A stretch of DNA of 64,000 bases, taken from positions 372,001-436,000 of the forward strand of contig OZ005699.1 of the NCBI GenBank assembly GCA_963930775.1. The letters run 5' to 3'. A program made the position numbers and the translations under genes. The notes under the pieces were generated by a model, which was not told the origin of the DNA, searched no databases, and saw nothing but the letters and a program-made list of their open reading frames with translations. This stretch comes from Cliona cf. orientalis. Taxonomy: Eukaryota; Porifera; Demospongiae; Clionaida; Clionaidae. Shown piece by piece: positions 1 to 64,000 of this stretch (position 1 is the stretch's first letter; every line of letters starts with the position of its first letter).

Positions 1-115
1 CTTTTTTAGTTTTGTGTTTCTATTTTCTGGATGTCGTCGTGGCGATGGAATTTTGTCAGACTTCCCATCGCTGTTGTGTTTGTCTTTCGATTTACTTTCA
101 ATTTCTGTTCCTCGT
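1..115 (-). CDS. Possible terminal coding piece of an unknown minus-strand gene
   Basis: Read on the minus strand, about 35 codons stay open to the window edge. They encode a very lysine-, serine- and aspartate-rich stretch (for example SKSKDKHNSDGKSDKIPSP), a composition more like a charged coding tail than random AT-rich DNA. There is no clear splice acceptor with a pyrimidine tract and no stop inside the window, so the limits are unknown. I do not recognise a family. It could be chance. Confidence 0.2.
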
Positions 116-2016
116 AAATTTTTTATTGGCCCATTAAAATATTGAGAAAACCATCCAGCCTAGCTCTCTATTGTCACAATCATAATGTTATTGCCATAAT
201 CGGTTATAGTAGCTTCTTGTAAGAGTCCGCAATTTCCATAATTGGAAATACATTATTGGATGTAAAAAAATACTCTATAATACAACAGTAGGTTGTAGTA
301 CTCATTGTGCCACGGTAGTGAACCCTTCGTGACTGCCTATTGTACATGTATTTTGCATGTCAGTTTTTACTACCTTTTGTCTGATTGCAAATCACCTTTT
401 AATAAGGATACAGTGTAGTTGCATAAAAATTTAAAAGCTCATAATAATAATAATTATTGTGGGTGCTCCAGTGTATACAGTTTGTCCTTCATCAACATAG
501 ACACATCAAATGAATGAACTCCATCTATAATTATATTCATTAGGCTAAGCTAGCCTGAAACTATCATGTACCGGTATGTAAATATATATATGGATTTAAA
601 GATCGAGCTCTTTTGTGATTGGTGGCGTGCCCCTATTATTTCAAGGTCAGATTATATTATTTTATCAATCGAAAACAATAATCAAAAGTGTGTCCATTAA
701 TTTATGGGATTTCGCTGGAGCTCGATCGAAGTTTTCTCAAGGGACGTGGATTGTTTTCTAATATCAACAAAGTTTTCAATCTCTACGCATACTCATGTAT
801 GTGGGGCGGAATAATTATTTTTTTATCGATCCTGAACGATTATTTTTATCTTGAGAGCGAGTGCTGTTTTAAAATTTGAAATTGTGATTGTCACACTTTT
901 TGAATTTAGCATTCGAGCCTGTTGAATTATGAATTTAAGGGCCTTGAATTATCGATTTGAACAGTTGACGCTGTGGTTTACATTTTCAGTATTCCCAGAG
1001 GTATCGGTGGATGCTAGTGTATACACTCACTCCCAGCTGTTATGAATGTAAATTGGTCACGTACATGTACATGATAATGTCCATCGTAGTTGCCCATGGG
1101 CCAAAACTTTGGTGGCTGTAATCAAGGGAGGACTCCTATTATTATAATATTGGACCGATTTAAAGCTTAGCCTGCTGTTAATAGAAAGACAGTTACATGT
1201 ATGTGACAGCGTGATTGCTTCGCTGAAACATAAATAATGGATCGTTTGCCTATTGATGTGAAAATCATCTTGCCTCTACGTTACCAGCGAACAAACCCTT
1301 TTTCGCCATGCATCCAAGCAGGTGCAATTTCAGTGCTGCAATAATCAATGCTGGTGGTATATACATAGTGCCTAGTGTGCTATTGCTATAGTGCTTCTTT
1401 CAGACGAACTCATGCCGATATGCAACTCAGTCTGTAGCTGCAGCAATACTGGACTGTTACAGCTTCTTCATGTAGATACATACTATTGTTAGTCCGTGCA
1501 TGTACATGTACATGCATGTGTACATGTACATGTATATTGTATACATGTACATGTACATTGTATACATGTACATGTACATTGTAATACAATTAAAATGCAA
1601 TAATTATAATGATTATAATTATGCATACATACAAGTTGTCATGTGTATGGGGAATCTAGTCAACATGGCTTCACCATTGTGTGTGTGTGGAGTATGTGCA
1701 GACAAACGTGTGTGTATACGAGCACTAACTCCGTGTAGCTGCGCACATGCACATGTACGCTCAATTTATACTTTTTGGCGAAAAAATTTCATATTTGTTT
1801 CCTCTTTAACGGTCTGTGTTGGTGTGGGCTACGGTACTGTACATGTACCTACCTACCGTGTCGTGTCATCTGACCAGCCACAGGCGGTTTGAGAGACTAG
1901 CTTAAGTGGCAGACTGAAAATATGGAAACTCTCTCTCTCACCCTCTCTCTCTCTCTCTCACCCTCTCTCTGTCTCTCTCTGTCTATCCCCCCTCCCTCTC
2001 TCTCTCTGTCTCACAG
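116..2016. other. Non-coding stretch before the first recognised aladin exon
   Basis: No exon could be supported here. The N-terminal third of aladin should lie upstream of base 2017, but no matching segment was found, so it is either unrecognised here or left of the window. The stretch holds AT-rich sequence, a palindromic ACATGT-rich patch at about 1498-1582 and a CT-rich tract at about 1930-2010 that forms the pyrimidine tract of the next acceptor. Confidence 0.5.
1498..1582. repeat. ACATGT-rich palindromic tandem repeat
   Basis: Runs of TACATGTACATG alternate with TTGTATACATG. The same word family recurs in many non-coding places in the window (near 48560-48605, 49980-50010, 50650-50675, 51840-51920). 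It is self-complementary, so any overlapping open frame is an artefact. Confidence 0.8.
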
Positions 2017-3700
2017 ATGATGACTCCATGGGTGGTGGTGACCTACCCTCCAAGATGGCCACCTACATTTTAGCTTACATTGACAAGATACAAAACCTCA
2101 AGGGCACCCTCTTCCCTAGATCTCAAGTGAGTACGGGATCACTATAACGGTTAATTAATTAAACACAGAGTGAGTACACAATAATTATGTGTATTAATAA
2201 TAACTATGTACATTGTATGCTAGCTCTAGCTACACAGGTGGTACTATTACTATTGCAGGTGTCCAATAGTCTTGCATGAAGTTAATCAGGTACCAAAATA
2301 TTCTCACAAGAATAATAAGAATAATAATTATTACTAATTTCTGCATAACTGTACCCACTGGCTATTATTATTGCTATATGCACCTGCAGTTGTAATTATC
2401 CCACCCACTTGAACTCACATTCAGCTAGTTAACCTCTTTCCAAACTTTCTTGTGGGAATGATTAGCCTGTGTAGTGAGTGGGTGATTACCCTGGACACTG
2501 ATTATCTATCCAGAAGCTAAATTACATGTATTACCTGAACTTTTAATATCAACTCTTGGGGTGGGCCTATTCTGTGTGAAACTATAATGTAGTACTCCTC
2601 TTCTGGATTGCTAGTAATAATAATTGTTAATTTTGTGCAAATTGATTGTTTATTTCTTGACATGTGCATGCATTAATCTTTGCCCTCTCCCTCCCCCTCC
2701 CTCTCTCCAGATGTCCACTGCTGAGCTTGCTGATACCTACTCACAGCACACTAACTGGTAAGTTACCACCACCAAAAGCAAAAGTTATAAATTAAAAGCG
2801 AGGGAGGAGAGAGAGAGAATTGAAGGATGGCAAATTGAAATGAAAATTGGGCAGACGCACATGTACATTGTACAGTGTAGCCTCTGAAAGATGCATAATA
2901 AACGAAAGAATGGCAAAAATGGCTACTCATGATGATCAGTCCATGCAGGGACTAGACTAAGTAACTGTAGTGAAGGATACAGTAGAAAAATTAATGGCAA
3001 ATTTTGCTCGAGTGCAACTCTTAGAATTGCTAATTTTGAAATTTAAGTTGTAGCCGTGTGACGGTTATCACACCATCTCTCATGTGATCACATCGAAAAC
3101 AAATATTATAATTTTAGGCACATGTTTATCGGATGCTTTATAATAAATTTAGACTGCTTGTTAATGGAATCTTCTCAAATTTAATAATCTTCCGTCTGCC
3201 TGCACTAATTATTCACAGCCAGTGTTTATGAGAAGCGATCCTTGCAACAGGATAAAATTAGCGCCACCCTGGGATAACGATATAGATATTCTATTTTTAT
3301 CGTTCGTCAAATTATTTATAGTGTCTATGTTTGTTATAATTAATGCTGCTGTCGTGGTAACGCTCCACGGTAATAGTATTCGATTTTATTTTGCGTCCTT
3401 TAATTGGGGTTAGTGGGGGGCCAATTATCATTGAATTATGGCCAGTATGATGCTAATGCAATCTGGCAGACATTTCTCAAATACCTCCACGATGCCTGTG
3501 GACAGTCACGTCACGTTCATGTTGATTGTGCCATTATAACTATAATAATAATATTATTATTTTTTAATTTGATTATAGGGAGCAGTCTTGCATCAGAGCT
3601 GTTGCCCTCCACCCTCGTCTACCCTTCATTGCCATTGGACGCCAGGTGAGGGGGAGGGAGGGGGGAGAGAGGGAGAGAGAGGGAGGGAGGGAGAGAGAGG

Positions 3701-3739
<39 letters not shown>

Positions 3740-6700
3740 GGAGTCTGTGTGGGGTATATCTTACTACAGTCATGATGGTAGTACTACGTAGTGTGTCACT
3801 GCATGTGTGTGTGTGACATTAATAATTTTTTTGCTTACACTGCAAGTTCTTGCATGCCTGATTTATTAAACGCCAGCTACAAGCTCAAAAAAATAAACCA
3901 CTGCGTGTGTGCTCGCGTCAGACTCTGTGTGTGGCGTGTCTCCATGACAAGTCCAGCTGGCTTTACTGGGTAGCTGGTACATGTATGTGTGTGTTTGGTG
4001 TGTGTGAGAGAGAGAGAGGTGATGGCGCCAAGTCAAGTGGATGGCTCTCTTTGATTTTGTCTAGCTCGACGGTCAATTCTCACGGAAATGTGCAAGCGCT
4101 GTCTCGACCGCTCTCTTTATATGCACATACATGGACATATAATATTATACACTTTCACACTCACTTACACTATTTTAGGATAATTTGCTCGAGATTAAAT
4201 CACTTAACCAGTAAGTTTAATAATTATTGTACACATAATATTATATGCAATATTTCCATAGCTCAAGGCTAAGGGGCCAGATACATTATATTTCATCCCC
4301 CTGGCACATTGTCGTAAATATTAAATTTTTGTGATTCCCCCCTCCCCCCTTTCCCCATAATAATGCGCTCCTACAGGCCGGAGCAAAGTATATTCCTTAA
4401 GGACAAAAATCAAGTTGGAATCGTCTGTCTTGAGTGGGCGTAAGTGAGTTACATCTAAATTATTATTATTAGTTATTAATTTGTAGCTGGTGGTGTACGT
4501 GTGTACCTGCGGTCCATTCCTGTGATACTTATTTTTGGAAAAAATGCATGTCATTGAGTGGGCGTGAACCGATTAGCGCTACAACGCTGACAGCAGTTTA
4601 ATTATGTGAAAAATCTTACTAGTGAATTGGTTGATAAATTCAATAACAGTGCGACAGCCATCTTGGTTGTAGGAGTGCTCCATGCTTCCATTTCCGAGTA
4701 GCTATAGCTAGTACATGTTTGCATTACTCAATTGGGATGCATGCTCATGTGATATGCATGGCATAAAAGTGCATACTATGTTTCTAGGAATGTTCCAGTA
4801 CAGGTCTGGGACAAGTTGTAGCTATCATAATGTTAGTGGAATAGCTATTTCAAGGCCCTTTTTCTCTTCTAATGAAATTAGTATTCTTCATTATGATCAC
4901 TACAAACAACATTTCTAGGGCAGTGTTTTGGATAGTACATGATAATACATATTATACAGTGTACATGTACCACAATACATGTGTGAACTTTGACCTTTCT
5001 TCAACCCCCCCCTCTTTAACCCTGCAGGCCCCACTGCAACAACCTCCTGGCGGTCGGAGCGTTCACTGGTGTCCTGCTGTGGAACGTAGATCCCACGGCT
5101 ACCACAACGAGGTAACATTGCGTAACACACTCTACGTTATCTACTTTCGATACGTGCTTTTTGTTTCCAAAAAAAATCGTGGAAAAAGGTTAAACCGGTT
5201 GGCTCGTCCCGTTTGACCGGTTTGGTGAGTACGTGCACGGTTTTTGTTGACGTGCACCCGCGCATGAATTGTCAACAGTCGGTCCTCGTGACGCAGTGAA
5301 AGATCAATTTCTGACGTCAAAAAGGAGCTCCAACAAAAGCCAAGAAGCTTCTCTAAACTCACCGCAAAACGGAAATTTTGAGAAGCAATGGTCACAATAT
5401 GAAAACGGAAGATTCAGTTTCGTGATTGGTCACGTACTCGCACTCCTGTGCGGTCGCGGCATGCAGCGCTCGTGGCGCACAAGTGTGGCCTATGATATAA
5501 TTATCGTATGATTGTGTGTGTGTGTGTGTGTGTATGTGTGTGTCTGTCGGTCGGTTCACAGCCAGTCTGAGGGCTTCGCAATTTTCGATTCCGTGGAGAA
5601 ATGTGGAGCCTCGTTTGTATAATGTACATCCAATTGTCGTGGTCACACACACACATACACACTCACACAGTCTTGATTTAGTTGCTTCAATTGGTGCTTG
5701 GTCAAGTGAGGTCGTTAATTTCAGGTTTGCCTGAATGAGGAGGGTAGGGGGTAGCGGGTGATTAAAGCATTTTATGTTGAAAGTGGTTGAAGTTCAAGAC
5801 AGGGAAATTAGTGACTGAAGTGGGAATTCCCAGGAACTTCTTTGAGCCCACCAACTTTCTCTCTCCCTCTCCCCCGCTCTTCTCTCTTTCTCTACCTCCC
5901 CCTTAGGTTTCTGGCCAGCTGGGTTCGTATAGAAACCTCTCCAGGTCACACCCCCATTACATCACTCTCCTGGAGTCCCCATGGCAACTCCCTAGTCTCC
6001 GCCTCCCCGGCAGACAACAGCCTAATTACATGGGACATCCCCATGGGCGTGGCCACTCGAATCAAACGAGCAAAAGGCGGAGGACTGAATCAAGTACTCT
6101 GGTCGCCCGATAGCCAGAAGGTGTTCGCTGCCAGCGTGGAATCGGTTTTCAGAATATGGGAAACTCAGAATTGGACTTGTGAAAAATGGACCAATTTTTG
6201 TGGACGATGCAAGGTAAAAAAAGCATAATAATAATATATTATTTATTGTGTGATAATCATTGTATTGCCTAGTGGTGGGAATCGTTATTCAATTTTGCGA
6301 TCAAATTATCTCATTTTTACGACACAATCAGCTGTTCTTTGTAGTAAACACTTCAAGTCTCTGATAACAATATGCAGCTGACTGCTAGAGAGAGAGCTAG
6401 AGAGAGAGAGAGAGAGAGAGAGAGATAGCGTATTAATATCGAACATTGTCGGGATTCAGTTTTGACCAAACAGCAGCTGTCCACACTCCTTTGTAACAAT
6501 GCACCGCTGCACCTACTGTACTTGTAGTTTCTCAAGATTAGACACCTATAGATATACAATAGTAATATACATGATATAATATACCGCATGATACAAGACT
6601 TGTAGTTCACCTAATATAGATGGAGGCCTTCATACTCGCTCAAGTCGTGTTGATAGCAGCCAAACTGTACTAGAGCACCACAGACTCTTCCTCCTTCCAT

Positions 6701-9700
6701 TCATATGTATACAATGTACATGTGTATAATATTATAGTGTAGATCTGTTCCGCTGTACTGGTTAAGTAATAGGCACTGGCATGGCTGGGATGGAGGGTAT
6801 GGTGGTTTTCCATTTTGATTTGAGACTGATTGTGAAAGAGATAAACGTACCCTGTGAACTTTCAAGCATCCGTGGAACCAACTGACCTTGGCAACCATTT
6901 CTAAGGTTGCTGGTTATAAAACGAATTTTCAAATTGTATTAATTAAGAACCCAAAAAAGTGCATTTTTTCAGTTTCGTGTTTACCAACCTAGATCCATTT
7001 TGAATCTGACTCTGTCAATTGATTATGAGTTGTTGTTTTTTTGAAGAGGTTAGCTCTTCCTAATAGCTAGAACACCTTCACTTGAGAAGCGTCTCTCTCT
7101 CCCACTCTCTCTCTCTCTCTCTCTCCTTACCTCGATCACCTCACCTCTCTCAATTAAGTGTGAAACTTTTTCTTTCAATGTTTCCAAACCAATCTCCCAA
7201 GAGATTCCTGTAGCAATACAGCTGCATGTGTATGCAAGCGTCTGACGTATGTGTGTGTGTGAGTGTTTATGCCTGAATATTCTATTTTAGTAGATTAGAA
7301 GCTGTGAACTAATGTTTTTCAAGTCTCATACAATGGCATGTATATTGTTATCATACAGTCCTTTGATAAAGCTTTCCCTCTCCCCCTCCCCCCCTTCCAG
7401 GAAGAGTGTGTAGCAACACTCACAGTAGTACACAGGCTTGAGTAAACCTCCCAACAGGTTGGGATGATCAGATCACTGAGCATGACTTTCAGTCTATAGA
7501 CAAGCAATTAAAAGTCCCCTCTCTCACTCTCTCCCTTCCTCACCTCTGCAAACATGCTACATGCACAGTGTGTATATTATACTATTAGTAGTGAGAAATA
7601 CACTAAAGATTTCAAAACAGCCGCGATAATAAACAAAGCTGCTGTGGTTTCCCAGGAAGTCCAACATATGTAATTATTGATAGTTATTGTTTATGTGAAT
7701 GATAACCCACCTAGTTAATTCAGTGTAACTATACATTTATTAATAAAAATACCCAAATGCTATGTCACTGACAATCAGTCAAGTTCCCCCCCCCTCCCCG
7801 GCAGTGAAGTTGCTAAGATTCAAACACACAGCACAGTAAACAAATGATCATGCCTTTGCACACATACAATTATATACACGTACGCCAACAAGAGTGGGAG
7901 GGGGAAAGAGTTGACTGATTTCAGTAGATATTGCCTCATAGTGACGACCTTATACAGTATACAATGTATCACCAACAGCAACAGCACATGCTGCTGTGTC
8001 ACGCAGTATCCACCTTGGAGCTACTGGAGATAATTATACATTACGGTAACCAAGACTGAAAGGGACAGGAATTGACTGATTTCATACATATTACCTCATA
8101 TTGCCACCCTTATACTATATTATCACCAACAGCAACAGCAATTGTAGTGTCACGCCATATCCTCCTTGGAACTACATTGTTGTACTAGAGATAATTATAC
8201 ATTACGGTAACCAAGAGTAAAAGGAACGGGAATCGACTGATTTCATGCACTAGATATATATTACCTCACATTATTCCCACCCTTATACTATAATACCGTA
8301 GATCTGGAAATTTTCGTGTAAAGAAACTTTCGTATGATAAATTTTCGTGTAAAAAAATTTTCGTAGGAACGACCCCTTACCGCACTAGCGTTAATAGTGC
8401 ATGCTAATTTTCGTAAGATTAATTTTCGTAGCCGCCATCGACTACGAAAATATTTTTACAACGAAAATTTCCAGATTTACGGTATTCACCAATAGCAACA
8501 GCAAATGTGGTGTCATGTGATATTCTCTTTAATTGGAGCTACACATGTAGAGATAGTGTACATTGCCAAGAGTGAAGGGGACTAGATTGTAGTAGATATT
8601 GCCTCATGTTGATATTGATTTTGCTGCCCTTCTTTATATCAATATGGGGGGAGTTGTAAACCATGTAAGGTGATGAGCACAGACAGCTGCACTGAATATC
8701 AACAGGAACTGGCTGCCGGTATACAACTCTGAAAACATTGGAGGTTGAGAAAGGCCTATTGAGCTGAATAGCGTAATATGGACAAGCGTTTATTCATGAC
8801 ATTGTCGATTATAGTAGTGTTGGTTTCCTGTGCGTGGATAGCCAGCGAGCTGAATGAAAGTCCACACTGCACTGAATAGCCTCCGTGGGCAGCAGGCAGG
8901 AGGGTGGGAGGGAGGGAGGGAGGAGGATTTCCCTGGAAAACATAAGTTAGTTCAGCTAGTGAGCGGAAAGAGTTGAACAAAATAAAGCTCTGAATGGGAG
9001 GTAGCTGTAGTAGCTAGGAAGCTAGCTGAATGTGCTAGCTGTGAGCAATGAGTTAGTGAATGGAGTGTTTTCCCCTCCGAAGCTAATGGGCTGAAGTAAA
9101 GTAGACACAAACATAAAAGATGGAGGAAGGTTCACAAAAGAAGCTCGAGCAAGCGAGCAGAACTAAATCATACTGCATATTTATGTGTATGTGTACATGC
9201 ATGGTGGAATTGGAATTGGAATTAAGCTTTGACAAACTTAAGTTCTAAGTATTCACACGTCATAACAACAGTTCTACCTGTACCTGCTAGTTCCAATTAC
9301 TGAAATGTCCCCAGATACAGCAAATCGACTGTTTACATACTTAACTAGGATGTGTTGGTTAAACCATGGCATGTTCGAGGAAGTGTAGACATACATGTAA
9401 CTTCCCAACAATAATTGTGTAATATGTACATGATGTTTCTCCAGGTTGAGTTAGCCTATAGGACGCTATACATTGTACGACTCTAGATCTTTTATTGGTC
9501 TACAAAAGCATGCAAGTGCTATTACAGTATAAATTTTTATTAGCTTCATGTTACTTGATCATAATGATTTATTCTCCTGTATAAAATTAATGATGATGAT
9601 AATTATCTATTTACAGTAATAACAGGGTACTGAGAATTTATTTTGTTTATATAGTTATATATAGGCACTGCTTGATGGGTTTGCACCCATATAATAACTA

Positions 9701-12104
9701 TTATATCCACATAACAGTTAATTTTTCTCGGAAAATGCCTCGTGATCGATAGATCATGGACAACCAACCAATCGTTTCTGAGAAATTAATGTCGCATTTT
9801 GTCCCTTACAGGGAACGATAGTAATGGCCGGCAGTGAACATCAGTGTCAATGTAAACTGCTTGTATCGAGTAGATATAGTTCCGGGCTTGAATAACTACA
9901 GTGTTGTCATGGCAACAAATATGTGACAGTGATGTGCATACTTGTGTACTTGTGGACCAACTCAATCTTAGATACTTCATAATCTCTAACCCCTCGATCT
10001 CCTCTCACCAAAATTTTTCTTGCCCCCTTGGCCCTCTGGCCCCCCAATGCAGGCTGCCTGTTGGAGCCCAAAGGGGGATGTGTTGCTATTTGCCCTGGAG
10101 GATGACCCCGCCCTCTACTACCTCAGTTTCCGTGGTTATGAGCTGGCAGCTGGCTCCACGAGCGCCATCAAATGTGCTGACCTGGCACCTTGCAACGTAA
10201 CGACAGCCAATGGAGAACAGATTGTGTGAGTTATAATAAGCAATCTCTTTAAATTTTTTTTTATTCCAATGAGTAATTAACAACGATGAAGGGTGTAAGT
10301 TAGAGTCTAGCAGATGCGCTTGAAACGTCGTAATTCAAAGAGCAGCTCCAACATGAACTAGGACACATCCTTTTTTAGCAGGTGTGTTTGTCAACCAGGC
10401 TGAGTGATAAAGGTCACACTACTCACTCACCTTACTGATTATCGTACATCAAAGGTATGAGTACTAGTGGTCCTTTGCCAGCCTACCAGATCCCATTCCT
10501 ATACTGATCAGGTATGCTATCTACCACGGCAGCCTACAAACTAGCAATCATATTATATTAGTCTCATAGACGTTTTTTTTTTTGTTGCTGATAATTTTTT
10601 GCCATGATACTGATATGTATATATGCAGTGTGATAAAGATCATCTTTTTGTTAATTTTCGTGGCTCAAACTGACAACGAACAAATTTTTTCCAATCTACT
10701 GTCAGAAGACTATAACTTTATAGAGCCTCTAAGAGATATTATCCATGTACCACCTGGCTTTAATTAGTGTTGCCCTGGACACCAGATTAGCTACATGTAG
10801 TAGGTGTGGGTGATGGGTTTAAAAGCACCAGCCATTGTCCCCCTACCTCAACAAGGCCAATTGCTCATGTTACTCAGCTAATTCTATATAACGGTGCAGG
10901 TGCTATTATAGAATTTGTCCAATCAGCTCTACTGCACCCCACCCCAGTAAGTATAGTAATGAGAGCTAGCCTAGGGCACACCTATAGCTCGAGAGGGACA
11001 GCTGATTTTGTATTGAACTGTTTACTACAGAGTCTTTGGCAAACTTCTTTAAAAGTGGCCAACCTTTGCACTATAATATTATATAAACACCAGCTGATAC
11101 AATAACACTACAGGTGCATGTAGCATGCACAGTACATGTACATGTGATCAAACGTTTATCCATGCATCCACAATTATTAAGTATTACTTTGGTTAGTTAT
11201 TCACTACTGGAACAATGTCGTGTAGTTGTGCTATTAGAGCAGCTGTCATTTCGCTTCCAGTTTTTCCCTTGAGGCCGTTCCCTGTAGTTAGTGATTAATA
11301 ACTACAGTGTTGCTAAGCAACTAACTAACATACTGCCTTATAATTAAATGCTGCAGGGTTGGTGGGAATGTCCAGAGCCTGGTCTGGGACCCGATGGGAG
11401 AGAGACTTGCCGTGCTGTTCACACGTATGTACTCAATCGTGTGCATGCTGATCGACCTAATTTTTCAATGACCATGATTAGTTTTATTGTATTCCCTAAT
11501 AATATTAACGATGTGCAGCTGACAGTTCCAGTGCTAATTTGGTGGCAGTTCTGCGAACGAGGATCTCACATATGCTGGAGATTGTTCGTGGGTAAGATCA
11601 TCGATTTTTGATGTTCAATTGGTGTAATTTTTAACTACCGTGTACATTGTTAATCTTGTAGTGGTTTTATTTGTGGAAGAGAGGGAGAGTCACCCTCCCT
11701 CATTGCATTCAAGCCAAACTACGCTGAAGGAGCTCTCCTAGCAACTGTGAGTGTGTGACCATTAAAATTTTTTAATAGTAGCTAGCTGCTCTGGTAAAGG
11801 TCGTCACGTATATCGTTCATTTCCTGTGTAGGTGTGGTCGGGAAGTCGCGTTTCCTTCACTCCCATGAGTTTCCAAGCTAGTTCTTTTGGCCTATCTCCT
11901 CCAGCAGATCCACTCCCCTCCCCCTATCCTGAACAGCTGGCTGCTACTAATTATGCTGATACGACAAAATTTCCGCAGCAACAGCCGCACCTATCAGGCC
12001 ACGCCCACCCCGGAAGTGGTCGCTCCACCCCCTTGCAGTCTTTGGGCAGGGCAAGATTGAGGGAGCATGCGGCCACACCCCTGTATTCAACTCAGAATAG
12101 CTGA
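2017..12104 (+). CDS. AAAS: Aladin, WD-repeat nuclear pore protein (5' end missing)
   Basis: Aladin is a beta-propeller nucleoporin of the nuclear pore cytoplasmic ring and also acts at the spindle. Exons by splice site and phase: 2017-2126, 2711-2757, 3579-3645, 4377-4439, 5028-5111, 5907-6213, 10053-10225, 11357-11424, 11519-11591, 11662-11746 and 11832-12104 (stop). Matches to human aladin recalled from memory are strong: GHTPITSLSWSP, GGGLNQVLWSPD, FRIWETQNWTCEKW and NVQSLVWDPMGERLAVL. All phases close except between 3645 and 4377, where a short exon completing one propeller blade is unresolved. The N-terminal region is absent from the visible sequence. The C-terminal tail is proline/serine/glutamine-rich, as in other aladins. 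It ends 230 bp from a convergent ZIP gene. The 3.8-kb intron after 6213 holds a tandem array with a MITE. Confidence 0.93.
3640..3745. repeat. (GA)n-rich purine tract
   Basis: An imperfect GAGAGG/GA microsatellite begins at the aladin donor site ending 3645. The overlapping Ser/Leu/Pro-rich open frame on the other strand is a by-product of the repeat. Confidence 0.85.
7900..8640. repeat. Tandem array of about 160-180-bp units in an aladin intron
   Basis: At least three diverged copies of a unit repeat in order: GACTGATTTCA, a TTACCTCATATTG-like segment, CACCCTTATACTATA, ATCACCAACAGCAACAGCA, GTGTCACGCCATATCC, then AGATAATTATACATTACGGTAACCAAGA. Units begin near 7911, 8069 and 8231. The third unit is split by a MITE at 8294-8484 and resumes with TTCACCAATAGCAACAGCA. 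Confidence 0.8.
8294..8484. mobile_element. MITE with TACCGTA termini, copy 1 (GGAAATTTTCG family)
   Basis: The ends are near-perfect inverted repeats: TACCGTAGATCTGGAAATTT at the left and the complement of TACCGTAAATCTGGAAATTT at the right. The interior is built from ATTTTCGT words. It sits inside one unit of a tandem array whose other units lack it, which supports insertion at a TA site. A shorter copy with the same ends and interior lies at 54619-54761. No coding capacity. Confidence 0.85.
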
Positions 12105-12334
12105 TTAGCTTTTTTGCAATCATCAATACATGCATTATTGACAATGATAATATAAATTATTATTGTGCATACATGACTTATATATAGGCCTCCAGCTAAT
12201 ATTTAAGCTAATAATATTATATAGAAAAAAAAATTACATTTTAATGTTTAGTAATGACCAATCATTCTACTCTACAATTACATTGCAATTTGTTTGCTGT
12301 TTGCTTCCGTGAGAGTGGCAATTTCAGTGCGATA

Positions 12335-15330
12335 TTAATGTCCACCACTGTACTCGAAGAAGACAAGACTGGCAGCCATGATGAACATGCCAATGATGAA
12401 GCAACTGGTCACCACCAATCCGTGCTTATCAAACCTGCGAGCGGTTGGTAGAAGATCCTTCAGAGCAACTATGACCATCATTCCACCGACCAAGCCAAAT
12501 ATGAAGCCATAAGCAAGAGGACCGAAGACGTCTTTTAAGATCAGAAAGGCAAGCAGTGCTCCTGTGAGAGTCACAGAGTACACGACATTGTGACAGTGAG
12601 TGTGCCAGGCGGCACATGACATAATATTATGTTGTTATACATGATTACTATGGAGCTTAATTTGTGCCAAAAATACAACTTCAGCTAAAGCTAGCTACCG
12701 CTACTGCTACATCATCCTATAATTCGCTACACCCTCTGCTACTGCATCCGCATTCAGCCGTCCGCTACTGTGTCCGCTACCGAGTCCGCTACTTCATCCG
12801 CATTCAGCCGTCCGCTACTGAGTCCGCTACCGAGTCTGCTACTTCATCCGCATTCAGCCGTCCGCTACTGAGTCCGCTACTGTAACGTTAAAGCGCATGC
12901 GCGTACAAGATTGTACCTTGCGAGTGAAGTTCTTGCACGCAGCATAACAGACGTGACATGCATCAATGGTGACGGTTAATAGCTTCGTCCCCCATTTGGT
13001 TGTTGCCATTGTAAAAAGATGGTTACTATAATGATTATAGAGGATATGGAAGCCACGCCCACCACTGCAGGCCATGCATGTTATGGTAAGACTGTGCATG
13101 AACAAATAATTACCTGGCAAGAATATAAAAGTGTGAACGACTGTTCAGCAATTTGTGTAGCTATAATAGTATAATATATATAGCACACAGATTTTAGATC
13201 TCTATATATAGCTAGTAGCTAACCATCGTCACCATTGATACATGCCACGTATATTATGCTGCGTGCGAGAACTTCGCTTATATTAAATATTATGCACATG
13301 CGCTTTAATGGATCTGAGTCTAGTGGACACAGCAGCGATACTGATGCAGTAGCGGAAGGCTGAATGGGGATGCAGTAGCGGACTCGGTAGCGGACGGCCG
13401 AATGCGGATGCAGTAGCGGACTCGGTAGCGGACACAGTAGTGGACAGCTGAATGCGGATGCAGTAGCGGACAGCGAAACGCGGATGCAGTAGCAGATGGT
13501 GTAGCGAATTAGGATGAAGTAGCAGTAGTGGTAGCTTTAGCTGAAGTTGTATTTTTGGCACAGATTAAGCTCCATAGATTACGCATAATATATAGCTCAG
13601 TTAAGCATTGTGCAAGTGTGATATTATTAGCTCATCACAGCTAACACAGAATGGCTAGTTCAGCTCACTGAGCAATACGCATTGTAGCAGTGAACAAGTC
13701 TATAGTACTTAGACACAATCAAGGACTGTAGAAAAGAAATGAAATTAATTCTCACCAAAAGGTTCAGAGACTCCAGAGAGAAAAGCCCAGAGAAGTCCTT
13801 TCCACTTCTTCCCGGTGGCATAGAAGATGGGAATAGAAACACTGGCACCTTTTGATAATACAATCATGGATCAAGCTAAACATTGGCCTAGGAACGAGGC
13901 TATAAGTTTATAATAATATTATAAGCTAACTCTTTAATAGACATGGCGTAATCATTATTGTTGCATACCTTCAGGGATGTTGTGCACAGCTATAGCAACG
14001 GCCAGAGCAATTCCAAGCTGGGGTCGGGCCAGGCCAACAATGAAAGTGGCAATCCCTTCAGGAAAGTTGTGGATGGCAATGGCAGCAGCTGCATGACATT
14101 GTATGAGGTAGACATGAATATAATATTAGTCTTGGCATGCAGGTCAGTGACACAGGTGTATGAATGACAAATTATTGTATCAGCCCTCATACCCTGTTTC
14201 ATTTGTGTACAAATACAATGTCATAATTTTATATTGGGCTTGCAACATCTAGCTATACATGTAATCACAAAAATTAATGGTCACCATGCATGCATCAGTA
14301 ATAAATAATGCCCTACCAGTGAACAAGCCCATTCGGTGAAGATCCTTACTAGCATCCTTGCCAAGCAAATCCATCACTTCCTTATACTGCTTGGGATCAA
14401 TTGGAGCAGATTTCTACACAAAGTAACAAACACAATTTTACGAACAGAATCGATTGCTTTACCCCTCCCACATGTGCGGAATAATATTGTAAACATACAC
14501 CTTGCGCATGTGCGTGGGGTAATAAGCATGCCTGTACATGCCATACTATTATTATAGCATTATGAAACACTCACTTCTGAATCATCAGAGTTTTCATCAG
14601 TCATGACAACAATCTCGGACTCAGCAGTCGAATCAAATTTTGTTTCACCAGATTTCTCACTCTCTACAACCACATTAGGGACACCGATTGTTTCCTTCTC
14701 TGCATCACGATCCGCACTCTTTCCCGTCAACTTTGATTTCAGACTTTTCATCATGCTGGGGCACTTCTTTCTTTCATCTTGTTCTTCGAGTTCCCCTTCT
14801 GCTTTTGCTTTCTTTTTGCTCCATGGAGGTCTACAGCCCAGGTCCAGGCCCTGCAAGTAATCTAGGAAGAATTGCAGAATTATCGTGAGCACTATTCCCA
14901 AAAAGAAGCATCCGGTTGAGGCCAGAGTGGCGTGCTCTTGCGTGTGACAACAGAAATATTCGCCAGCTTTGCCAAGAATATCGACAAATGAGATGTAGAC
15001 CATGAAACCTGCAGCTAGGGCCAAGCCAACTGCAAGGAGGGTCACGTTGTTACGTTTGAAGCATGGCAAGAAGGATAAAATAGCACCGATGTTTGTGCAA
15101 AATCCAGCTCCAATTGTGAGGCCAAATGCCAGCCCCACATTGTTACCCTCTGCTTTCTCGCAGGTATCTGGACTGGGGCACTTGCTGTAAGGTGGAGGCT
15201 CTTCTGTGCACTGCTGAGTGCAGTTGTCACAGTAGAGATCCATAAGGCTAGTATTATTGCCCATCTCACTGCAATAGCAGAGATAGGGTAGGCAGGCTAC
15301 CACCAGTGCCAAGGAAATCAGATTCTTCAT
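12335..15330 (-). CDS. ZIP-family (ZupT-like) metal transporter, copy A
   Basis: ZIP proteins move Zn2+ or related divalent metals into the cytosol. Exons, minus strand: 15330-14575, 14413-14317, 14088-13969, 13848-13756, 12561-12335, all phases closing to 430 aa. The start [11 protein letters not shown] begins a signal peptide; longer upstream in-frame starts are less likely. A short ectodomain with a cluster of cysteines (YCDNCTQQC) follows, then TM1-TM3, a long charged cytosolic loop, then the paired metal-binding motifs HNFPEG and HNIPEG, and a last helix pair near [17 protein letters not shown]. Motifs and loop position fit the ZupT/ZIP branch. It is a tandem duplicate of the gene at 15830-18010; its fourth intron is enlarged by a 928-bp fold-back transposon. 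Substrate is inferred from family only. Confidence 0.9.
12649..13576. mobile_element. Fold-back non-autonomous transposon, TATGGAG termini, 6-bp TSD
   Basis: The 928-bp element is flanked by GATTAC direct repeats (12643-12648 and 13577-13582). Its ends are TATGGAGCTTAAT and the complement. The inverted arms run inward about 330 bp each and are packed with a GTCCGCTAC-type subterminal repeat, followed by a matched segment around CACGCAGCATAA. It sits in intron 4 of ZIP copy A; the same intron in copy B is only 189 bp. No believable coding region. Its first 27 bases share the TATGGAG start and a GTGYCAAAAATA block at positions 16-27 with the 10-kb transposon at 33673-43727. Confidence 0.9.
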
Positions 15331-15540
15331 AATTTTTGTCAAGGTTGGTAGCCAAGAAGCGCCACACGATCGCGAGCGAAAAGAAAGAGCTGTGTTGAGT
15401 GGAGAGCCGGCCGAGAACGGATCACAGATTGCGAATCGCTGCTTAATCAGCAACGTCCAGGTGTATGGCGAGCTCACGGTGATTGCGCATGCGTACGCGC
15501 ATGCGCACTCGTGGAGCACGGGATGAACAGTGACATTCCC
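15331..15540 (-). promoter_or_regulatory. Upstream region of ZIP copy A with NRF1-like palindromes
   Basis: About 153 bp upstream of the start codon, 15483-15508 holds two overlapping palindromes of the form TTGCGCATGCG and GCGCATGCGCAC, followed by a GGAGCACGGG block. They resemble the vertebrate NRF1 site. The same arrangement precedes copy B, so the promoter was duplicated with the gene. Factor identity is inferred. Confidence 0.5.
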
Positions 15541-15829
15541 GCGAGTTGCTCCCCCCACACAAATAATCTGGTCAGAATAACTATAATGACAGTGCTAAAA
15601 TTATGTATGCATACATGACTAGCTACAATGTCAGTGTTCATAATGCTGCATGATGATAATAATGTGAATGATAGCACTAAGTGAGGTTGTCCTATAATAT
15701 TATAGCCTATTATTTAGATCTAGCTAATTTTCCGTTCAACTGTTCTATACAGTAATTATAATGATATACGTGTTTAATTTTTTTGCAGTTTTTCTGATAC
15801 GCCGGGGCAAGTTTAACGATGTGAGACAC

Positions 15830-18010
15830 CTAACTAGAACCGCCATACCCAAAGAAGACAAGACTGGCAGCCATGATGAACATGCCAACGATGAAGCAGC
15901 TGGTCACCACCAATCCATGCTTGTCGAACTTGCGAGCTGTCGGCAGAAGGTCCTTCAGTGCAACTATGACCATCATTCCACCGACCAAGCCAAATATGAA
16001 GCCATAGGCAAGAGGACCGAAGACGTCTTTTAAGATCAGAAAGGCAAGCAGTGCTCCTGTGAGAGTGAGTGCATGTGTATGAGAGAGTGTGTGTACATGA
16101 TTGTGCATGTATCAATAGACTAACACAATCTATGACATTGTGTAGTTAAATAATTATCTAGTTTGGCTCATTTGCAGCAGTGAACGAGTGAATGATAACA
16201 ATGTTATTATAGTACTATGATCAAGGGCTATAGAAAAGTTCTTACCGAAAGGTTCTGATATTCCGGAGAGAAAAGCCCAGAGAAGTCCCTTCCACCTCTT
16301 CCCAGTGGCGTAGTAGATGGGAATGGAAACACTGACGCCTTTTGAGGATAATACAATAATACATGCATGGATCAAGCTAAACATTGGAAACACAGGGCCT
16401 AAGGATGAGGCAATACCGTAAATCGCAAATATTTCGATGTTAAAATATTTTCGGACAGCATGGCTTGTGCGAAAATTAAACGCTCGAAATACATTAACGA
16501 CAATGCGGTACAGGGTCGTTTGTCCGAAAATTATTTATTGCGAAAAATTATCGCATGAAATATTTTAGACACGAAATATTCGCGATTTACGGTATAATCT
16601 TCAGAAATGATAACTCTAGATGCAGCATAATAATACTTATTGTTGCATACCTTCAGGGATGTTGTGCACAGCTATAGCAACGGCCAGAGCAATTCCAAGC
16701 TGGGGTCGGGCCAGGCCAACGATGAAAGTGGCAATCCCTTCAGGAAAGTTGTGGATGGCAATGGCAGCAGCTGCATGAGATATATATGTATGCATGATAT
16801 TGTATTAGTCTCGGGATGCAGATCAGTGCCACATGCAGGTGGATGAACAGGGTATCTAAATCCATAAAGACAAATATTATTATTATTGTACAAGCCCTCT
16901 AAGAGTCTTAGCTACCTATGTTTCATTTGTAGGGATTGCATCATCTAGCTATACGTGTAATCACAAAATGGTCACCATGCATGCATTATTATCTCCTACC
17001 AGTGAATAAGCCCATTCGGTGAAGATCCTTAGCATCCCCTTTGCCAAGCAAGTCCATGACTTCCTCATACTGCTTGGGATCAATATCAACTTCAGGTTTC
17101 TATAGAAAGTAATAGGTCACAATCTTAATGCACAGAACCGATTGCTTTACCTCTTGAGCATGCACAAGGTAATAAAAATATCCAGGCTTGCGCATGCAGT
17201 GGCACGCGGGATAATAAGCATGCACCTGCCACACCATTACTAATATGATGAGACACTCACTTTGTCAGAGTCTTCATCAGTCATGACAACAATCTCAGAC
17301 TCGGCAGTCGAATCAAATTTTGTTTCACCAGATTTCTCACTCTCTACAACCACATTAGGGACACCGATTGTTTCCTTCTCTGTATCACGATCCGCACTCT
17401 TTCCTGTCAACTTTGATTTCAGACTTTTCATCATGCTGGGGTACGTCTTTCTTTCATCTTGTTCTTCGAGTTCCCCTTCTGCTTTTGCTTTCTTTTTGCT
17501 CCACGGAAGTCTACAGCCCAGGTCCAGGCCCTGCAAGGCATCTAGGATGAATTGCAGAACCAACGTGAGCACTATTCCCAAAAAGAAGCATCCGGTTGCG
17601 GCCAGATCTGCATGATCTTGCGTGTGACAGCAGAAATATTCGCCAGCTTTGCCAAGAATATCGACGAATGATATGTAGACCATGAAACCTGCAGCTAGGG
17701 CCAAGCCAACTGCAAGGAGGGTCACGTTGTTACGTTTGAAGCATGGCAAGAAGGCCAAAATAGCACCGATGTTTGTGCAAAATCCAGCTCCAATTGTGAG
17801 GCCGAACGCCAGCCCCACATTGTTACCCTCTGCTTTCTTGCAGAAATCTGGACTGGGGCACTCGCTGTATGGTGGAGGCTCTTCTGTGCACTGCTGAGTG
17901 CAGTTGTCACAGTAGAGTTCCATAAGGCTAGTATTATTGCCCATCTCACTGCAATAGCAGAGATAGGGTAGGCAGACTACCACCAGCGCCAAGGAGATCA
18001 GATTCTTCAT
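15830..18010 (-). CDS. ZIP-family (ZupT-like) metal transporter, copy B
   Basis: Tandem paralogue of copy A. Exons, minus strand: 18010-17261, 17099-17000, 16770-16651, 16338-16246, 16056-15830, giving 429 aa with all phases closed. Intron positions and phases match copy A. The order is signal peptide, cysteine-rich short ectodomain, three membrane segments, charged cytosolic loop, HNFPEG and HNIPEG metal-site motifs, and the last membrane helices ending FFGYGGSS. The two proteins differ mainly at the N-terminus, the loop, the short segment after the loop ([14 protein letters not shown] versus [13 protein letters not shown]) and the C-terminal residues. Intron 3 holds a MITE at 16414-16594 that copy A lacks. 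Probably both are plasma-membrane or vesicular zinc transporters. Confidence 0.9.
16414..16594. mobile_element. MITE with TACCGTA termini, copy 3 (CGAAAATATT family)
   Basis: Termini TACCGTAAATCGCAAATATT and its imperfect complement ending CGCGATTTACGGTA bound a 181-bp AT-rich interior with an inverted copy of the ACGACCC...TACCGCA core seen in copy 1. It is absent from the matching intron of the sister ZIP gene, which dates it after the duplication, or lost from the sister. Confidence 0.8.
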
Positions 18011-18240
18011 TTTGTCATCAAGGTGAAGATTGGTAGTCAGATCAAGAAGTGCCGCACGATCACGAGCGAGGAGAAAGAGCTGAAAGAAGCGTTGAGCGGA
18101 GAGCCGAGAACAGACCACAGATTGTGAAATATCGCCGCTTAAATACTACACGATGAGGTGTACAGCAAGCTCGGCGATTGCGCATGCGTATATTATATGC
18201 GATTGCGCATGCGCACTCATGGAGCACGGGCCATTAACGT
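18011..18240 (-). promoter_or_regulatory. Upstream region of ZIP copy B with NRF1-like palindromes
   Basis: TTGCGCATGCG at 18178-18188 and TTGCGCATGCGCAC at 18203-18216 lie about 170-205 bp upstream of the start codon, followed by a GGAGCACGGG block as in copy A. The two sites are separated by an extra AT-rich insert compared with copy A. Confidence 0.5.
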
Positions 18241-19106
18241 GGAGCAGTTGAGTTGAGACACGCCGGCTCATAACAATGTAACGTATCGGGTTATCGTTGG
18301 AGGGTACTGAATTCATTGGAGCGGCCCGACATAGTGGCCCAGTGTAAGAGGGTGAAAAGGTGCTCCTGTCTCTGTGTCGTGCTCAAGTTCTCTTGGAACA
18401 TTTGAATGAGTATCGTGTTCTAATGACATTCATTCCTCTCGACATGCTCATACACCAAGAGCATTGATGTGGGTATCACTATTCGGTCACCTAATTATTA
18501 AGATCGGCTATTGAAGTATTGAATTTTACCCGATTTGACATAATAGGGCTGGACAAGATCCTTTTGTATTATAGTGCTATACCAAAAAGTCAGTTGACTT
18601 TTTAAAAAAATTAATTATAGTTATCTCACTTGGTTAATTACCATCACAATATTATTGTCAGTGACCACATCCCTAGCTAGTAGCTTCCTTGTATTTATAT
18701 TATGGTAATGGGTCACTAAGTATGTAAGTAGCATACTTAAGTTATGTAATGTTATGTAATCACCGAATGCTTTGAAGTGGTGTGTATAATTTGAAAAAAT
18801 TAATGAAATAAAATTTAATGATGAACTTCAAAGTATTTACATAATCATTTTGTGCCAAATTTCACGATTCGATATTATACCCTTACTGGCTTGTGTTTTT
18901 AAATCACTACTAGGGATGCAATAACCAGTAGCTACCAATAACAAGCGTTATTGGTAGCTACTGCGCGTGACGTGCATGATTGAGCAGAATCAAAGAAAGT
19001 AAGAAAATTGATCTTTTAATAGAAGAAGAAAATTTATCATCGCATTAGTAACTTCCATGACAGTAGTATAATAATAATATTTTATGCATGCTTTAATAAT
19101 AAGTCA
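18241..19106. other. Intergenic stretch between ZIP copy B and CCDC148
   Basis: AT-rich and without a supportable exon. It holds a perfect hairpin at 18926-18963 (17-bp arms, 4-base loop) and otherwise nothing recognised. Confidence 0.6.
18926..18963. repeat. Perfect 17-bp hairpin
   Basis: CAGTAGCTACCAATAAC, loop AAGC, then its exact complement. It lies about 180 bp beyond the CCDC148 stop codon, so it could be in the 3' untranslated region of that gene. Confidence 0.85.
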
Positions 19107-22100
19107 TTAGTCTCTGAACAGTGATGAGAGCTGGTCGGGTCTGGGGGGTTGGGAGGAAGGGAGGGAGGCAAGAATGCGGCGACCGTAGCCCGTCGTGTGC
19201 AGCCCCGCCTTCCTCAGTGCCTCGCCCATCTTGAACCGGAGGTCAGAGGTCACCTTGACATCGGTGAAGGTATGAAGAGGGAATAGCGGCTGCTGAAGTT
19301 CGAATTCGGGTCGAAGGTCACAGAGGGCCTCCTGCCGGGCATGGGTGGACTGTACATGTACACACAGAGACACATTATAGTCATACAAAAATTATTAATG
19401 TTACTTATTAATGCTGCACCTTTGTTTCTCTGAGAACTCTTAGAGGATCAGTGGCAACGTTAACTTGTACCTGTTGAAGAAAAAGTTTTGGTATAGTGTA
19501 GAAAGTTTTATGGACCGTATATTATTATATTCGTGTAAATTAATCTGGTAGACTAGTTGAGCAGCTGAAAAAGATTAATAATGCAGCAAAGTGCAAATTA
19601 TATCATTATGGGCAATCCTACGTTGTACCTGTTGTCTTAATTCTGCTAATCTCCTTTCCCTCTTTCTCTCTTCCTCCATCATCTTAGCCTCTCTCTCCCT
19701 CCTCTCCACCTCTCTCTCCCCCTCCAACATCTGCCTGAACTCCACCCTTTCTCTGTCATGCTTAAGCCTCTTCTTTCTCTCACTCTCCACCAGTTGCTCC
19801 CTCTCAGCGGCTGCTTCTCTCTCTAGCTCATTACATCGCTCGATGTCCGCACGGTAAGCTTGAATCTTGACCTTTTCTTTCTCTCGTTGGATTCGCTTCT
19901 GGGTCTCTTCGAGCTGCTTTTTGTGCTGCTCCTCAGCGTAGCGTTGAGCTTCTAGCTCGGCTTCAGCGCGTGCTGATTCTAGCCTCGCTCTACGCCATGC
20001 AGATACCTACGATAACGGTCAATTTTTGAATTCAGTTCGTTGTACGGAGTACATATTATAGCAGCAAAAAAATTTGCAAGAAGGCCCAGTAAAGTGTACA
20101 AAACTACCTATAACTATGCAGCTACTGGAGATAATAGTGGTAAAGTATTTAATACACAGATAAGCATATAAAACCATCCTTGAACTGAAGAGTTCCCTAG
20201 ATCATGTACCGTAGATCGGGATATTTTCGCCAGTAAAATATTTTGCTTGTAAATTTTTCATATAGTCTAAATTTCGTCGCCAGACTATAGCGATCACAAA
20301 ATTTAATAGGTACATACTATTTTGCGTGTTTAATTTTCATCGGAAAAGGTTATCAATAAAAAATTTTTAACGGCGAATATTTCGCGATCTACGGTATCTA
20401 TAACATCACCCGCACAACTCACCTTCTCACAAAGTTCTCTGCAGAGCTCCAGCTGCCTCCCTCTCTCCTCCCTTGCTAGCTTCTTGGCTTCGTACTCTCT
20501 CCCAGCCTCGGCAAAGGCGGCCGCGACCCTGGCTAGCAGCTCTCTCCTGCTCTGTTCCCAGCTCCTTAGGTAGGTCTTCTTCATGTTGTCGTAATGTGTC
20601 TTTGCACTGCACCAGCTTTCGTGTGCGACCTGAAGTGGTATCATATGACTACTTCATGCAGGGAAGTCAACTACATGTATATAGATCATACAAAACGATA
20701 CATATTATGTATCATAGGATTTTAGTTGTGAGTTTCTACGTGAAAATTTTTGCTGGATAAAAATTTCGTCAAGCCCAGCTACATTGGGGGATTATGTGAA
20801 AATTTTTGCTGGATAAAAATTTTGTCAAGCCCAGCTACATTGGGGGATTATGTGAAAATTTTCGCTGGATAAAAATTTCGTCAAGCCCAGCTATATTGGG
20901 GGATTACAAACACAGACTTACTATGTCCGCCCTGGACTTGGATGGTAGCTCTCTTTTCACTCTGTCGATGACCACAGCCCTTCTGTTGGGCAAAGCAGAG
21001 GAGGAGGAGGAGGAGGAAGGATACTGCTCCATGATCAACTGATACTTCTCTGCATCGTACCTGCTCCACCCTCCATACTCACAGCAGCTGCAGAGAGGGG
21101 AAAAAAGCAATCTTAGTCATTCAGATTTATCTCTCTGACATTTGTACTTAGAATAATATTGTGTATGCCATGATAGTCCTATGAATTAAGATATCTGGAT
21201 TCTTGGTTGGATAAATAGATACCAATCTGCATAGCAAGTACGCTTATTATTATTCTATTCTGCCAGTGTTGGCGAAATAAGAATGAGCGTACTTGCTATG
21301 CAGATTAGTCCTATGAATTGGCCTACTATTGATATGTACATGTAGCTATGGTAACTTTAAACGAGGCCACTGCTCTCAAGGTTAATGCTTTAATTTTTTT
21401 GGTATAGTGAAATACACACCGCAACACTTCCTCGTTAGATTGTTTTAGCTGACTCAGGAGAGTGCGGTAGTGATCATCAACCATCAGGAACTCTTGCAAA
21501 GCAGACTCCTTTAGCTCGACATCTGGACACTCCAAATCTATAGCCTCTTGGGGGATTCCCCTATCATCAATAATTGCATCATGTGACGGATGACTTTCCG
21601 ATAAAAAACCATCCAGTTCCAACTGCAACATATCATACTCCGCTTCCAGAAGCTCTTGGATTCTATTCTGCTGCTCCTTGACCAATTTCAACTGTTCCAA
21701 AATCTCCTCGTGGCCTTGAAGTTTCGCTACAGAGGACTGATCCCTGTCCTCTTCGGGGGAGCTATTTCCATGGAGCCAGCCTTTCAGATCAATCCGCAGT
21801 GACCAGATTGGCTCCACAGTCTCTCTTTCAAAATCCGTCCTCTCATTGTAGAGCTGAGATTCGAGATCGGTGCATTCGAGCACAAAGGCTTTTAAGCTTT
21901 CATCGCCACTGTCTTCTAGTTGCTTGCTCTTCCACATTTCTACTTCGATTTGATACTTGACCTTTGCACTGACCAGCTGGGCATGCATCCTGTCCCAAGC
22001 TTCATGGTGGGTCTTGAGAAGAGAATTTTCTTTCGAATCCTTGCTAGTTTTCGATAGTTTCTTGACTCTTTTCAGCTGTTTTTGTCCGCTGGCCCTGTGC

Positions 22101-22320
22101 TGCTTAACGCTCGCCAATAGATGGTCGTAATCCACCTGCTTGATGTTGTTCTTGGTCACACCGGCGAGGTAGCCACCAACTAGCTTAGCTGAGGAAGGAG
22201 ATAACTTCTAATTAATGCGCACCCAAAATACCGCCTCTATAAGCTACCTTCATTGTTTGTTGTCTTGAAAGTACTGGCTTTGTGACTCGCTAAGAAGGCT
22301 CGAAGGTCTCTTCCACTCAT
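19107..22320 (-). CDS. CCDC148: Coiled-coil domain-containing protein 148 homologue
   Basis: CCDC148 is a conserved coiled-coil protein of uncertain function. Exons, minus strand: 22320-22248, 22188-21420, 21087-20922, 20629-20423, 20006-19629, 19470-19420, 19349-19107, giving 628 aa with every phase closed, near the roughly 590 aa I recall for human. Landmarks shared with the human protein: the VDYDHLLA-type N-terminal block, LECPDVELKESALQEF, the SKSRADI segment, a long Glu/Arg-rich coiled coil in the fifth exon, and the C-terminal block QQPLFPLHTF...LRFKMGEALRKAGLH...PPRPD. Introns hold a MITE (20207-20396), three 56-bp repeats (20740-20907) and a long hairpin (21224-21306). It is head-to-head with the GALNT gene, starts 161 bp apart. 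Confidence 0.92.
20207..20396. mobile_element. MITE with TACCGTA termini, copy 4 (GGATATTTTCGCC family)
   Basis: Ends TACCGTAGATCGGGATATTT and GCGATCTACGGTA in inverted orientation. The interior AAATATTTTGCTTGTAAATT followed by AATTTCGTCGCCAGACT matches the reverse complement of the copy at 55735-55912. It lies in a CCDC148 intron, close to the donor of the fourth exon. Confidence 0.8.
20740..20907. repeat. Three tandem 56-bp repeats
   Basis: Three nearly identical copies (20740-20795, 20796-20851, 20852-20907) contain GTGAAAATTT, TGCTGGATAAAAATTT and CAAGCCCAGCTACATTGGGG. The array ends within 15 bp of a CCDC148 donor site at 20921. A fragment with CAAGCCCAGCTATAT recurs at about 41981. Confidence 0.9.
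21224..21306. repeat. Long hairpin with 21-bp perfect arms and flanking direct repeat
   Basis: AATCTGCATAGCAAGTACGCT and its exact complement are separated by about 41 bp. Immediately outside, TAGTCCTATGAATT occurs on both sides (about 21174 and 21306), suggesting a small inserted or duplicated unit in the CCDC148 intron. Confidence 0.85.
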
Positions 22321-22481
22321 TCTGCAACCAGCTTTTCAATCGTTGAATCTCTTCACAGAAAAACGGTAAAGATCGACATACGTACATGTACACGCTCAAA
22401 ACTCCGGGTTTTACGGAGATAAACCAGTTGTTTTACGGAAACAATGTGATTCAGTGTTTTTGCTGGGTCTTCACATACAAG
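22321..22481. promoter_or_regulatory. Bidirectional promoter of CCDC148 and GALNT
   Basis: The two start codons face away from each other 161 bp apart, so transcription must start in or near this stretch for both genes. No TATA box or other motif stands out. An upstream in-frame ATG for GALNT at 22386 would put 32 extra residues before the membrane anchor and is less likely than 22482. Confidence 0.55.
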
Positions 22482-25400
22482 ATGCGCCGCTTCTCTCCTC
22501 GAAGGCTGGTTCTGGCCGTGTTGATCGCCATCAGCGCCCTATGGCTACTCTACCTCTGCGCGTCGTTCATGTTCAACCGCCAAAAGAGCATCTTGAGATA
22601 CCAGATTGAACAAGAACTCCAAAAGTATGTCAGTCTCAGTGATACCATAGATTGTAGAGGAGGAGGGGAAAGGGATAGGAAACGAGATCACGTGAGCCAT
22701 ATATACGTGAACAAGCGGGATTCCCATTCCCTGTCCTGCTGGTCTTTGGCGCGAAGCAGAAGAGGTCAAGACAGTCAGAGAAGCGAGGGTTGCCATATCT
22801 CCTTTTTGAGCTTAGATTGAAGCGTTCCAGAGTTTAGGTAAGTTTTTTGCGAGTTAAATGGCTCGTTAAAAGTAAGACTACTATTCGCCAGGCCCAGCGC
22901 TAGCGTTCTTGGGGACTAGGTTCTGATGATTTGACTGGTTTTTGACCTACTTGTGGAACATTTCCAGAAAAGCTATGTAAGTATAGCTTTTTCTGTGATA
23001 TATTTCTAGTTGCTTACATGTTTCTACACACAATGGGGCACTTAGAAAGCTTTTTTCTGTGATGGGGTCTTTGACATAGCTTTGTTTACCACTGGATCAC
23101 CCTTTCTTACTTGTCTATGCTTGTGGTGCAGCTACTTCGTGCAGGCAACCTCTAATGCCCCGTTTTTTGTGTCAACTAAAAGCTTATTTTGAGCCCAACA
23201 CAAAGAAATGATGAATAATAGCTAAAATTTAAAGGTTTACTAGATACTTGCCTTTACACTCTAGTAGTTTATTACCGCTGGATATTAGAACAAAAAGAAC
23301 TCTTAGCTTGTGTTCATGCTTAGCTTAAGGTAAGGGGATAATGTATGTATATATGGGCCTATCATTGTGATATGTTTTAAGCTGGTATCCTTGCCACCAC
23401 TATAGGGAAATGAGCCGCCGTAAGTTTCGTCTAACAGCACCAAAAAACTGGGAAAGGAAAAAGTATGAACAACGTTCTCTTGCTTCGAATGACGTAGACC
23501 TGCCAGACAGTGGTCCGCTTATGGTGAAAATTCCACGAGAAATTGCTGACACCACATTGCTCACCCTCCAAGTATCACGTACAGGTTTTGATGGATGGAC
23601 AAGGATGTACGTAACTGTCAATGCTGTCCGATTCTGCAAGTTGGAACACCACGAAAGCACCTCCAGAGTGGTGATGACTCTCGATTTGAAAATGGGGATA
23701 TGCACGTTGCTGGTAGAATGTAAGCAGCAGTGTCGCAGAAGCATTGTATCTTACTGGTGGTTCAAGTGCATATGAGACTGCTTTTTCATCAAGAAAGTTG
23801 ACCAATTCTTTGACTGCCTCAATGTTAACTCCTACAATGAGGGCAAACGGAAGAGGAAGCCATTTCTTCAGGTGTATACCAGCAGCAAAGACTTTAGGTT
23901 GAAGGTAAGCTATGAGTATGCTGATTGTAATGGTGTGTAGACTAATAATATGCGAGATACATGTGCATATAGATTCTAATAAATGCTCACCCAATGTGTT
24001 TGTGCACCACATATAATACTAGTTACATATGCATAATATTATGGTTCTAATAAATGCTCACTGTGTGTGTACACATGTATATATGTGTATGCGTGCAAGA
24101 AGCAACTAGTGCTAATGGTTTTTCTGTTTATTTGCAGTTTCTGAGAGATGAGTTTTTGCCCTACCTAAAAGCGTGGGAGGATAGTGTCAACAGCAGGGAA
24201 GGATTTACAGCCAACGAGAAGAAGATGATGATGATTAGCCAAGAGACATTGAATGGCATCAGAATCACTGGTAGGTTATTAAGCAAGGTTCCATTATACT
24301 GTTGTTACAGATGTCCTGTGTGTGATGCTGCTGATGCACAGAAATGTTAAATAATTGGGGTGTACTGGCGTGTGCATGTGCATGTGTGTTTGTTTGTCAT
24401 CGCCTAGCAACCAAAATTTTTATACGTGAACTACCAATTACAGGATGAGTGTAGATGATCATAGGGTAGCCTGATGATGAAAGGGGTCATGGACAAACGA
24501 ATCAGTTACATGACATTAATTGGGGTGCACTGTGTGTGTGCATGTGTGTGTATGCATGTGCGTGCATGCATGCATGGTATGGACAGAGCATGACATTGTT
24601 ATTTTTGTATATTCATAATTATCATGACTTTCATGATGCTACTGTATTATACACACTAACTTTCTAATCTACAGTGTCATCTTTCTTGGAGTTAGTACCT
24701 CTTATCCTCAATCTCCCTGGTGTATCAGCTTTTATGAGTGGCAAGCTAAACCAAGACCCTTTGGAGAAATTTTTTGGGTGCATAAGGCAAAGTGGAAGAG
24801 TGAATGATAACCCCTCTGTTGCAGAAGCCATAAAATCTACCCAAACTTTCCGGGTGATTAATGCCATCAGATTCAGCGATATACGAGGAAATTGTCGAGG
24901 TACCAAAACAAAATCTCTTGAAGTTGAGGACTCAGATATGCACTTGTCTAAGCGCAAACGTAGACGTTCATCTTGACTATGATATATCTTATAATATTAT
25001 ACATACATGTACAATACTATACTAATATAAAATTTATTAATTTTTTTCAGCAAGTTTCCTTCTCAGGGGTTTTGTTTTTTCTGTTGTTTTTTTGTTTTCT
25101 CTCTTATATTTTTCAAGGATGGAATTTGCAAAAGAAAAACCACGAACAGTTATCCACTGTTTTACGATCTTTTTAATAAGTAGTGTTGATATCTCTTCTG
25201 ACATTCCTACAGTCGCTATACACCAGTTGAATTGTACATCGCTATCTTCGATGATTTCAGCAGCAAGTGACTTGGGGATTCTTGTACAATCTGGTCTTAG
25301 CTTCCGACGTGTGGCATATTCGATTGCACATAGGCTCTGGTAAAATTCATCTGTAATCCGTACAAGGCCACCCCTATCTATAGAGCACATCCACTCCTCT

Positions 25401-28400
25401 GATTCAGCAGGTACAGTGTCATCATCCAAATTTGTGATAAGCTTGAGTCCAACCAACATACTGTCATCCTTTTGTAAGCTGCTTGTAAGTGATCTGATAA
25501 TATAACCCCCCATGTACCTTAGGGCATTTGCTTCTTCATATGTTAATTCAGTGACGTTTGTAGGATTGGCTTCTTGGATTGGGGTAGCCTGTTTTAGTAA
25601 AATCATTAAGCACTCCAGTGATAGACACTGATACACCAGTGGATCTGGTTTCAATTTGCATACCTTCAGAAATTTTTCCCAATCAGACTGAAAGAGTGGT
25701 AATATTCTAATTTCATGAAATTTTGTCCAAAGTTTCTCTTGGTCAACAATTAGGTCATTTTGTGCGTCGGTAATTATGCTTCGTAGCATTTCAAAATGCC
25801 ACCTAATGAACGTTGCTGCACTGTTATTGACTGATGAGTAGTCGACGCCACTGATGTAGGTGTTATAAATTTTGATGTTACTCCTTACTTCATCTGTAGT
25901 GCAAAATTCTTCATCTGCTAGCAGCTTGCTACACGCTTTTTGAAGCAGCTGCACTGCTTCAGCTAGAACAGAGTCACCTGAAAAATTATAATAATGTCCA
26001 TTATAATTTAAACTCTTACATTTGAGCACAAATAGCAATATACTTTGATTCTGAGCAGCGCGAACATTAGGTAGCTCTGCTGAAGCCATTGTCCTGTCCA
26101 TAGATATTATAGACTATGTCCTGTCCTTCTCGTAGTCGTTTTCAACAGCGCGGTAATTTGGCGGGAATCACGTTACCACGGTATTGCGTCATCATTAACC
26201 CTTTTGGTACGAAATACTTATATAGGCCCGCGAGTTACTGTTGGACACGGAGTGAGAGGGTTAAAAGCGGCCGTTTCCTATCCCTTTCCCCTCCTCCTCT
26301 ACAATCTATGGTGATACAGTGTGTACCCTCCCCCTCGCCTCCCACAAGTACGCCACAGGCCCCTAATCTAATTTACCCTAATTAGTGTAAGTGCATCATT
26401 ACAAATTAGCCACATTCCCCCTTAATCAAATTCTAATTATCCCCTTGTCTATCAAGCTAGATCCTTTTTTCGCCCAACATAGGTCGTCCAGTGAAAGCTT
26501 GATAGACTAATTATCCAGTCCCCACCCACCCACTAATGATTAATTATTATAGATATATGGGTCGCGATCTGGAGCCTCAAAATACGATCGAAAAGGAACA
26601 AGAGAAGAGGGGGTTCCAGAATAATGGATTTAATCAGTTTCGAAGCGACAGGATCCCACTCGATCGAGAAGTCCCGGACACCAGAGATCCAAGGTGTGTG
26701 TTAGAGGGGGAGAGAAAGAGGGAGAGAGAGATGGAGGGAGGGAGGGAGAGAGAGAGAGAGAGAGAGATATTCGGAATTCCCCTGCAGGTGTGTCGACCGT
26801 CGGTACTCCTCTGATCTTCCAACGGCATCTGTGGTGATCATCTTCCATAACGAAGCGTATACTGTTCTTCTTCGAACCATCGCCAGCGTCATCAACCGTT
26901 CCCCTGCCTACCTTCTCAAGGAGATAATACTCGTGGACGACTTCAGTGACCATGGTAACACTCCGTAGCTACATGTACATGTATGAACTATTATTTTTAC
27001 CTATTGGCACTTGGCATGGTAATGCTCTATAGAATGTGAACCTTTGGGCCAATAGTACATTATAGAAGTCATATAATCACGTACATGTACCTCCAATAAA
27101 GGATACTCCCATTAATAATATTATTACATGTATGGGAAAGATTTCTTAACCCAGACTATACTATAATTCAAACTGAGGAACTTCCTAATAATCAATGACA
27201 AAACATGTTGGTCCATTACTTGAAGGTCTCACCATAATAATAATAATTATAAATTAAGGTGCAGTTAGCGGGTTTAATGAACAGTTAGTTACATGTAAGT
27301 GTATGTACACATGCATGTAGCGACATCGATGGTCCATTGCATAATAACATTAGTGCAGGTAGGAAGCAAGCCTAGCTAGCCCTATAGTAATGTGTGTGAG
27401 TGTGTCAGTGAAAACATCTATGGTGAAAACATTATGCGAATCCATAGTCAGCCCTTTCAAGATGAATCGTGTAAAATTTAATATTATAACTCATGCAAAA
27501 ATTGTATATTATTATAGCATTGCGGTAGATTCAGAAAATCACATCCCGGCTCAGTCCTGAGACTTCTTTTCCTTTCCCTTCACTGACTTCTCAATCGCCT
27601 GTTAATGCTGCATGTATAGTAATTATTATCTACTTATTTGTATTTTTCATTGGTATAGACGATCTTAAGAAGAAGCTGGAAGACTGGATCGCCCCAAATC
27701 CAAAGATCAAGCTACTTCGGCACAAAGAGAGGGAGGGGCTAATCAGAGCACGTTTGACTGGAGCAAAAGTTGCAACTGGACAGGTATTGTACATCATTTT
27801 ATGTCATTCAACGAATAATCGAACTAAAAATTAATATACTTGTGGAAAAATGAATTTTGCATTTTATTCGTAATAAAAATTCAGTTTATTATTGTGTGTG
27901 CATTTTAGGTAATGGTATTCCTGGACTCCCATTGTGAATGCAACGTTGGGTGGCTGGAACCAATGTTGGAACGGATTCACCGGAATCGGACCACAGTGGT
28001 ATGCCCAGTCATCGACGTCATAAGCTGGGAGAAGCTCGAATATTCGACTGTGCGTGGGCCCCCCGGGGTTCGAGGGGGGTTCAACTGGGGGCTTCAGTTC
28101 AAGTGGAAGAAGATACCCAATTACGAGCAAAAACGAAGGGGCTTCGATGAAACGAGGGAGGTTAAGTCACCCACTATGGCCGGCGGACTGTTTGCAATTG
28201 ATACCAAATTTTTCTTTGATATTGGTTCCTATGACACTGGAATGGATATATGGGGAGCTGAAAATCTGGAGATTTCATTTAGAGTAAGCTTCATATCATA
28301 ATTTGTTATAAAATTTTATCGTTGTCCAGGGATGAGCATGCATACTCTACTAGAATTCCAAATCTCTCTCTCTCTCTCTCCCTCTCTCTCTCCCTCTCCC

Positions 28401-31400
28401 CCACAGATCTGGATGTGTGGTGGTGAACTAGAACTCATTCCTTGCTCGAGAGTTGGACACATCTTTCGAAAGCGTCAACCATACACCTTTCCCGGTGGGG
28501 TGGATCAAATCCTCGTCAAGAACAATCGTCGATTGGCTGAAGTTTGGATGGACGACTACAAACAGCACTACTATGCAAAGAGACCGGATATTGCCAATCG
28601 TGACTATGGCGACATCAGCGAGAGGGTGGAGCTTCGTGAGAGGTTAAAGTGCAAGTCGTTTAAGTGGTTTCTGGAGAACGTGTATCCTGAGCTACCATTA
28701 CCCAATGAGAATCTGATTCATGGCGGATCGGTGAGTTATTTGACTGTATAGCTATTACATCATAATCATGTCATGGTATATAATGAGAATCTGATCTATG
28801 GAGGATTGATGAGGATTTTGTATTTTTTAAGGTCTAACTTTGCTCAATAAAGGTATAATATTATTATATTGCATCATAGTTTTGTCATGGCATATTATAT
28901 TTGGTAGGTCGTGCTATAATATCTCACTGGATATGTTGCTTTGATGATTGAAATATCAGCCAATTATCTGTTAAGAAACAAATCAGAAACTACTTAGTTG
29001 TCACAATACTAGAAATGAATACCTCTCATCTAATCCCACTACATGCATGGCACCCCATGCAACCACTCACCAACATGTTCACAATCAATTATAATTGGGT
29101 ATCGGGCGACAGAGAGTGCAGAAAAAGTCTGCCACACAACAACACAACAACACAACAACCACATCAACACACTATCACATACGAACAGCTACATAAAATG
29201 ACTAGCTGGAATAAGCAGGGATGGGCCAATGAAAACATAATTGTGTACCAGACTGTACACAGTTTTAGGGTATGCGGCCAACTATACCCATGGGAAAAAA
29301 CCTCTCACACATAAAAAACCTTTGATTAAGGAAAAACTGTGAGAGAGGAAAAGCCCGGAAAGAAAAAAGAATTATAACATCCCTGGTAACAAAAAAGGGG
29401 TGAGTTCTGTCCATTAGAGTATACATCTAGTCCGGTCAGGTGGATCTCTGCTTAGCTCTGTTCCGTCAGTAAGTTGCAATTAGAGCTGCATGTGATACTC
29501 AAACAAACAGACATGGGGCAGTCAATGCACTGATATATAGCATCCATGTACATACCTGGGAAAAACTTCTCTGCACTGCAAATAGGAGTCGCCGAGAGAG
29601 TGACTACTACTCATTTAAATACCCACTAGCTGAGCCAAACCGTCCATGCATGCAACATAAACACACAACCCAGCGTCTCTACTGTGACAACAAACAATTA
29701 TCTCCCAGACACAATGCATGCATGCATACACAGAAACGATAAGAGAATATTTTCCTTCTAATTCACTGCGTTCAAACGACAGAAAATATATTTCTCCATC
29801 ATAATGGCATTACATCACAATTATGTCATGGCCTATATATTCCTTCAATCATACAGCTTCGTAATCCTGAGAGTAACCAGTGCCTGGACACTCTTGGCCA
29901 CCGAGAGGGAGGGGAGGTGGGGCTGTACCTCTGCCACGGACAAGCTGGAAATCAGGTATAATTATATCCGACTCATGCATATATGTATTACTGGCCACTC
30001 CCACATTTTCTTACATGTCAACTATATATGGTAATGTACATGTAGGTATTATAGGTATTATAAGGTATTGTAAGGTATTGTAGGGTAAAGTAGATAAGGA
30101 ATCTGATTGGTCAGTTGGAGATCCACTATTTCACTTCGCTTGTCACAGTCTCGGGCCTCTAAGTGACCAATCGGATCACAGTATTTACATGTATACAGTA
30201 ATGTAGGTATTGTAGGTATTATAAGGTATTGTGAGGTATTGTACGGTAAAGTAGGCCAGGAATCTGATTGGTCAGTTGGAGGTCCACTATTTCACTTTGT
30301 TTGCCACAGCCTTGAACCTCTGAGTGACCAATCGGATCACAGTATTTGTTACAACTACATGTATACAGTAATGTAGGTATTGTAGGTATTATAAGGTATT
30401 ATAAGGTATTGTATGGTAAAGTAGGCCAGGAATCTGACTGGTCAGTTGGAGATTCACTATTTCACTTCGTTTGCCACAGCTTCGGGCCTCTGAGCGACCA
30501 ATCGGATCACAGTATTTGTTACAACTACATGTATACAGTAATGTAGGTATTGTAGGTATTATAAGGTATTGTAAAGTATTGTATGGTAAAGTAGGCCAGG
30601 AATCTGACTGGTCAGTTGGAGGTTCACCATTTCACTTCGTTTGCCACAGCTTCGGGCCTCTGAGCGACCAATCGGATCACAGTATTTGTTGTGTTGTAAC
30701 TATGGGTAATAATATAGGTATTGTAGGTATTATAAGGTATTATAAGGAATATATTGTATACGTAGGGTAAAGTAGGCCAGGAATCTGATTGGTCAGTTGG
30801 AGGTCCACTATTTCACTTCGCTTGCCATAGTCTCGGGCCTCTGAGTGACCAATCAGATCACAGTATTTGTTACAACTATACAGTAATGTAGGTATTGTAA
30901 GGTATTATAAGGTATTATAGGGTAAATAGACCAGCAATCTGATTGGTCAGTTAGAGGTCCACTATTTCACTTCGCTTGCCATAGCCTTGGGCCTGTGAGT
31001 GACCAATCGGATTACAGTATTTGTTGTAACTCTAATATGGTAATGTAGGTATATGTAAGGTATTATAGGGTAAAGTAGGTCAGGAATCTGATTGGTCAGT
31101 TGGAGGTCCACTATTTCACTTCGCTTGCCACACAATAAATGTTGATGTGTGCCATGGGTGGTGCTCCATGCTTCACGGCTACTTGCCTTCAGAAATTTAA
31201 GTTATGCAATATTTTAATTAGGCAAAATGGGAAAGTAGTATTAAATTATCATGGAAATAGCTGGTGTCACTCCCATTTGTTCAATATCTGTGTTATTGCT
31301 AACAATGTGGGTTACCTGGAATTGATAGAAAGACAATGTGCTACTATCGGAAATATTAATAGAATGGGACAATATTCTTAAAGTCAAAAGTAGTATATAA

Positions 31401-33448
31401 AGTATAGTAGTAGTTAATTGTCCAGAATTTCCATGTATGTGTTTGATACGAGAGATTCCTGAGGTAGCTGCTGATCGCACTCCTCAATGCGGGCGTACAC
31501 CAGTTCATTGATGACATACTCATGACCATCACTCCTCTTTCGTCTGCTGTAAGCAATATTCTCCTCCATCGGTATCTCTGAAGTCACATGATCCCCTCCT
31601 GTGCTATCGTTGGAGGTCACATGATCCCTTCCTGTGCTATCGCTCAAGATCATATCTCTGCTACTATTGATGTTACCACCAACACTGTGACAATTATTAT
31701 TCATTAGCATTTCTCTCTTTAGGTTTTTATACTTTCTGACTGAATAGACAAGAGCTGGTATCAGAATTGCAATGGTGGCTAACGCCAAAACAAGACTGAT
31801 GGACGTGGCTATGCCTATTAAACCGCCTATGCTGATTCTAGATTCACCATATACATTGTCATCAACCATTATTACGTTATTTGTGACATCATGATAGGTT
31901 ACAGAGGCTGTGTGCTTTGGGCTAAGAGATACTGCTGTCTTCTCTTGACTGATATCTGTTGTAGCTGGCAGCACTGTTGAATCTTGATCAGTAGTAGTGG
32001 TATCTGTTAAAACTGAAGACTCTGTAGTAGTTAATGTTGTTGTTACCTCCGTAATAACTTCCAGCGATAACAATTGCTGGGCTTGCGTAGTAGTTATAGT
32101 TAGAGATACATCTGAACCTGATGGGTTAAGAAAATTATAACTCTTCAGACCCGCTGTTGTGTTGATGAAGCATATGGCACCATGATTATGATTGTCCGAG
32201 TCTCACAAGATTCCGAATTTTAACTAGCTAAAAGTCGACTATATAGCATTCTCTCTCTAGATCTTAGACTAGTAATCATTTTTGGCAAAATCTTACTGCC
32301 TCGTGCAATAGATATAATTTGCTCAAGTATCGTCTGTGCCTATAAGGTCTGACTCAGAGGTATAATAATTATTATGTTACTTCCTCACCTTGGATTACTC
32401 TTGAATGGAGAAAGATTGATAATATGATCACAAGAAACATCCACTTTGTCAGTAGGTGACCCTCGAGTGTCATCTCACCGTGCTGCAACCAGCTCTCTCT
32501 CTCTATAGCTAGCTAGCTAAGGTTATCTCCCCTCTTATATTAACAGTCTCTGATAGTTCAATTAGCTAACCATGCAATGCCCATATATAGAACAGAGAGT
32601 GTATGTACTCTCCTGGGAAATGATTGGCGTTGTGGGCTATTATCTAATTCTGCAGCTATAGGCTTTCTACTACAAGTATGCTAGTATAGTATAATGTTCG
32701 CTTTATAGTTCCGATTGTTTGCATTATAATTATTGTACCATGGATACAAGACTCAGTGAGTATTTCAACTGAATCGTGACTGAATTGGGCTCCTTATGAC
32801 ACATTTGCTGCGATATGAACTGTACTAAGCTAATATATACTATTAGCTAGTTATCTAGCATGCATCCTGGCATTTATGTTCTCCCATATATTATCATCAG
32901 ATTCTATAATGATTATTAATTATAGGAATTTGGTTATTCTGACATTGGAGAGATTCAATTCGAAGAGGACCTCTGCTTAGATGTGTCGTCATCAAGAGTT
33001 GGATCCCACATTCAGATCCTTAACTGCCATGGGATGGGAGGCAATCAGAAGTGGGATTACAATAATAAGGTACCAGTGCCGGTACAAGCTAGGATGAAGC
33101 ACAGTTATAATTTTCAGAGTGACCATTTTTGTAGTATAATAATTGTATAGAGTAGTTGAAGCTCTACAAAGCTTAAGATGAAATTTACTGTGTGCATCCA
33201 GAGTGTAAAGGAAGTGAATTGGGGAATTTAGTAAATCTGCTGAAAAATTAACATCACAATTTCTTTCTCTTTCTTTATGTGGTTGATCACATGACTTTGA
33301 GCAGACGCTTGAGATGAAGCATGTGATCACAGGTAACTGCCTGGAGAGAGGAGTGAGGGAGGTCGTCATGGAGAAATGCAGCGACTCACAAGCACAGAAA
33401 TGGGAGTTCTCCAGACACTATACGCCTAAAAATAGAACTAAAGGCTAA
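22482..33448 (+). CDS. GALNT11: Polypeptide N-acetylgalactosaminyltransferase, GALNT11-type
   Basis: Golgi type II membrane enzyme that starts mucin-type O-glycans by adding GalNAc to Ser/Thr. Exons: 22482-22624, 26553-26693, 26788-26954, 27659-27783, 27909-28283, 28407-28730, 29857-29955, 32926-33069, 33305-33448, all phases closed, 553 aa. The cytosolic tail MRRFSPRR precedes one membrane helix. The GT-A domain shows VVIIFHNEA, the DSH metal motif in [38 protein letters not shown] and [21 protein letters not shown]...[14 protein letters not shown] resembles vertebrate GALNT11, known to modify Notch1. The C-terminal ricin-like lectin has three repeats with CLD, CLD and CLE, and QKW in the last two. 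Intron 1 (3.9 kb) holds P-type transposon remnants; intron 7 (3 kb) holds an array and an antisense gene. The acceptor substrate is inferred. Confidence 0.95.
23410..24976 (+). pseudogene. Degraded P-element/THAP9-type transposase
   Basis: Exons 23410-23904, 24138-24270 and 24675-24976 join in frame. The last three quarters match the C-terminal domain of P-element-like transposases: [33 protein letters not shown] and [23 protein letters not shown]. In the first exon the reading frame from 23410 meets an in-frame TGA at 23773-23775 just before the recognised domain. The RNase H-like catalytic part expected upstream is missing, so I read it as internally deleted and inactive. The first 121 codons ([20 protein letters not shown]) may be the original N-terminal region but I do not recognise them. 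The whole insert sits in GALNT intron 1, same strand. Confidence 0.65.
25037..26101 (-). CDS. Uncharacterised transposon-associated protein, convergent to the P-type transposase
   Basis: A 354-codon minus-strand frame ends 60 bp from the convergent transposase stop. A likely intron of about 70 bp (donor GTATAT after QNQ, acceptor TTTTTCAG before GACTCTGTTC) would shorten it to a start [19 protein letters not shown] joined to DSVLAEAV. Notable stretches are [20 protein letters not shown] and [19 protein letters not shown]. The [13 protein letters not shown] block is like one I remember from unannotated invertebrate proteins found near transposases, but I cannot name a domain. The frame is intact, so it is either recent or still constrained. 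It is probably the second gene of the same mobile element. Confidence 0.55.
   Translation of the reverse strand: MDRTMASAELPNVRAAQNQSILLFVLKCKSLNYNGHYYNFSGDSVLAEAVQLLQKACSKLLADEEFCTTDEVRSNIKIYNTYISGVDYSSVNNSAATFIRWHFEMLRSIITDAQNDLIVDQEKLWTKFHEIRILPLFQSDWEKFLKVCKLKPDPLVYQCLSLECLMILLKQATPIQEANPTNVTELTYEEANALRYMGGYIIRSLTSSLQKDDSMLVGLKLITNLDDDTVPAESEEWMCSIDRGGLVRITDEFYQSLCAIEYATRRKLRPDCTRIPKSLAAEIIEDSDVQFNWCIATVGMSEEISTLLIKKIVKQWITVRGFSFANSILEKYKRENKKTTEKTKPLRRKLAEKN
30045..31135. repeat. Seven-unit tandem array with inverted CCAAT boxes in GALNT intron 7
   Basis: Units of about 150-175 bp each contain, in order: a GTAGGTATTATAAGGTATT ladder, GGCCAGGAATCTGATTGGTC, GTCCACTATTTCACTTCG, GCCTCTGAGTGACCAATCGG, and CAGTATTTGTTACAACT. 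The ATTGGTCA and TGACCAAT words are inverted copies about 60 bp apart in each unit. CTGATTGGTC begins near 30099, 30260, 30429, 30600, 30785, 30938 and 31087; the last unit is truncated. Confidence 0.9.
31414..32473 (-). CDS. Nested single-pass membrane protein with Ser/Thr-rich ectodomain and tyrosine motifs
   Basis: Lies wholly in GALNT intron 7, antisense. Exons, minus strand: 32473-32389 (signal peptide, [12 protein letters not shown] core) and 32117-31414, 262 aa, phases closed. The mature ectodomain of about 115 residues is rich in threonine and serine ([15 protein letters not shown]), mucin-like and a plausible O-glycosylation target. One membrane helix ([20 protein letters not shown]) is followed by a basic RKYKNLKRE. 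The cytosolic tail holds ENIAYSRRK, an ITIM-like ELVYARI and NTYMEIL near the C-terminus. The NxAY word and the RKY juxtamembrane pattern recur in the genes at 43871 and 45393, so they look related. I know no named family; a receptor or adaptor role is inferred. Confidence 0.75.
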
Positions 33449-33666
33449 TTATAGCAGTTTTGTAATTTCTGTTAAATTGGCAGCAAACTACTCTTATTTA
33501 ATCAGCAGCTTGTGATTAATTATCATATTCTGCTAATTTTTAGGTGAAAGCATAATAATACTGTTATACCAGTCATATGAAATCCATTTTGAAATCATAT
33601 ACTAGTCTGTATAATTTTTCATTTCATGAAAATGACTCATGCAGTACTATTATTATACTCTTGAGT
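33449..33666. other. GALNT 3' flank, left of the large transposon
   Basis: AT-rich likely 3' untranslated sequence. Its first part (TAGCAGTTTTGTAA, TTGGCAGCAAACTACTC, CTGCTAATTTTTAGGTG) recurs at about 45223-45310 after broken GALNT exon fragments, showing that it belongs to a duplicated segment. Confidence 0.7.
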
Positions 33667-33672
33667 ATCAAC

Positions 33673-33890
33673 TATGGAGTGGTATTAGTGTCAAAAATAG
33701 TATTTGATATGTCCAACAAATCGATCGAAAAACGTGCTGATTCGGCAAATCGATCTGCAAATTGTGCTGATTCAGCAAATCGATCTGCAAATCCTGGGGA
33801 TTCAGGTAATCGATCTGCACTTGTGTTCTGCAAATCGATCTGCAAATTGTGCTAATTCAGCAAATCGATCTGCACTTGCGTTCTGCAAAT
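33673..33890 (+). repeat. Left terminal inverted repeat of the 10-kb transposon
   Basis: After a single-copy first 50 bases it carries one ATCGATCG copy and then five copies of an (A)ATCGATCTGCA motif about 20-30 bp apart, separated by variants of GTGCTGATTCAGC and CTTGTGTTC. Such regular subterminal motifs are usual transposase-binding sites; that role is inferred. Confidence 0.88.
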
Positions 33891-34401
33891 TGATTAATTG
33901 ATTTGCAATTAATTTTGGCTCAGCAAAGTTAATTTTGTTATGCAATGACATCAAAGAATCAAAAAATTAATTATACGGTCTATATTCCCATACCTAAATT
34001 CCCACACAGGGATTTGGGTCTGGGAACCAGAATTGGACTACTATAATAACATTTAAGTAGAGCGACCCCGTACCAAGTGCATGTGCATAATTGTGAAGAC
34101 ATCTAAATAATGATCGCATATAATTATTATAATAGCTTCCTGAGTGCATGTACTTTAATATACACTCTTAGTTTTATATTATTGTTTTGGCATAATAGTA
34201 CAGTTGGCTATATTATATTGTGAGCCAATGTTCATCAACGATCATACTGTTATTAAATAATAATTAAGTACAATAACTCATGATAATGTTGTTACGCATT
34301 TCAACTACCATAACAATAATACAATATAATAATATTATAATTATAATAATATTATCAAGCAAGACCCTTCTAGCTTGCGAGACAGCTGGATGCAATGTGA
34401 G

Positions 34402-36725
34402 TTATAAGAGCATTAATGTAACGTGATCAACTAACTCCACGTACAAGTCTGTTGCGTGATACTCGCTGGTAACAATTCTATCCAGAGTATACAATCTAAG
34501 TAGCCGTTCAGCTTCCATTTCTGAAACAGTTGGTGGTCTGTTGATTATGGGAACATCCACTTGCTCACCATCATCACTGTCTGGAATGGGTTCATTCCAG
34601 TCCACTCCATAGCTCACCTAAAATTACAATGTCATAAGTATAATGTGACTAGTGGGGAATAACTATATACAGCTACCACGCACATGCAGCTTGAGTTCCT
34701 GCATGCAGTTGAGACAGGATGTACACCATATACATCATACTCACATAATTATCAGCTTGATCTCCATAAATCTCATCTGTCACTCTATGGCCTGAATTGT
34801 AATTTCTTAGCATTCCCTGCATCCACAATTGCCTTGGTGATAAGCCATTTGTTGAACTCATTGGGTGACAAGCCCAGCCATCAATAAAATTTGCTATTGA
34901 TGCGTTAATGTATGGATGATAAATCAAGTGTAAGCACCACAGATGAACAGGATCATCACTATTAAGCAAGCCAGTGTCTTCTAGATGATAGAAAAGATGA
35001 TAGAACAGAGAAGTGCAGCCAGTGAATAAATCTCTCCAAAATCTCTCAATCCTTTGATTGTGGACACTACGTCCACTTATAATGCTTCCGCGTCCTATTC
35101 CTCTGAGAGGATGATTAAGCATGTAATAGCCCACCAGAGAATTCTCACCACCCCTGTCACACCTGACTCTTGATGGTAGCCCAAACGATTCTGTTGCATC
35201 TAGGAATAATGTCAGTACTGTTTGAGCTTCATTGTTGCTTGAGCAATAGCAATATACTGGCAGTCTTGAATAGCCGTCAATACCCGCATGAATAACTAAC
35301 TTCCAGCTGTAAAGAAACAGTAATAACTATACTGATAGTGTATAAAGCATGATATTGCTATTAATAAGCCACTGATACTGTGTTATGATAACATTATTGT
35401 AAGACTGGAAAAGTGTAAGGCTTATAATATCAATGTGAGTAAGTCTTGGCTGATTTCTAGCGATTCAAGTTTTAGTTATCTCTTTCTGCAAATTAATTCA
35501 CAAGACATGCTGCGTGTGGCAGGTCTCATATAAATAGTCCTGCGTTGAATCCCTCCAAGACAACTGTGTGACTGCATGGAGTGATCATGACGCCATCAAT
35601 TTTTGGTTCACTTCCACATGGCAAATTCAAACTAATTGCCTGCCGGTTTGTGCTAATAAAATGCTAGATCCAGTTAGTACAATAAATTACCATGTGCTGT
35701 CTGCCAGAATTTGCCATATAAGTAATATTTCATCAGCTCTTATAGAGATACAAAACAATAGTTTAAAAACCAAGTGGACAGATTAATACCATTAATAATA
35801 ATTAGAAATTTTGAAAGAGCTGTATAGCTAGCTAACTGTGCCATGGATTGAGTAGTTTTATGAGGCCTGTTTACCATACAAAAGTGAATGAATTTATATT
35901 GGACCAGGTATGTTTCTATGGGTGATAACGTCATCAATATCCTTATGACATTGTAGTAGTGATGTTTCATCAGATTCTGTGTATATACTAGTATATTATG
36001 TATTAATAATGGTACAATGCCTACCGTATTAACTTGTGATTGCCATCTATATGCCAAAGTGCATTCGGCCCAGCCACTGAGTATGTTCTCCTATGTATTG
36101 ATCGAATCCACCTACTCATAACTCCTAAGGGATCAACCCTTCTGAGAGCATCCCTGACTCTACTCTCTTGAATTCTGTAGCCCATCGCTGCAAGATGTCC
36201 TCTCATTAAACGGTAGCCACAGTTAGGATACTGATTTTGCAACTCCCGTACAAGGGTATCCAATTGAACATCGTCAATAAGACTATAGGTACTTCTTACA
36301 GTGATTCCATATTTCCGCATACGACGCCTCACTGTACTAGTAGAAGTTTGAAGCAATTGTGCTACCTGATGAACATTAAAGTGATTGCCAATTAAGTATT
36401 CCAGTATTTCCTGAGAAATTACAACTCTTGGTCTTCCTCTCTCTCCTGAAATGAACCTAGGTGCTGAAAAAGCATAGGTACTGCTATTGTTGGAATTATC
36501 AACAATCAAGGAGGTAATGCCATTCAATGAAGTAATCACAGACTCTATAAGTCGTAAGCTAGCATCCACTCCAGGTATTACATCCACTAATGCAGCCATC
36601 AGATAGTGCACACGCTCGGCTTTAACACCAAGTGCCTCAATTGTATCTTGACCTATAGAACCATCATCTATTACCCTAGAGACACTTTCGATGAGAGATC
36701 GTAGGTGTTCTGAAAGGATATCCAT
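34402..36725 (-). CDS. Integrase-type DDE transposase (IS3EU-like)
   Basis: Cuts and joins the ends of its transposon in the nucleus. Exons, minus strand: 36725-36025, 35306-34745, 34617-34402, phases closed, 492 aa. A helical N-terminal region precedes a helix-turn-helix at about residues 115-145 (VHQVAQLLQTSTSTVRRRMR) and an IS3-like block PNCGYRLMRGHLAAMGYRI. The rve core has D227 in HIDGNHKLIRW, D284 in RCDRGGEN and E321 in SVHNQRIERFW, a D-56-D-36-E spacing close to the DD35E of IS3 and retroviral integrases. The C-terminus contains YGVDWNEPIPDSDDG. All catalytic residues are present and no frame is broken. It lies between the inverted termini, so mobilising this element is its evident job. 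Confidence 0.92.
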
Positions 36726-37006
36726 CTGTCAGCTGGAATCAATAATTATTATTGAGTGTGTTTTCACAGTCTCACTGCAGGTAGGCTAGACTCTTATTTT
36801 CTCTTACAAATGCAACTTGATAGCGAATCTGCATTAACAATAATCATAGTAAGTTCACTGCACATGCGCACGATCTAATATTACCCGCGCTCGCGCTTAG
36901 CGTACTGACATCCCAACGGAGACGAAACGGAGTCACGTTTCAATACTGTCCGAGCTATATTAAAGGCATTGCTTTGGTTCTTCGCCCCAGTAGCTACAGC
37001 TGCAAA
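36726..37006. promoter_or_regulatory. Bidirectional promoter inside the 10-kb transposon
   Basis: The 281 bp between the divergent transposase and HECT start codons hold a GC-rich patch absent elsewhere in the element (CACATGCGCACG and CCGCGCTCGCGC at about 36860-36900). CACATGCGCA resembles half of the NRF1-like palindrome upstream of the host ZIP genes. Confidence 0.55.
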
Positions 37007-38152
37007 ATGTCATCTGGAGGAGATGGGCCGGGAGGGGATTTCTTACAAGAACAGCTAAGACTATGTTTTGCAACCCTCCAACAGATAGCTAGTAATCTAG
37101 CATCAAGCCAACCTTCTACTCGGGTTTCTTCGACTAGCATGACAGTTGCGTCAGGTGGTGCTCCTTCCAATACAGCAACTAACGCGGCCATAACGACGCC
37201 AACTACTGTAACAATGACCACGCCGTCTACTGTGAGCCTGCCTTCCTCCAACGCTGGAGTCATTCGTGAGTATTTAATAATAATTTATAAACTAAGTCTT
37301 GAATTATTAACAGCTCAGTGATATTATATAAATGATAATAATAATGGATAGTGCGTAGTGGGTCACTGCATAGATAATAGCTATGCTTGCAGTGGTGACT
37401 GTCTGTGTCTACATGCAGCTGCCGGTACCAGATCTAGTAGCCTAACTATATTTAAAACCCTTTTAACATACAGAATCTAAGTATGAGATTAATAACCATA
37501 ATTAACATACCGTTTGAGTAGTGGATCAATTTTGCCAACTGAGTAGCTAGATTAGTCAAGTTTCATGAATTTAAACCATCATAACAAGAGGAGGTGGCTG
37601 AGGTGATAATCAATAGCACTACTTCCTGTATGCATAATAACTGCTTAAGCAGGTATTACTGTAACATAGTCTAAATATTAATTATTATACGGCATTCAAG
37701 AGTTCCACTAAGTTATCCTTATAGACGCCCTACGAGAGCACAGATATGGAGCCATAATTTCCTTTGCCTTGCATCAAGGTATAGCCAACAAGTACCAAGC
37801 AGGCAAGAAAAGGAAGAGCTAAAGGAAGCAGGTCTGGGAGAGCAAAGAGTGAACATAGGACTTAGAGCTTCTGCAGGACAGCTCCATGAAAAATTGATTT
37901 CTGTGTTTCCTAAGCTAGATGGTGCTGGAGGTTATGAGCTTCTTCGTTGCCTACCCAATTCCAGATCACTTGCTAAGCTACAAACCCCACAAGGAGGTCA
38001 TACTCCTGAAAGTCTCAAACAGGATGTTGGGCAAGCTCGAATATACATAAGACTGCTTCAGAGAGACTTGAACACGAACCCACAGGTCTCAACAAGTCAA
38101 CAGCAAAGCAACCAGGACAGTGACGTCATGGTAAGTGTGCAGCCAATAATCA

Positions 38153-38246
<94 letters not shown>

Positions 38247-38767
38247 TTAACACTACCACAGCTGCAACTGCAGTGTGTGTAATTGTCTAACCAACCCACC
38301 TAGTGTGGTCCTTTAGGCCCACCTCCTTGGTGTAGTACCTGCTAATCAGCAGGTGCCTGTAAAAGCTCACAGGGGGGGACTTAATTGACCACATCACTGT
38401 ACAGTGCTCCAATGTTTTGCATTGGCATACTGTACTTTGCTGGTCAGTTTTCCTGTGGAAAGGGTAAATAAGCAGTGGCTAAATCCTTACATCTGTAAGG
38501 TACATACTACTATGCTTTGCAGGTCAGTTGTCTAGGAGAAGTAGGGAATGGCACCTGTCTCTGCCACTATACTGAACTTATAACCTTTGTGACTTGCAAT
38601 ATAACTGAATTAAGCACTTGAGAGCCACTGGCTCTTTACTCTTTACACTGGACAACTGACTTGCAAAGCTCAGTATCACAAATTAAGGCTTTCAGTTTAT
38701 GTACATGTAGTGGCATAACCAGGGGAGCATTTCCTCTAATTCTTCTGGTCTGACCTGCAAAGCATAG

Positions 38768-38798
<31 letters not shown>

Positions 38799-41347
38799 GT
38801 CTTCACATGTGCATTGTATGTATATGTTTACATGTGGCATGATAATTTGTCATAATTATTTTTTTTAACAGACAAGTGGAGTGACAGAGAAATGCTTGAT
38901 GTGTGGTGATGATGTGCCTCTTGAGCGTCTCAGCAGACACCTTGAGCGTTGTATTCAGGAGCATTCATCACATGATGATGACAATGATTTTGAACTAACG
39001 CCGCCGTTCATTTCCTCGCGATCTACCAGTACAACCACTGATATGCAAGGCCATACCACTCCTCAAATATCATCTCCAGCTACATTGCATTTTAATGCTA
39101 TTGCTAGCACATGTGCATATGCGATTGCTGCTACAAATAATTCTTCACCTACAACAGTTGTTGTATCTTCTAGTGTACCTATGCAGTCCTCAATATCTAG
39201 TGAGCCTGGGCCATCATCTCGGCCATCATTCACCAGGCGAGGTGGCTCTAAGTCTTCTGTTGGACAGATGCCTACTTTGTCTACCTCACAAAGCCTGCCT
39301 ACCTCATCTGGATCTTCAACTAATGCTGGCACCATTCCTCTCATTCCTACACCTACATATTATGAATTGTCCGAATCTGATGAAGACCAGTCCCCAGTAG
39401 ATTCTCCACTACATCACTCTGCCTTGCGTGACATGTTTCCACAACTTGACTCAGGGCAAGAGGCACTGCTGCTGGAGTTGTACAACAATAACGTTCACGA
39501 GGTCATTGAAGCTCTCTTGGATGGAGTAAATTCTTCAACTCTACTTCGAAGATTTCAGACGTTAAGAATGATTCCTGGTGTGCAGCACATAGAGGTGAGA
39601 CCTGATCATGTTGTGGAAGATGGTCTACGTTGCCTTTATAAAGGAAGCTTTAATGTGAGTCAGGAAGTAGAGGTTGAATTTGTTGGAACACTGACGACAG
39701 ATCTAGGTGGCCCCAAGAGACAATTTTTCACACAATTTCTGCAGCAAATGCTGACCAAATTACACCTAGTGGAGGAAAACAACGGGGTTTTATTTTTCAC
39801 CTGTAACACAGAGAGCTTGCTGGGTAACCACTACTCACGTCTTGGGCAAGTGATTGTCCACAGTATACTGCAAGGAGGCCCAGCGTTTCCATGCTTGCCT
39901 AAGGCAGTCTACTATTACCTGATCGGAGGAATTGAGCTGGCTATATCACACCTGAGTGTGGATGAGCTTCCCCTAGAAGTGCAGTTCATAGTGAGAAAGG
40001 TACATAACTATGTAACTGATAATAGTCTGATTGTTTAGTCATAGGTGTAACGGGTTTCCTACTAATGCTTAAACAAGGTTGTACTAGCTATGTGGGCAAG
40101 TCACTAGAAGCAGGATGAAAGAGTACATGGTGCTATGTTTAAACATTGAAGGGTGTTTGTGGTTTTAAACTTAGCCACACCAAATGCAAAAGGATTTTTT
40201 AAAGTAGCTCGGGATTCTATGTAAATCCCTTTAGTCTTCTAAATCACAGAAACCTCCTAAACAGTGTCTAACAAATATTGCGTGACTTAGTGTGTGTCTA
40301 TAAAACAACTAGTGCTCACTAGAGCACTTATCCCGCGTATATGGCATATTTCAGACAGCTAAGAAGCGTTATATCACAGACAAACGAGCAGCACTAGATT
40401 GTGAGTATGGAACCACAGATAGGCCCAAACCACCTACTAAACGAATCCTTAACTGTGGCTCCACCTACTTCTGTTTGTTCAGGGTGTGCGCGCGAAGTAC
40501 TGTTGGCTCCGGAGGTAGAGAGCTGACGGTGTCAACCATTACCGGACAAAGGTGAAAAAATACATAAAAATCGCGGCTGTGGTTATCATTAATTATATGA
40601 CACATAAATCAACATAAATGGCATCATAAACAACATCATCCTTCTTATATCTTGCCTTTAGATTTGAAGATTGATCCAAAAATTGTGAAATAATACATGA
40701 GTACATAAATTAATACAATGTAATATGCATTGTCCAGAAACTACCTCTGAAAGGTCTTTGCAATTATGTGTGAGGTGTCCAGTAACTGTCTCTGTCCAAA
40801 AATACCCTACGCTATATACTCTACACTTGTTCTAGTTTTAATAATAATAATTGTGCCTTTATGATTTGATGATCTCTACTTACAATTGAGTTACAGTAGA
40901 TAGCACACAAAAGCAATTGCTTTACCCCTTGCCACGTGTAGTAAAAACCAGACCCTGTAAATTAGTGATATTATAAGACTAATTTATGCTAACAAAATCA
41001 TGATAGGTCATTTTAGCTGAAACTGAGCAAGAGCTGGTTGAGATAAGAAGCAAAGAAGAGTACTTGACTGTATCGTCTGGGGTTCTTGTGTTGCTTACCG
41101 TAAGTATAGTATAGTTGAAATTTTTTTGCCACACACATTCATTTTTTTGCTACCCTCTAAATCTTTCTGCTTGTAAAGGATCAACCACAACAATAATATG
41201 ACATTTATGCATGCCAGTGTGCGCACAATAATTATTTTTATGCATATGTACAAATGGGGGTGCAGTGCTACTTGCCAAAGCTATGACATTGTCCTTGTTA
41301 ATCTGTAGACTTGAATTATTGTCAGTTGCATAAGTGGAGAAGGAAGT

Positions 41348-41383
<36 letters not shown>

Positions 41384-42775
41384 GCGAGCCCCTTCACTTT
41401 GAAAGAAGGTGCCAGGGGCAGTGGCGGATCCAGGATTTCTTGAAGGAGTTTCTGTTATATGTTTGTGCGCAAAGCGCACGCAAATTTTTAGAAGCCACAC
41501 CCATTTTTGAGTGAACCCCGCCCATTTCAATCGAAACTACCAGCCCAATCGATCTGATTTCGAACAACTTTTCTGCTAATACAAGCCATAGTAGCAGTTA
41601 TCTTAGGTCTGTAGTCAGAGAGAGGGTTCCATTTTCTGAAAATCACGGCCAGTCAAGTCAGGCCAAATTGTGAATCCAATAATAGCAATGGACGACCCCG
41701 TACCGTACTGTAGTATACGTGCACGTTTATGTTTGCAAATCTATTAATTGCGAAACATAGAAAAACTTGCAATTCGCAATTAATAGATACTCGCAGTTAA
41801 AACTCAACCTACGGTATACACGATAAAAAGAAGCCTCAAACTATAAATTACTATCATGCAGTTGTTTTTGAAGCCTGCAGGAACCCCCCCTCACTTTAGC
41901 AGAGCATCCCATGCCCTTGGGCTATACACCTACTGTTGAATGAGTTGCCAGGAGTATATGTGACTGGAAAAATAGTTTCACCAAGCCCAGCTATATACGT
42001 ACCTCGGTGTTTGCAGAAAACTGGAATCTTTACACAGAACGACCATTACCGACCATCGAATGGTCGGTAATGGTCGTCACACGGATATGTAGAGATCCCA
42101 CGTATATATACCCCCTCTCAATGCTAGCATGTTCTATTATTAGTAGTAAGTTATACCATATAATTATACAAATTATGCATTATAATATAAACTTCCACAG
42201 ATGGCCACGAGAGAATATATCATACAACAAATTATGCTTAATCAAGTCATCTGCTTTAGGAAAGCTGCGATAGACCAGTTCTTGGATGGCCTGTGTTCTC
42301 TCAGGTTCAATGAACTGATCATTAATTTCCCTAAAGAAATGGAGCCACTATTTTTAGCAGCGCTAGATTCAACTCCCACCAATGAAGAGTTGATTGCAAT
42401 GCTTAAGCTCTCAGGCACACCAACTGCTCCAGAGGAGGCAACATTTCTTATGCTGAAAGATTACATCCGGTCGCTTAGCTCAAAAGGTTATTAGCTATAG
42501 CTGTATTAGAAAAGAATATTGTATGAGTGAGGATTATTATTATTCTTCCTTCAGATTGTGGAATGTTTCTACAGTTTTGCACTGGAGCAATCTCCGTTCC
42601 TCCAATTGGATTTTCAAGTGGCAACCCTTTCATAATGGTATCGGTTTCAAGTGAGTCTGCTATCCAAGCATGCACTTGCTTCAGCTCACTGAAGATACCT
42701 CAGTTTGAAAGTTACGATCTCCTGGCTAGCTCATTTAATGGTGTAATTTTTTCTAATGAATTCAATACAATGTAA
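37007..42775 (+). CDS. Transposon-borne zinc-finger/CUE-like/HECT ubiquitin-ligase-like protein
   Basis: HECT proteins pass ubiquitin through a catalytic cysteine to substrates. Exons: 37007-37269, 37725-38130, 38872-39999, 41007-41099, 42201-42486, 42555-42775, all phases closed, 798 aa. Order: Ser/Thr-rich N-terminus; conserved block (WSHNFLCLAS, FPKLDGAGGYELLRC, VGQARIYIRLLQRDL, about residues 90-205); CCHC-like finger CLMCGDDVPLERLSRHLERC (about 230-250); Ser/Thr-rich linker; CUE-like LRDMFPQLDSGQEALLLELY (about 408-440); HECT lobe from about 474 (VEFVGTLTTDLGGPKRQFF) to a C-lobe with cysteine about 767 in ACTCFSSLKIPQF. The fourth exon is set by phase: acceptor 41005-41006 keeps the frame. 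Similar HECT genes are abundant in fish and corals. An E3 role for the element or its host is inferred. Confidence 0.88.
38157..38244. repeat. (TG)n microsatellite
   Basis: An almost perfect TG run of about 44 units directly follows the donor side of the HECT gene intron 2. Confidence 0.95.
38769..38797. repeat. Poly-G tract
   Basis: An uninterrupted run of 29 G in HECT intron 2, a potential G-quadruplex or assembly-error site. Confidence 0.9.
41348..41381. repeat. Poly-G tract
   Basis: A run of 34 G in the HECT gene intron 4. The poly-Gly and poly-Pro open frames here are artefacts of it. Confidence 0.9.
41699..41818. mobile_element. Possible MITE with TACCG/CGGTA ends inside the 10-kb transposon
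   Basis: Outer TACCGTACTG and CTACGGTA bracket an inner perfect inverted repeat ATCTATTAATTGCGAA. The sequence just left reads GACGACCCCGTACCG, the core word also found inside the MITEs at 8294 and 16414. Its ends are less certain than those of the other copies. Confidence 0.45.
42039..42077. repeat. Perfect 18-bp hairpin in HECT gene intron 4
   Basis: ACGACCATTACCGACCAT, loop CGA, then the exact complement. It lies about 120 bp before the acceptor of the fifth exon. Confidence 0.88.
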
Positions 42776-43497
42776 CATTACACAACTTAACTTTGAATAT
42801 TATTAAGTTTACTCTTCTCTTTTCTATACTATAATATCAAGCTAATTGGACTTTTGTAATAATAGTAATTGAATTATGCTTGCTATATACATTGACACTG
42901 CTGAGATATTATGGGTACTTACTGTACAGGGAGAAACTTTGGTAAAACGGATACTCTCCAATCATGAACACTAGCAATTTTGTCTAACTTCCATTTTATA
43001 ACTAGCTATAGTGTCACAACCAACCATAATTTTTGCACATAGACACAGGTAGGTAGTGTGCATACATGCACAATAATAATTTTATTGTTTCAACTTTATA
43101 CCCAACAAAAAAACTCGATTTTTGTGAGTGTTTCTTACAAGGAGCAGTTTCATATTATATGGTACAGCTACCTAATTCGGTATAGATCGTCAAATTTAAA
43201 AACCTCCCAATTGACTCATACCGTAGTAGTCTCGCAAGCCACACCCTTAAATCTCCGCAGATTTAAGGGTGTGGCTTGCGAGACTACTACGGTCCGGTAT
43301 GAGTGATGAAGAGCTGGGTCTGGGAACAAGACTTACCCTAGCAACGGCGGCCGGTTCCCAGCATGGAAACAGTAGCTGGGAATGGGCCTAGGGACAAAAC
43401 TTGCAGCTGATTGTAAATTTCATCGAATTGCAGATCATGCATGTCACTTGCAGATCGCTTGTTGAACCAGTACAATTTTTATACCACACAATGAGTG
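42776..43497. other. Transposon interior between the HECT stop and right terminus
   Basis: No coding sequence supported. It includes the HECT 3' flank, a 74-bp perfect hairpin at 43220-43293, and a GGGTCTGGGAAC segment that is also found near the left end (about 34017). Confidence 0.6.
43220..43293. repeat. Perfect 35-bp hairpin
   Basis: The arms start ACCGTAGTAGTCTCGCAAGC and are exact complements over 35 bp around a CCGC loop. Partial symmetry extends outward (CTCATACCG and CGGTATGAG). It is likely a small MITE nested in the large transposon, or a transcript hairpin. Confidence 0.9.
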
Positions 43498-43727
43498 AGT
43501 CGCAGATCGATTTGCTGAATCAGCACAATTTGCAGATCGATTTGCAGAACACAAGTGCAGATCGATTACCTGAATCCCCAGGATTTGCAGATCGATTTGC
43601 TGAATCAGCACAATTTGCAGATCGATTTGCAGAACACAAATGCAGATCGATTTGCCAAATCAGCACGTTTTTCGATCGATTTGTTGGACATATCAAATAC
43701 TATTTTTGACACTAATACCACTCCATA
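43498..43727 (-). repeat. Right terminal inverted repeat of the 10-kb transposon
   Basis: Reverse complement of the left end, with six TGCAGATCGATT motifs plus the terminal CGATCGATTTG. It has one more subterminal unit than the left end and the same 50 bases at the tip, ending CCACTCCATA. Confidence 0.9.
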
Positions 43728-43870
43728 ATCAACCTCCCTCACTTGGATTTGTTATTATGAAACTAATGTAATGGGCTTAGCATATTATATAGTGGCTGCG
43801 TGCAGTAAAATTATTAAGGCATTGTTAATGTACTATGGTGTGTGACATTAACTGTATGTAACTGTATGTG

Positions 43871-44696
43871 CTAAATGTATTCGTATGTGTCAGCTGCTTC
43901 TTCTTGTTGGTTGTATTGTCCGTAGGCAATATTCTCTATTATCTCGTTATTGTTTGGTTCCGCTGACAATTTTGAACCATGCGCTCTGTTCTCTTCTGTC
44001 TTCAAATCTGAATCATTTGCTACGATATCAATAATATCGTCTAGTTCATATGCTTGATCAATTTCTGTTGCTGAATTGATCTTGTGTGCTCTGTTTGGCT
44101 CAGTTGAATCATAATCGTAATACACCGCTTGATTAACTTCATTGTTTGTCAAATTTGTGCCATATGCTAGATTTGCTTCAACTTTCAGCTCTGAAGCAGA
44201 ATATTCATATTCTGCAGCACTTTCTTCCTCTGCAGCATAATCAGTAGGTATAGGTGGCAGTGGGAGATGATGGATGGCTGGGGCTTGCGAGTTTTCCACC
44301 ATCGATGTCTCGCTATCCACCGCGATCTGGGTGGATTGTTTAGCTCTCTCGTACTTTCTGCATGTACATATCAAAGCTATGACGAGGCATATGATACATA
44401 TGGGCATTGAGATGCATATGAGGAGGATTATCACAATCACTGAGATTATGACAGCAATGATATTGACACCACCTGAGTTGGACTGTCCTGCATATTATGC
44501 ATGTATACATGTGCAGGGAGTAGTTAATTTTCAGCTACTGTATTATCTATTCCCATTATAGGCCTTTACACATTAATTTGCTTGTAGCTGTAGTTATTTC
44601 TTGCTCACCGGTACCTTTACATTCATCAATAGAGAGTAGTAGAAAGATCACTAAAATGCTCCACAAAGAGTAGAAATTCAGCTTGATAACTGCCAT
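43871..44696 (-). CDS. Short-ectodomain, tyrosine-rich transmembrane adaptor-like protein (copy 1)
   Basis: Exons, minus strand: 44696-44615 (signal peptide MAVIKLNFYSLWSILVIFLL) and 44487-43871, 232 aa, phases closed. After the signal peptide only about 12 residues (CKGQSNSGG) remain outside before one membrane helix (IIAVIISVIVIILLICISMP). The cytosolic tail of about 170 residues is acidic with about a dozen tyrosines: a proline-rich PLPPIPTDY, EYEYSAS, NLAYGTN, VYYDYD, AYELDD, NIAYGQYNQ and a C-terminal TYEYI. The NxAY words resemble NPxY-type PTB-binding sites. A tiny ectodomain with a phosphotyrosine-style tail is the layout of LAT- or DAP12-like adaptors, without sequence similarity that I can see. 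Duplicated at 45393-46154. Confidence 0.75.
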
Positions 44697-45051
44697 GTTT
44701 CTTGATAATAATTATTAACTGCTGATGTACATGTAGCTATAACTAGCTCATGATCAGTACACGAAAAAAAGGTGTGATTGGAGTTCTTCTAATCTCGGAT
44801 GATGAGTGCAGTCAGGAGTATAATAGGGGTGCAGTACACAATAATTATGGTCTCTGGAAACCTGAATAAGCCCGCACGCCCCGGCCCTGGGGAAGTTTGG
44901 TGTCACTTGTTACTGAATGTAAACAAATCCTTATAGCTAGAGAAGTTTAGTGAAACACTACTGTAACAGTAACTCTGCTTTGATATATGCACTAATAATT
45001 TACTATGAATATAAGCTGCATGTGATCTGCAACACATGGGTCACTCCCAAA
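44697..45051. other. Upstream flank of adaptor copy 1, part of the tandem duplication
   Basis: Non-coding. Segments such as GTTGGAGTTCTTCTAATCTC-like, TATGGTCTCTGGAA and TCTGCAACACATGG recur upstream of copy 2 (46200-46440), so the promoter region was duplicated too. Confidence 0.65.
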
Positions 45052-45215
45052 GCTGTACCTGTGCCATGGACAAGCTGGAAATCAGGTATAACCCAACTCA
45101 TGCATATTATACTAGCTATTATAGCCACTCCCACATTTTCTGTGTGTAATATTGAAAACGTGGGAGTTCTCCAGAGTCCAGACACTATACGCCTAAAAAT
45201 AGAACTAAAGGCTAA
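45052..45215 (+). pseudogene. Fragments of GALNT exons 7 and 9 in a segmental duplication
   Basis: 45052-45085 matches the end of GALNT exon 7 with its donor (GACAAGCTGGAAATCAGGTA), and 45161-45215 matches the end of exon 9 through the stop codon (GAACTAAAGGCTAA). Exon 8, most of intron 7, the nested gene and the array are missing, and a 7-base insertion (AGTCCAG-type) shifts the last exon. The following 95 bp match the true GALNT 3' flank. It is a non-functional duplicate that has lost most of its length. Confidence 0.85.
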
Positions 45216-45392
45216 TTAATTTATAGCAGTTTTGTAACTCCTATTAAATTGGCAGCAAACTACTCTTATTTAATCAGCAGCTGGTTATCATATTCTGCTA
45301 ATTTTTAGGTGCCGGAATAATAATAAAGGCATCATTAATGCATGCATGTATAGTGTGTGATATTGTGTGCAACTGTGCAAAATGTATTCATA

Positions 45393-46154
45393 TTATATGT
45401 CAGCTGCTTCTTCTAGTTGGTTGTATTGTCCGTAGGCAATATTCTCATCTGTTGCTATTACTTCATTGTTATTGTTTAGTTCCGCTGACAATTTTGAGCC
45501 ATACGCTGTGTTCTCTTCTGTCTTCAATTCTGAATCATTTGCTACGATATCAATAATATTGTCTAGTTCATATGCTTGGTCAACTTCTGTTGCAGAATTG
45601 TCGTGTGCTCTGTTTGGCTCAATTAAATCATAATCCGCTTGATTAACTTCATTGTTTGTCAAATTTGTGCCATATGCTATATCCGCTTCAACTTTCAGCT
45701 CTGAAGCAGAATATTCATATTCTGCAGTAGCTACCTTCTTCCTCTGCAGCATAATCAGTAGGTATAAGTGGCAGTGGGAGATGATGGATGGCTCAGTGGG
45801 GTTTGTGCATGCGCAGGTAGCGAGTTTTCCATCGTCGATGTGCATGCTAGCTATCCACCGCGATCTGGGTGGATTGTTTAGCTCTCTCATACTTTGTGCA
45901 CGAACGTACCAAAGCTATGACGAGGCATAATATGACACAGATGCATATGAGGACGGCTATCACAATGATAGAGATTATGGTAGCATTACCTGAGTCGAAT
46001 TGTCCTGCATGTGCATGTATACAGGGAGTTTAAATTAATTTTCACTTGTAGCTATAGTTATTTCGTGCTCACCTTGACATTCATCAATAGAGAGTAGTAG
46101 AAAGATCACTAAAATGCTCCACAAAGAACAGAAATTCAGCATGATAACTGCCAT
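45393..46154 (-). pseudogene. Adaptor-like gene copy 2, disrupted
   Basis: Paralogue of the gene at 43871-44696: signal exon 46154-46073 (MAVIMLNFCSLWSILVIFLL) joins in phase to 46013-45393, with the same small ectodomain and membrane helix. After IAVDS a small insertion gives an in-frame TAG where copy 1 reads SETSMVEN, and further indels near 45735 and 45800 change frame. The tail downstream stays open and well conserved (EYEYSASELKVEADIAYG to ENIAYGQYNQLEEAADI). Either the gene is dead, or it makes a truncated membrane stub, or splicing removes the damaged part; no plausible intron was found. Confidence 0.65.
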
Positions 46155-46284
46155 ATTTCTTAATTAACTGCTGATGTACATGTAGCTAGCTAGCTCAGTA
46201 GCTACACGAAAAAAGTATGGTTGGAGTTCTTCTAATCTCGGACGATGAGTGCAGTATTATGGTCTCTGGAAGCCTGAATAAGCT

Positions 46285-46620
46285 CGCCCCTGGGGAACTT
46301 TAATTTGTTCCAGTTGGTGTTACTGAGAAGTTTAGTGAAGCACCACTCTGCTGTGATAATAATAATAATATGCACTGAAAATTTACTATGACTAGTATGA
46401 GTTATCTGCATGTGGTCTGCAACACATGGTCACTCCCAAAAACTCAATGAAGATAATAATCTGATATCTTTATTGAGCCTTTGGGAGTGACCCATGTGTT
46501 GCAGACCGCATGCAGCTAACCAAGGGCGTATAAACTCCCCTTGAGCTAACTCTTAGTAAAAATTTCAGTGCATATTACCACAACAGAGTGGTGCTTCTAT
46601 ATAGTAAGGATTTGCTTACA
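46285..46620. repeat. Large imperfect palindrome with about 150-bp arms
   Basis: The left arm (about 46285-46440, containing GAAGCACCACTCTGCTGTG and TCTGCAACACATGG) is repeated inverted at about 46470-46620 around a short spacer. It is the outer edge of the adaptor-gene duplication and contains a third, inverted copy of the unit boundary sequence. Confidence 0.8.
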
Positions 46621-46649
46621 TTCATTTCTGGTACAGGGTCGCGCGTATC

Positions 46650-46976
46650 TATATAATGCGCATGCGCTGCATTACATGGATGCCGCAAGTGGGTGTGGTA
46701 TTTATTGGGCAATGCTTGGACACGTGACAGTCAACTGACCAAGAAGTGTGCACACCTGGTGGCAAGGAAGATCGGAAAGTGTTAGTGACGATGCTGGCGT
46801 ATAATGATACTGTGATGATACAGTGAACATATCGATATCCTGAAAACAGTAATCGGACCTAGACCTATTGACACTCAGCTAGCTGCGTCGCCGGGACCAA
46901 CTTTCGCTAAGAGGTGATAGAGGAGGTCAACTACCAACCGGCCGCTCGGAGCTAGTTCTTTAAGCTAGAAACCCAA
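46650..46976 (+). promoter_or_regulatory. Probable WIPF promoter and first non-coding exon
   Basis: A GC-rich patch (GGGTCGCGCG and an NRF1-like AATGCGCATGCGC at about 46657-46672) is followed by about 300 bp ending in a good donor, ACCCAA then GTAAGT. No ATG-led frame of note is present, so it is read as the 5' untranslated exon of WIPF; the join to the coding exon at 50266 is assumed. Confidence 0.35.
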
Positions 46977-47585
46977 GTAAGTGCTCGCCCAATTGCCAAC
47001 AGCGTGGGCCGGGGATACACTGTCATCACGACATGTGATATTTAATGTATCAGTCTGACACGTCTGGGGCGAGAGGAAGGTTTGCAAGTAATAGGCGCAT
47101 ATACATGTACGCGTATCAGCGCGAGTATGATGTGCGTGTAGGAAAGAGTGTGTGTGTGTGTGTATGTATAATTTCATGATTTGGTGTGATAATCTTTTGA
47201 TGTCAAAGGCTCATTATCCCCCAGCTTGATGCAAGCCATAGAAGGCGATGGCTGGAATACCATCAAAAGCTTAGCCTAGTCAAAGTGTGACCATACAGCC
47301 TAGCTCTTCCTTTTCGAGTACAATTCTCATGCTGAGATCATTATTCATACAGGAGCACTGACACGTCTTGAGCATAATACTACCATGAGCTGGGGAAAGC
47401 AGTACGTGTGTGTGTATGTATTATATGTGTGTTGTAGTTGAGGGCAAGGTGTGTAGTCTTTGCAGTGATAATGTTTGGTTTCAGATTGAATCCAGTAAAC
47501 AGTGCATGCTCAGCATATTAAAGCACAATTAAAAGATATCGAGCATGCACTATACTTAGACATTTCTCCCTCCCTCTCTCTCTCC

Positions 47586-47627
<42 letters not shown>

Positions 47628-50265
47628 ACTCCTTATTACAGCCCACCATGTGTACTGTGTACTTTTTGGCACCATAGCAGTGCACTCCAGTGTGCGTGTG
47701 TGCACGTTATTTCAGCCCTGGCTAAACTAGGACATGGTGTTCATTCCTCGGTGCTTTACCGTCGAATATGGCTATTTGGCTGGCTCAGGGTTCGCGCTAC
47801 TATCACTAGACTGTCACCGCTTGGCCAAAATCTGTATAATTACGTACATAAAAGTGTGTAGATCTAGTAGACTTGTATGATGCGTTCTTTAGTCTATCGA
47901 TTTCGGCCTGTCGAGGGTGAAAAGCTCGCTTTATTGTTGAATGTTGAGAGACAAAGAGGGTCCTGCTGTCGCTGTCAAGATATCTGTTTGTCAGTCGGAT
48001 TGCATAGTGTCTGTCCAGTGAGGAATGTTATTCAGAATGATGTGTCCAAAATGATTACCGCTAGTTCTCAAGGCTAGGCACCTATGTGTATATATGTGGC
48101 TCTATCTCGTGCATGATTCATATAAGATGTGACCATAGATTTTTCAAGGGTTTTGGGCTGGGGGGGGGGGGGGGGGGGGGTGGGGGAGGGAGTGGAATTA
48201 TTAACAAAACTTTGTGTTATTGTCATGTACATGTATCTCTAGTTTATCATACCACGTGTTCTAAGTCCCCCTCCCCCCAGTCCTATGTTAGAAGATGCTG
48301 TATCCTTTGGAATCATCCATGTGCTTAATTTCTTTGCGACCACATGTTAGCTAGCAGTATCTATCCCCCTCCCCCGCCCACACATGCCCTAATCTCGCTC
48401 ATAATGAACAGACTAAACCGCTTTCCTTTGACACAAGAGGTGGCCAATTACATGTTGTGAATACCAGAGTATCATGGTAACGCTATACCCTCGACCCCGT
48501 CAAGTAAATAACAGTTTCACACACCCAGCTAGCTAGCTAGCTAGGCATGTAGCAGACATGCTACATGTACATGCATGTACTATAATTATGTACATGTACA
48601 TGTATCCATGTGGATGTTGTATGTGTACGAGTTAGTGAACGAGATAACGTTAACCTCTCGTGTCATGTTGTTGTTGATTGTTGTGATATACAATGGACAA
48701 GCTGTATAAGGAAATGGTGACTCTAGTTAGTTGTTTTTTTTTTATCACAGTACACTACTAGCCTGTTCCTAGCTACAGTATAGTATTATCATTATCCTTG
48801 GAAGGTGGGGGGTACTTTTCTACACTGTTTAGGAGGGAGAGAGAGAGGGGGGGGGGAAAGAAAGGAGAGTACATGTACTGAAAAGCTTGGCACCTGCTAC
48901 AATGTGTACTCTGAGTTTGTGTGCTGATAGTGTAGTATGGAGGGCAGGAAGTTAGTTGATGCCACTGAGTGTTCCTCTACACAATTGTGCTAGTCTTATG
49001 TGGTTGAGTGTACATTTATGTACACCTGTGTGCTGTGAAGTGTAGCAAGGAGAGAGAGAGAGAGAGACAGACAGACAGAGGGAGAGAGAGACTGGCTCTG
49101 ACTTGTATTAATTGAGGTCCCTGTTCCTCATATTCCATTCCATTCCATTATGCACCCCTCCCAGATCTCTCATTCATATCATTTCAGCTACATGTGTGCA
49201 TACATCGTCCACTAAGCACTTACTGCTTTAGTCCAGCCATTCTTTTGCCTATTCTTCACAAAAAGCCCATTCACAATAGCACTCGTGTAGCTCAACATTC
49301 GTCTCAAACAAGACAGCTGCACATTTCAGTTATGCACATGATATCATGTGTACCATGTAATTATTGTACATAGTCCACGATCACCCATCCATACCTCTGA
49401 TCATGAGTGTGTGTGTGTGTGCGTGTGCGTGTACGCCCGCTCGAACTTGCACTTCATCCGACCAACATACATGTATTATTGTAGATCTCATCTATATACC
49501 ACCCTTACCTCTCAAGGCTAAATCGAGGCACCAAGCTACTGAATACCTACTTTAGTTTCATGCAAGTCCGTATCTAAATCTATCTGCTATGAATTGAACA
49601 AACACTGTTCAAGTCTAGGTAGCTGTAGTTGTAGCCTGGCAAACCCTTAATGTGATAATTCAATAAGTAGCAACACACTAAAAACCTCTGAGGCTTGTTT
49701 CTACATGACTGATACACAATATTGTGGACACGTACCGTACCGTACCCCAGTGCCCTAATTAGAGGGGTATCCTCATTTCCCCCCAAACTTTTTACACCTC
49801 ACTCTATAGTGTTCTAATTATAGGAGATACTCTCAGTTTATGAGTAATTTTTATCTACATACATGTACATGGTGTATGTCTATGACCGACTATGGTATAG
49901 GGTGCATGGTGGCTGTCTGTATATTTATGACATTAACACCGTCCGTGTTTATACGTGGTAGGCATCAAGATACTGTACATGTACACTCTACATGTGCATG
50001 TGCATGTACATGTGTATATTTTGGAAGCAGTGTATGTGTGTGTTTGTGTGATAAAAGTTGAGAAAGGAACAAGGCAATGATAACATTGGGCCAATTTGGT
50101 TCTTTTTGGAGATGCTAGCTCACTTTGTTTATTTAACGCTTTTGTCGTTTCTAATTATAGCCCACCACATCACTACTCTTTTCACCTGTGCTATTCTTTC
50201 TCTTGTCTCAGCCACTTGCATCACTGGAACGAAACTGATTGGACGTTGGACTAAATTTGTTCAAG
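46977..50265. other. Long presumed 5' intron of WIPF
   Basis: No supported exons. It holds CT microsatellites (about 47560-47630), a poly-G run (about 48161-48180), AGCT and ACATGT palindromic runs (about 48526-48605) and CA/GT-rich patches. The coding exon begins after an acceptor at 50160. Confidence 0.5.
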
Positions 50266-52560
50266 ATGCCTCCCCCTCCTCCCCCGCCCCCGGCTGCCCC
50301 TCCCCCTCCCCCCACATTTTCATCGGCCAACACAGAGAAACCAAAGTTGAACAAGAAGGAACAGAAAGGTCGAGGGGCACTGCTCGGCGATATTCACAAG
50401 GGAATGAAACTGAAGAAGACTGTGACTAACGACAGAAGTGGACCAATACTAGACAGTGAGTTTTAGAGAGAGAGAGAGAGAGAGAGAAGGGAGAGAGAGA
50501 TGAGGTATATCTCGATAGTTTCATGGCGGATGCTTTTGTTGTGATGTCCTCGATATGTGCCTAAATTAATATTTAGATTGAGGTTTGTTGATGTTTCTAC
50601 ATTTATTTGCCCTTGCTTATCTAATCACACATGTACACACATGGACTACTGTACATGTACATGTACATGTACATGTAGCTGGAACCGGTTAACCGTACAG
50701 TGGTACTGGTGTGTGCTGTGTAGAAATTCACTGATAGTGACCAGGGTAAATAAGAGAGAGAGAGGGGGGGGGGGGGGGGAGGGAGGGAGAGGTAGTGAAT
50801 AAATGCTTGTGGTAGTCTAATATACTATTATGTGTGCATTTGTGTGCAAGTTCCAGTGAGTGAGAGTGAGAGAGAATGAATGTATAGTATACAATAAGCC
50901 CTTGATACAATGTATGTGGGTGGGGGTGGGCTTGGTATGATCTCTCTGTGTGAAGCACTGCTCTATTTGGAGGTCTTGGAGTGATATCACTTTTCTCCCT
51001 TCCCTCTCCTTTCTCAGATGATCACGTTAATTTCTGTGCTACCATATTTGGACGAAAGGGTGAATGAGGAATGATGCGTAGCTAGGGTCATGTTTAACGT
51101 TTAGATTCAGCTGCTGGCCAGCTATTGCCAAATTTCCGAGTAAAAATCAATATATTATACATGTACATATACATACATGTACATGCAGCATAGTGAACTA
51201 TTGAAGGATAAGAGAAGGGAAGAGAGTATGTGAGCATGTGTGTGAGAGAGAGAGTGAGAGAAAAGTCGTGGTATATGATGTAAATCTTGAAAGAGCTATA
51301 TAGATCTGTCTAGATAGAGAGGAGAGAGAGAGAGAGAGAGAGAGAAACATTCTCTAGCCAGTTCCAGCTTATCCATGTAAGTAAATTAAAAAAAGAAAAC
51401 CACAAGCTTTTCCTTGCCAGTACTACACACACACACACACACATCACGACGTACACACATTTACACATTATGGCACATATTCAGCATCATCCCTTCCAAA
51501 TGTTTGTGTTTACTGCGATGCTATGAATTCCCCGTCTTTGAGCATGCTAGCCATCTGCGCACATATACACACACATACATACTAACACTTACACAAGTAG
51601 GTATACATACAAAAATGTACAGTACCCCATAGACTCTGTATGCCTTGTTAGCCAGAACCAGAGAAATTTGAACCTTTCAAGCTAGCTTAGTATCCAATTC
51701 ATAATAGTACATTGTATGTTGTAAAATATGAACTAAGTATCATATACAGTGCTTGGAATATCATACACTAATGTAACGTAACATCACTACTAATATCATC
51801 ACTAACATGCAATGTTATGTTCATGTTACATTGTACTGACCCTGTTACATGTACATGTATACATGTACATGTACACATGTATCTTGTACTGAGTTACAGC
51901 TGTACAACTGTACATTGTACATGTACATCATGCATCCTTTTTGCAATTGGTGAAAGTGATTCAGAGCTGATCGGCGAGTGAGCTAGCTGTCCTTTCCTGG
52001 TCACAGTTTGCACACTCACTCTACGCACACACACATACATACACACATACATACACACATACATACATACATACATATGCACAGTCTCTTAGACACATAG
52101 CTAGCGTCATACAGTATCAAGTCTTCTGGCTAACTAAATGGTTGTTTATCCATGACCCCTTTTTCATCATTAGGCTACCCTATGATCATCTACACTCATC
52201 CCATAGTTGATTGATAATTTTCCCATAAAAACAAACAGATATGATATGTATGTATATGTCACTATCTAGGCTTTTAAATACCAGTGGCGGTACAGTGAAG
52301 TAATAGCATGTGCTGTTTTGTGTGTTTTTGTAAAGTATATATACACCGACTGGGGAAAGGTAAATAGAGGTTGAGAGAGAGAGAGAGAGAGAGAGGGAGG
52401 GAGAGAGAGACTGAAACCTTCTGTAATGCTCAGCGTGCGTGTATGTTTTTATTGTTTAGTGAAAACTTACACTTGTACACATACATGTATTGTATTAGGA
52501 GTGCTGATACTTCCAGGAAACCCTGCATAATATATGTACGCATGTGTCAAGTTAAACTTT

Positions 52561-52601
<41 letters not shown>

Positions 52602-55600
52602 ATACAGAGCCTAAAGGTTCAGGTGGTGGTGGTGGTCCCATGCGCCCCCCGGGGGGCGGCGGTGGCGGTGGTGGTGGAGGAGGAGGGGGAGGAGGAGGAT
52701 TTGGTGGAGGGGGAGGCGGCGGCGGTATGGGGGGATTGTTTGCCGGAGGGATGCCTAAGCTGCGGTCGACTGGAAGGGGACCTTCTTCGAGTAGTTTAAC
52801 GGAGTCAACCTCTCCCTCTCCTGGGCCGTCTCCAGGTGAGTTACTCTACATGTAGCACTGTACAAATCCTTATACAAATGTGAGTTAGTACCATCTCCAG
52901 TTTGTATACATGTAAGTATGTGTGGCATAGTACATTCCCCATCTCCCTTACAGAATTTTATCTCTTCTAATGATTATATCTTCTTGGTCATGATCACTGC
53001 TTGTATTATCTTATGACGCATAGGTTTTAAACTGCCGTCACAAAACAGGGGACCTCCAACTAGCAACCGAGGAGGGCCCCCTCAACCGCCCTCCAGCAGC
53101 AACAAGCCTGGCGGCCCCCATTCGGTGGGGGCTAACAAGCCAAATTTCAGAAAAGACCCTCCCCCCGGACCGCCTAGTATTGGAAATCGTATCAACGGTC
53201 CGAGTAAGGGCAGCCTAAGAAGTAACGCTCCCCCTCCTCCCACTCGGAGTAACAATCCTACACAGAGTTTGAGTAGTTCGTCGATTAATCGTCCATCGTT
53301 GAAGTCTCCCTCGCCAACGAGCTCGCTACCTCCCTCGATCAATAAGACTGTGGCCCCCACGATGCCGAGAGGAGCACCGCCCCCACCTCCCACACGAGCA
53401 CTACCCTCCCCACCGGCACAGGGAGGAGGTCCAAAGTATGTGAAAATTGTTGACAAGAGTGTAATTCTAATTAGAGAGCACTAGAGTATCAGATTGACAG
53501 AGTATGAATTAGGCCCTAATATAGATGGAGGCATTTTCATTCATGCTTGTCTGTGCTGGTAGTAATTGCACCAAGTATTTATTATTAATAATAAGATATT
53601 ATGTAATAGATATCGCATGGTAGGCAGTGTATTATGGATTATAAAGCCCACGACCCCGAGGGCGCAGCCCGAGGGGGAGGGGCTTTATAATCCATAATAC
53701 GCATGCCTACCATGTGACATCTGATATATATCCTGATTGGTCAGTTTCTTAGTGTTTGTGTTTAGATGGTAGGAAATCATTGGCTGGCATATTTTTAGTG
53801 CAGTGCACTATAGTGTTCACAGGGGATTATAATTGCCTGAGGGAGGTCAATATTTTAGTTATAACACCCCTGTTACCTAGGATACAAGGGTGAATCAGGA
53901 TATATATTATTAGATTTCATACCACTTAAAATTTAATGATTTTTTTAAAATATTTGCAGGCATAATGCTCCACCTCCTCCATCAAGATCGGCCCCTATAT
54001 CCTCGCGACCCCTCCCCTCACCCCCGGCTAATGGTGGGGGTAGTGCTCGTTTGGGTGTTCCTCCACCTCCCCCCGGACGAAGTCCTTCCCCTGACACTCA
54101 ACAGCGGGGGCCACCTCCCCCTCCCCCCTCAAGATCAGACTTAACAGATAGTTATAGCGGAAGGGGAGCAGGAGGATCCAGCAGCAGTCGAGGGGGGCCT
54201 CCACCTCCCCCCGTAAGAACGGATCTACAGGACAGTGGTCGAGTGGGCAGTGTTCGAGGGGGACCACCACCTCCCCCCACCAGAGTGGATGTGAATGACA
54301 ACAGAGGGGGAAGCAGTAGTAGTCGAGGGGGACCCCCACCTCCCCCCACAAGAACTGATTTTGAGAGTTCCCTTAATAAAGGTAGTGGTAGTATGAGAAT
54401 GGCCGGTCGACCTTTGCCCCCTCCCCCCGGTGGCCGGGGAGGCAGCGAATCAGAAGACAGTGGCCCCCCTACAAGGAGAGCAGGTATGTGAAATTTTAGG
54501 ATATTGTACATGTACATTCATCCTTAGCTCTAAAGCTGGTTGCACTATCAGCCACTGACATCAACCATTATTACATATGCATGTAATCATTAATTTTTAC
54601 AATGTCATAATAATTATATACCGTAAATCTGGAAATTTTCGTGTAAAGAAACTTTCATGTGATAAATTTTCATGCATTAGTGTTAATAGTGCGCGCTAAT
54701 TTTCGTAGGCACCATCGGCTACGAAAATATTTTTACAACGAAAATTTCCAGATTTACGGTATTATTCGTAATTCCACAGGTCCCCCTCCCCCTCCGTCAC
54801 GAGCCCCACCTCCCCCAGCTGGAGGAGGGGGCGGAGGGAAGAGAGATCTCCCACCACTTCCGCCAACCGGAGGAGGGAACAGACGCCCACAGTCGCCAGA
54901 GAGAGAGACGGAGCAGTACGATGGCAGACGGGCAAGCAGAGGGTGAGGGAAGGGATGATCATGATTTGCACCCGAGTTAAACTCTATTCCCAGATTTTCG
55001 TAAAAAATGGATAGGGTCAGAGTTAGGGACACGCACATTATCGGACTATACCTTATAATTTAACCCTATTATGCCAGCATTATGCCAGCATAACATAAAC
55101 ACCTATCATGCCCAAAGTAATGCCAGCATATTGTGCTTATCTCTAGCCAGGGTCATGGTGTACTAGAAGTATAAGTTTTTGGGGCATAGAATTCACTGAG
55201 GAAAAGATTTAAAGGTGTTTGTACTGTTATTATTAAAGTTGCTAATTCTGTCACTTTCAGGGGTCCTAATAGAATGCCCACTGCAACGATGCCTAGAATA
55301 GCGCCTCCCCCTCCTCCCGGGGGAAACAAGCCATCTCAACCGCCACGGCTCCAAGCTCCGCCCCCTCCCACCACACCCGGACACAGATCAGCGCCACCTC
55401 CTCCTCCAGCAAGGAATGCAGCTTCACCAGACAGTAAGAGAGGGAGGGAGGGAGAGAGAGAGAGAGTGAGAGAATAAACGGAGGCTGAAAGCTTGCAAGC
55501 ATTGTATTATATTTTACTTTCATTCGTATCATGATATCACCTTTTATCGTTGTTTTCAGATGATTTGGAGAATCGGTTTCAGTTCAACATGGACCTTCCT

Positions 55601-56101
55601 CCCCCTGACATGTGGAAGGCAGGGCCTAAAACCTATCCCAGTGCGAACGCTCAGAACAGAACTAGAACAGGCGGTGGAGGTGGAGGTATGTGCGTCGCTA
55701 TTGTGTATCCAACAAAATTGTCGGTACATATATATACCATAGATTGCGAAATTTTCGCCGTTAAAAAAATTTCGTCGACGACCTTTATATTTTATGTAAC
55801 ATACATCGACCTATATCTATTTTGGTCACTAAAGTCTGGCGACGAAATTTAGACTATTTGAAAAATTTACAAGCAAAATATTTTGCCGGCGAAAATATCC
55901 CAATCTACAGTATTATGTAGTTCTAAACGTTAACTGTTAGCTCTCTGAGTACAATTTACCCCTCCCTCTCTCCCTCTCCCCCTCTCTCTGGCCTGCACAG
56001 GAAGAAGAGTTCCCCCGGCCCCCGCAGGGAACCGGCAACCGCCACCTCCCCCTCCAGCTAGGGATGCCCCACCCCCGCCCCCACCGTTACCGCATCGTTA
56101 G
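50266..56101 (+). CDS. WIPF1: WASP-interacting protein (WIP/verprolin family)
   Basis: WIP binds actin and WASP/N-WASP and controls Arp2/3-driven actin assembly. Exons: 50266-50455, 52608-52835, 53024-53435, 53960-54483, 54780-54942, 55261-55433, 55560-55685, 56001-56101, all phases closed, 638 aa. The order mirrors vertebrate WIPF1: poly-Pro start MPPPPPPPPAAPPPPP, WH2 actin-binding segment GRGALLGDIHKGMKLKKTVT, glycine-rich stretch ending GGLFAGGMPKLRST, a long Pro-rich centre with at least four repeats of RGGPPPPPxR followed by a TD/VD dipeptide, and the WASP-binding region ENRFQF...DLPPPDMWKAGPKTYPS near the C-terminus. Vertebrates have three paralogues; only one is here, so the symbol marks the family. 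Two MITEs lie in its introns. Confidence 0.94.
52563..52599. repeat. (CA)n microsatellite before WIPF exon 2
   Basis: About 18 CA units lie immediately upstream of the acceptor at 52606-52607, so the tract length may affect splicing of the glycine-rich exon. Confidence 0.9.
53616..53714. repeat. Long imperfect hairpin in WIPF intron 3
   Basis: CATGGTAGGCA...TATTATGGATTATAAAGCCC is followed after a GC-rich loop (ACGACCCCGAGGGCGCAGCC) by the complement with one small extra bulge. Probably a MITE; I could not settle a target duplication. Confidence 0.8.
54619..54761. mobile_element. MITE with TACCGTA termini, copy 2
   Basis: Same ends (TACCGTAAATCTGGAAATTT) and ATTTTCGT interior as 8294-8484, with about 50 bp of interior missing. 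It ends 18 bp before WIPF exon 5, so the element's edge directly abuts or supplies the region of that exon's splice acceptor. Confidence 0.88.
55735..55912. mobile_element. MITE with TACCATAG/CTACAGTA ends, copy 5
   Basis: Reverse-orientation relative of 20207-20396, sharing AGTCTGGCGACGAAATTTAG and AAATTTACAAGCAAAATATT. It lies in WIPF intron 7. Confidence 0.8.
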
Positions 56102-58320
56102 TCCACTTTTAGTTAATTATTAATGGCAATAATAATAATTAATATTGTGTTAATGTGTGTCAGTATTACTTTTTTTTGCGAAGTGGATATCTTCTGCGTG
56201 TAATTATTTCCTGTATGTGTTGTATGTCGTATTGTAGTGACAAGTGTTGTGTTTAATAATTATTATTTATAAAAAGTGAGTGTGATTTATTGTAGTGAGT
56301 TTAATTGAAACAGTTCAAAAAATAGACTACTTGTTATGGAGTATTTACCAGCTTATTTGTGTTTATACTTATTGTTATAATTTCAGGGGCACAAAATTGA
56401 TTGCTTTTCTTTCACAATATTTAGTTATTATACTATTATACAATGAAAAATATATTTCAGATGATCGTGGCCATAGAGATGCATTCTCGAACGAACGGCG
56501 CAACTATTAAATTTACTAGTACGGACAATTGCAAGAGTAAAATTAATAATAAAGAGAGGAGGGCAATACTGTGATTGTTACATCAAACAATACTTGTGAA
56601 AAAAATAGTCCCAATCACCCCTCCTCCCAGGCTGAGTCACCACAGCTTCGGTGATCTGTACAGAGTGACACTGCAGACATTACTGCAGGCATTCTTCCAG
56701 GAATGGGGGGTATATATTCAAGGGAGATCCTGGGCGGCCCCTAAACAATGCGGCAGTTTTTAGCTACCGTCTAGCCCCGTTATCGATAAGAACGTTGTCG
56801 TAGTGTCACATGACCCACTACCTCAAGCAGACTAACAGACCAGATGAGGTAAGACCCTCTAATTAGTGAGCAATTAGCACAATAGTAGCTGTTTTTATCA
56901 CTATGTTAGCTCTATGTCAAAAGTTTGTGAATTTTTTTCCTCACAGTGTCACCCATAGCTATTATTGATGATTATTACACTATACACAACGAAAAATATT
57001 TTTTATTATAAAATATCCTTGTTGCTTATAATAATATATGAACAGAAAGTCCGCACTATAATGCTCAGGATTGGTAGGGCCGTATGCACAAAGCAGAGTG
57101 GCCTCTGCCATAGAGAGCTAGCTAGAGCTTTGTCAAAATGCCCCTTGTTTAATAGATGATCATGCATACTAGCCACATTATCCCATGATGATCGTGACAT
57201 TAAACATGAAGAAAAATATTTCAAGAAAATTAATGACATAATTATTATAGCAGGCCACAATAGGGATACATTTTCCTGACTAATTACACACTAAGTAGAA
57301 AAAAGAATTTTTTAATAAAAAAAAAAAATTATAACCCCATCCTCCAGTCGACCTTCCAAGCTCTAGGCTGGAACGTTGGTCAGGGTACACACACTGCAGA
57401 CAGTTAGGCTTCTGTGTCACAGCCACAGGGGACCGAAGTCAGCCTATGGTGGATTTACAGGCTTTATCCAGGATGGGGGGTATTCGAGGGAGGACCCCTA
57501 AGCCATATATGCCCAGGACCATGTGCAGTTTTCAGCTGCGGATGCCAGAGGGGGTACCGCTGACATCCGATAGTCCCTCCCGGAAAACGCTATTTATTGA
57601 GCTGGGACAGGGGGTAGCAAAACGTGTATGGGTTTCACGTTGGAATGTTCAGACCGTGACGTAAGTAATTAATAGCTATGAATATCATTAACTCCATACC
57701 GCGGCGCGCGCCAAAGTGTATCTCAGCAACGGAAAGAGCTATGGAGCTGGAACAAAAACCAAAATGTGGTTCTTGAGCAGATGAAAGCAACTACCGTGGT
57801 CCTAAACATGTTAGTCTATGCCATATACATACCAAATTTCTTCAAAGACGCTTACATGTCATAGTATAGTATGCATAATATAATATTATTATGAAAAACT
57901 TGTTGGTATATCAAAATATTATACTATCAAACGTACTTGTAATGGAAGAAAAAAATAGTCCCCATCCCTCCCTTGACCCTCCAGGCATAGTCACGTGACA
58001 TTGCCAAAGCCAAGCGGTTCTGTATATGCACAGCCCCAAGGGGGGACCATTGGCGGAGCAGTATCTAAGCCATGCCAGGGACCTTGTACTTCTCAAAGAC
58101 AGAAAATGAGAATTAGCAATATTATTATAATCAATGCATGGAGATTGAGCATGCACATCACAATAAATATAATTATTATAGTGTGATTGGGTGATCAAGG
58201 ATGACTAGTTTTGTGCTAAGAATTGTCTCGTCTGTAGCAGTTACTGGGAACTTGAAATTGGCAAAATACTGCAGGTAAAATTCACATCACATCTAATAAC
58301 ATACCAAAAATTACTTAACA
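56102..58320. other. Intergenic stretch with three diverged repeat copies between WIPF and BRCA1
   Basis: No gene could be supported. Three segments (about 56590-56760, 57330-57520, 57940-58085) share a pattern: an AAAAATAGTCCCCATCC-like or ACCCCATCCTCC lead, a CTCC/CCAGGC block and a GGATGGGGGGTATTCGAGGG-type tail. Short adenine-rich spacers resembling ATACACAACGAAAAATATTT precede them. They look like old copies of one dispersed repeat. A 72-codon frame at 57446-57664 ending at a GTAAGT is an unsupported exon candidate. Confidence 0.45.
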
Positions 58321-61300
58321 TTACCTATAATTAGATAGGCAATCCAATATCCATCCACTTTTAACTCGGACTAGGCCACACCCACTTGGCAGCTGTAGCT
58401 GAGTGAATTTTTCTTCATCGCACACTACACAAGTTGTAGTGCTGCCACGTGTAGTAGATTCTTCCATGCTAGAGATGAGAGTCCCGCCTGAAAGCTGAAT
58501 CAACTGAGCTAGGTGGTCTACAAGGAGGGAGAGAGAGAGAGAGAGAGAGAGTGGGGGAAAGATGGAGATTAAAAATTTATTAACTGTACTCTGTTTATAT
58601 AAGCCTGTATACCTTGTGATAAGCCTCCAAACACTCCAATAAAGAGAAATGCATAGTCAGCAAATAGTCCTGGTGACTGAAAAGTGAAATGCATGGGTCA
58701 GTGACGAGCAACATAGTAGATGCAGTCTGTGGCATTTACACACACCTCTTCCAGATGTAATTGCCTGGATCTCATTGGTGCTCGAGTGATAGCTGTGGTC
58801 ACATGATCACCAACAATCTCAAACTTGCTCTATAAAATAACTATCATGACATTGTATTATAGCAACACATGATAATTATTATTCACCTCTGAAAGAAGTC
58901 TTCCAGCATCCAGACTCTCCGTGACCCCTGCAATATTAAATAATATTATTTGCCAATATTACTGTAAATATCCCATATCGTCTGTATAATTATCAACATA
59001 AGATCAAAAAATTTTGTCCATGCAACAAGCAAATGGCAAAAATGGTAAAAATTTAATGTTCTCCTGTCAAAAATTTCTGAGGTGTTGGTGGGGGGGGGGG
59101 GGGGGGGGGGGAGGGGGGGTTGAGTGGGATATTTCTTAAACTTACATTGGTGGCTTATGATCCACCTCCCTGTAGCCACTCCTTGGAGGTACTTGATCGT
59201 CCTGGGGCAGAGGCCGTTCTTGTCAGCACTGACTATGACGTGACTGGTACTACCGTTGAAACAGCTGGCTAGTCGACCGCCATATCTCCTCGCCAGAGAC
59301 TGAACCTCACGCTAGAATTATGCCAGGAAGAAAAATGTTAGCATAAAATGGATGGTCTACACCCACATAATCAAATGAACAATAGATCGGAAAATTTCAC
59401 AATAGTATTATGTGTGGGCATGAGAGTTATCAACCTGAAATTAACAGATTCATAGTGAAAAAATGCACAATTTTTGACACTTTGAGCAAATTAAATGACA
59501 ATTATAGGATCACCTATGGCCCCCCATCTGTCATTAAATTTTATGATAACTTACCAGCTGTGTCTTGGATAGTCCAGATCCTATATACGATGGAGGGTGA
59601 TCCTTCCCCATTCTGGACAGCAGTCGACAGGGGCTCACAGCAGGCGCCTCGTTACCGACACCCCCTCCCCCGTCCTCACTAATACTACTAGCAGCAGTAG
59701 TCCCACTATTGCTACTGCACTGAGCCTTTGGTGTCTGATGACACACAGCTTCTCCTCGGCCTCCTCCGCAGGTGGGTGTGGCAGTACCACACCCACCTTC
59801 TCGGCTGCATTGGGCTATATCTGGAGATTGTATTTTTATAGAGGAGAGGGCCGGACTTGAAAGATGACTGATCTCGGAAGATTTGGCACTAGTGAAAATA
59901 TTATCGGACGATGGTGATTTAGTTGCCACTTGATTTCGACTTTGAGATCTTGTTACAGCGGCTACATCTTCAGATTCATAGACTAGAAGGGGTGCTTTCT
60001 TGGTTTTCTTCGATTTGGATTTCGATGAAGCACTGTGTACTCTCTTCCCTCGGCTTGCACTAGTAGACCCCTTACCCCTCTTAGCAGACACTGCTTCTTT
60101 AGCGCTACCAGTACAAAGTTGATCATCAACCTCCAATGTAGCATCCTTTTCTACTACTACTAGTGCTGTTTGCGCTTTATCACTCACACCAGAAGGCTTA
60201 GCGGCATCAGTAGGGACACGAAGCTTTTTAGCTTTTAAGCTTTGTTTATGAGAGGCATCAGGTGTACCACTAGAATGATACAGATCGGTGTCAATCTCCA
60301 TACTACTTCTCTCTTCCAGTACAACCAGGGGAGGACTCCTTAATTTCCTAAGAATATCATCAGCAGCTTGAAGGGTAGCTAGTACTGACTGAGAGGTGCA
60401 AGGAGGTGTCTCACCATCAGTGCTAGCATCGGACTCTGCGTCATGTTCTGTCTCTGAATGCAGAGATGGTGTAGTTTTGCTCAAATTTGATGATCTTGCA
60501 GCATTGACTGACTGAAAATCACTTTTTCTGCTTGTGGGTTCGTGCACATGCAAATCTTCACTAGTCACGTTTGGAATTTGATTTTGATGCTGAGCAGATT
60601 TTTCTCCTTCTGCTGTTTCCATTTGATGGATATTTGGAGCTATTCTCGTAACAGCCTCAAATTTCGTTGTGGTACTTTCATTGCTCAGTTCCTGTGAACT
60701 GAGAGTAGTGTTAGATGTGGATGCCCTTATCTGAGAAAGATTCATGGAACTTTGTTCTCTTGCAAATTGACTGCTAACAACCAATGACGAAGGAATAGTA
60801 CGCACACTTGCGTGATCTGGCGATATCACTGCTACCTGGAAACATTCCAGTGATTTTGTTTGACCTGATAGTGGATTTTCAATCGATTCTGAAGCATACA
60901 CATCCATACGTTCAGGTGATGCTTCTCGACTAGACAATATAGCCTCTACATTATCTGCAATGATGGCTGTGTTGGTCTTTGCTAGCCCCCCTGACAATGG
61001 ATTCTCAATAGACCCTGCTGGGGCGGAGTGCTCAGGTGAGCTCACTTGATTTGGAGGTGACACCATCTGCCCAGCACCACTACATGTACATGTACTACTA
61101 CTTTCGGGCATTGTCTCAGCAATGATCGTAATGCTCCTAACAGAAGATTGTGTACTAGTTACTGGAGATCCCCCTGGTTGTATTGATTCTTTCTCCTCTT
61201 CCTCTACTTGTTTGAGAGCTGCCTCCAGTTCGTCTATCTCTCTCTGCTTCTCCTCCATTTCCAGTCGGAGCAGCTCCAACTGCTGGGAACTGAGGTCCAA

Positions 61301-64000
61301 AGAGGATGAAATTTGCGACTGTAAGTTGGCTCGCTGACTCTGAAGACTAGAGTAGGCCAAGCTCATTGATGATAGGGGCACACCCATCACACAAGCCCCA
61401 CCACCAGTACTTTGTGTCGGTGATCTTTCTGTGGCTATAGTAGTTTCCACCGTGTGCTCACTATTCTGATTCTGCTCCACAGTCAACGATTTTGAGAGCA
61501 ATTTCATCAAAGCCCCACCCTCCTCCTCACTCTGCCGTACAGCGAGCACTTGTGACTCAGAATTTATTTCTCCCTTTTCGTTCTTCTCTAGTGAGACCCT
61601 GCCATCTGTCATCATGGTAGCCTGTGGTTGTGGCTTGCGATACTGCACTGTCTTCAGGCCGGGTAGCTTTAGCAACGATGCTGCAGACTGTCTCTTTGAC
61701 GCAGAGGGGCTGGGCTGAGAGGAGGGAACGATATCACCACGATTGGAATTATTTGAAGAAATAAACTGAGTTTCGGCGATCTTTGATACACTACATGTAC
61801 CTGAAGACTGTTGTTGCTGACTCACTTGCACAGCACTGCTACCAGAGTGCGAGAAGAGGTCATGGCGGTGGTGAGTAGAAGAATTTTGCAAGGGAATAAT
61901 TGGCGATTGGATTTCGCTATAATATGTAGGTGAAGCTTGAGGTGGCGAGGGCATGGTCATACCCGTAGGTGGTACTGTCACAGTAGTAGTCTGCCTCTCC
62001 TCCTGATCGGGAGAAAGCTTGGATTCGGATTTTGTGAATTGTGTCTCTCCAATGCATGTAGTTCCACCAGACTGCACTGGACTACACGTACCTGAACTTT
62101 CAGATCCGCTAGACGTCCTAGGATCTTGCTGAGTTGGCATTTTTTGCTCACCTTCTACTGTATGTGAATCGAATGATGCACTATCATCGACAATTTGTGG
62201 TGGTGACTGACATACATGCGATGCGGCTCTCGGCTTAAGAGTGCTCGCTGATCTAGTGAACTGAGATTCTGGAACACTTGTGATCGGCGTAGGTCCAAGC
62301 ACTGTACAGCTGTCGTCAGTAGCCAGACTATCATCACGATTGTGATCGCTCGATGGTTGATCATTTTGATCAGCATCTTGGGTCTCCTTCACAAGAATGC
62401 TATCAGAAAGCAGATTTTCAGCTTTCTCCATTTGACTTTGATCTTCTGATGAAACAGTGCGATTATTATCGCATTCAATCACGATTTCAGTCTCATCAGC
62501 AAGTATGCTCTCGCATTGCTCTACATCATCACCATCTGAAGGTGCCCTAGGATTGGTGATAATTTCTTCATCATCTGATGGTGCCTGAATATTGTTGATG
62601 AAGGGTGTTTCCATAATCTTAGTCACACTGCTGCTGCTGCTACCACTGCTTAGCCCAGGTGCTCGAACACGAATAAAAGGAGTTTCTGTCATGGAAACGC
62701 TGGCTATTGGTTGTGGTCGATGATTACTGCCAACAGTTGCCATGTCCTGACAAGGGCAAAGTTTTGTTGATAGCACAGGCTGAGAAGAATCAATATGATT
62801 GAGTGCATTTTTGCGATTTTTCTCTTCTCGACCTGTCTCGTTTGGCTTATTAGAATCAAACTCTGGCTGAATTTTGAACCTATTCAATAAGATCACTCTA
62901 TTGATAGACACAGTGAGATTACTGTGCTTCAATTGTGGTGCTGGGGTCTCCAGCACACATGATATATCATTGCCAAGCTGCTGTGAGCTACAAGGCACTT
63001 CCCGGCTTGAAATTGTGTTGATTTTTACTGGTGATGATGAGTCTAATCTCGCTTTCTTCCTCGCTGGACAGCATGCTCCTTCAATTTCATCCTCATTTCT
63101 GGAACCAAACTCATGTATTTCTTCCATATTTCCATTCCAATTCTCCAGTCCTGCTTGTTCTGAAGTCGCCTCCAACCTCCCATTCCCATTATCCATTCTC
63201 TCCTCCTCTTCTGCAAACATACTCAGCAAATTTCTTGAGCTGGAGGCAACATTTTCCATCTCTGGCGAACCAGCCGGTACTTTTCTTGCTTTGCGTATCA
63301 GAGCAGTTGGCTTTTCCACTGAAAATTTCACTTTCTTTCTTCTACGCTTGATGGAGAGCTTGCCATGGCCAGAATCTTTCTCCCCAGCTGGCTTGGAGAT
63401 GTCACACTTTGTAGCATCAATTTCCCTCGTATCTACTGCTGTAGGCTCTTGTGGGGCAGTACTACTGAGTGTATTTAGAACTGCTTGGCTTGATGTGCTC
63501 GCTGATGAACTAACATCATCCTGAAAATTTGATAATGATTTTACATACCATTTATATCACTATACATGTAAGTGAAAATATAGTGAAAATCATACCTTGG
63601 TTCGTTTCGATCGTGGGCGTGACTTTTTTCTAGGTGATGGGTGGATTTTGGAATGGAGGTTGATTCCCGGCGAGTCTGTGGCCTCGTAGCTATGGGGTGG
63701 GAAGGGAAGTGGGGGAGACCCTGCAATTAAGAGTATATACATGTAAAACGCTATTACAGCTGTTTTTACTATTTCTTACTAGGAATGCCCGTGTCCTTAA
63801 TGAAGGCTTGTTCCAGCTGTTTAACTGCCTCCACAATCTCCCCCAGTCTGCTATTCTCGTTCATACTCCTATTTATGAAACATACCAGAAAAGTCACAAA
63901 AAAATTTGATACTAATTCATAGGGTGTGTAAAAATATTACCGTTTTGAGATTGACTCCTTGCATAGGGGACATTTAGCCTGTCTGTTGGACGATATCACA
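58321..64000 (-). CDS. BRCA1: BRCA1 homologue, 5' end beyond the right edge
   Basis: BRCA1 with BARD1 is a RING ubiquitin ligase in homologous recombination and checkpoint control. Exons, minus strand: 64000-63941 (partial), 63868-63780, 63720-63596, 63520-59555, 59311-59146, 58927-58887, 58829-58746, 58676-58613, 58517-58321, phases closed, about 1597 codons visible. The RING tail KCPLCKESISKR is followed by a helical segment like the human one after the RING. The central exon (1322 codons) is low-complexity and SQ/TQ-rich, with a coiled coil near LELLRLEMEEKQREIDELEA at the place where human BRCA1 has its PALB2-binding coil. BRCT1: SGLSKTQLREVQSLARRYGG, RTIKYLQGVATGRWIISHQW; BRCT2: DHLAQLIQLSGGTLI, VKSGWILDCL. 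The stop follows directly after BRCT2; the long C-terminal tail is absent. The BRCT phosphopeptide pocket was not checked. Confidence 0.95.
59090..59110. repeat. Poly-G tract in a BRCA1 intron
   Basis: About 21 consecutive G (poly-C in the sense strand) between the first and second BRCT1 exons, 36 bp inside the donor at 59145. Confidence 0.88.
61764..62686 (-). other. Five-fold short linear motif in the BRCA1 central exon
   Basis: On the minus strand the protein repeats a motif of the form S-V/I-x-x-x-x-E-T/S-P/Q-F-I/T: TETPFIRV (about 62680), METPFINN (about 62605), PESQFTRS (about 62265), GETQFTKS (about 62042) and AETQFISS (about 61770). It is regularly used but unevenly spaced, so this is not a recent tandem duplication. 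A second pair, SIENPLSG, occurs near 60880 and 61000. Confidence 0.75.

Follow-up and report, generated by a model that had tools for sequence, protein, structure and literature searches.

Organization of the element

The window, the 64,000-nucleotide stretch of the genome of the sponge Cliona cf. orientalis that was analysed here, contains a complete IS3EU transposon of 10,055 bp (positions 33673–43727, as read from the sequence), in which a transposase gene and a gene for a HECT ubiquitin ligase are arranged head to head between matched terminal inverted repeats (TIRs). The target site duplication ATCAAC is read directly on both flanks, at 33667–33672 on the left and at 43728–43733 on the right. 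The TIR arms, recognised by their inverted match, are approximately 200 bp long and occupy positions 33673–33876 (left, + strand, including subterminal GCAAATCGATCTGC repeats) and 43498–43727 (right, − strand). Their first 69 bases are identical. After base 69 the right arm has 25 additional bases relative to the left one, in a region where the number of GCAAATCGATCTGC-type subterminal repeats differs between the arms, and beyond these bases the arms match again over approximately 130 bases, interrupted by a single mismatch and a 1-base gap. The matched inverted ends and the 6-bp duplication described in the first-pass annotation of this DNA are therefore both borne out.

The element terminates in TATGGAG..CTCCATA and so shows the TA..TA and TAYGG..CCRTA ends characteristic of IS3EU. 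When the 25-base terminus was searched for in the 216.8-Mb assembly with up to two mismatches, it was found 14 times and all 14 matches were in inverted pairs (7 pairs); the reversed sequence, which served as a control, gave 0 matches in the same assembly. A shorter, looser terminus pattern was uninformative, matching at 67 forward and 56 reverse places against 34 and 32 for its control.

The transposase

The transposase gene lies on the − strand and comprises three exons with GT-AG introns that join into one open frame of 492 aa. Exon 1 (36025–36725) encodes a helix-turn-helix-like region, for which the Pfam HTH matches are below the cut-off, and the first catalytic Asp, whereas exon 2 (34745–35306) contributes the second catalytic Asp and the Glu; both are defined by splice reading, Pfam and alignment. 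Exon 3 (34402–34617, stop included) rests on splice reading. The protein matches the Pfam rva_4 family at 1.2e-75, as well as IS481 (3e-12) and IS3 (4.6e-11), the last two under NCBIfam's own cut-offs, and it has the DDE integrase core, close to IS3/IS481, that is expected of IS3EU. The catalytic triad consists of D227, D284 and E321, with a gap of 36 residues between D284 and E321. In an alignment of the window transposase with 15 relatives, picked from the best 120 of 1,374, D227 and E321 do not vary at all and D284 hardly varies. The 1,374 relatives were those that passed E 0.001 in the scored set of candidates, and proteins of sponges, corals, molluscs, acorn worms and fish are present among the best 120. 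One pattern, applied to residues 1–226 ahead of the catalytic core, revealed no HHCC zinc motif, as is the rule for IS3EU. The gene is thus the intact three-exon DDE transposase that had been proposed, and its type, together with the termini and the 6-bp duplication, agrees with the main texts of PMC10045372 and PMC12730594 on IS3EU, the superfamily to which the element had been provisionally assigned.

The HECT gene

The start codons of the two genes are separated by a 281-bp spacer (36726–37006), presumed from this layout to be a shared divergent promoter. The second gene lies on the + strand and encodes a protein of 798 aa, with zinc-finger-like, CUE-like and HECT regions, in six exons joined by GT-AG introns, the sole stop codon being at the end. 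Exon 1 (37007–37269) has a similar exon at another locus, L059. Exon 2 (37725–38130) encodes a conserved N-terminal domain (AGLGEQRV..YELLR), supported by the splice reading and by homologues: an exon of the L059 gene is 47% identical to it and a similar one occurs in P0135. It was the homologous gene at L059 that fixed the correct frame of exon 2, and the claim of an intact six-exon HECT gene in which all phases close is upheld with this frame. Exon 3 (38872–39999; splice reading and Pfam) carries a Cys/His zinc-finger-like motif, a Ser/Thr-rich linker, the CUE-like domain and the HECT N-lobe. Exons 4 (41007–41099) and 5 (42201–42486) are placed by splice reading, and exon 6 (42555–42775; splice reading and alignment) encodes the HECT C-lobe with the catalytic Cys767.

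The window protein scores 46.2 bits against the Pfam HECT model (PF00632), over the curated cut-off of 23.9. Its sequence is homologous to that of cellular HECT ligases (2.5e-10 for TOM1), and Cys767 aligns with the catalytic Cys of both TOM1 and AREL1. The CUE assignment is close to its Pfam cut-off of 21.1 bits, with 21.3 bits for exons 3–6 and 20.8 bits for the whole protein; the L059 protein reaches 24.8 bits. A further 14 relatives of the window HECT protein bear no informative names, their sources being labelled lgn, ena and jgi. A PDB fold search returned nothing at E 0.001, and the structure models were of low confidence (mean pLDDT 54.2 and 52.8). Viral contigs scanned with HECT exon 3, with the transposase and with the 16-protein transposase alignment yielded no relative.

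Short copies with the same termini

Apart from the window element, the terminus search of the whole assembly recovered six elements, of 850, 916, 918, 924, 1134 and 3048 bp. All six are flanked by perfect 6-bp duplications (GGCTAT, ATCTCT, CATTAA, GAGGAC, ATGCAC and GCGGTC), which prove the element ends and the 6-bp rule, and the sequence that they have in common with the window element is confined to the end regions. None of the six gave a HECT match, and the genome-wide transposase search recorded none of them either; when either gene was looked for, the 3048-bp member (C2:7374167–7377214) gave a weak match with a best E of 0.022. Given their size and the lack of any transposase match beyond this weak one, these copies are non-autonomous. 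It had been argued beforehand that copies with the same termini but without the HECT gene would speak against its belonging to the mobile unit. Taken literally, this is what all six copies look like (6/6), but they are non-autonomous and, as described below, sister families carry both genes. What the six copies do show is that neither HECT nor the transposase gene is needed in cis. The search with the 25-base terminus did not reveal another complete member of the window element's own family in the 216.8-Mb assembly, and movement of the HECT gene is therefore visible in sister families only.

Sister families carrying both genes

Two elements of 8.1 kb on separate contigs, at C5:4265879–4273971 and C3:5136888–5144983, are 99.6% identical over 8,108 alignment columns. 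Both have TIRs of approximately 330–345 bp and perfect but different duplications, CGCCCT and CGATCG, respectively, and in each the transposase is situated close to one end, with HECT tail to tail to it on the opposite strand. With such identity and different duplications, the two genes must have moved together, and recently. In the C5 copy, which was read whole, additional frames on the HECT strand extend upstream nearly to the other end and, judged from the sequence, look like candidate N-terminal exons of HECT.

Transposase, HECT and both ends are likewise present in two 11-kb elements, at C6:3764744–3776125 and C9:4540916–4552597, with the perfect duplications GGGGCG and GGGGCC; the far end of each matches the query TIR over 101 bases (74%). 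Together with the window, five elements thus have the two genes, two recognisable ends and a perfect duplication. The sister families terminate in TATGGC..GCCATA, and short relatives with the ends of the C5/C3 family, located at C16, C10 and C19, are also bordered by perfect 6-bp duplications. Counting all elements examined beyond the window, its six short copies and the C5 and C3 pair, a 6-bp duplication was found for seven of eight; the eighth, L020 (C9:3366509), contains both genes and has no recognisable right end. The HECT copies of L019 and L020 are broken, each being split into two frames. For a second head-to-head pair, from C1:28852650 onwards, a search for inverted matches as far as C1:28869000 found no TIR; a HECT piece on the same strand at C1:28873283 suggests that this element extends further to the right.

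Genome-wide pairing of HECT and transposase genes

The transposase search of the genome gave at least 91 exon-wise matches, which merge to 63 loci (a lower bound, with 87 of 214 candidates scored), and the Pfam HECT model gave 110 matches, merging to 60 loci. Of the 60 HECT loci, 20 have a transposase locus no more than 5 kb away (20 of the 63 transposase loci are involved), whereas random placement would give 0.19 HECT loci; on the transposase-dense contig C1, 10 of 15 are close to a transposase, against 0.30 expected. The other 40 HECT loci have no transposase locus within that distance. The two genes are tail to tail in 19 of the 20 pairs, the exception being L038 (same strand), and 289–1329 bp apart in 19 of 20.

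The Pfam model misses some HECT copies. Seven more transposase loci proved to have a HECT gene, two by direct reading (the window and L059) and five (L011, L020, L025, L026 and L036) with HECT profiles built from loci of this genome; on the reversed sequence of the stretches searched, these profiles had no hit at E 0.001. HECT is accordingly found at no fewer than 27 of the 63 transposase loci, a lower bound. No HECT was seen at the other 36, of which 25 were searched with Pfam alone and 11 with an additional 1.5 kb of flank, including L012 and L014, where 6 kb upstream was searched too. For eight other transposases, the 6 kb upstream contained no head-to-head HECT gene; many of these transposases have HECT on their other side. 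The head-to-head layout sets the window and L059 apart from the remaining loci. The proposal that the HECT gene is part of the mobile unit is thus substantiated both by this co-occurrence and by the nearly identical C5 and C3 elements with their different duplications.

Co-divergence and the possible target of the ligase

Distances between HECT proteins were compared with those between transposases for six families in which both proteins were complete enough for alignment (the window, L059, L013, L018, L025 and L031). The Mantel correlation was 0.81, and 2 of the 720 permutations, true order included, were as high, so that the test proposed in the first-pass annotation, whether HECT and transposase trees agree, comes out in favour of agreement. 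Near copies (L020, L021, L026), broken or cut loci (L019, L023, L024) and loci with pieces only (L011, L017, L036) were omitted. The window and L059, and likewise L018 and L025, are nearest neighbours in both proteins. A split of the six families into two groups accounts for part of the correlation.

The transposase would bind the TIRs and subterminal repeats and move the whole unit. The ligase encoded by the element would take ubiquitin onto Cys767 and then tag target proteins, which may be chosen by its N-terminal part, with the zinc-finger-like, CUE-like and unnamed domains. Tentatively, and at slightly less than even odds, we regard the target as a host protein that limits the element, in silencing or in DNA repair. 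It is rather unlikely, though far from negligible, that the ligase instead controls the transposase or the transposase–DNA complex, for example by removing the transposase after strand transfer or by keeping its level low and so sparing the host. Such a role would suit the co-divergence of the two proteins, and the 281-bp distance between the start codons in the window means that the promoter may be common to both; however, any two genes of one element should co-diverge, and HECT changes faster than its would-be substrate (L018 and L025 are 49% identical in HECT and 67% in transposase). Since HECT changes faster than the transposase and is missing from short copies that nevertheless moved, we slightly favour an action in trans on host factors over one tied to the transposase.

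Selection on the HECT gene

Selection was assessed on three closely related copies, older pairs being saturated at silent sites and L025/L026 too alike. The dN/dS ratios of HECT are 0.14 (L018/L021), 0.24 (L018/L020) and 0.25 (L021/L020), and those of the transposase 0.28, 0.09 and 0.37 for the same pairs. HECT is also retained across families whose transposases share just 50–56% identity, and the catalytic Cys motif is present in all five families in which the C-lobe was read (the window, L013, L018, L025 and L031). These observations make it highly improbable that HECT is cargo, an unused passenger acquired in a single capture. The broken copies at L019 and L020 would fit cargo, as would the behaviour of fungal TET/JBP genes, which, including those in IS3EU, switch transposon superfamilies (PMC12730594, main text); but neither the low dN/dS in three comparisons, nor the retention of HECT beside such diverged transposases, nor the conserved cysteine would be expected of an unused gene.

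In the window, then, matched TIRs and a 6-bp duplication enclose both genes; sister families show recent movement of the two-gene unit; and HECT recurs beside these transposases, co-diverges with them and evolves with dN/dS well below 1 in young copies. Sister-element mobility, genome-wide pairing, co-divergence and low dN/dS argue that HECT is a recurrent second gene and not a neighbour, and we estimate the probability that it belongs regularly, and under selection, to the IS3EU mobile unit at approximately 93%. Animals have many HECT genes and 40 of the 60 loci here are distant from transposases, yet insertion of IS3EU at a host HECT gene, or a preference for sites near such genes, is practically negligible as an explanation, being refuted for the five elements that hold HECT within TIRs and perfect duplications and contradicted by the nearly uniform orientation and spacing of the pairs and by the end-to-end near-identity of the C5 and C3 elements.

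Relation to known systems

The element-encoded protein resembles cellular HECT E3 ligases (TOM1, HUWE1, AREL1, UBE3A) in HECT sequence homology and in the catalytic C-lobe Cys, but differs from them in its length of 798 aa, its own N-terminal domain and its location in a transposon. The proteins of the convergent families are marginal in Pfam HECT; three of four exceed the PF00632 cut-off and L025 falls slightly under it (22.7 bits). To our knowledge, few eukaryotic DNA transposons are known to encode enzymes affecting the turnover of host proteins. SUMO-protease genes in some transposons likewise place ubiquitin-like-pathway enzymes on a mobile element, although these proteases remove a modifier whereas the HECT ligase would add ubiquitin. 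A standard, selected ubiquitin ligase in a transposon would offer a direct handle on escape from, or tuning of, host control, and the intact copies allow this to be tested via the change of a single cysteine.

IS3EU itself is already known. As described in the main text of PMC10045372, IS3EU/GingerRoot elements have TA..TA ends, 6-bp duplications and an IS3/IS481-related integrase-core transposase with no upstream HHCC motif, all of which apply here; the recurrent second gene for a HECT ligase does not belong to that description, and the main text contains no occurrence of HECT or ubiquitin. The IS3EU elements of rust fungi, according to the main text of PMC12730594, have TAYGG..CCRTA ends and carry alpha-kinase and TET/JBP genes, the alpha-kinase being opposite to the transposase. 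They share with the sponge elements these ends, the 6-bp duplications and a gene for a protein- or DNA-modifying enzyme beside the transposase, but the enzymes are a kinase and a dioxygenase in the fungi and a ubiquitin ligase here; HECT and ubiquitin have 0 occurrences in that main text as well. Among the papers listed by our search of the freely accessible literature, there was no report of HECT in IS3EU or any other TIR transposon. HECT as a regular IS3EU gene appears to be unreported in those papers, although an earlier mention in Repbase Reports or in subscription literature is possible.

A broader view, which we consider conceivable but somewhat doubtful, is that animal IS3EU is a two-gene transposon whose HECT ligase would disarm host control via protein destruction, that in different kingdoms alike the slot opposite the transposase would be occupied by an enzyme that modifies proteins, a HECT ligase in animals and an alpha-kinase in rust fungi, and that transposon genes or their descendants would make up much of the abundant set of short HECT genes in sponges, cnidarians, molluscs and fish. 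For annotators, the fact that a third of the Pfam HECT loci in this genome (20/60) adjoin an IS3EU transposase is a warning that apparent HECT expansions may be transposon copies.

Related elements in the host genome

A second pair of IS3EU transposase and CUE-HECT genes in the head-to-head layout is found at locus L059 (C1:28857300-28866500). Its HECT exons are 36–47% identical to those of the window element and its introns are several kilobases long; a search for inverted matches up to C1:28869000 found no element ends. Among the matches scored, the second half of contig C1 (16.7–36.6 Mb) is dense in IS3EU transposases, and 10 of the 20 HECT loci lying within 5 kb of a transposase locus are located in this interval. 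At 37.5 Mb, C1 exceeds the other contigs seen.

Terminal inverted repeats of the C5/C3 family, the 8.1-kb sister elements with tail-to-tail genes, also bound two larger elements. These are a 17.3-kb element at C12:1869647-1886977, flanked by the perfect duplication CGCATG, and an 11.8-kb element at C2:2847834-2859672, which is flanked by the perfect duplication CGCGCG and contains transposase matches. At C11:171743-185028, and in the same arrangement at C19:2571021-2584081, two IS3EU transposases whose matches score equally lie ~13 kb apart in inverted orientation; each pair perhaps represents a single large element whose ends are duplicated.

Repeats and neighbouring reading frames

Within the window element, close to its right end, lies a perfect 35-base hairpin (43220-43293), perhaps a small nested insertion, and the HECT introns carry long TG and G runs at about 38158-38245, 38770-38797 and 41350-41381. 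Two mutually similar minus-strand ORFs, 43871-44494 and 45393-45914, lie next to the element and had no match in a Pfam scan. Another similar pair on the minus strand occupies 14560-15594 and 17240-18145; the former, the one scanned, matched ZIP zinc transporters below the cut-off.
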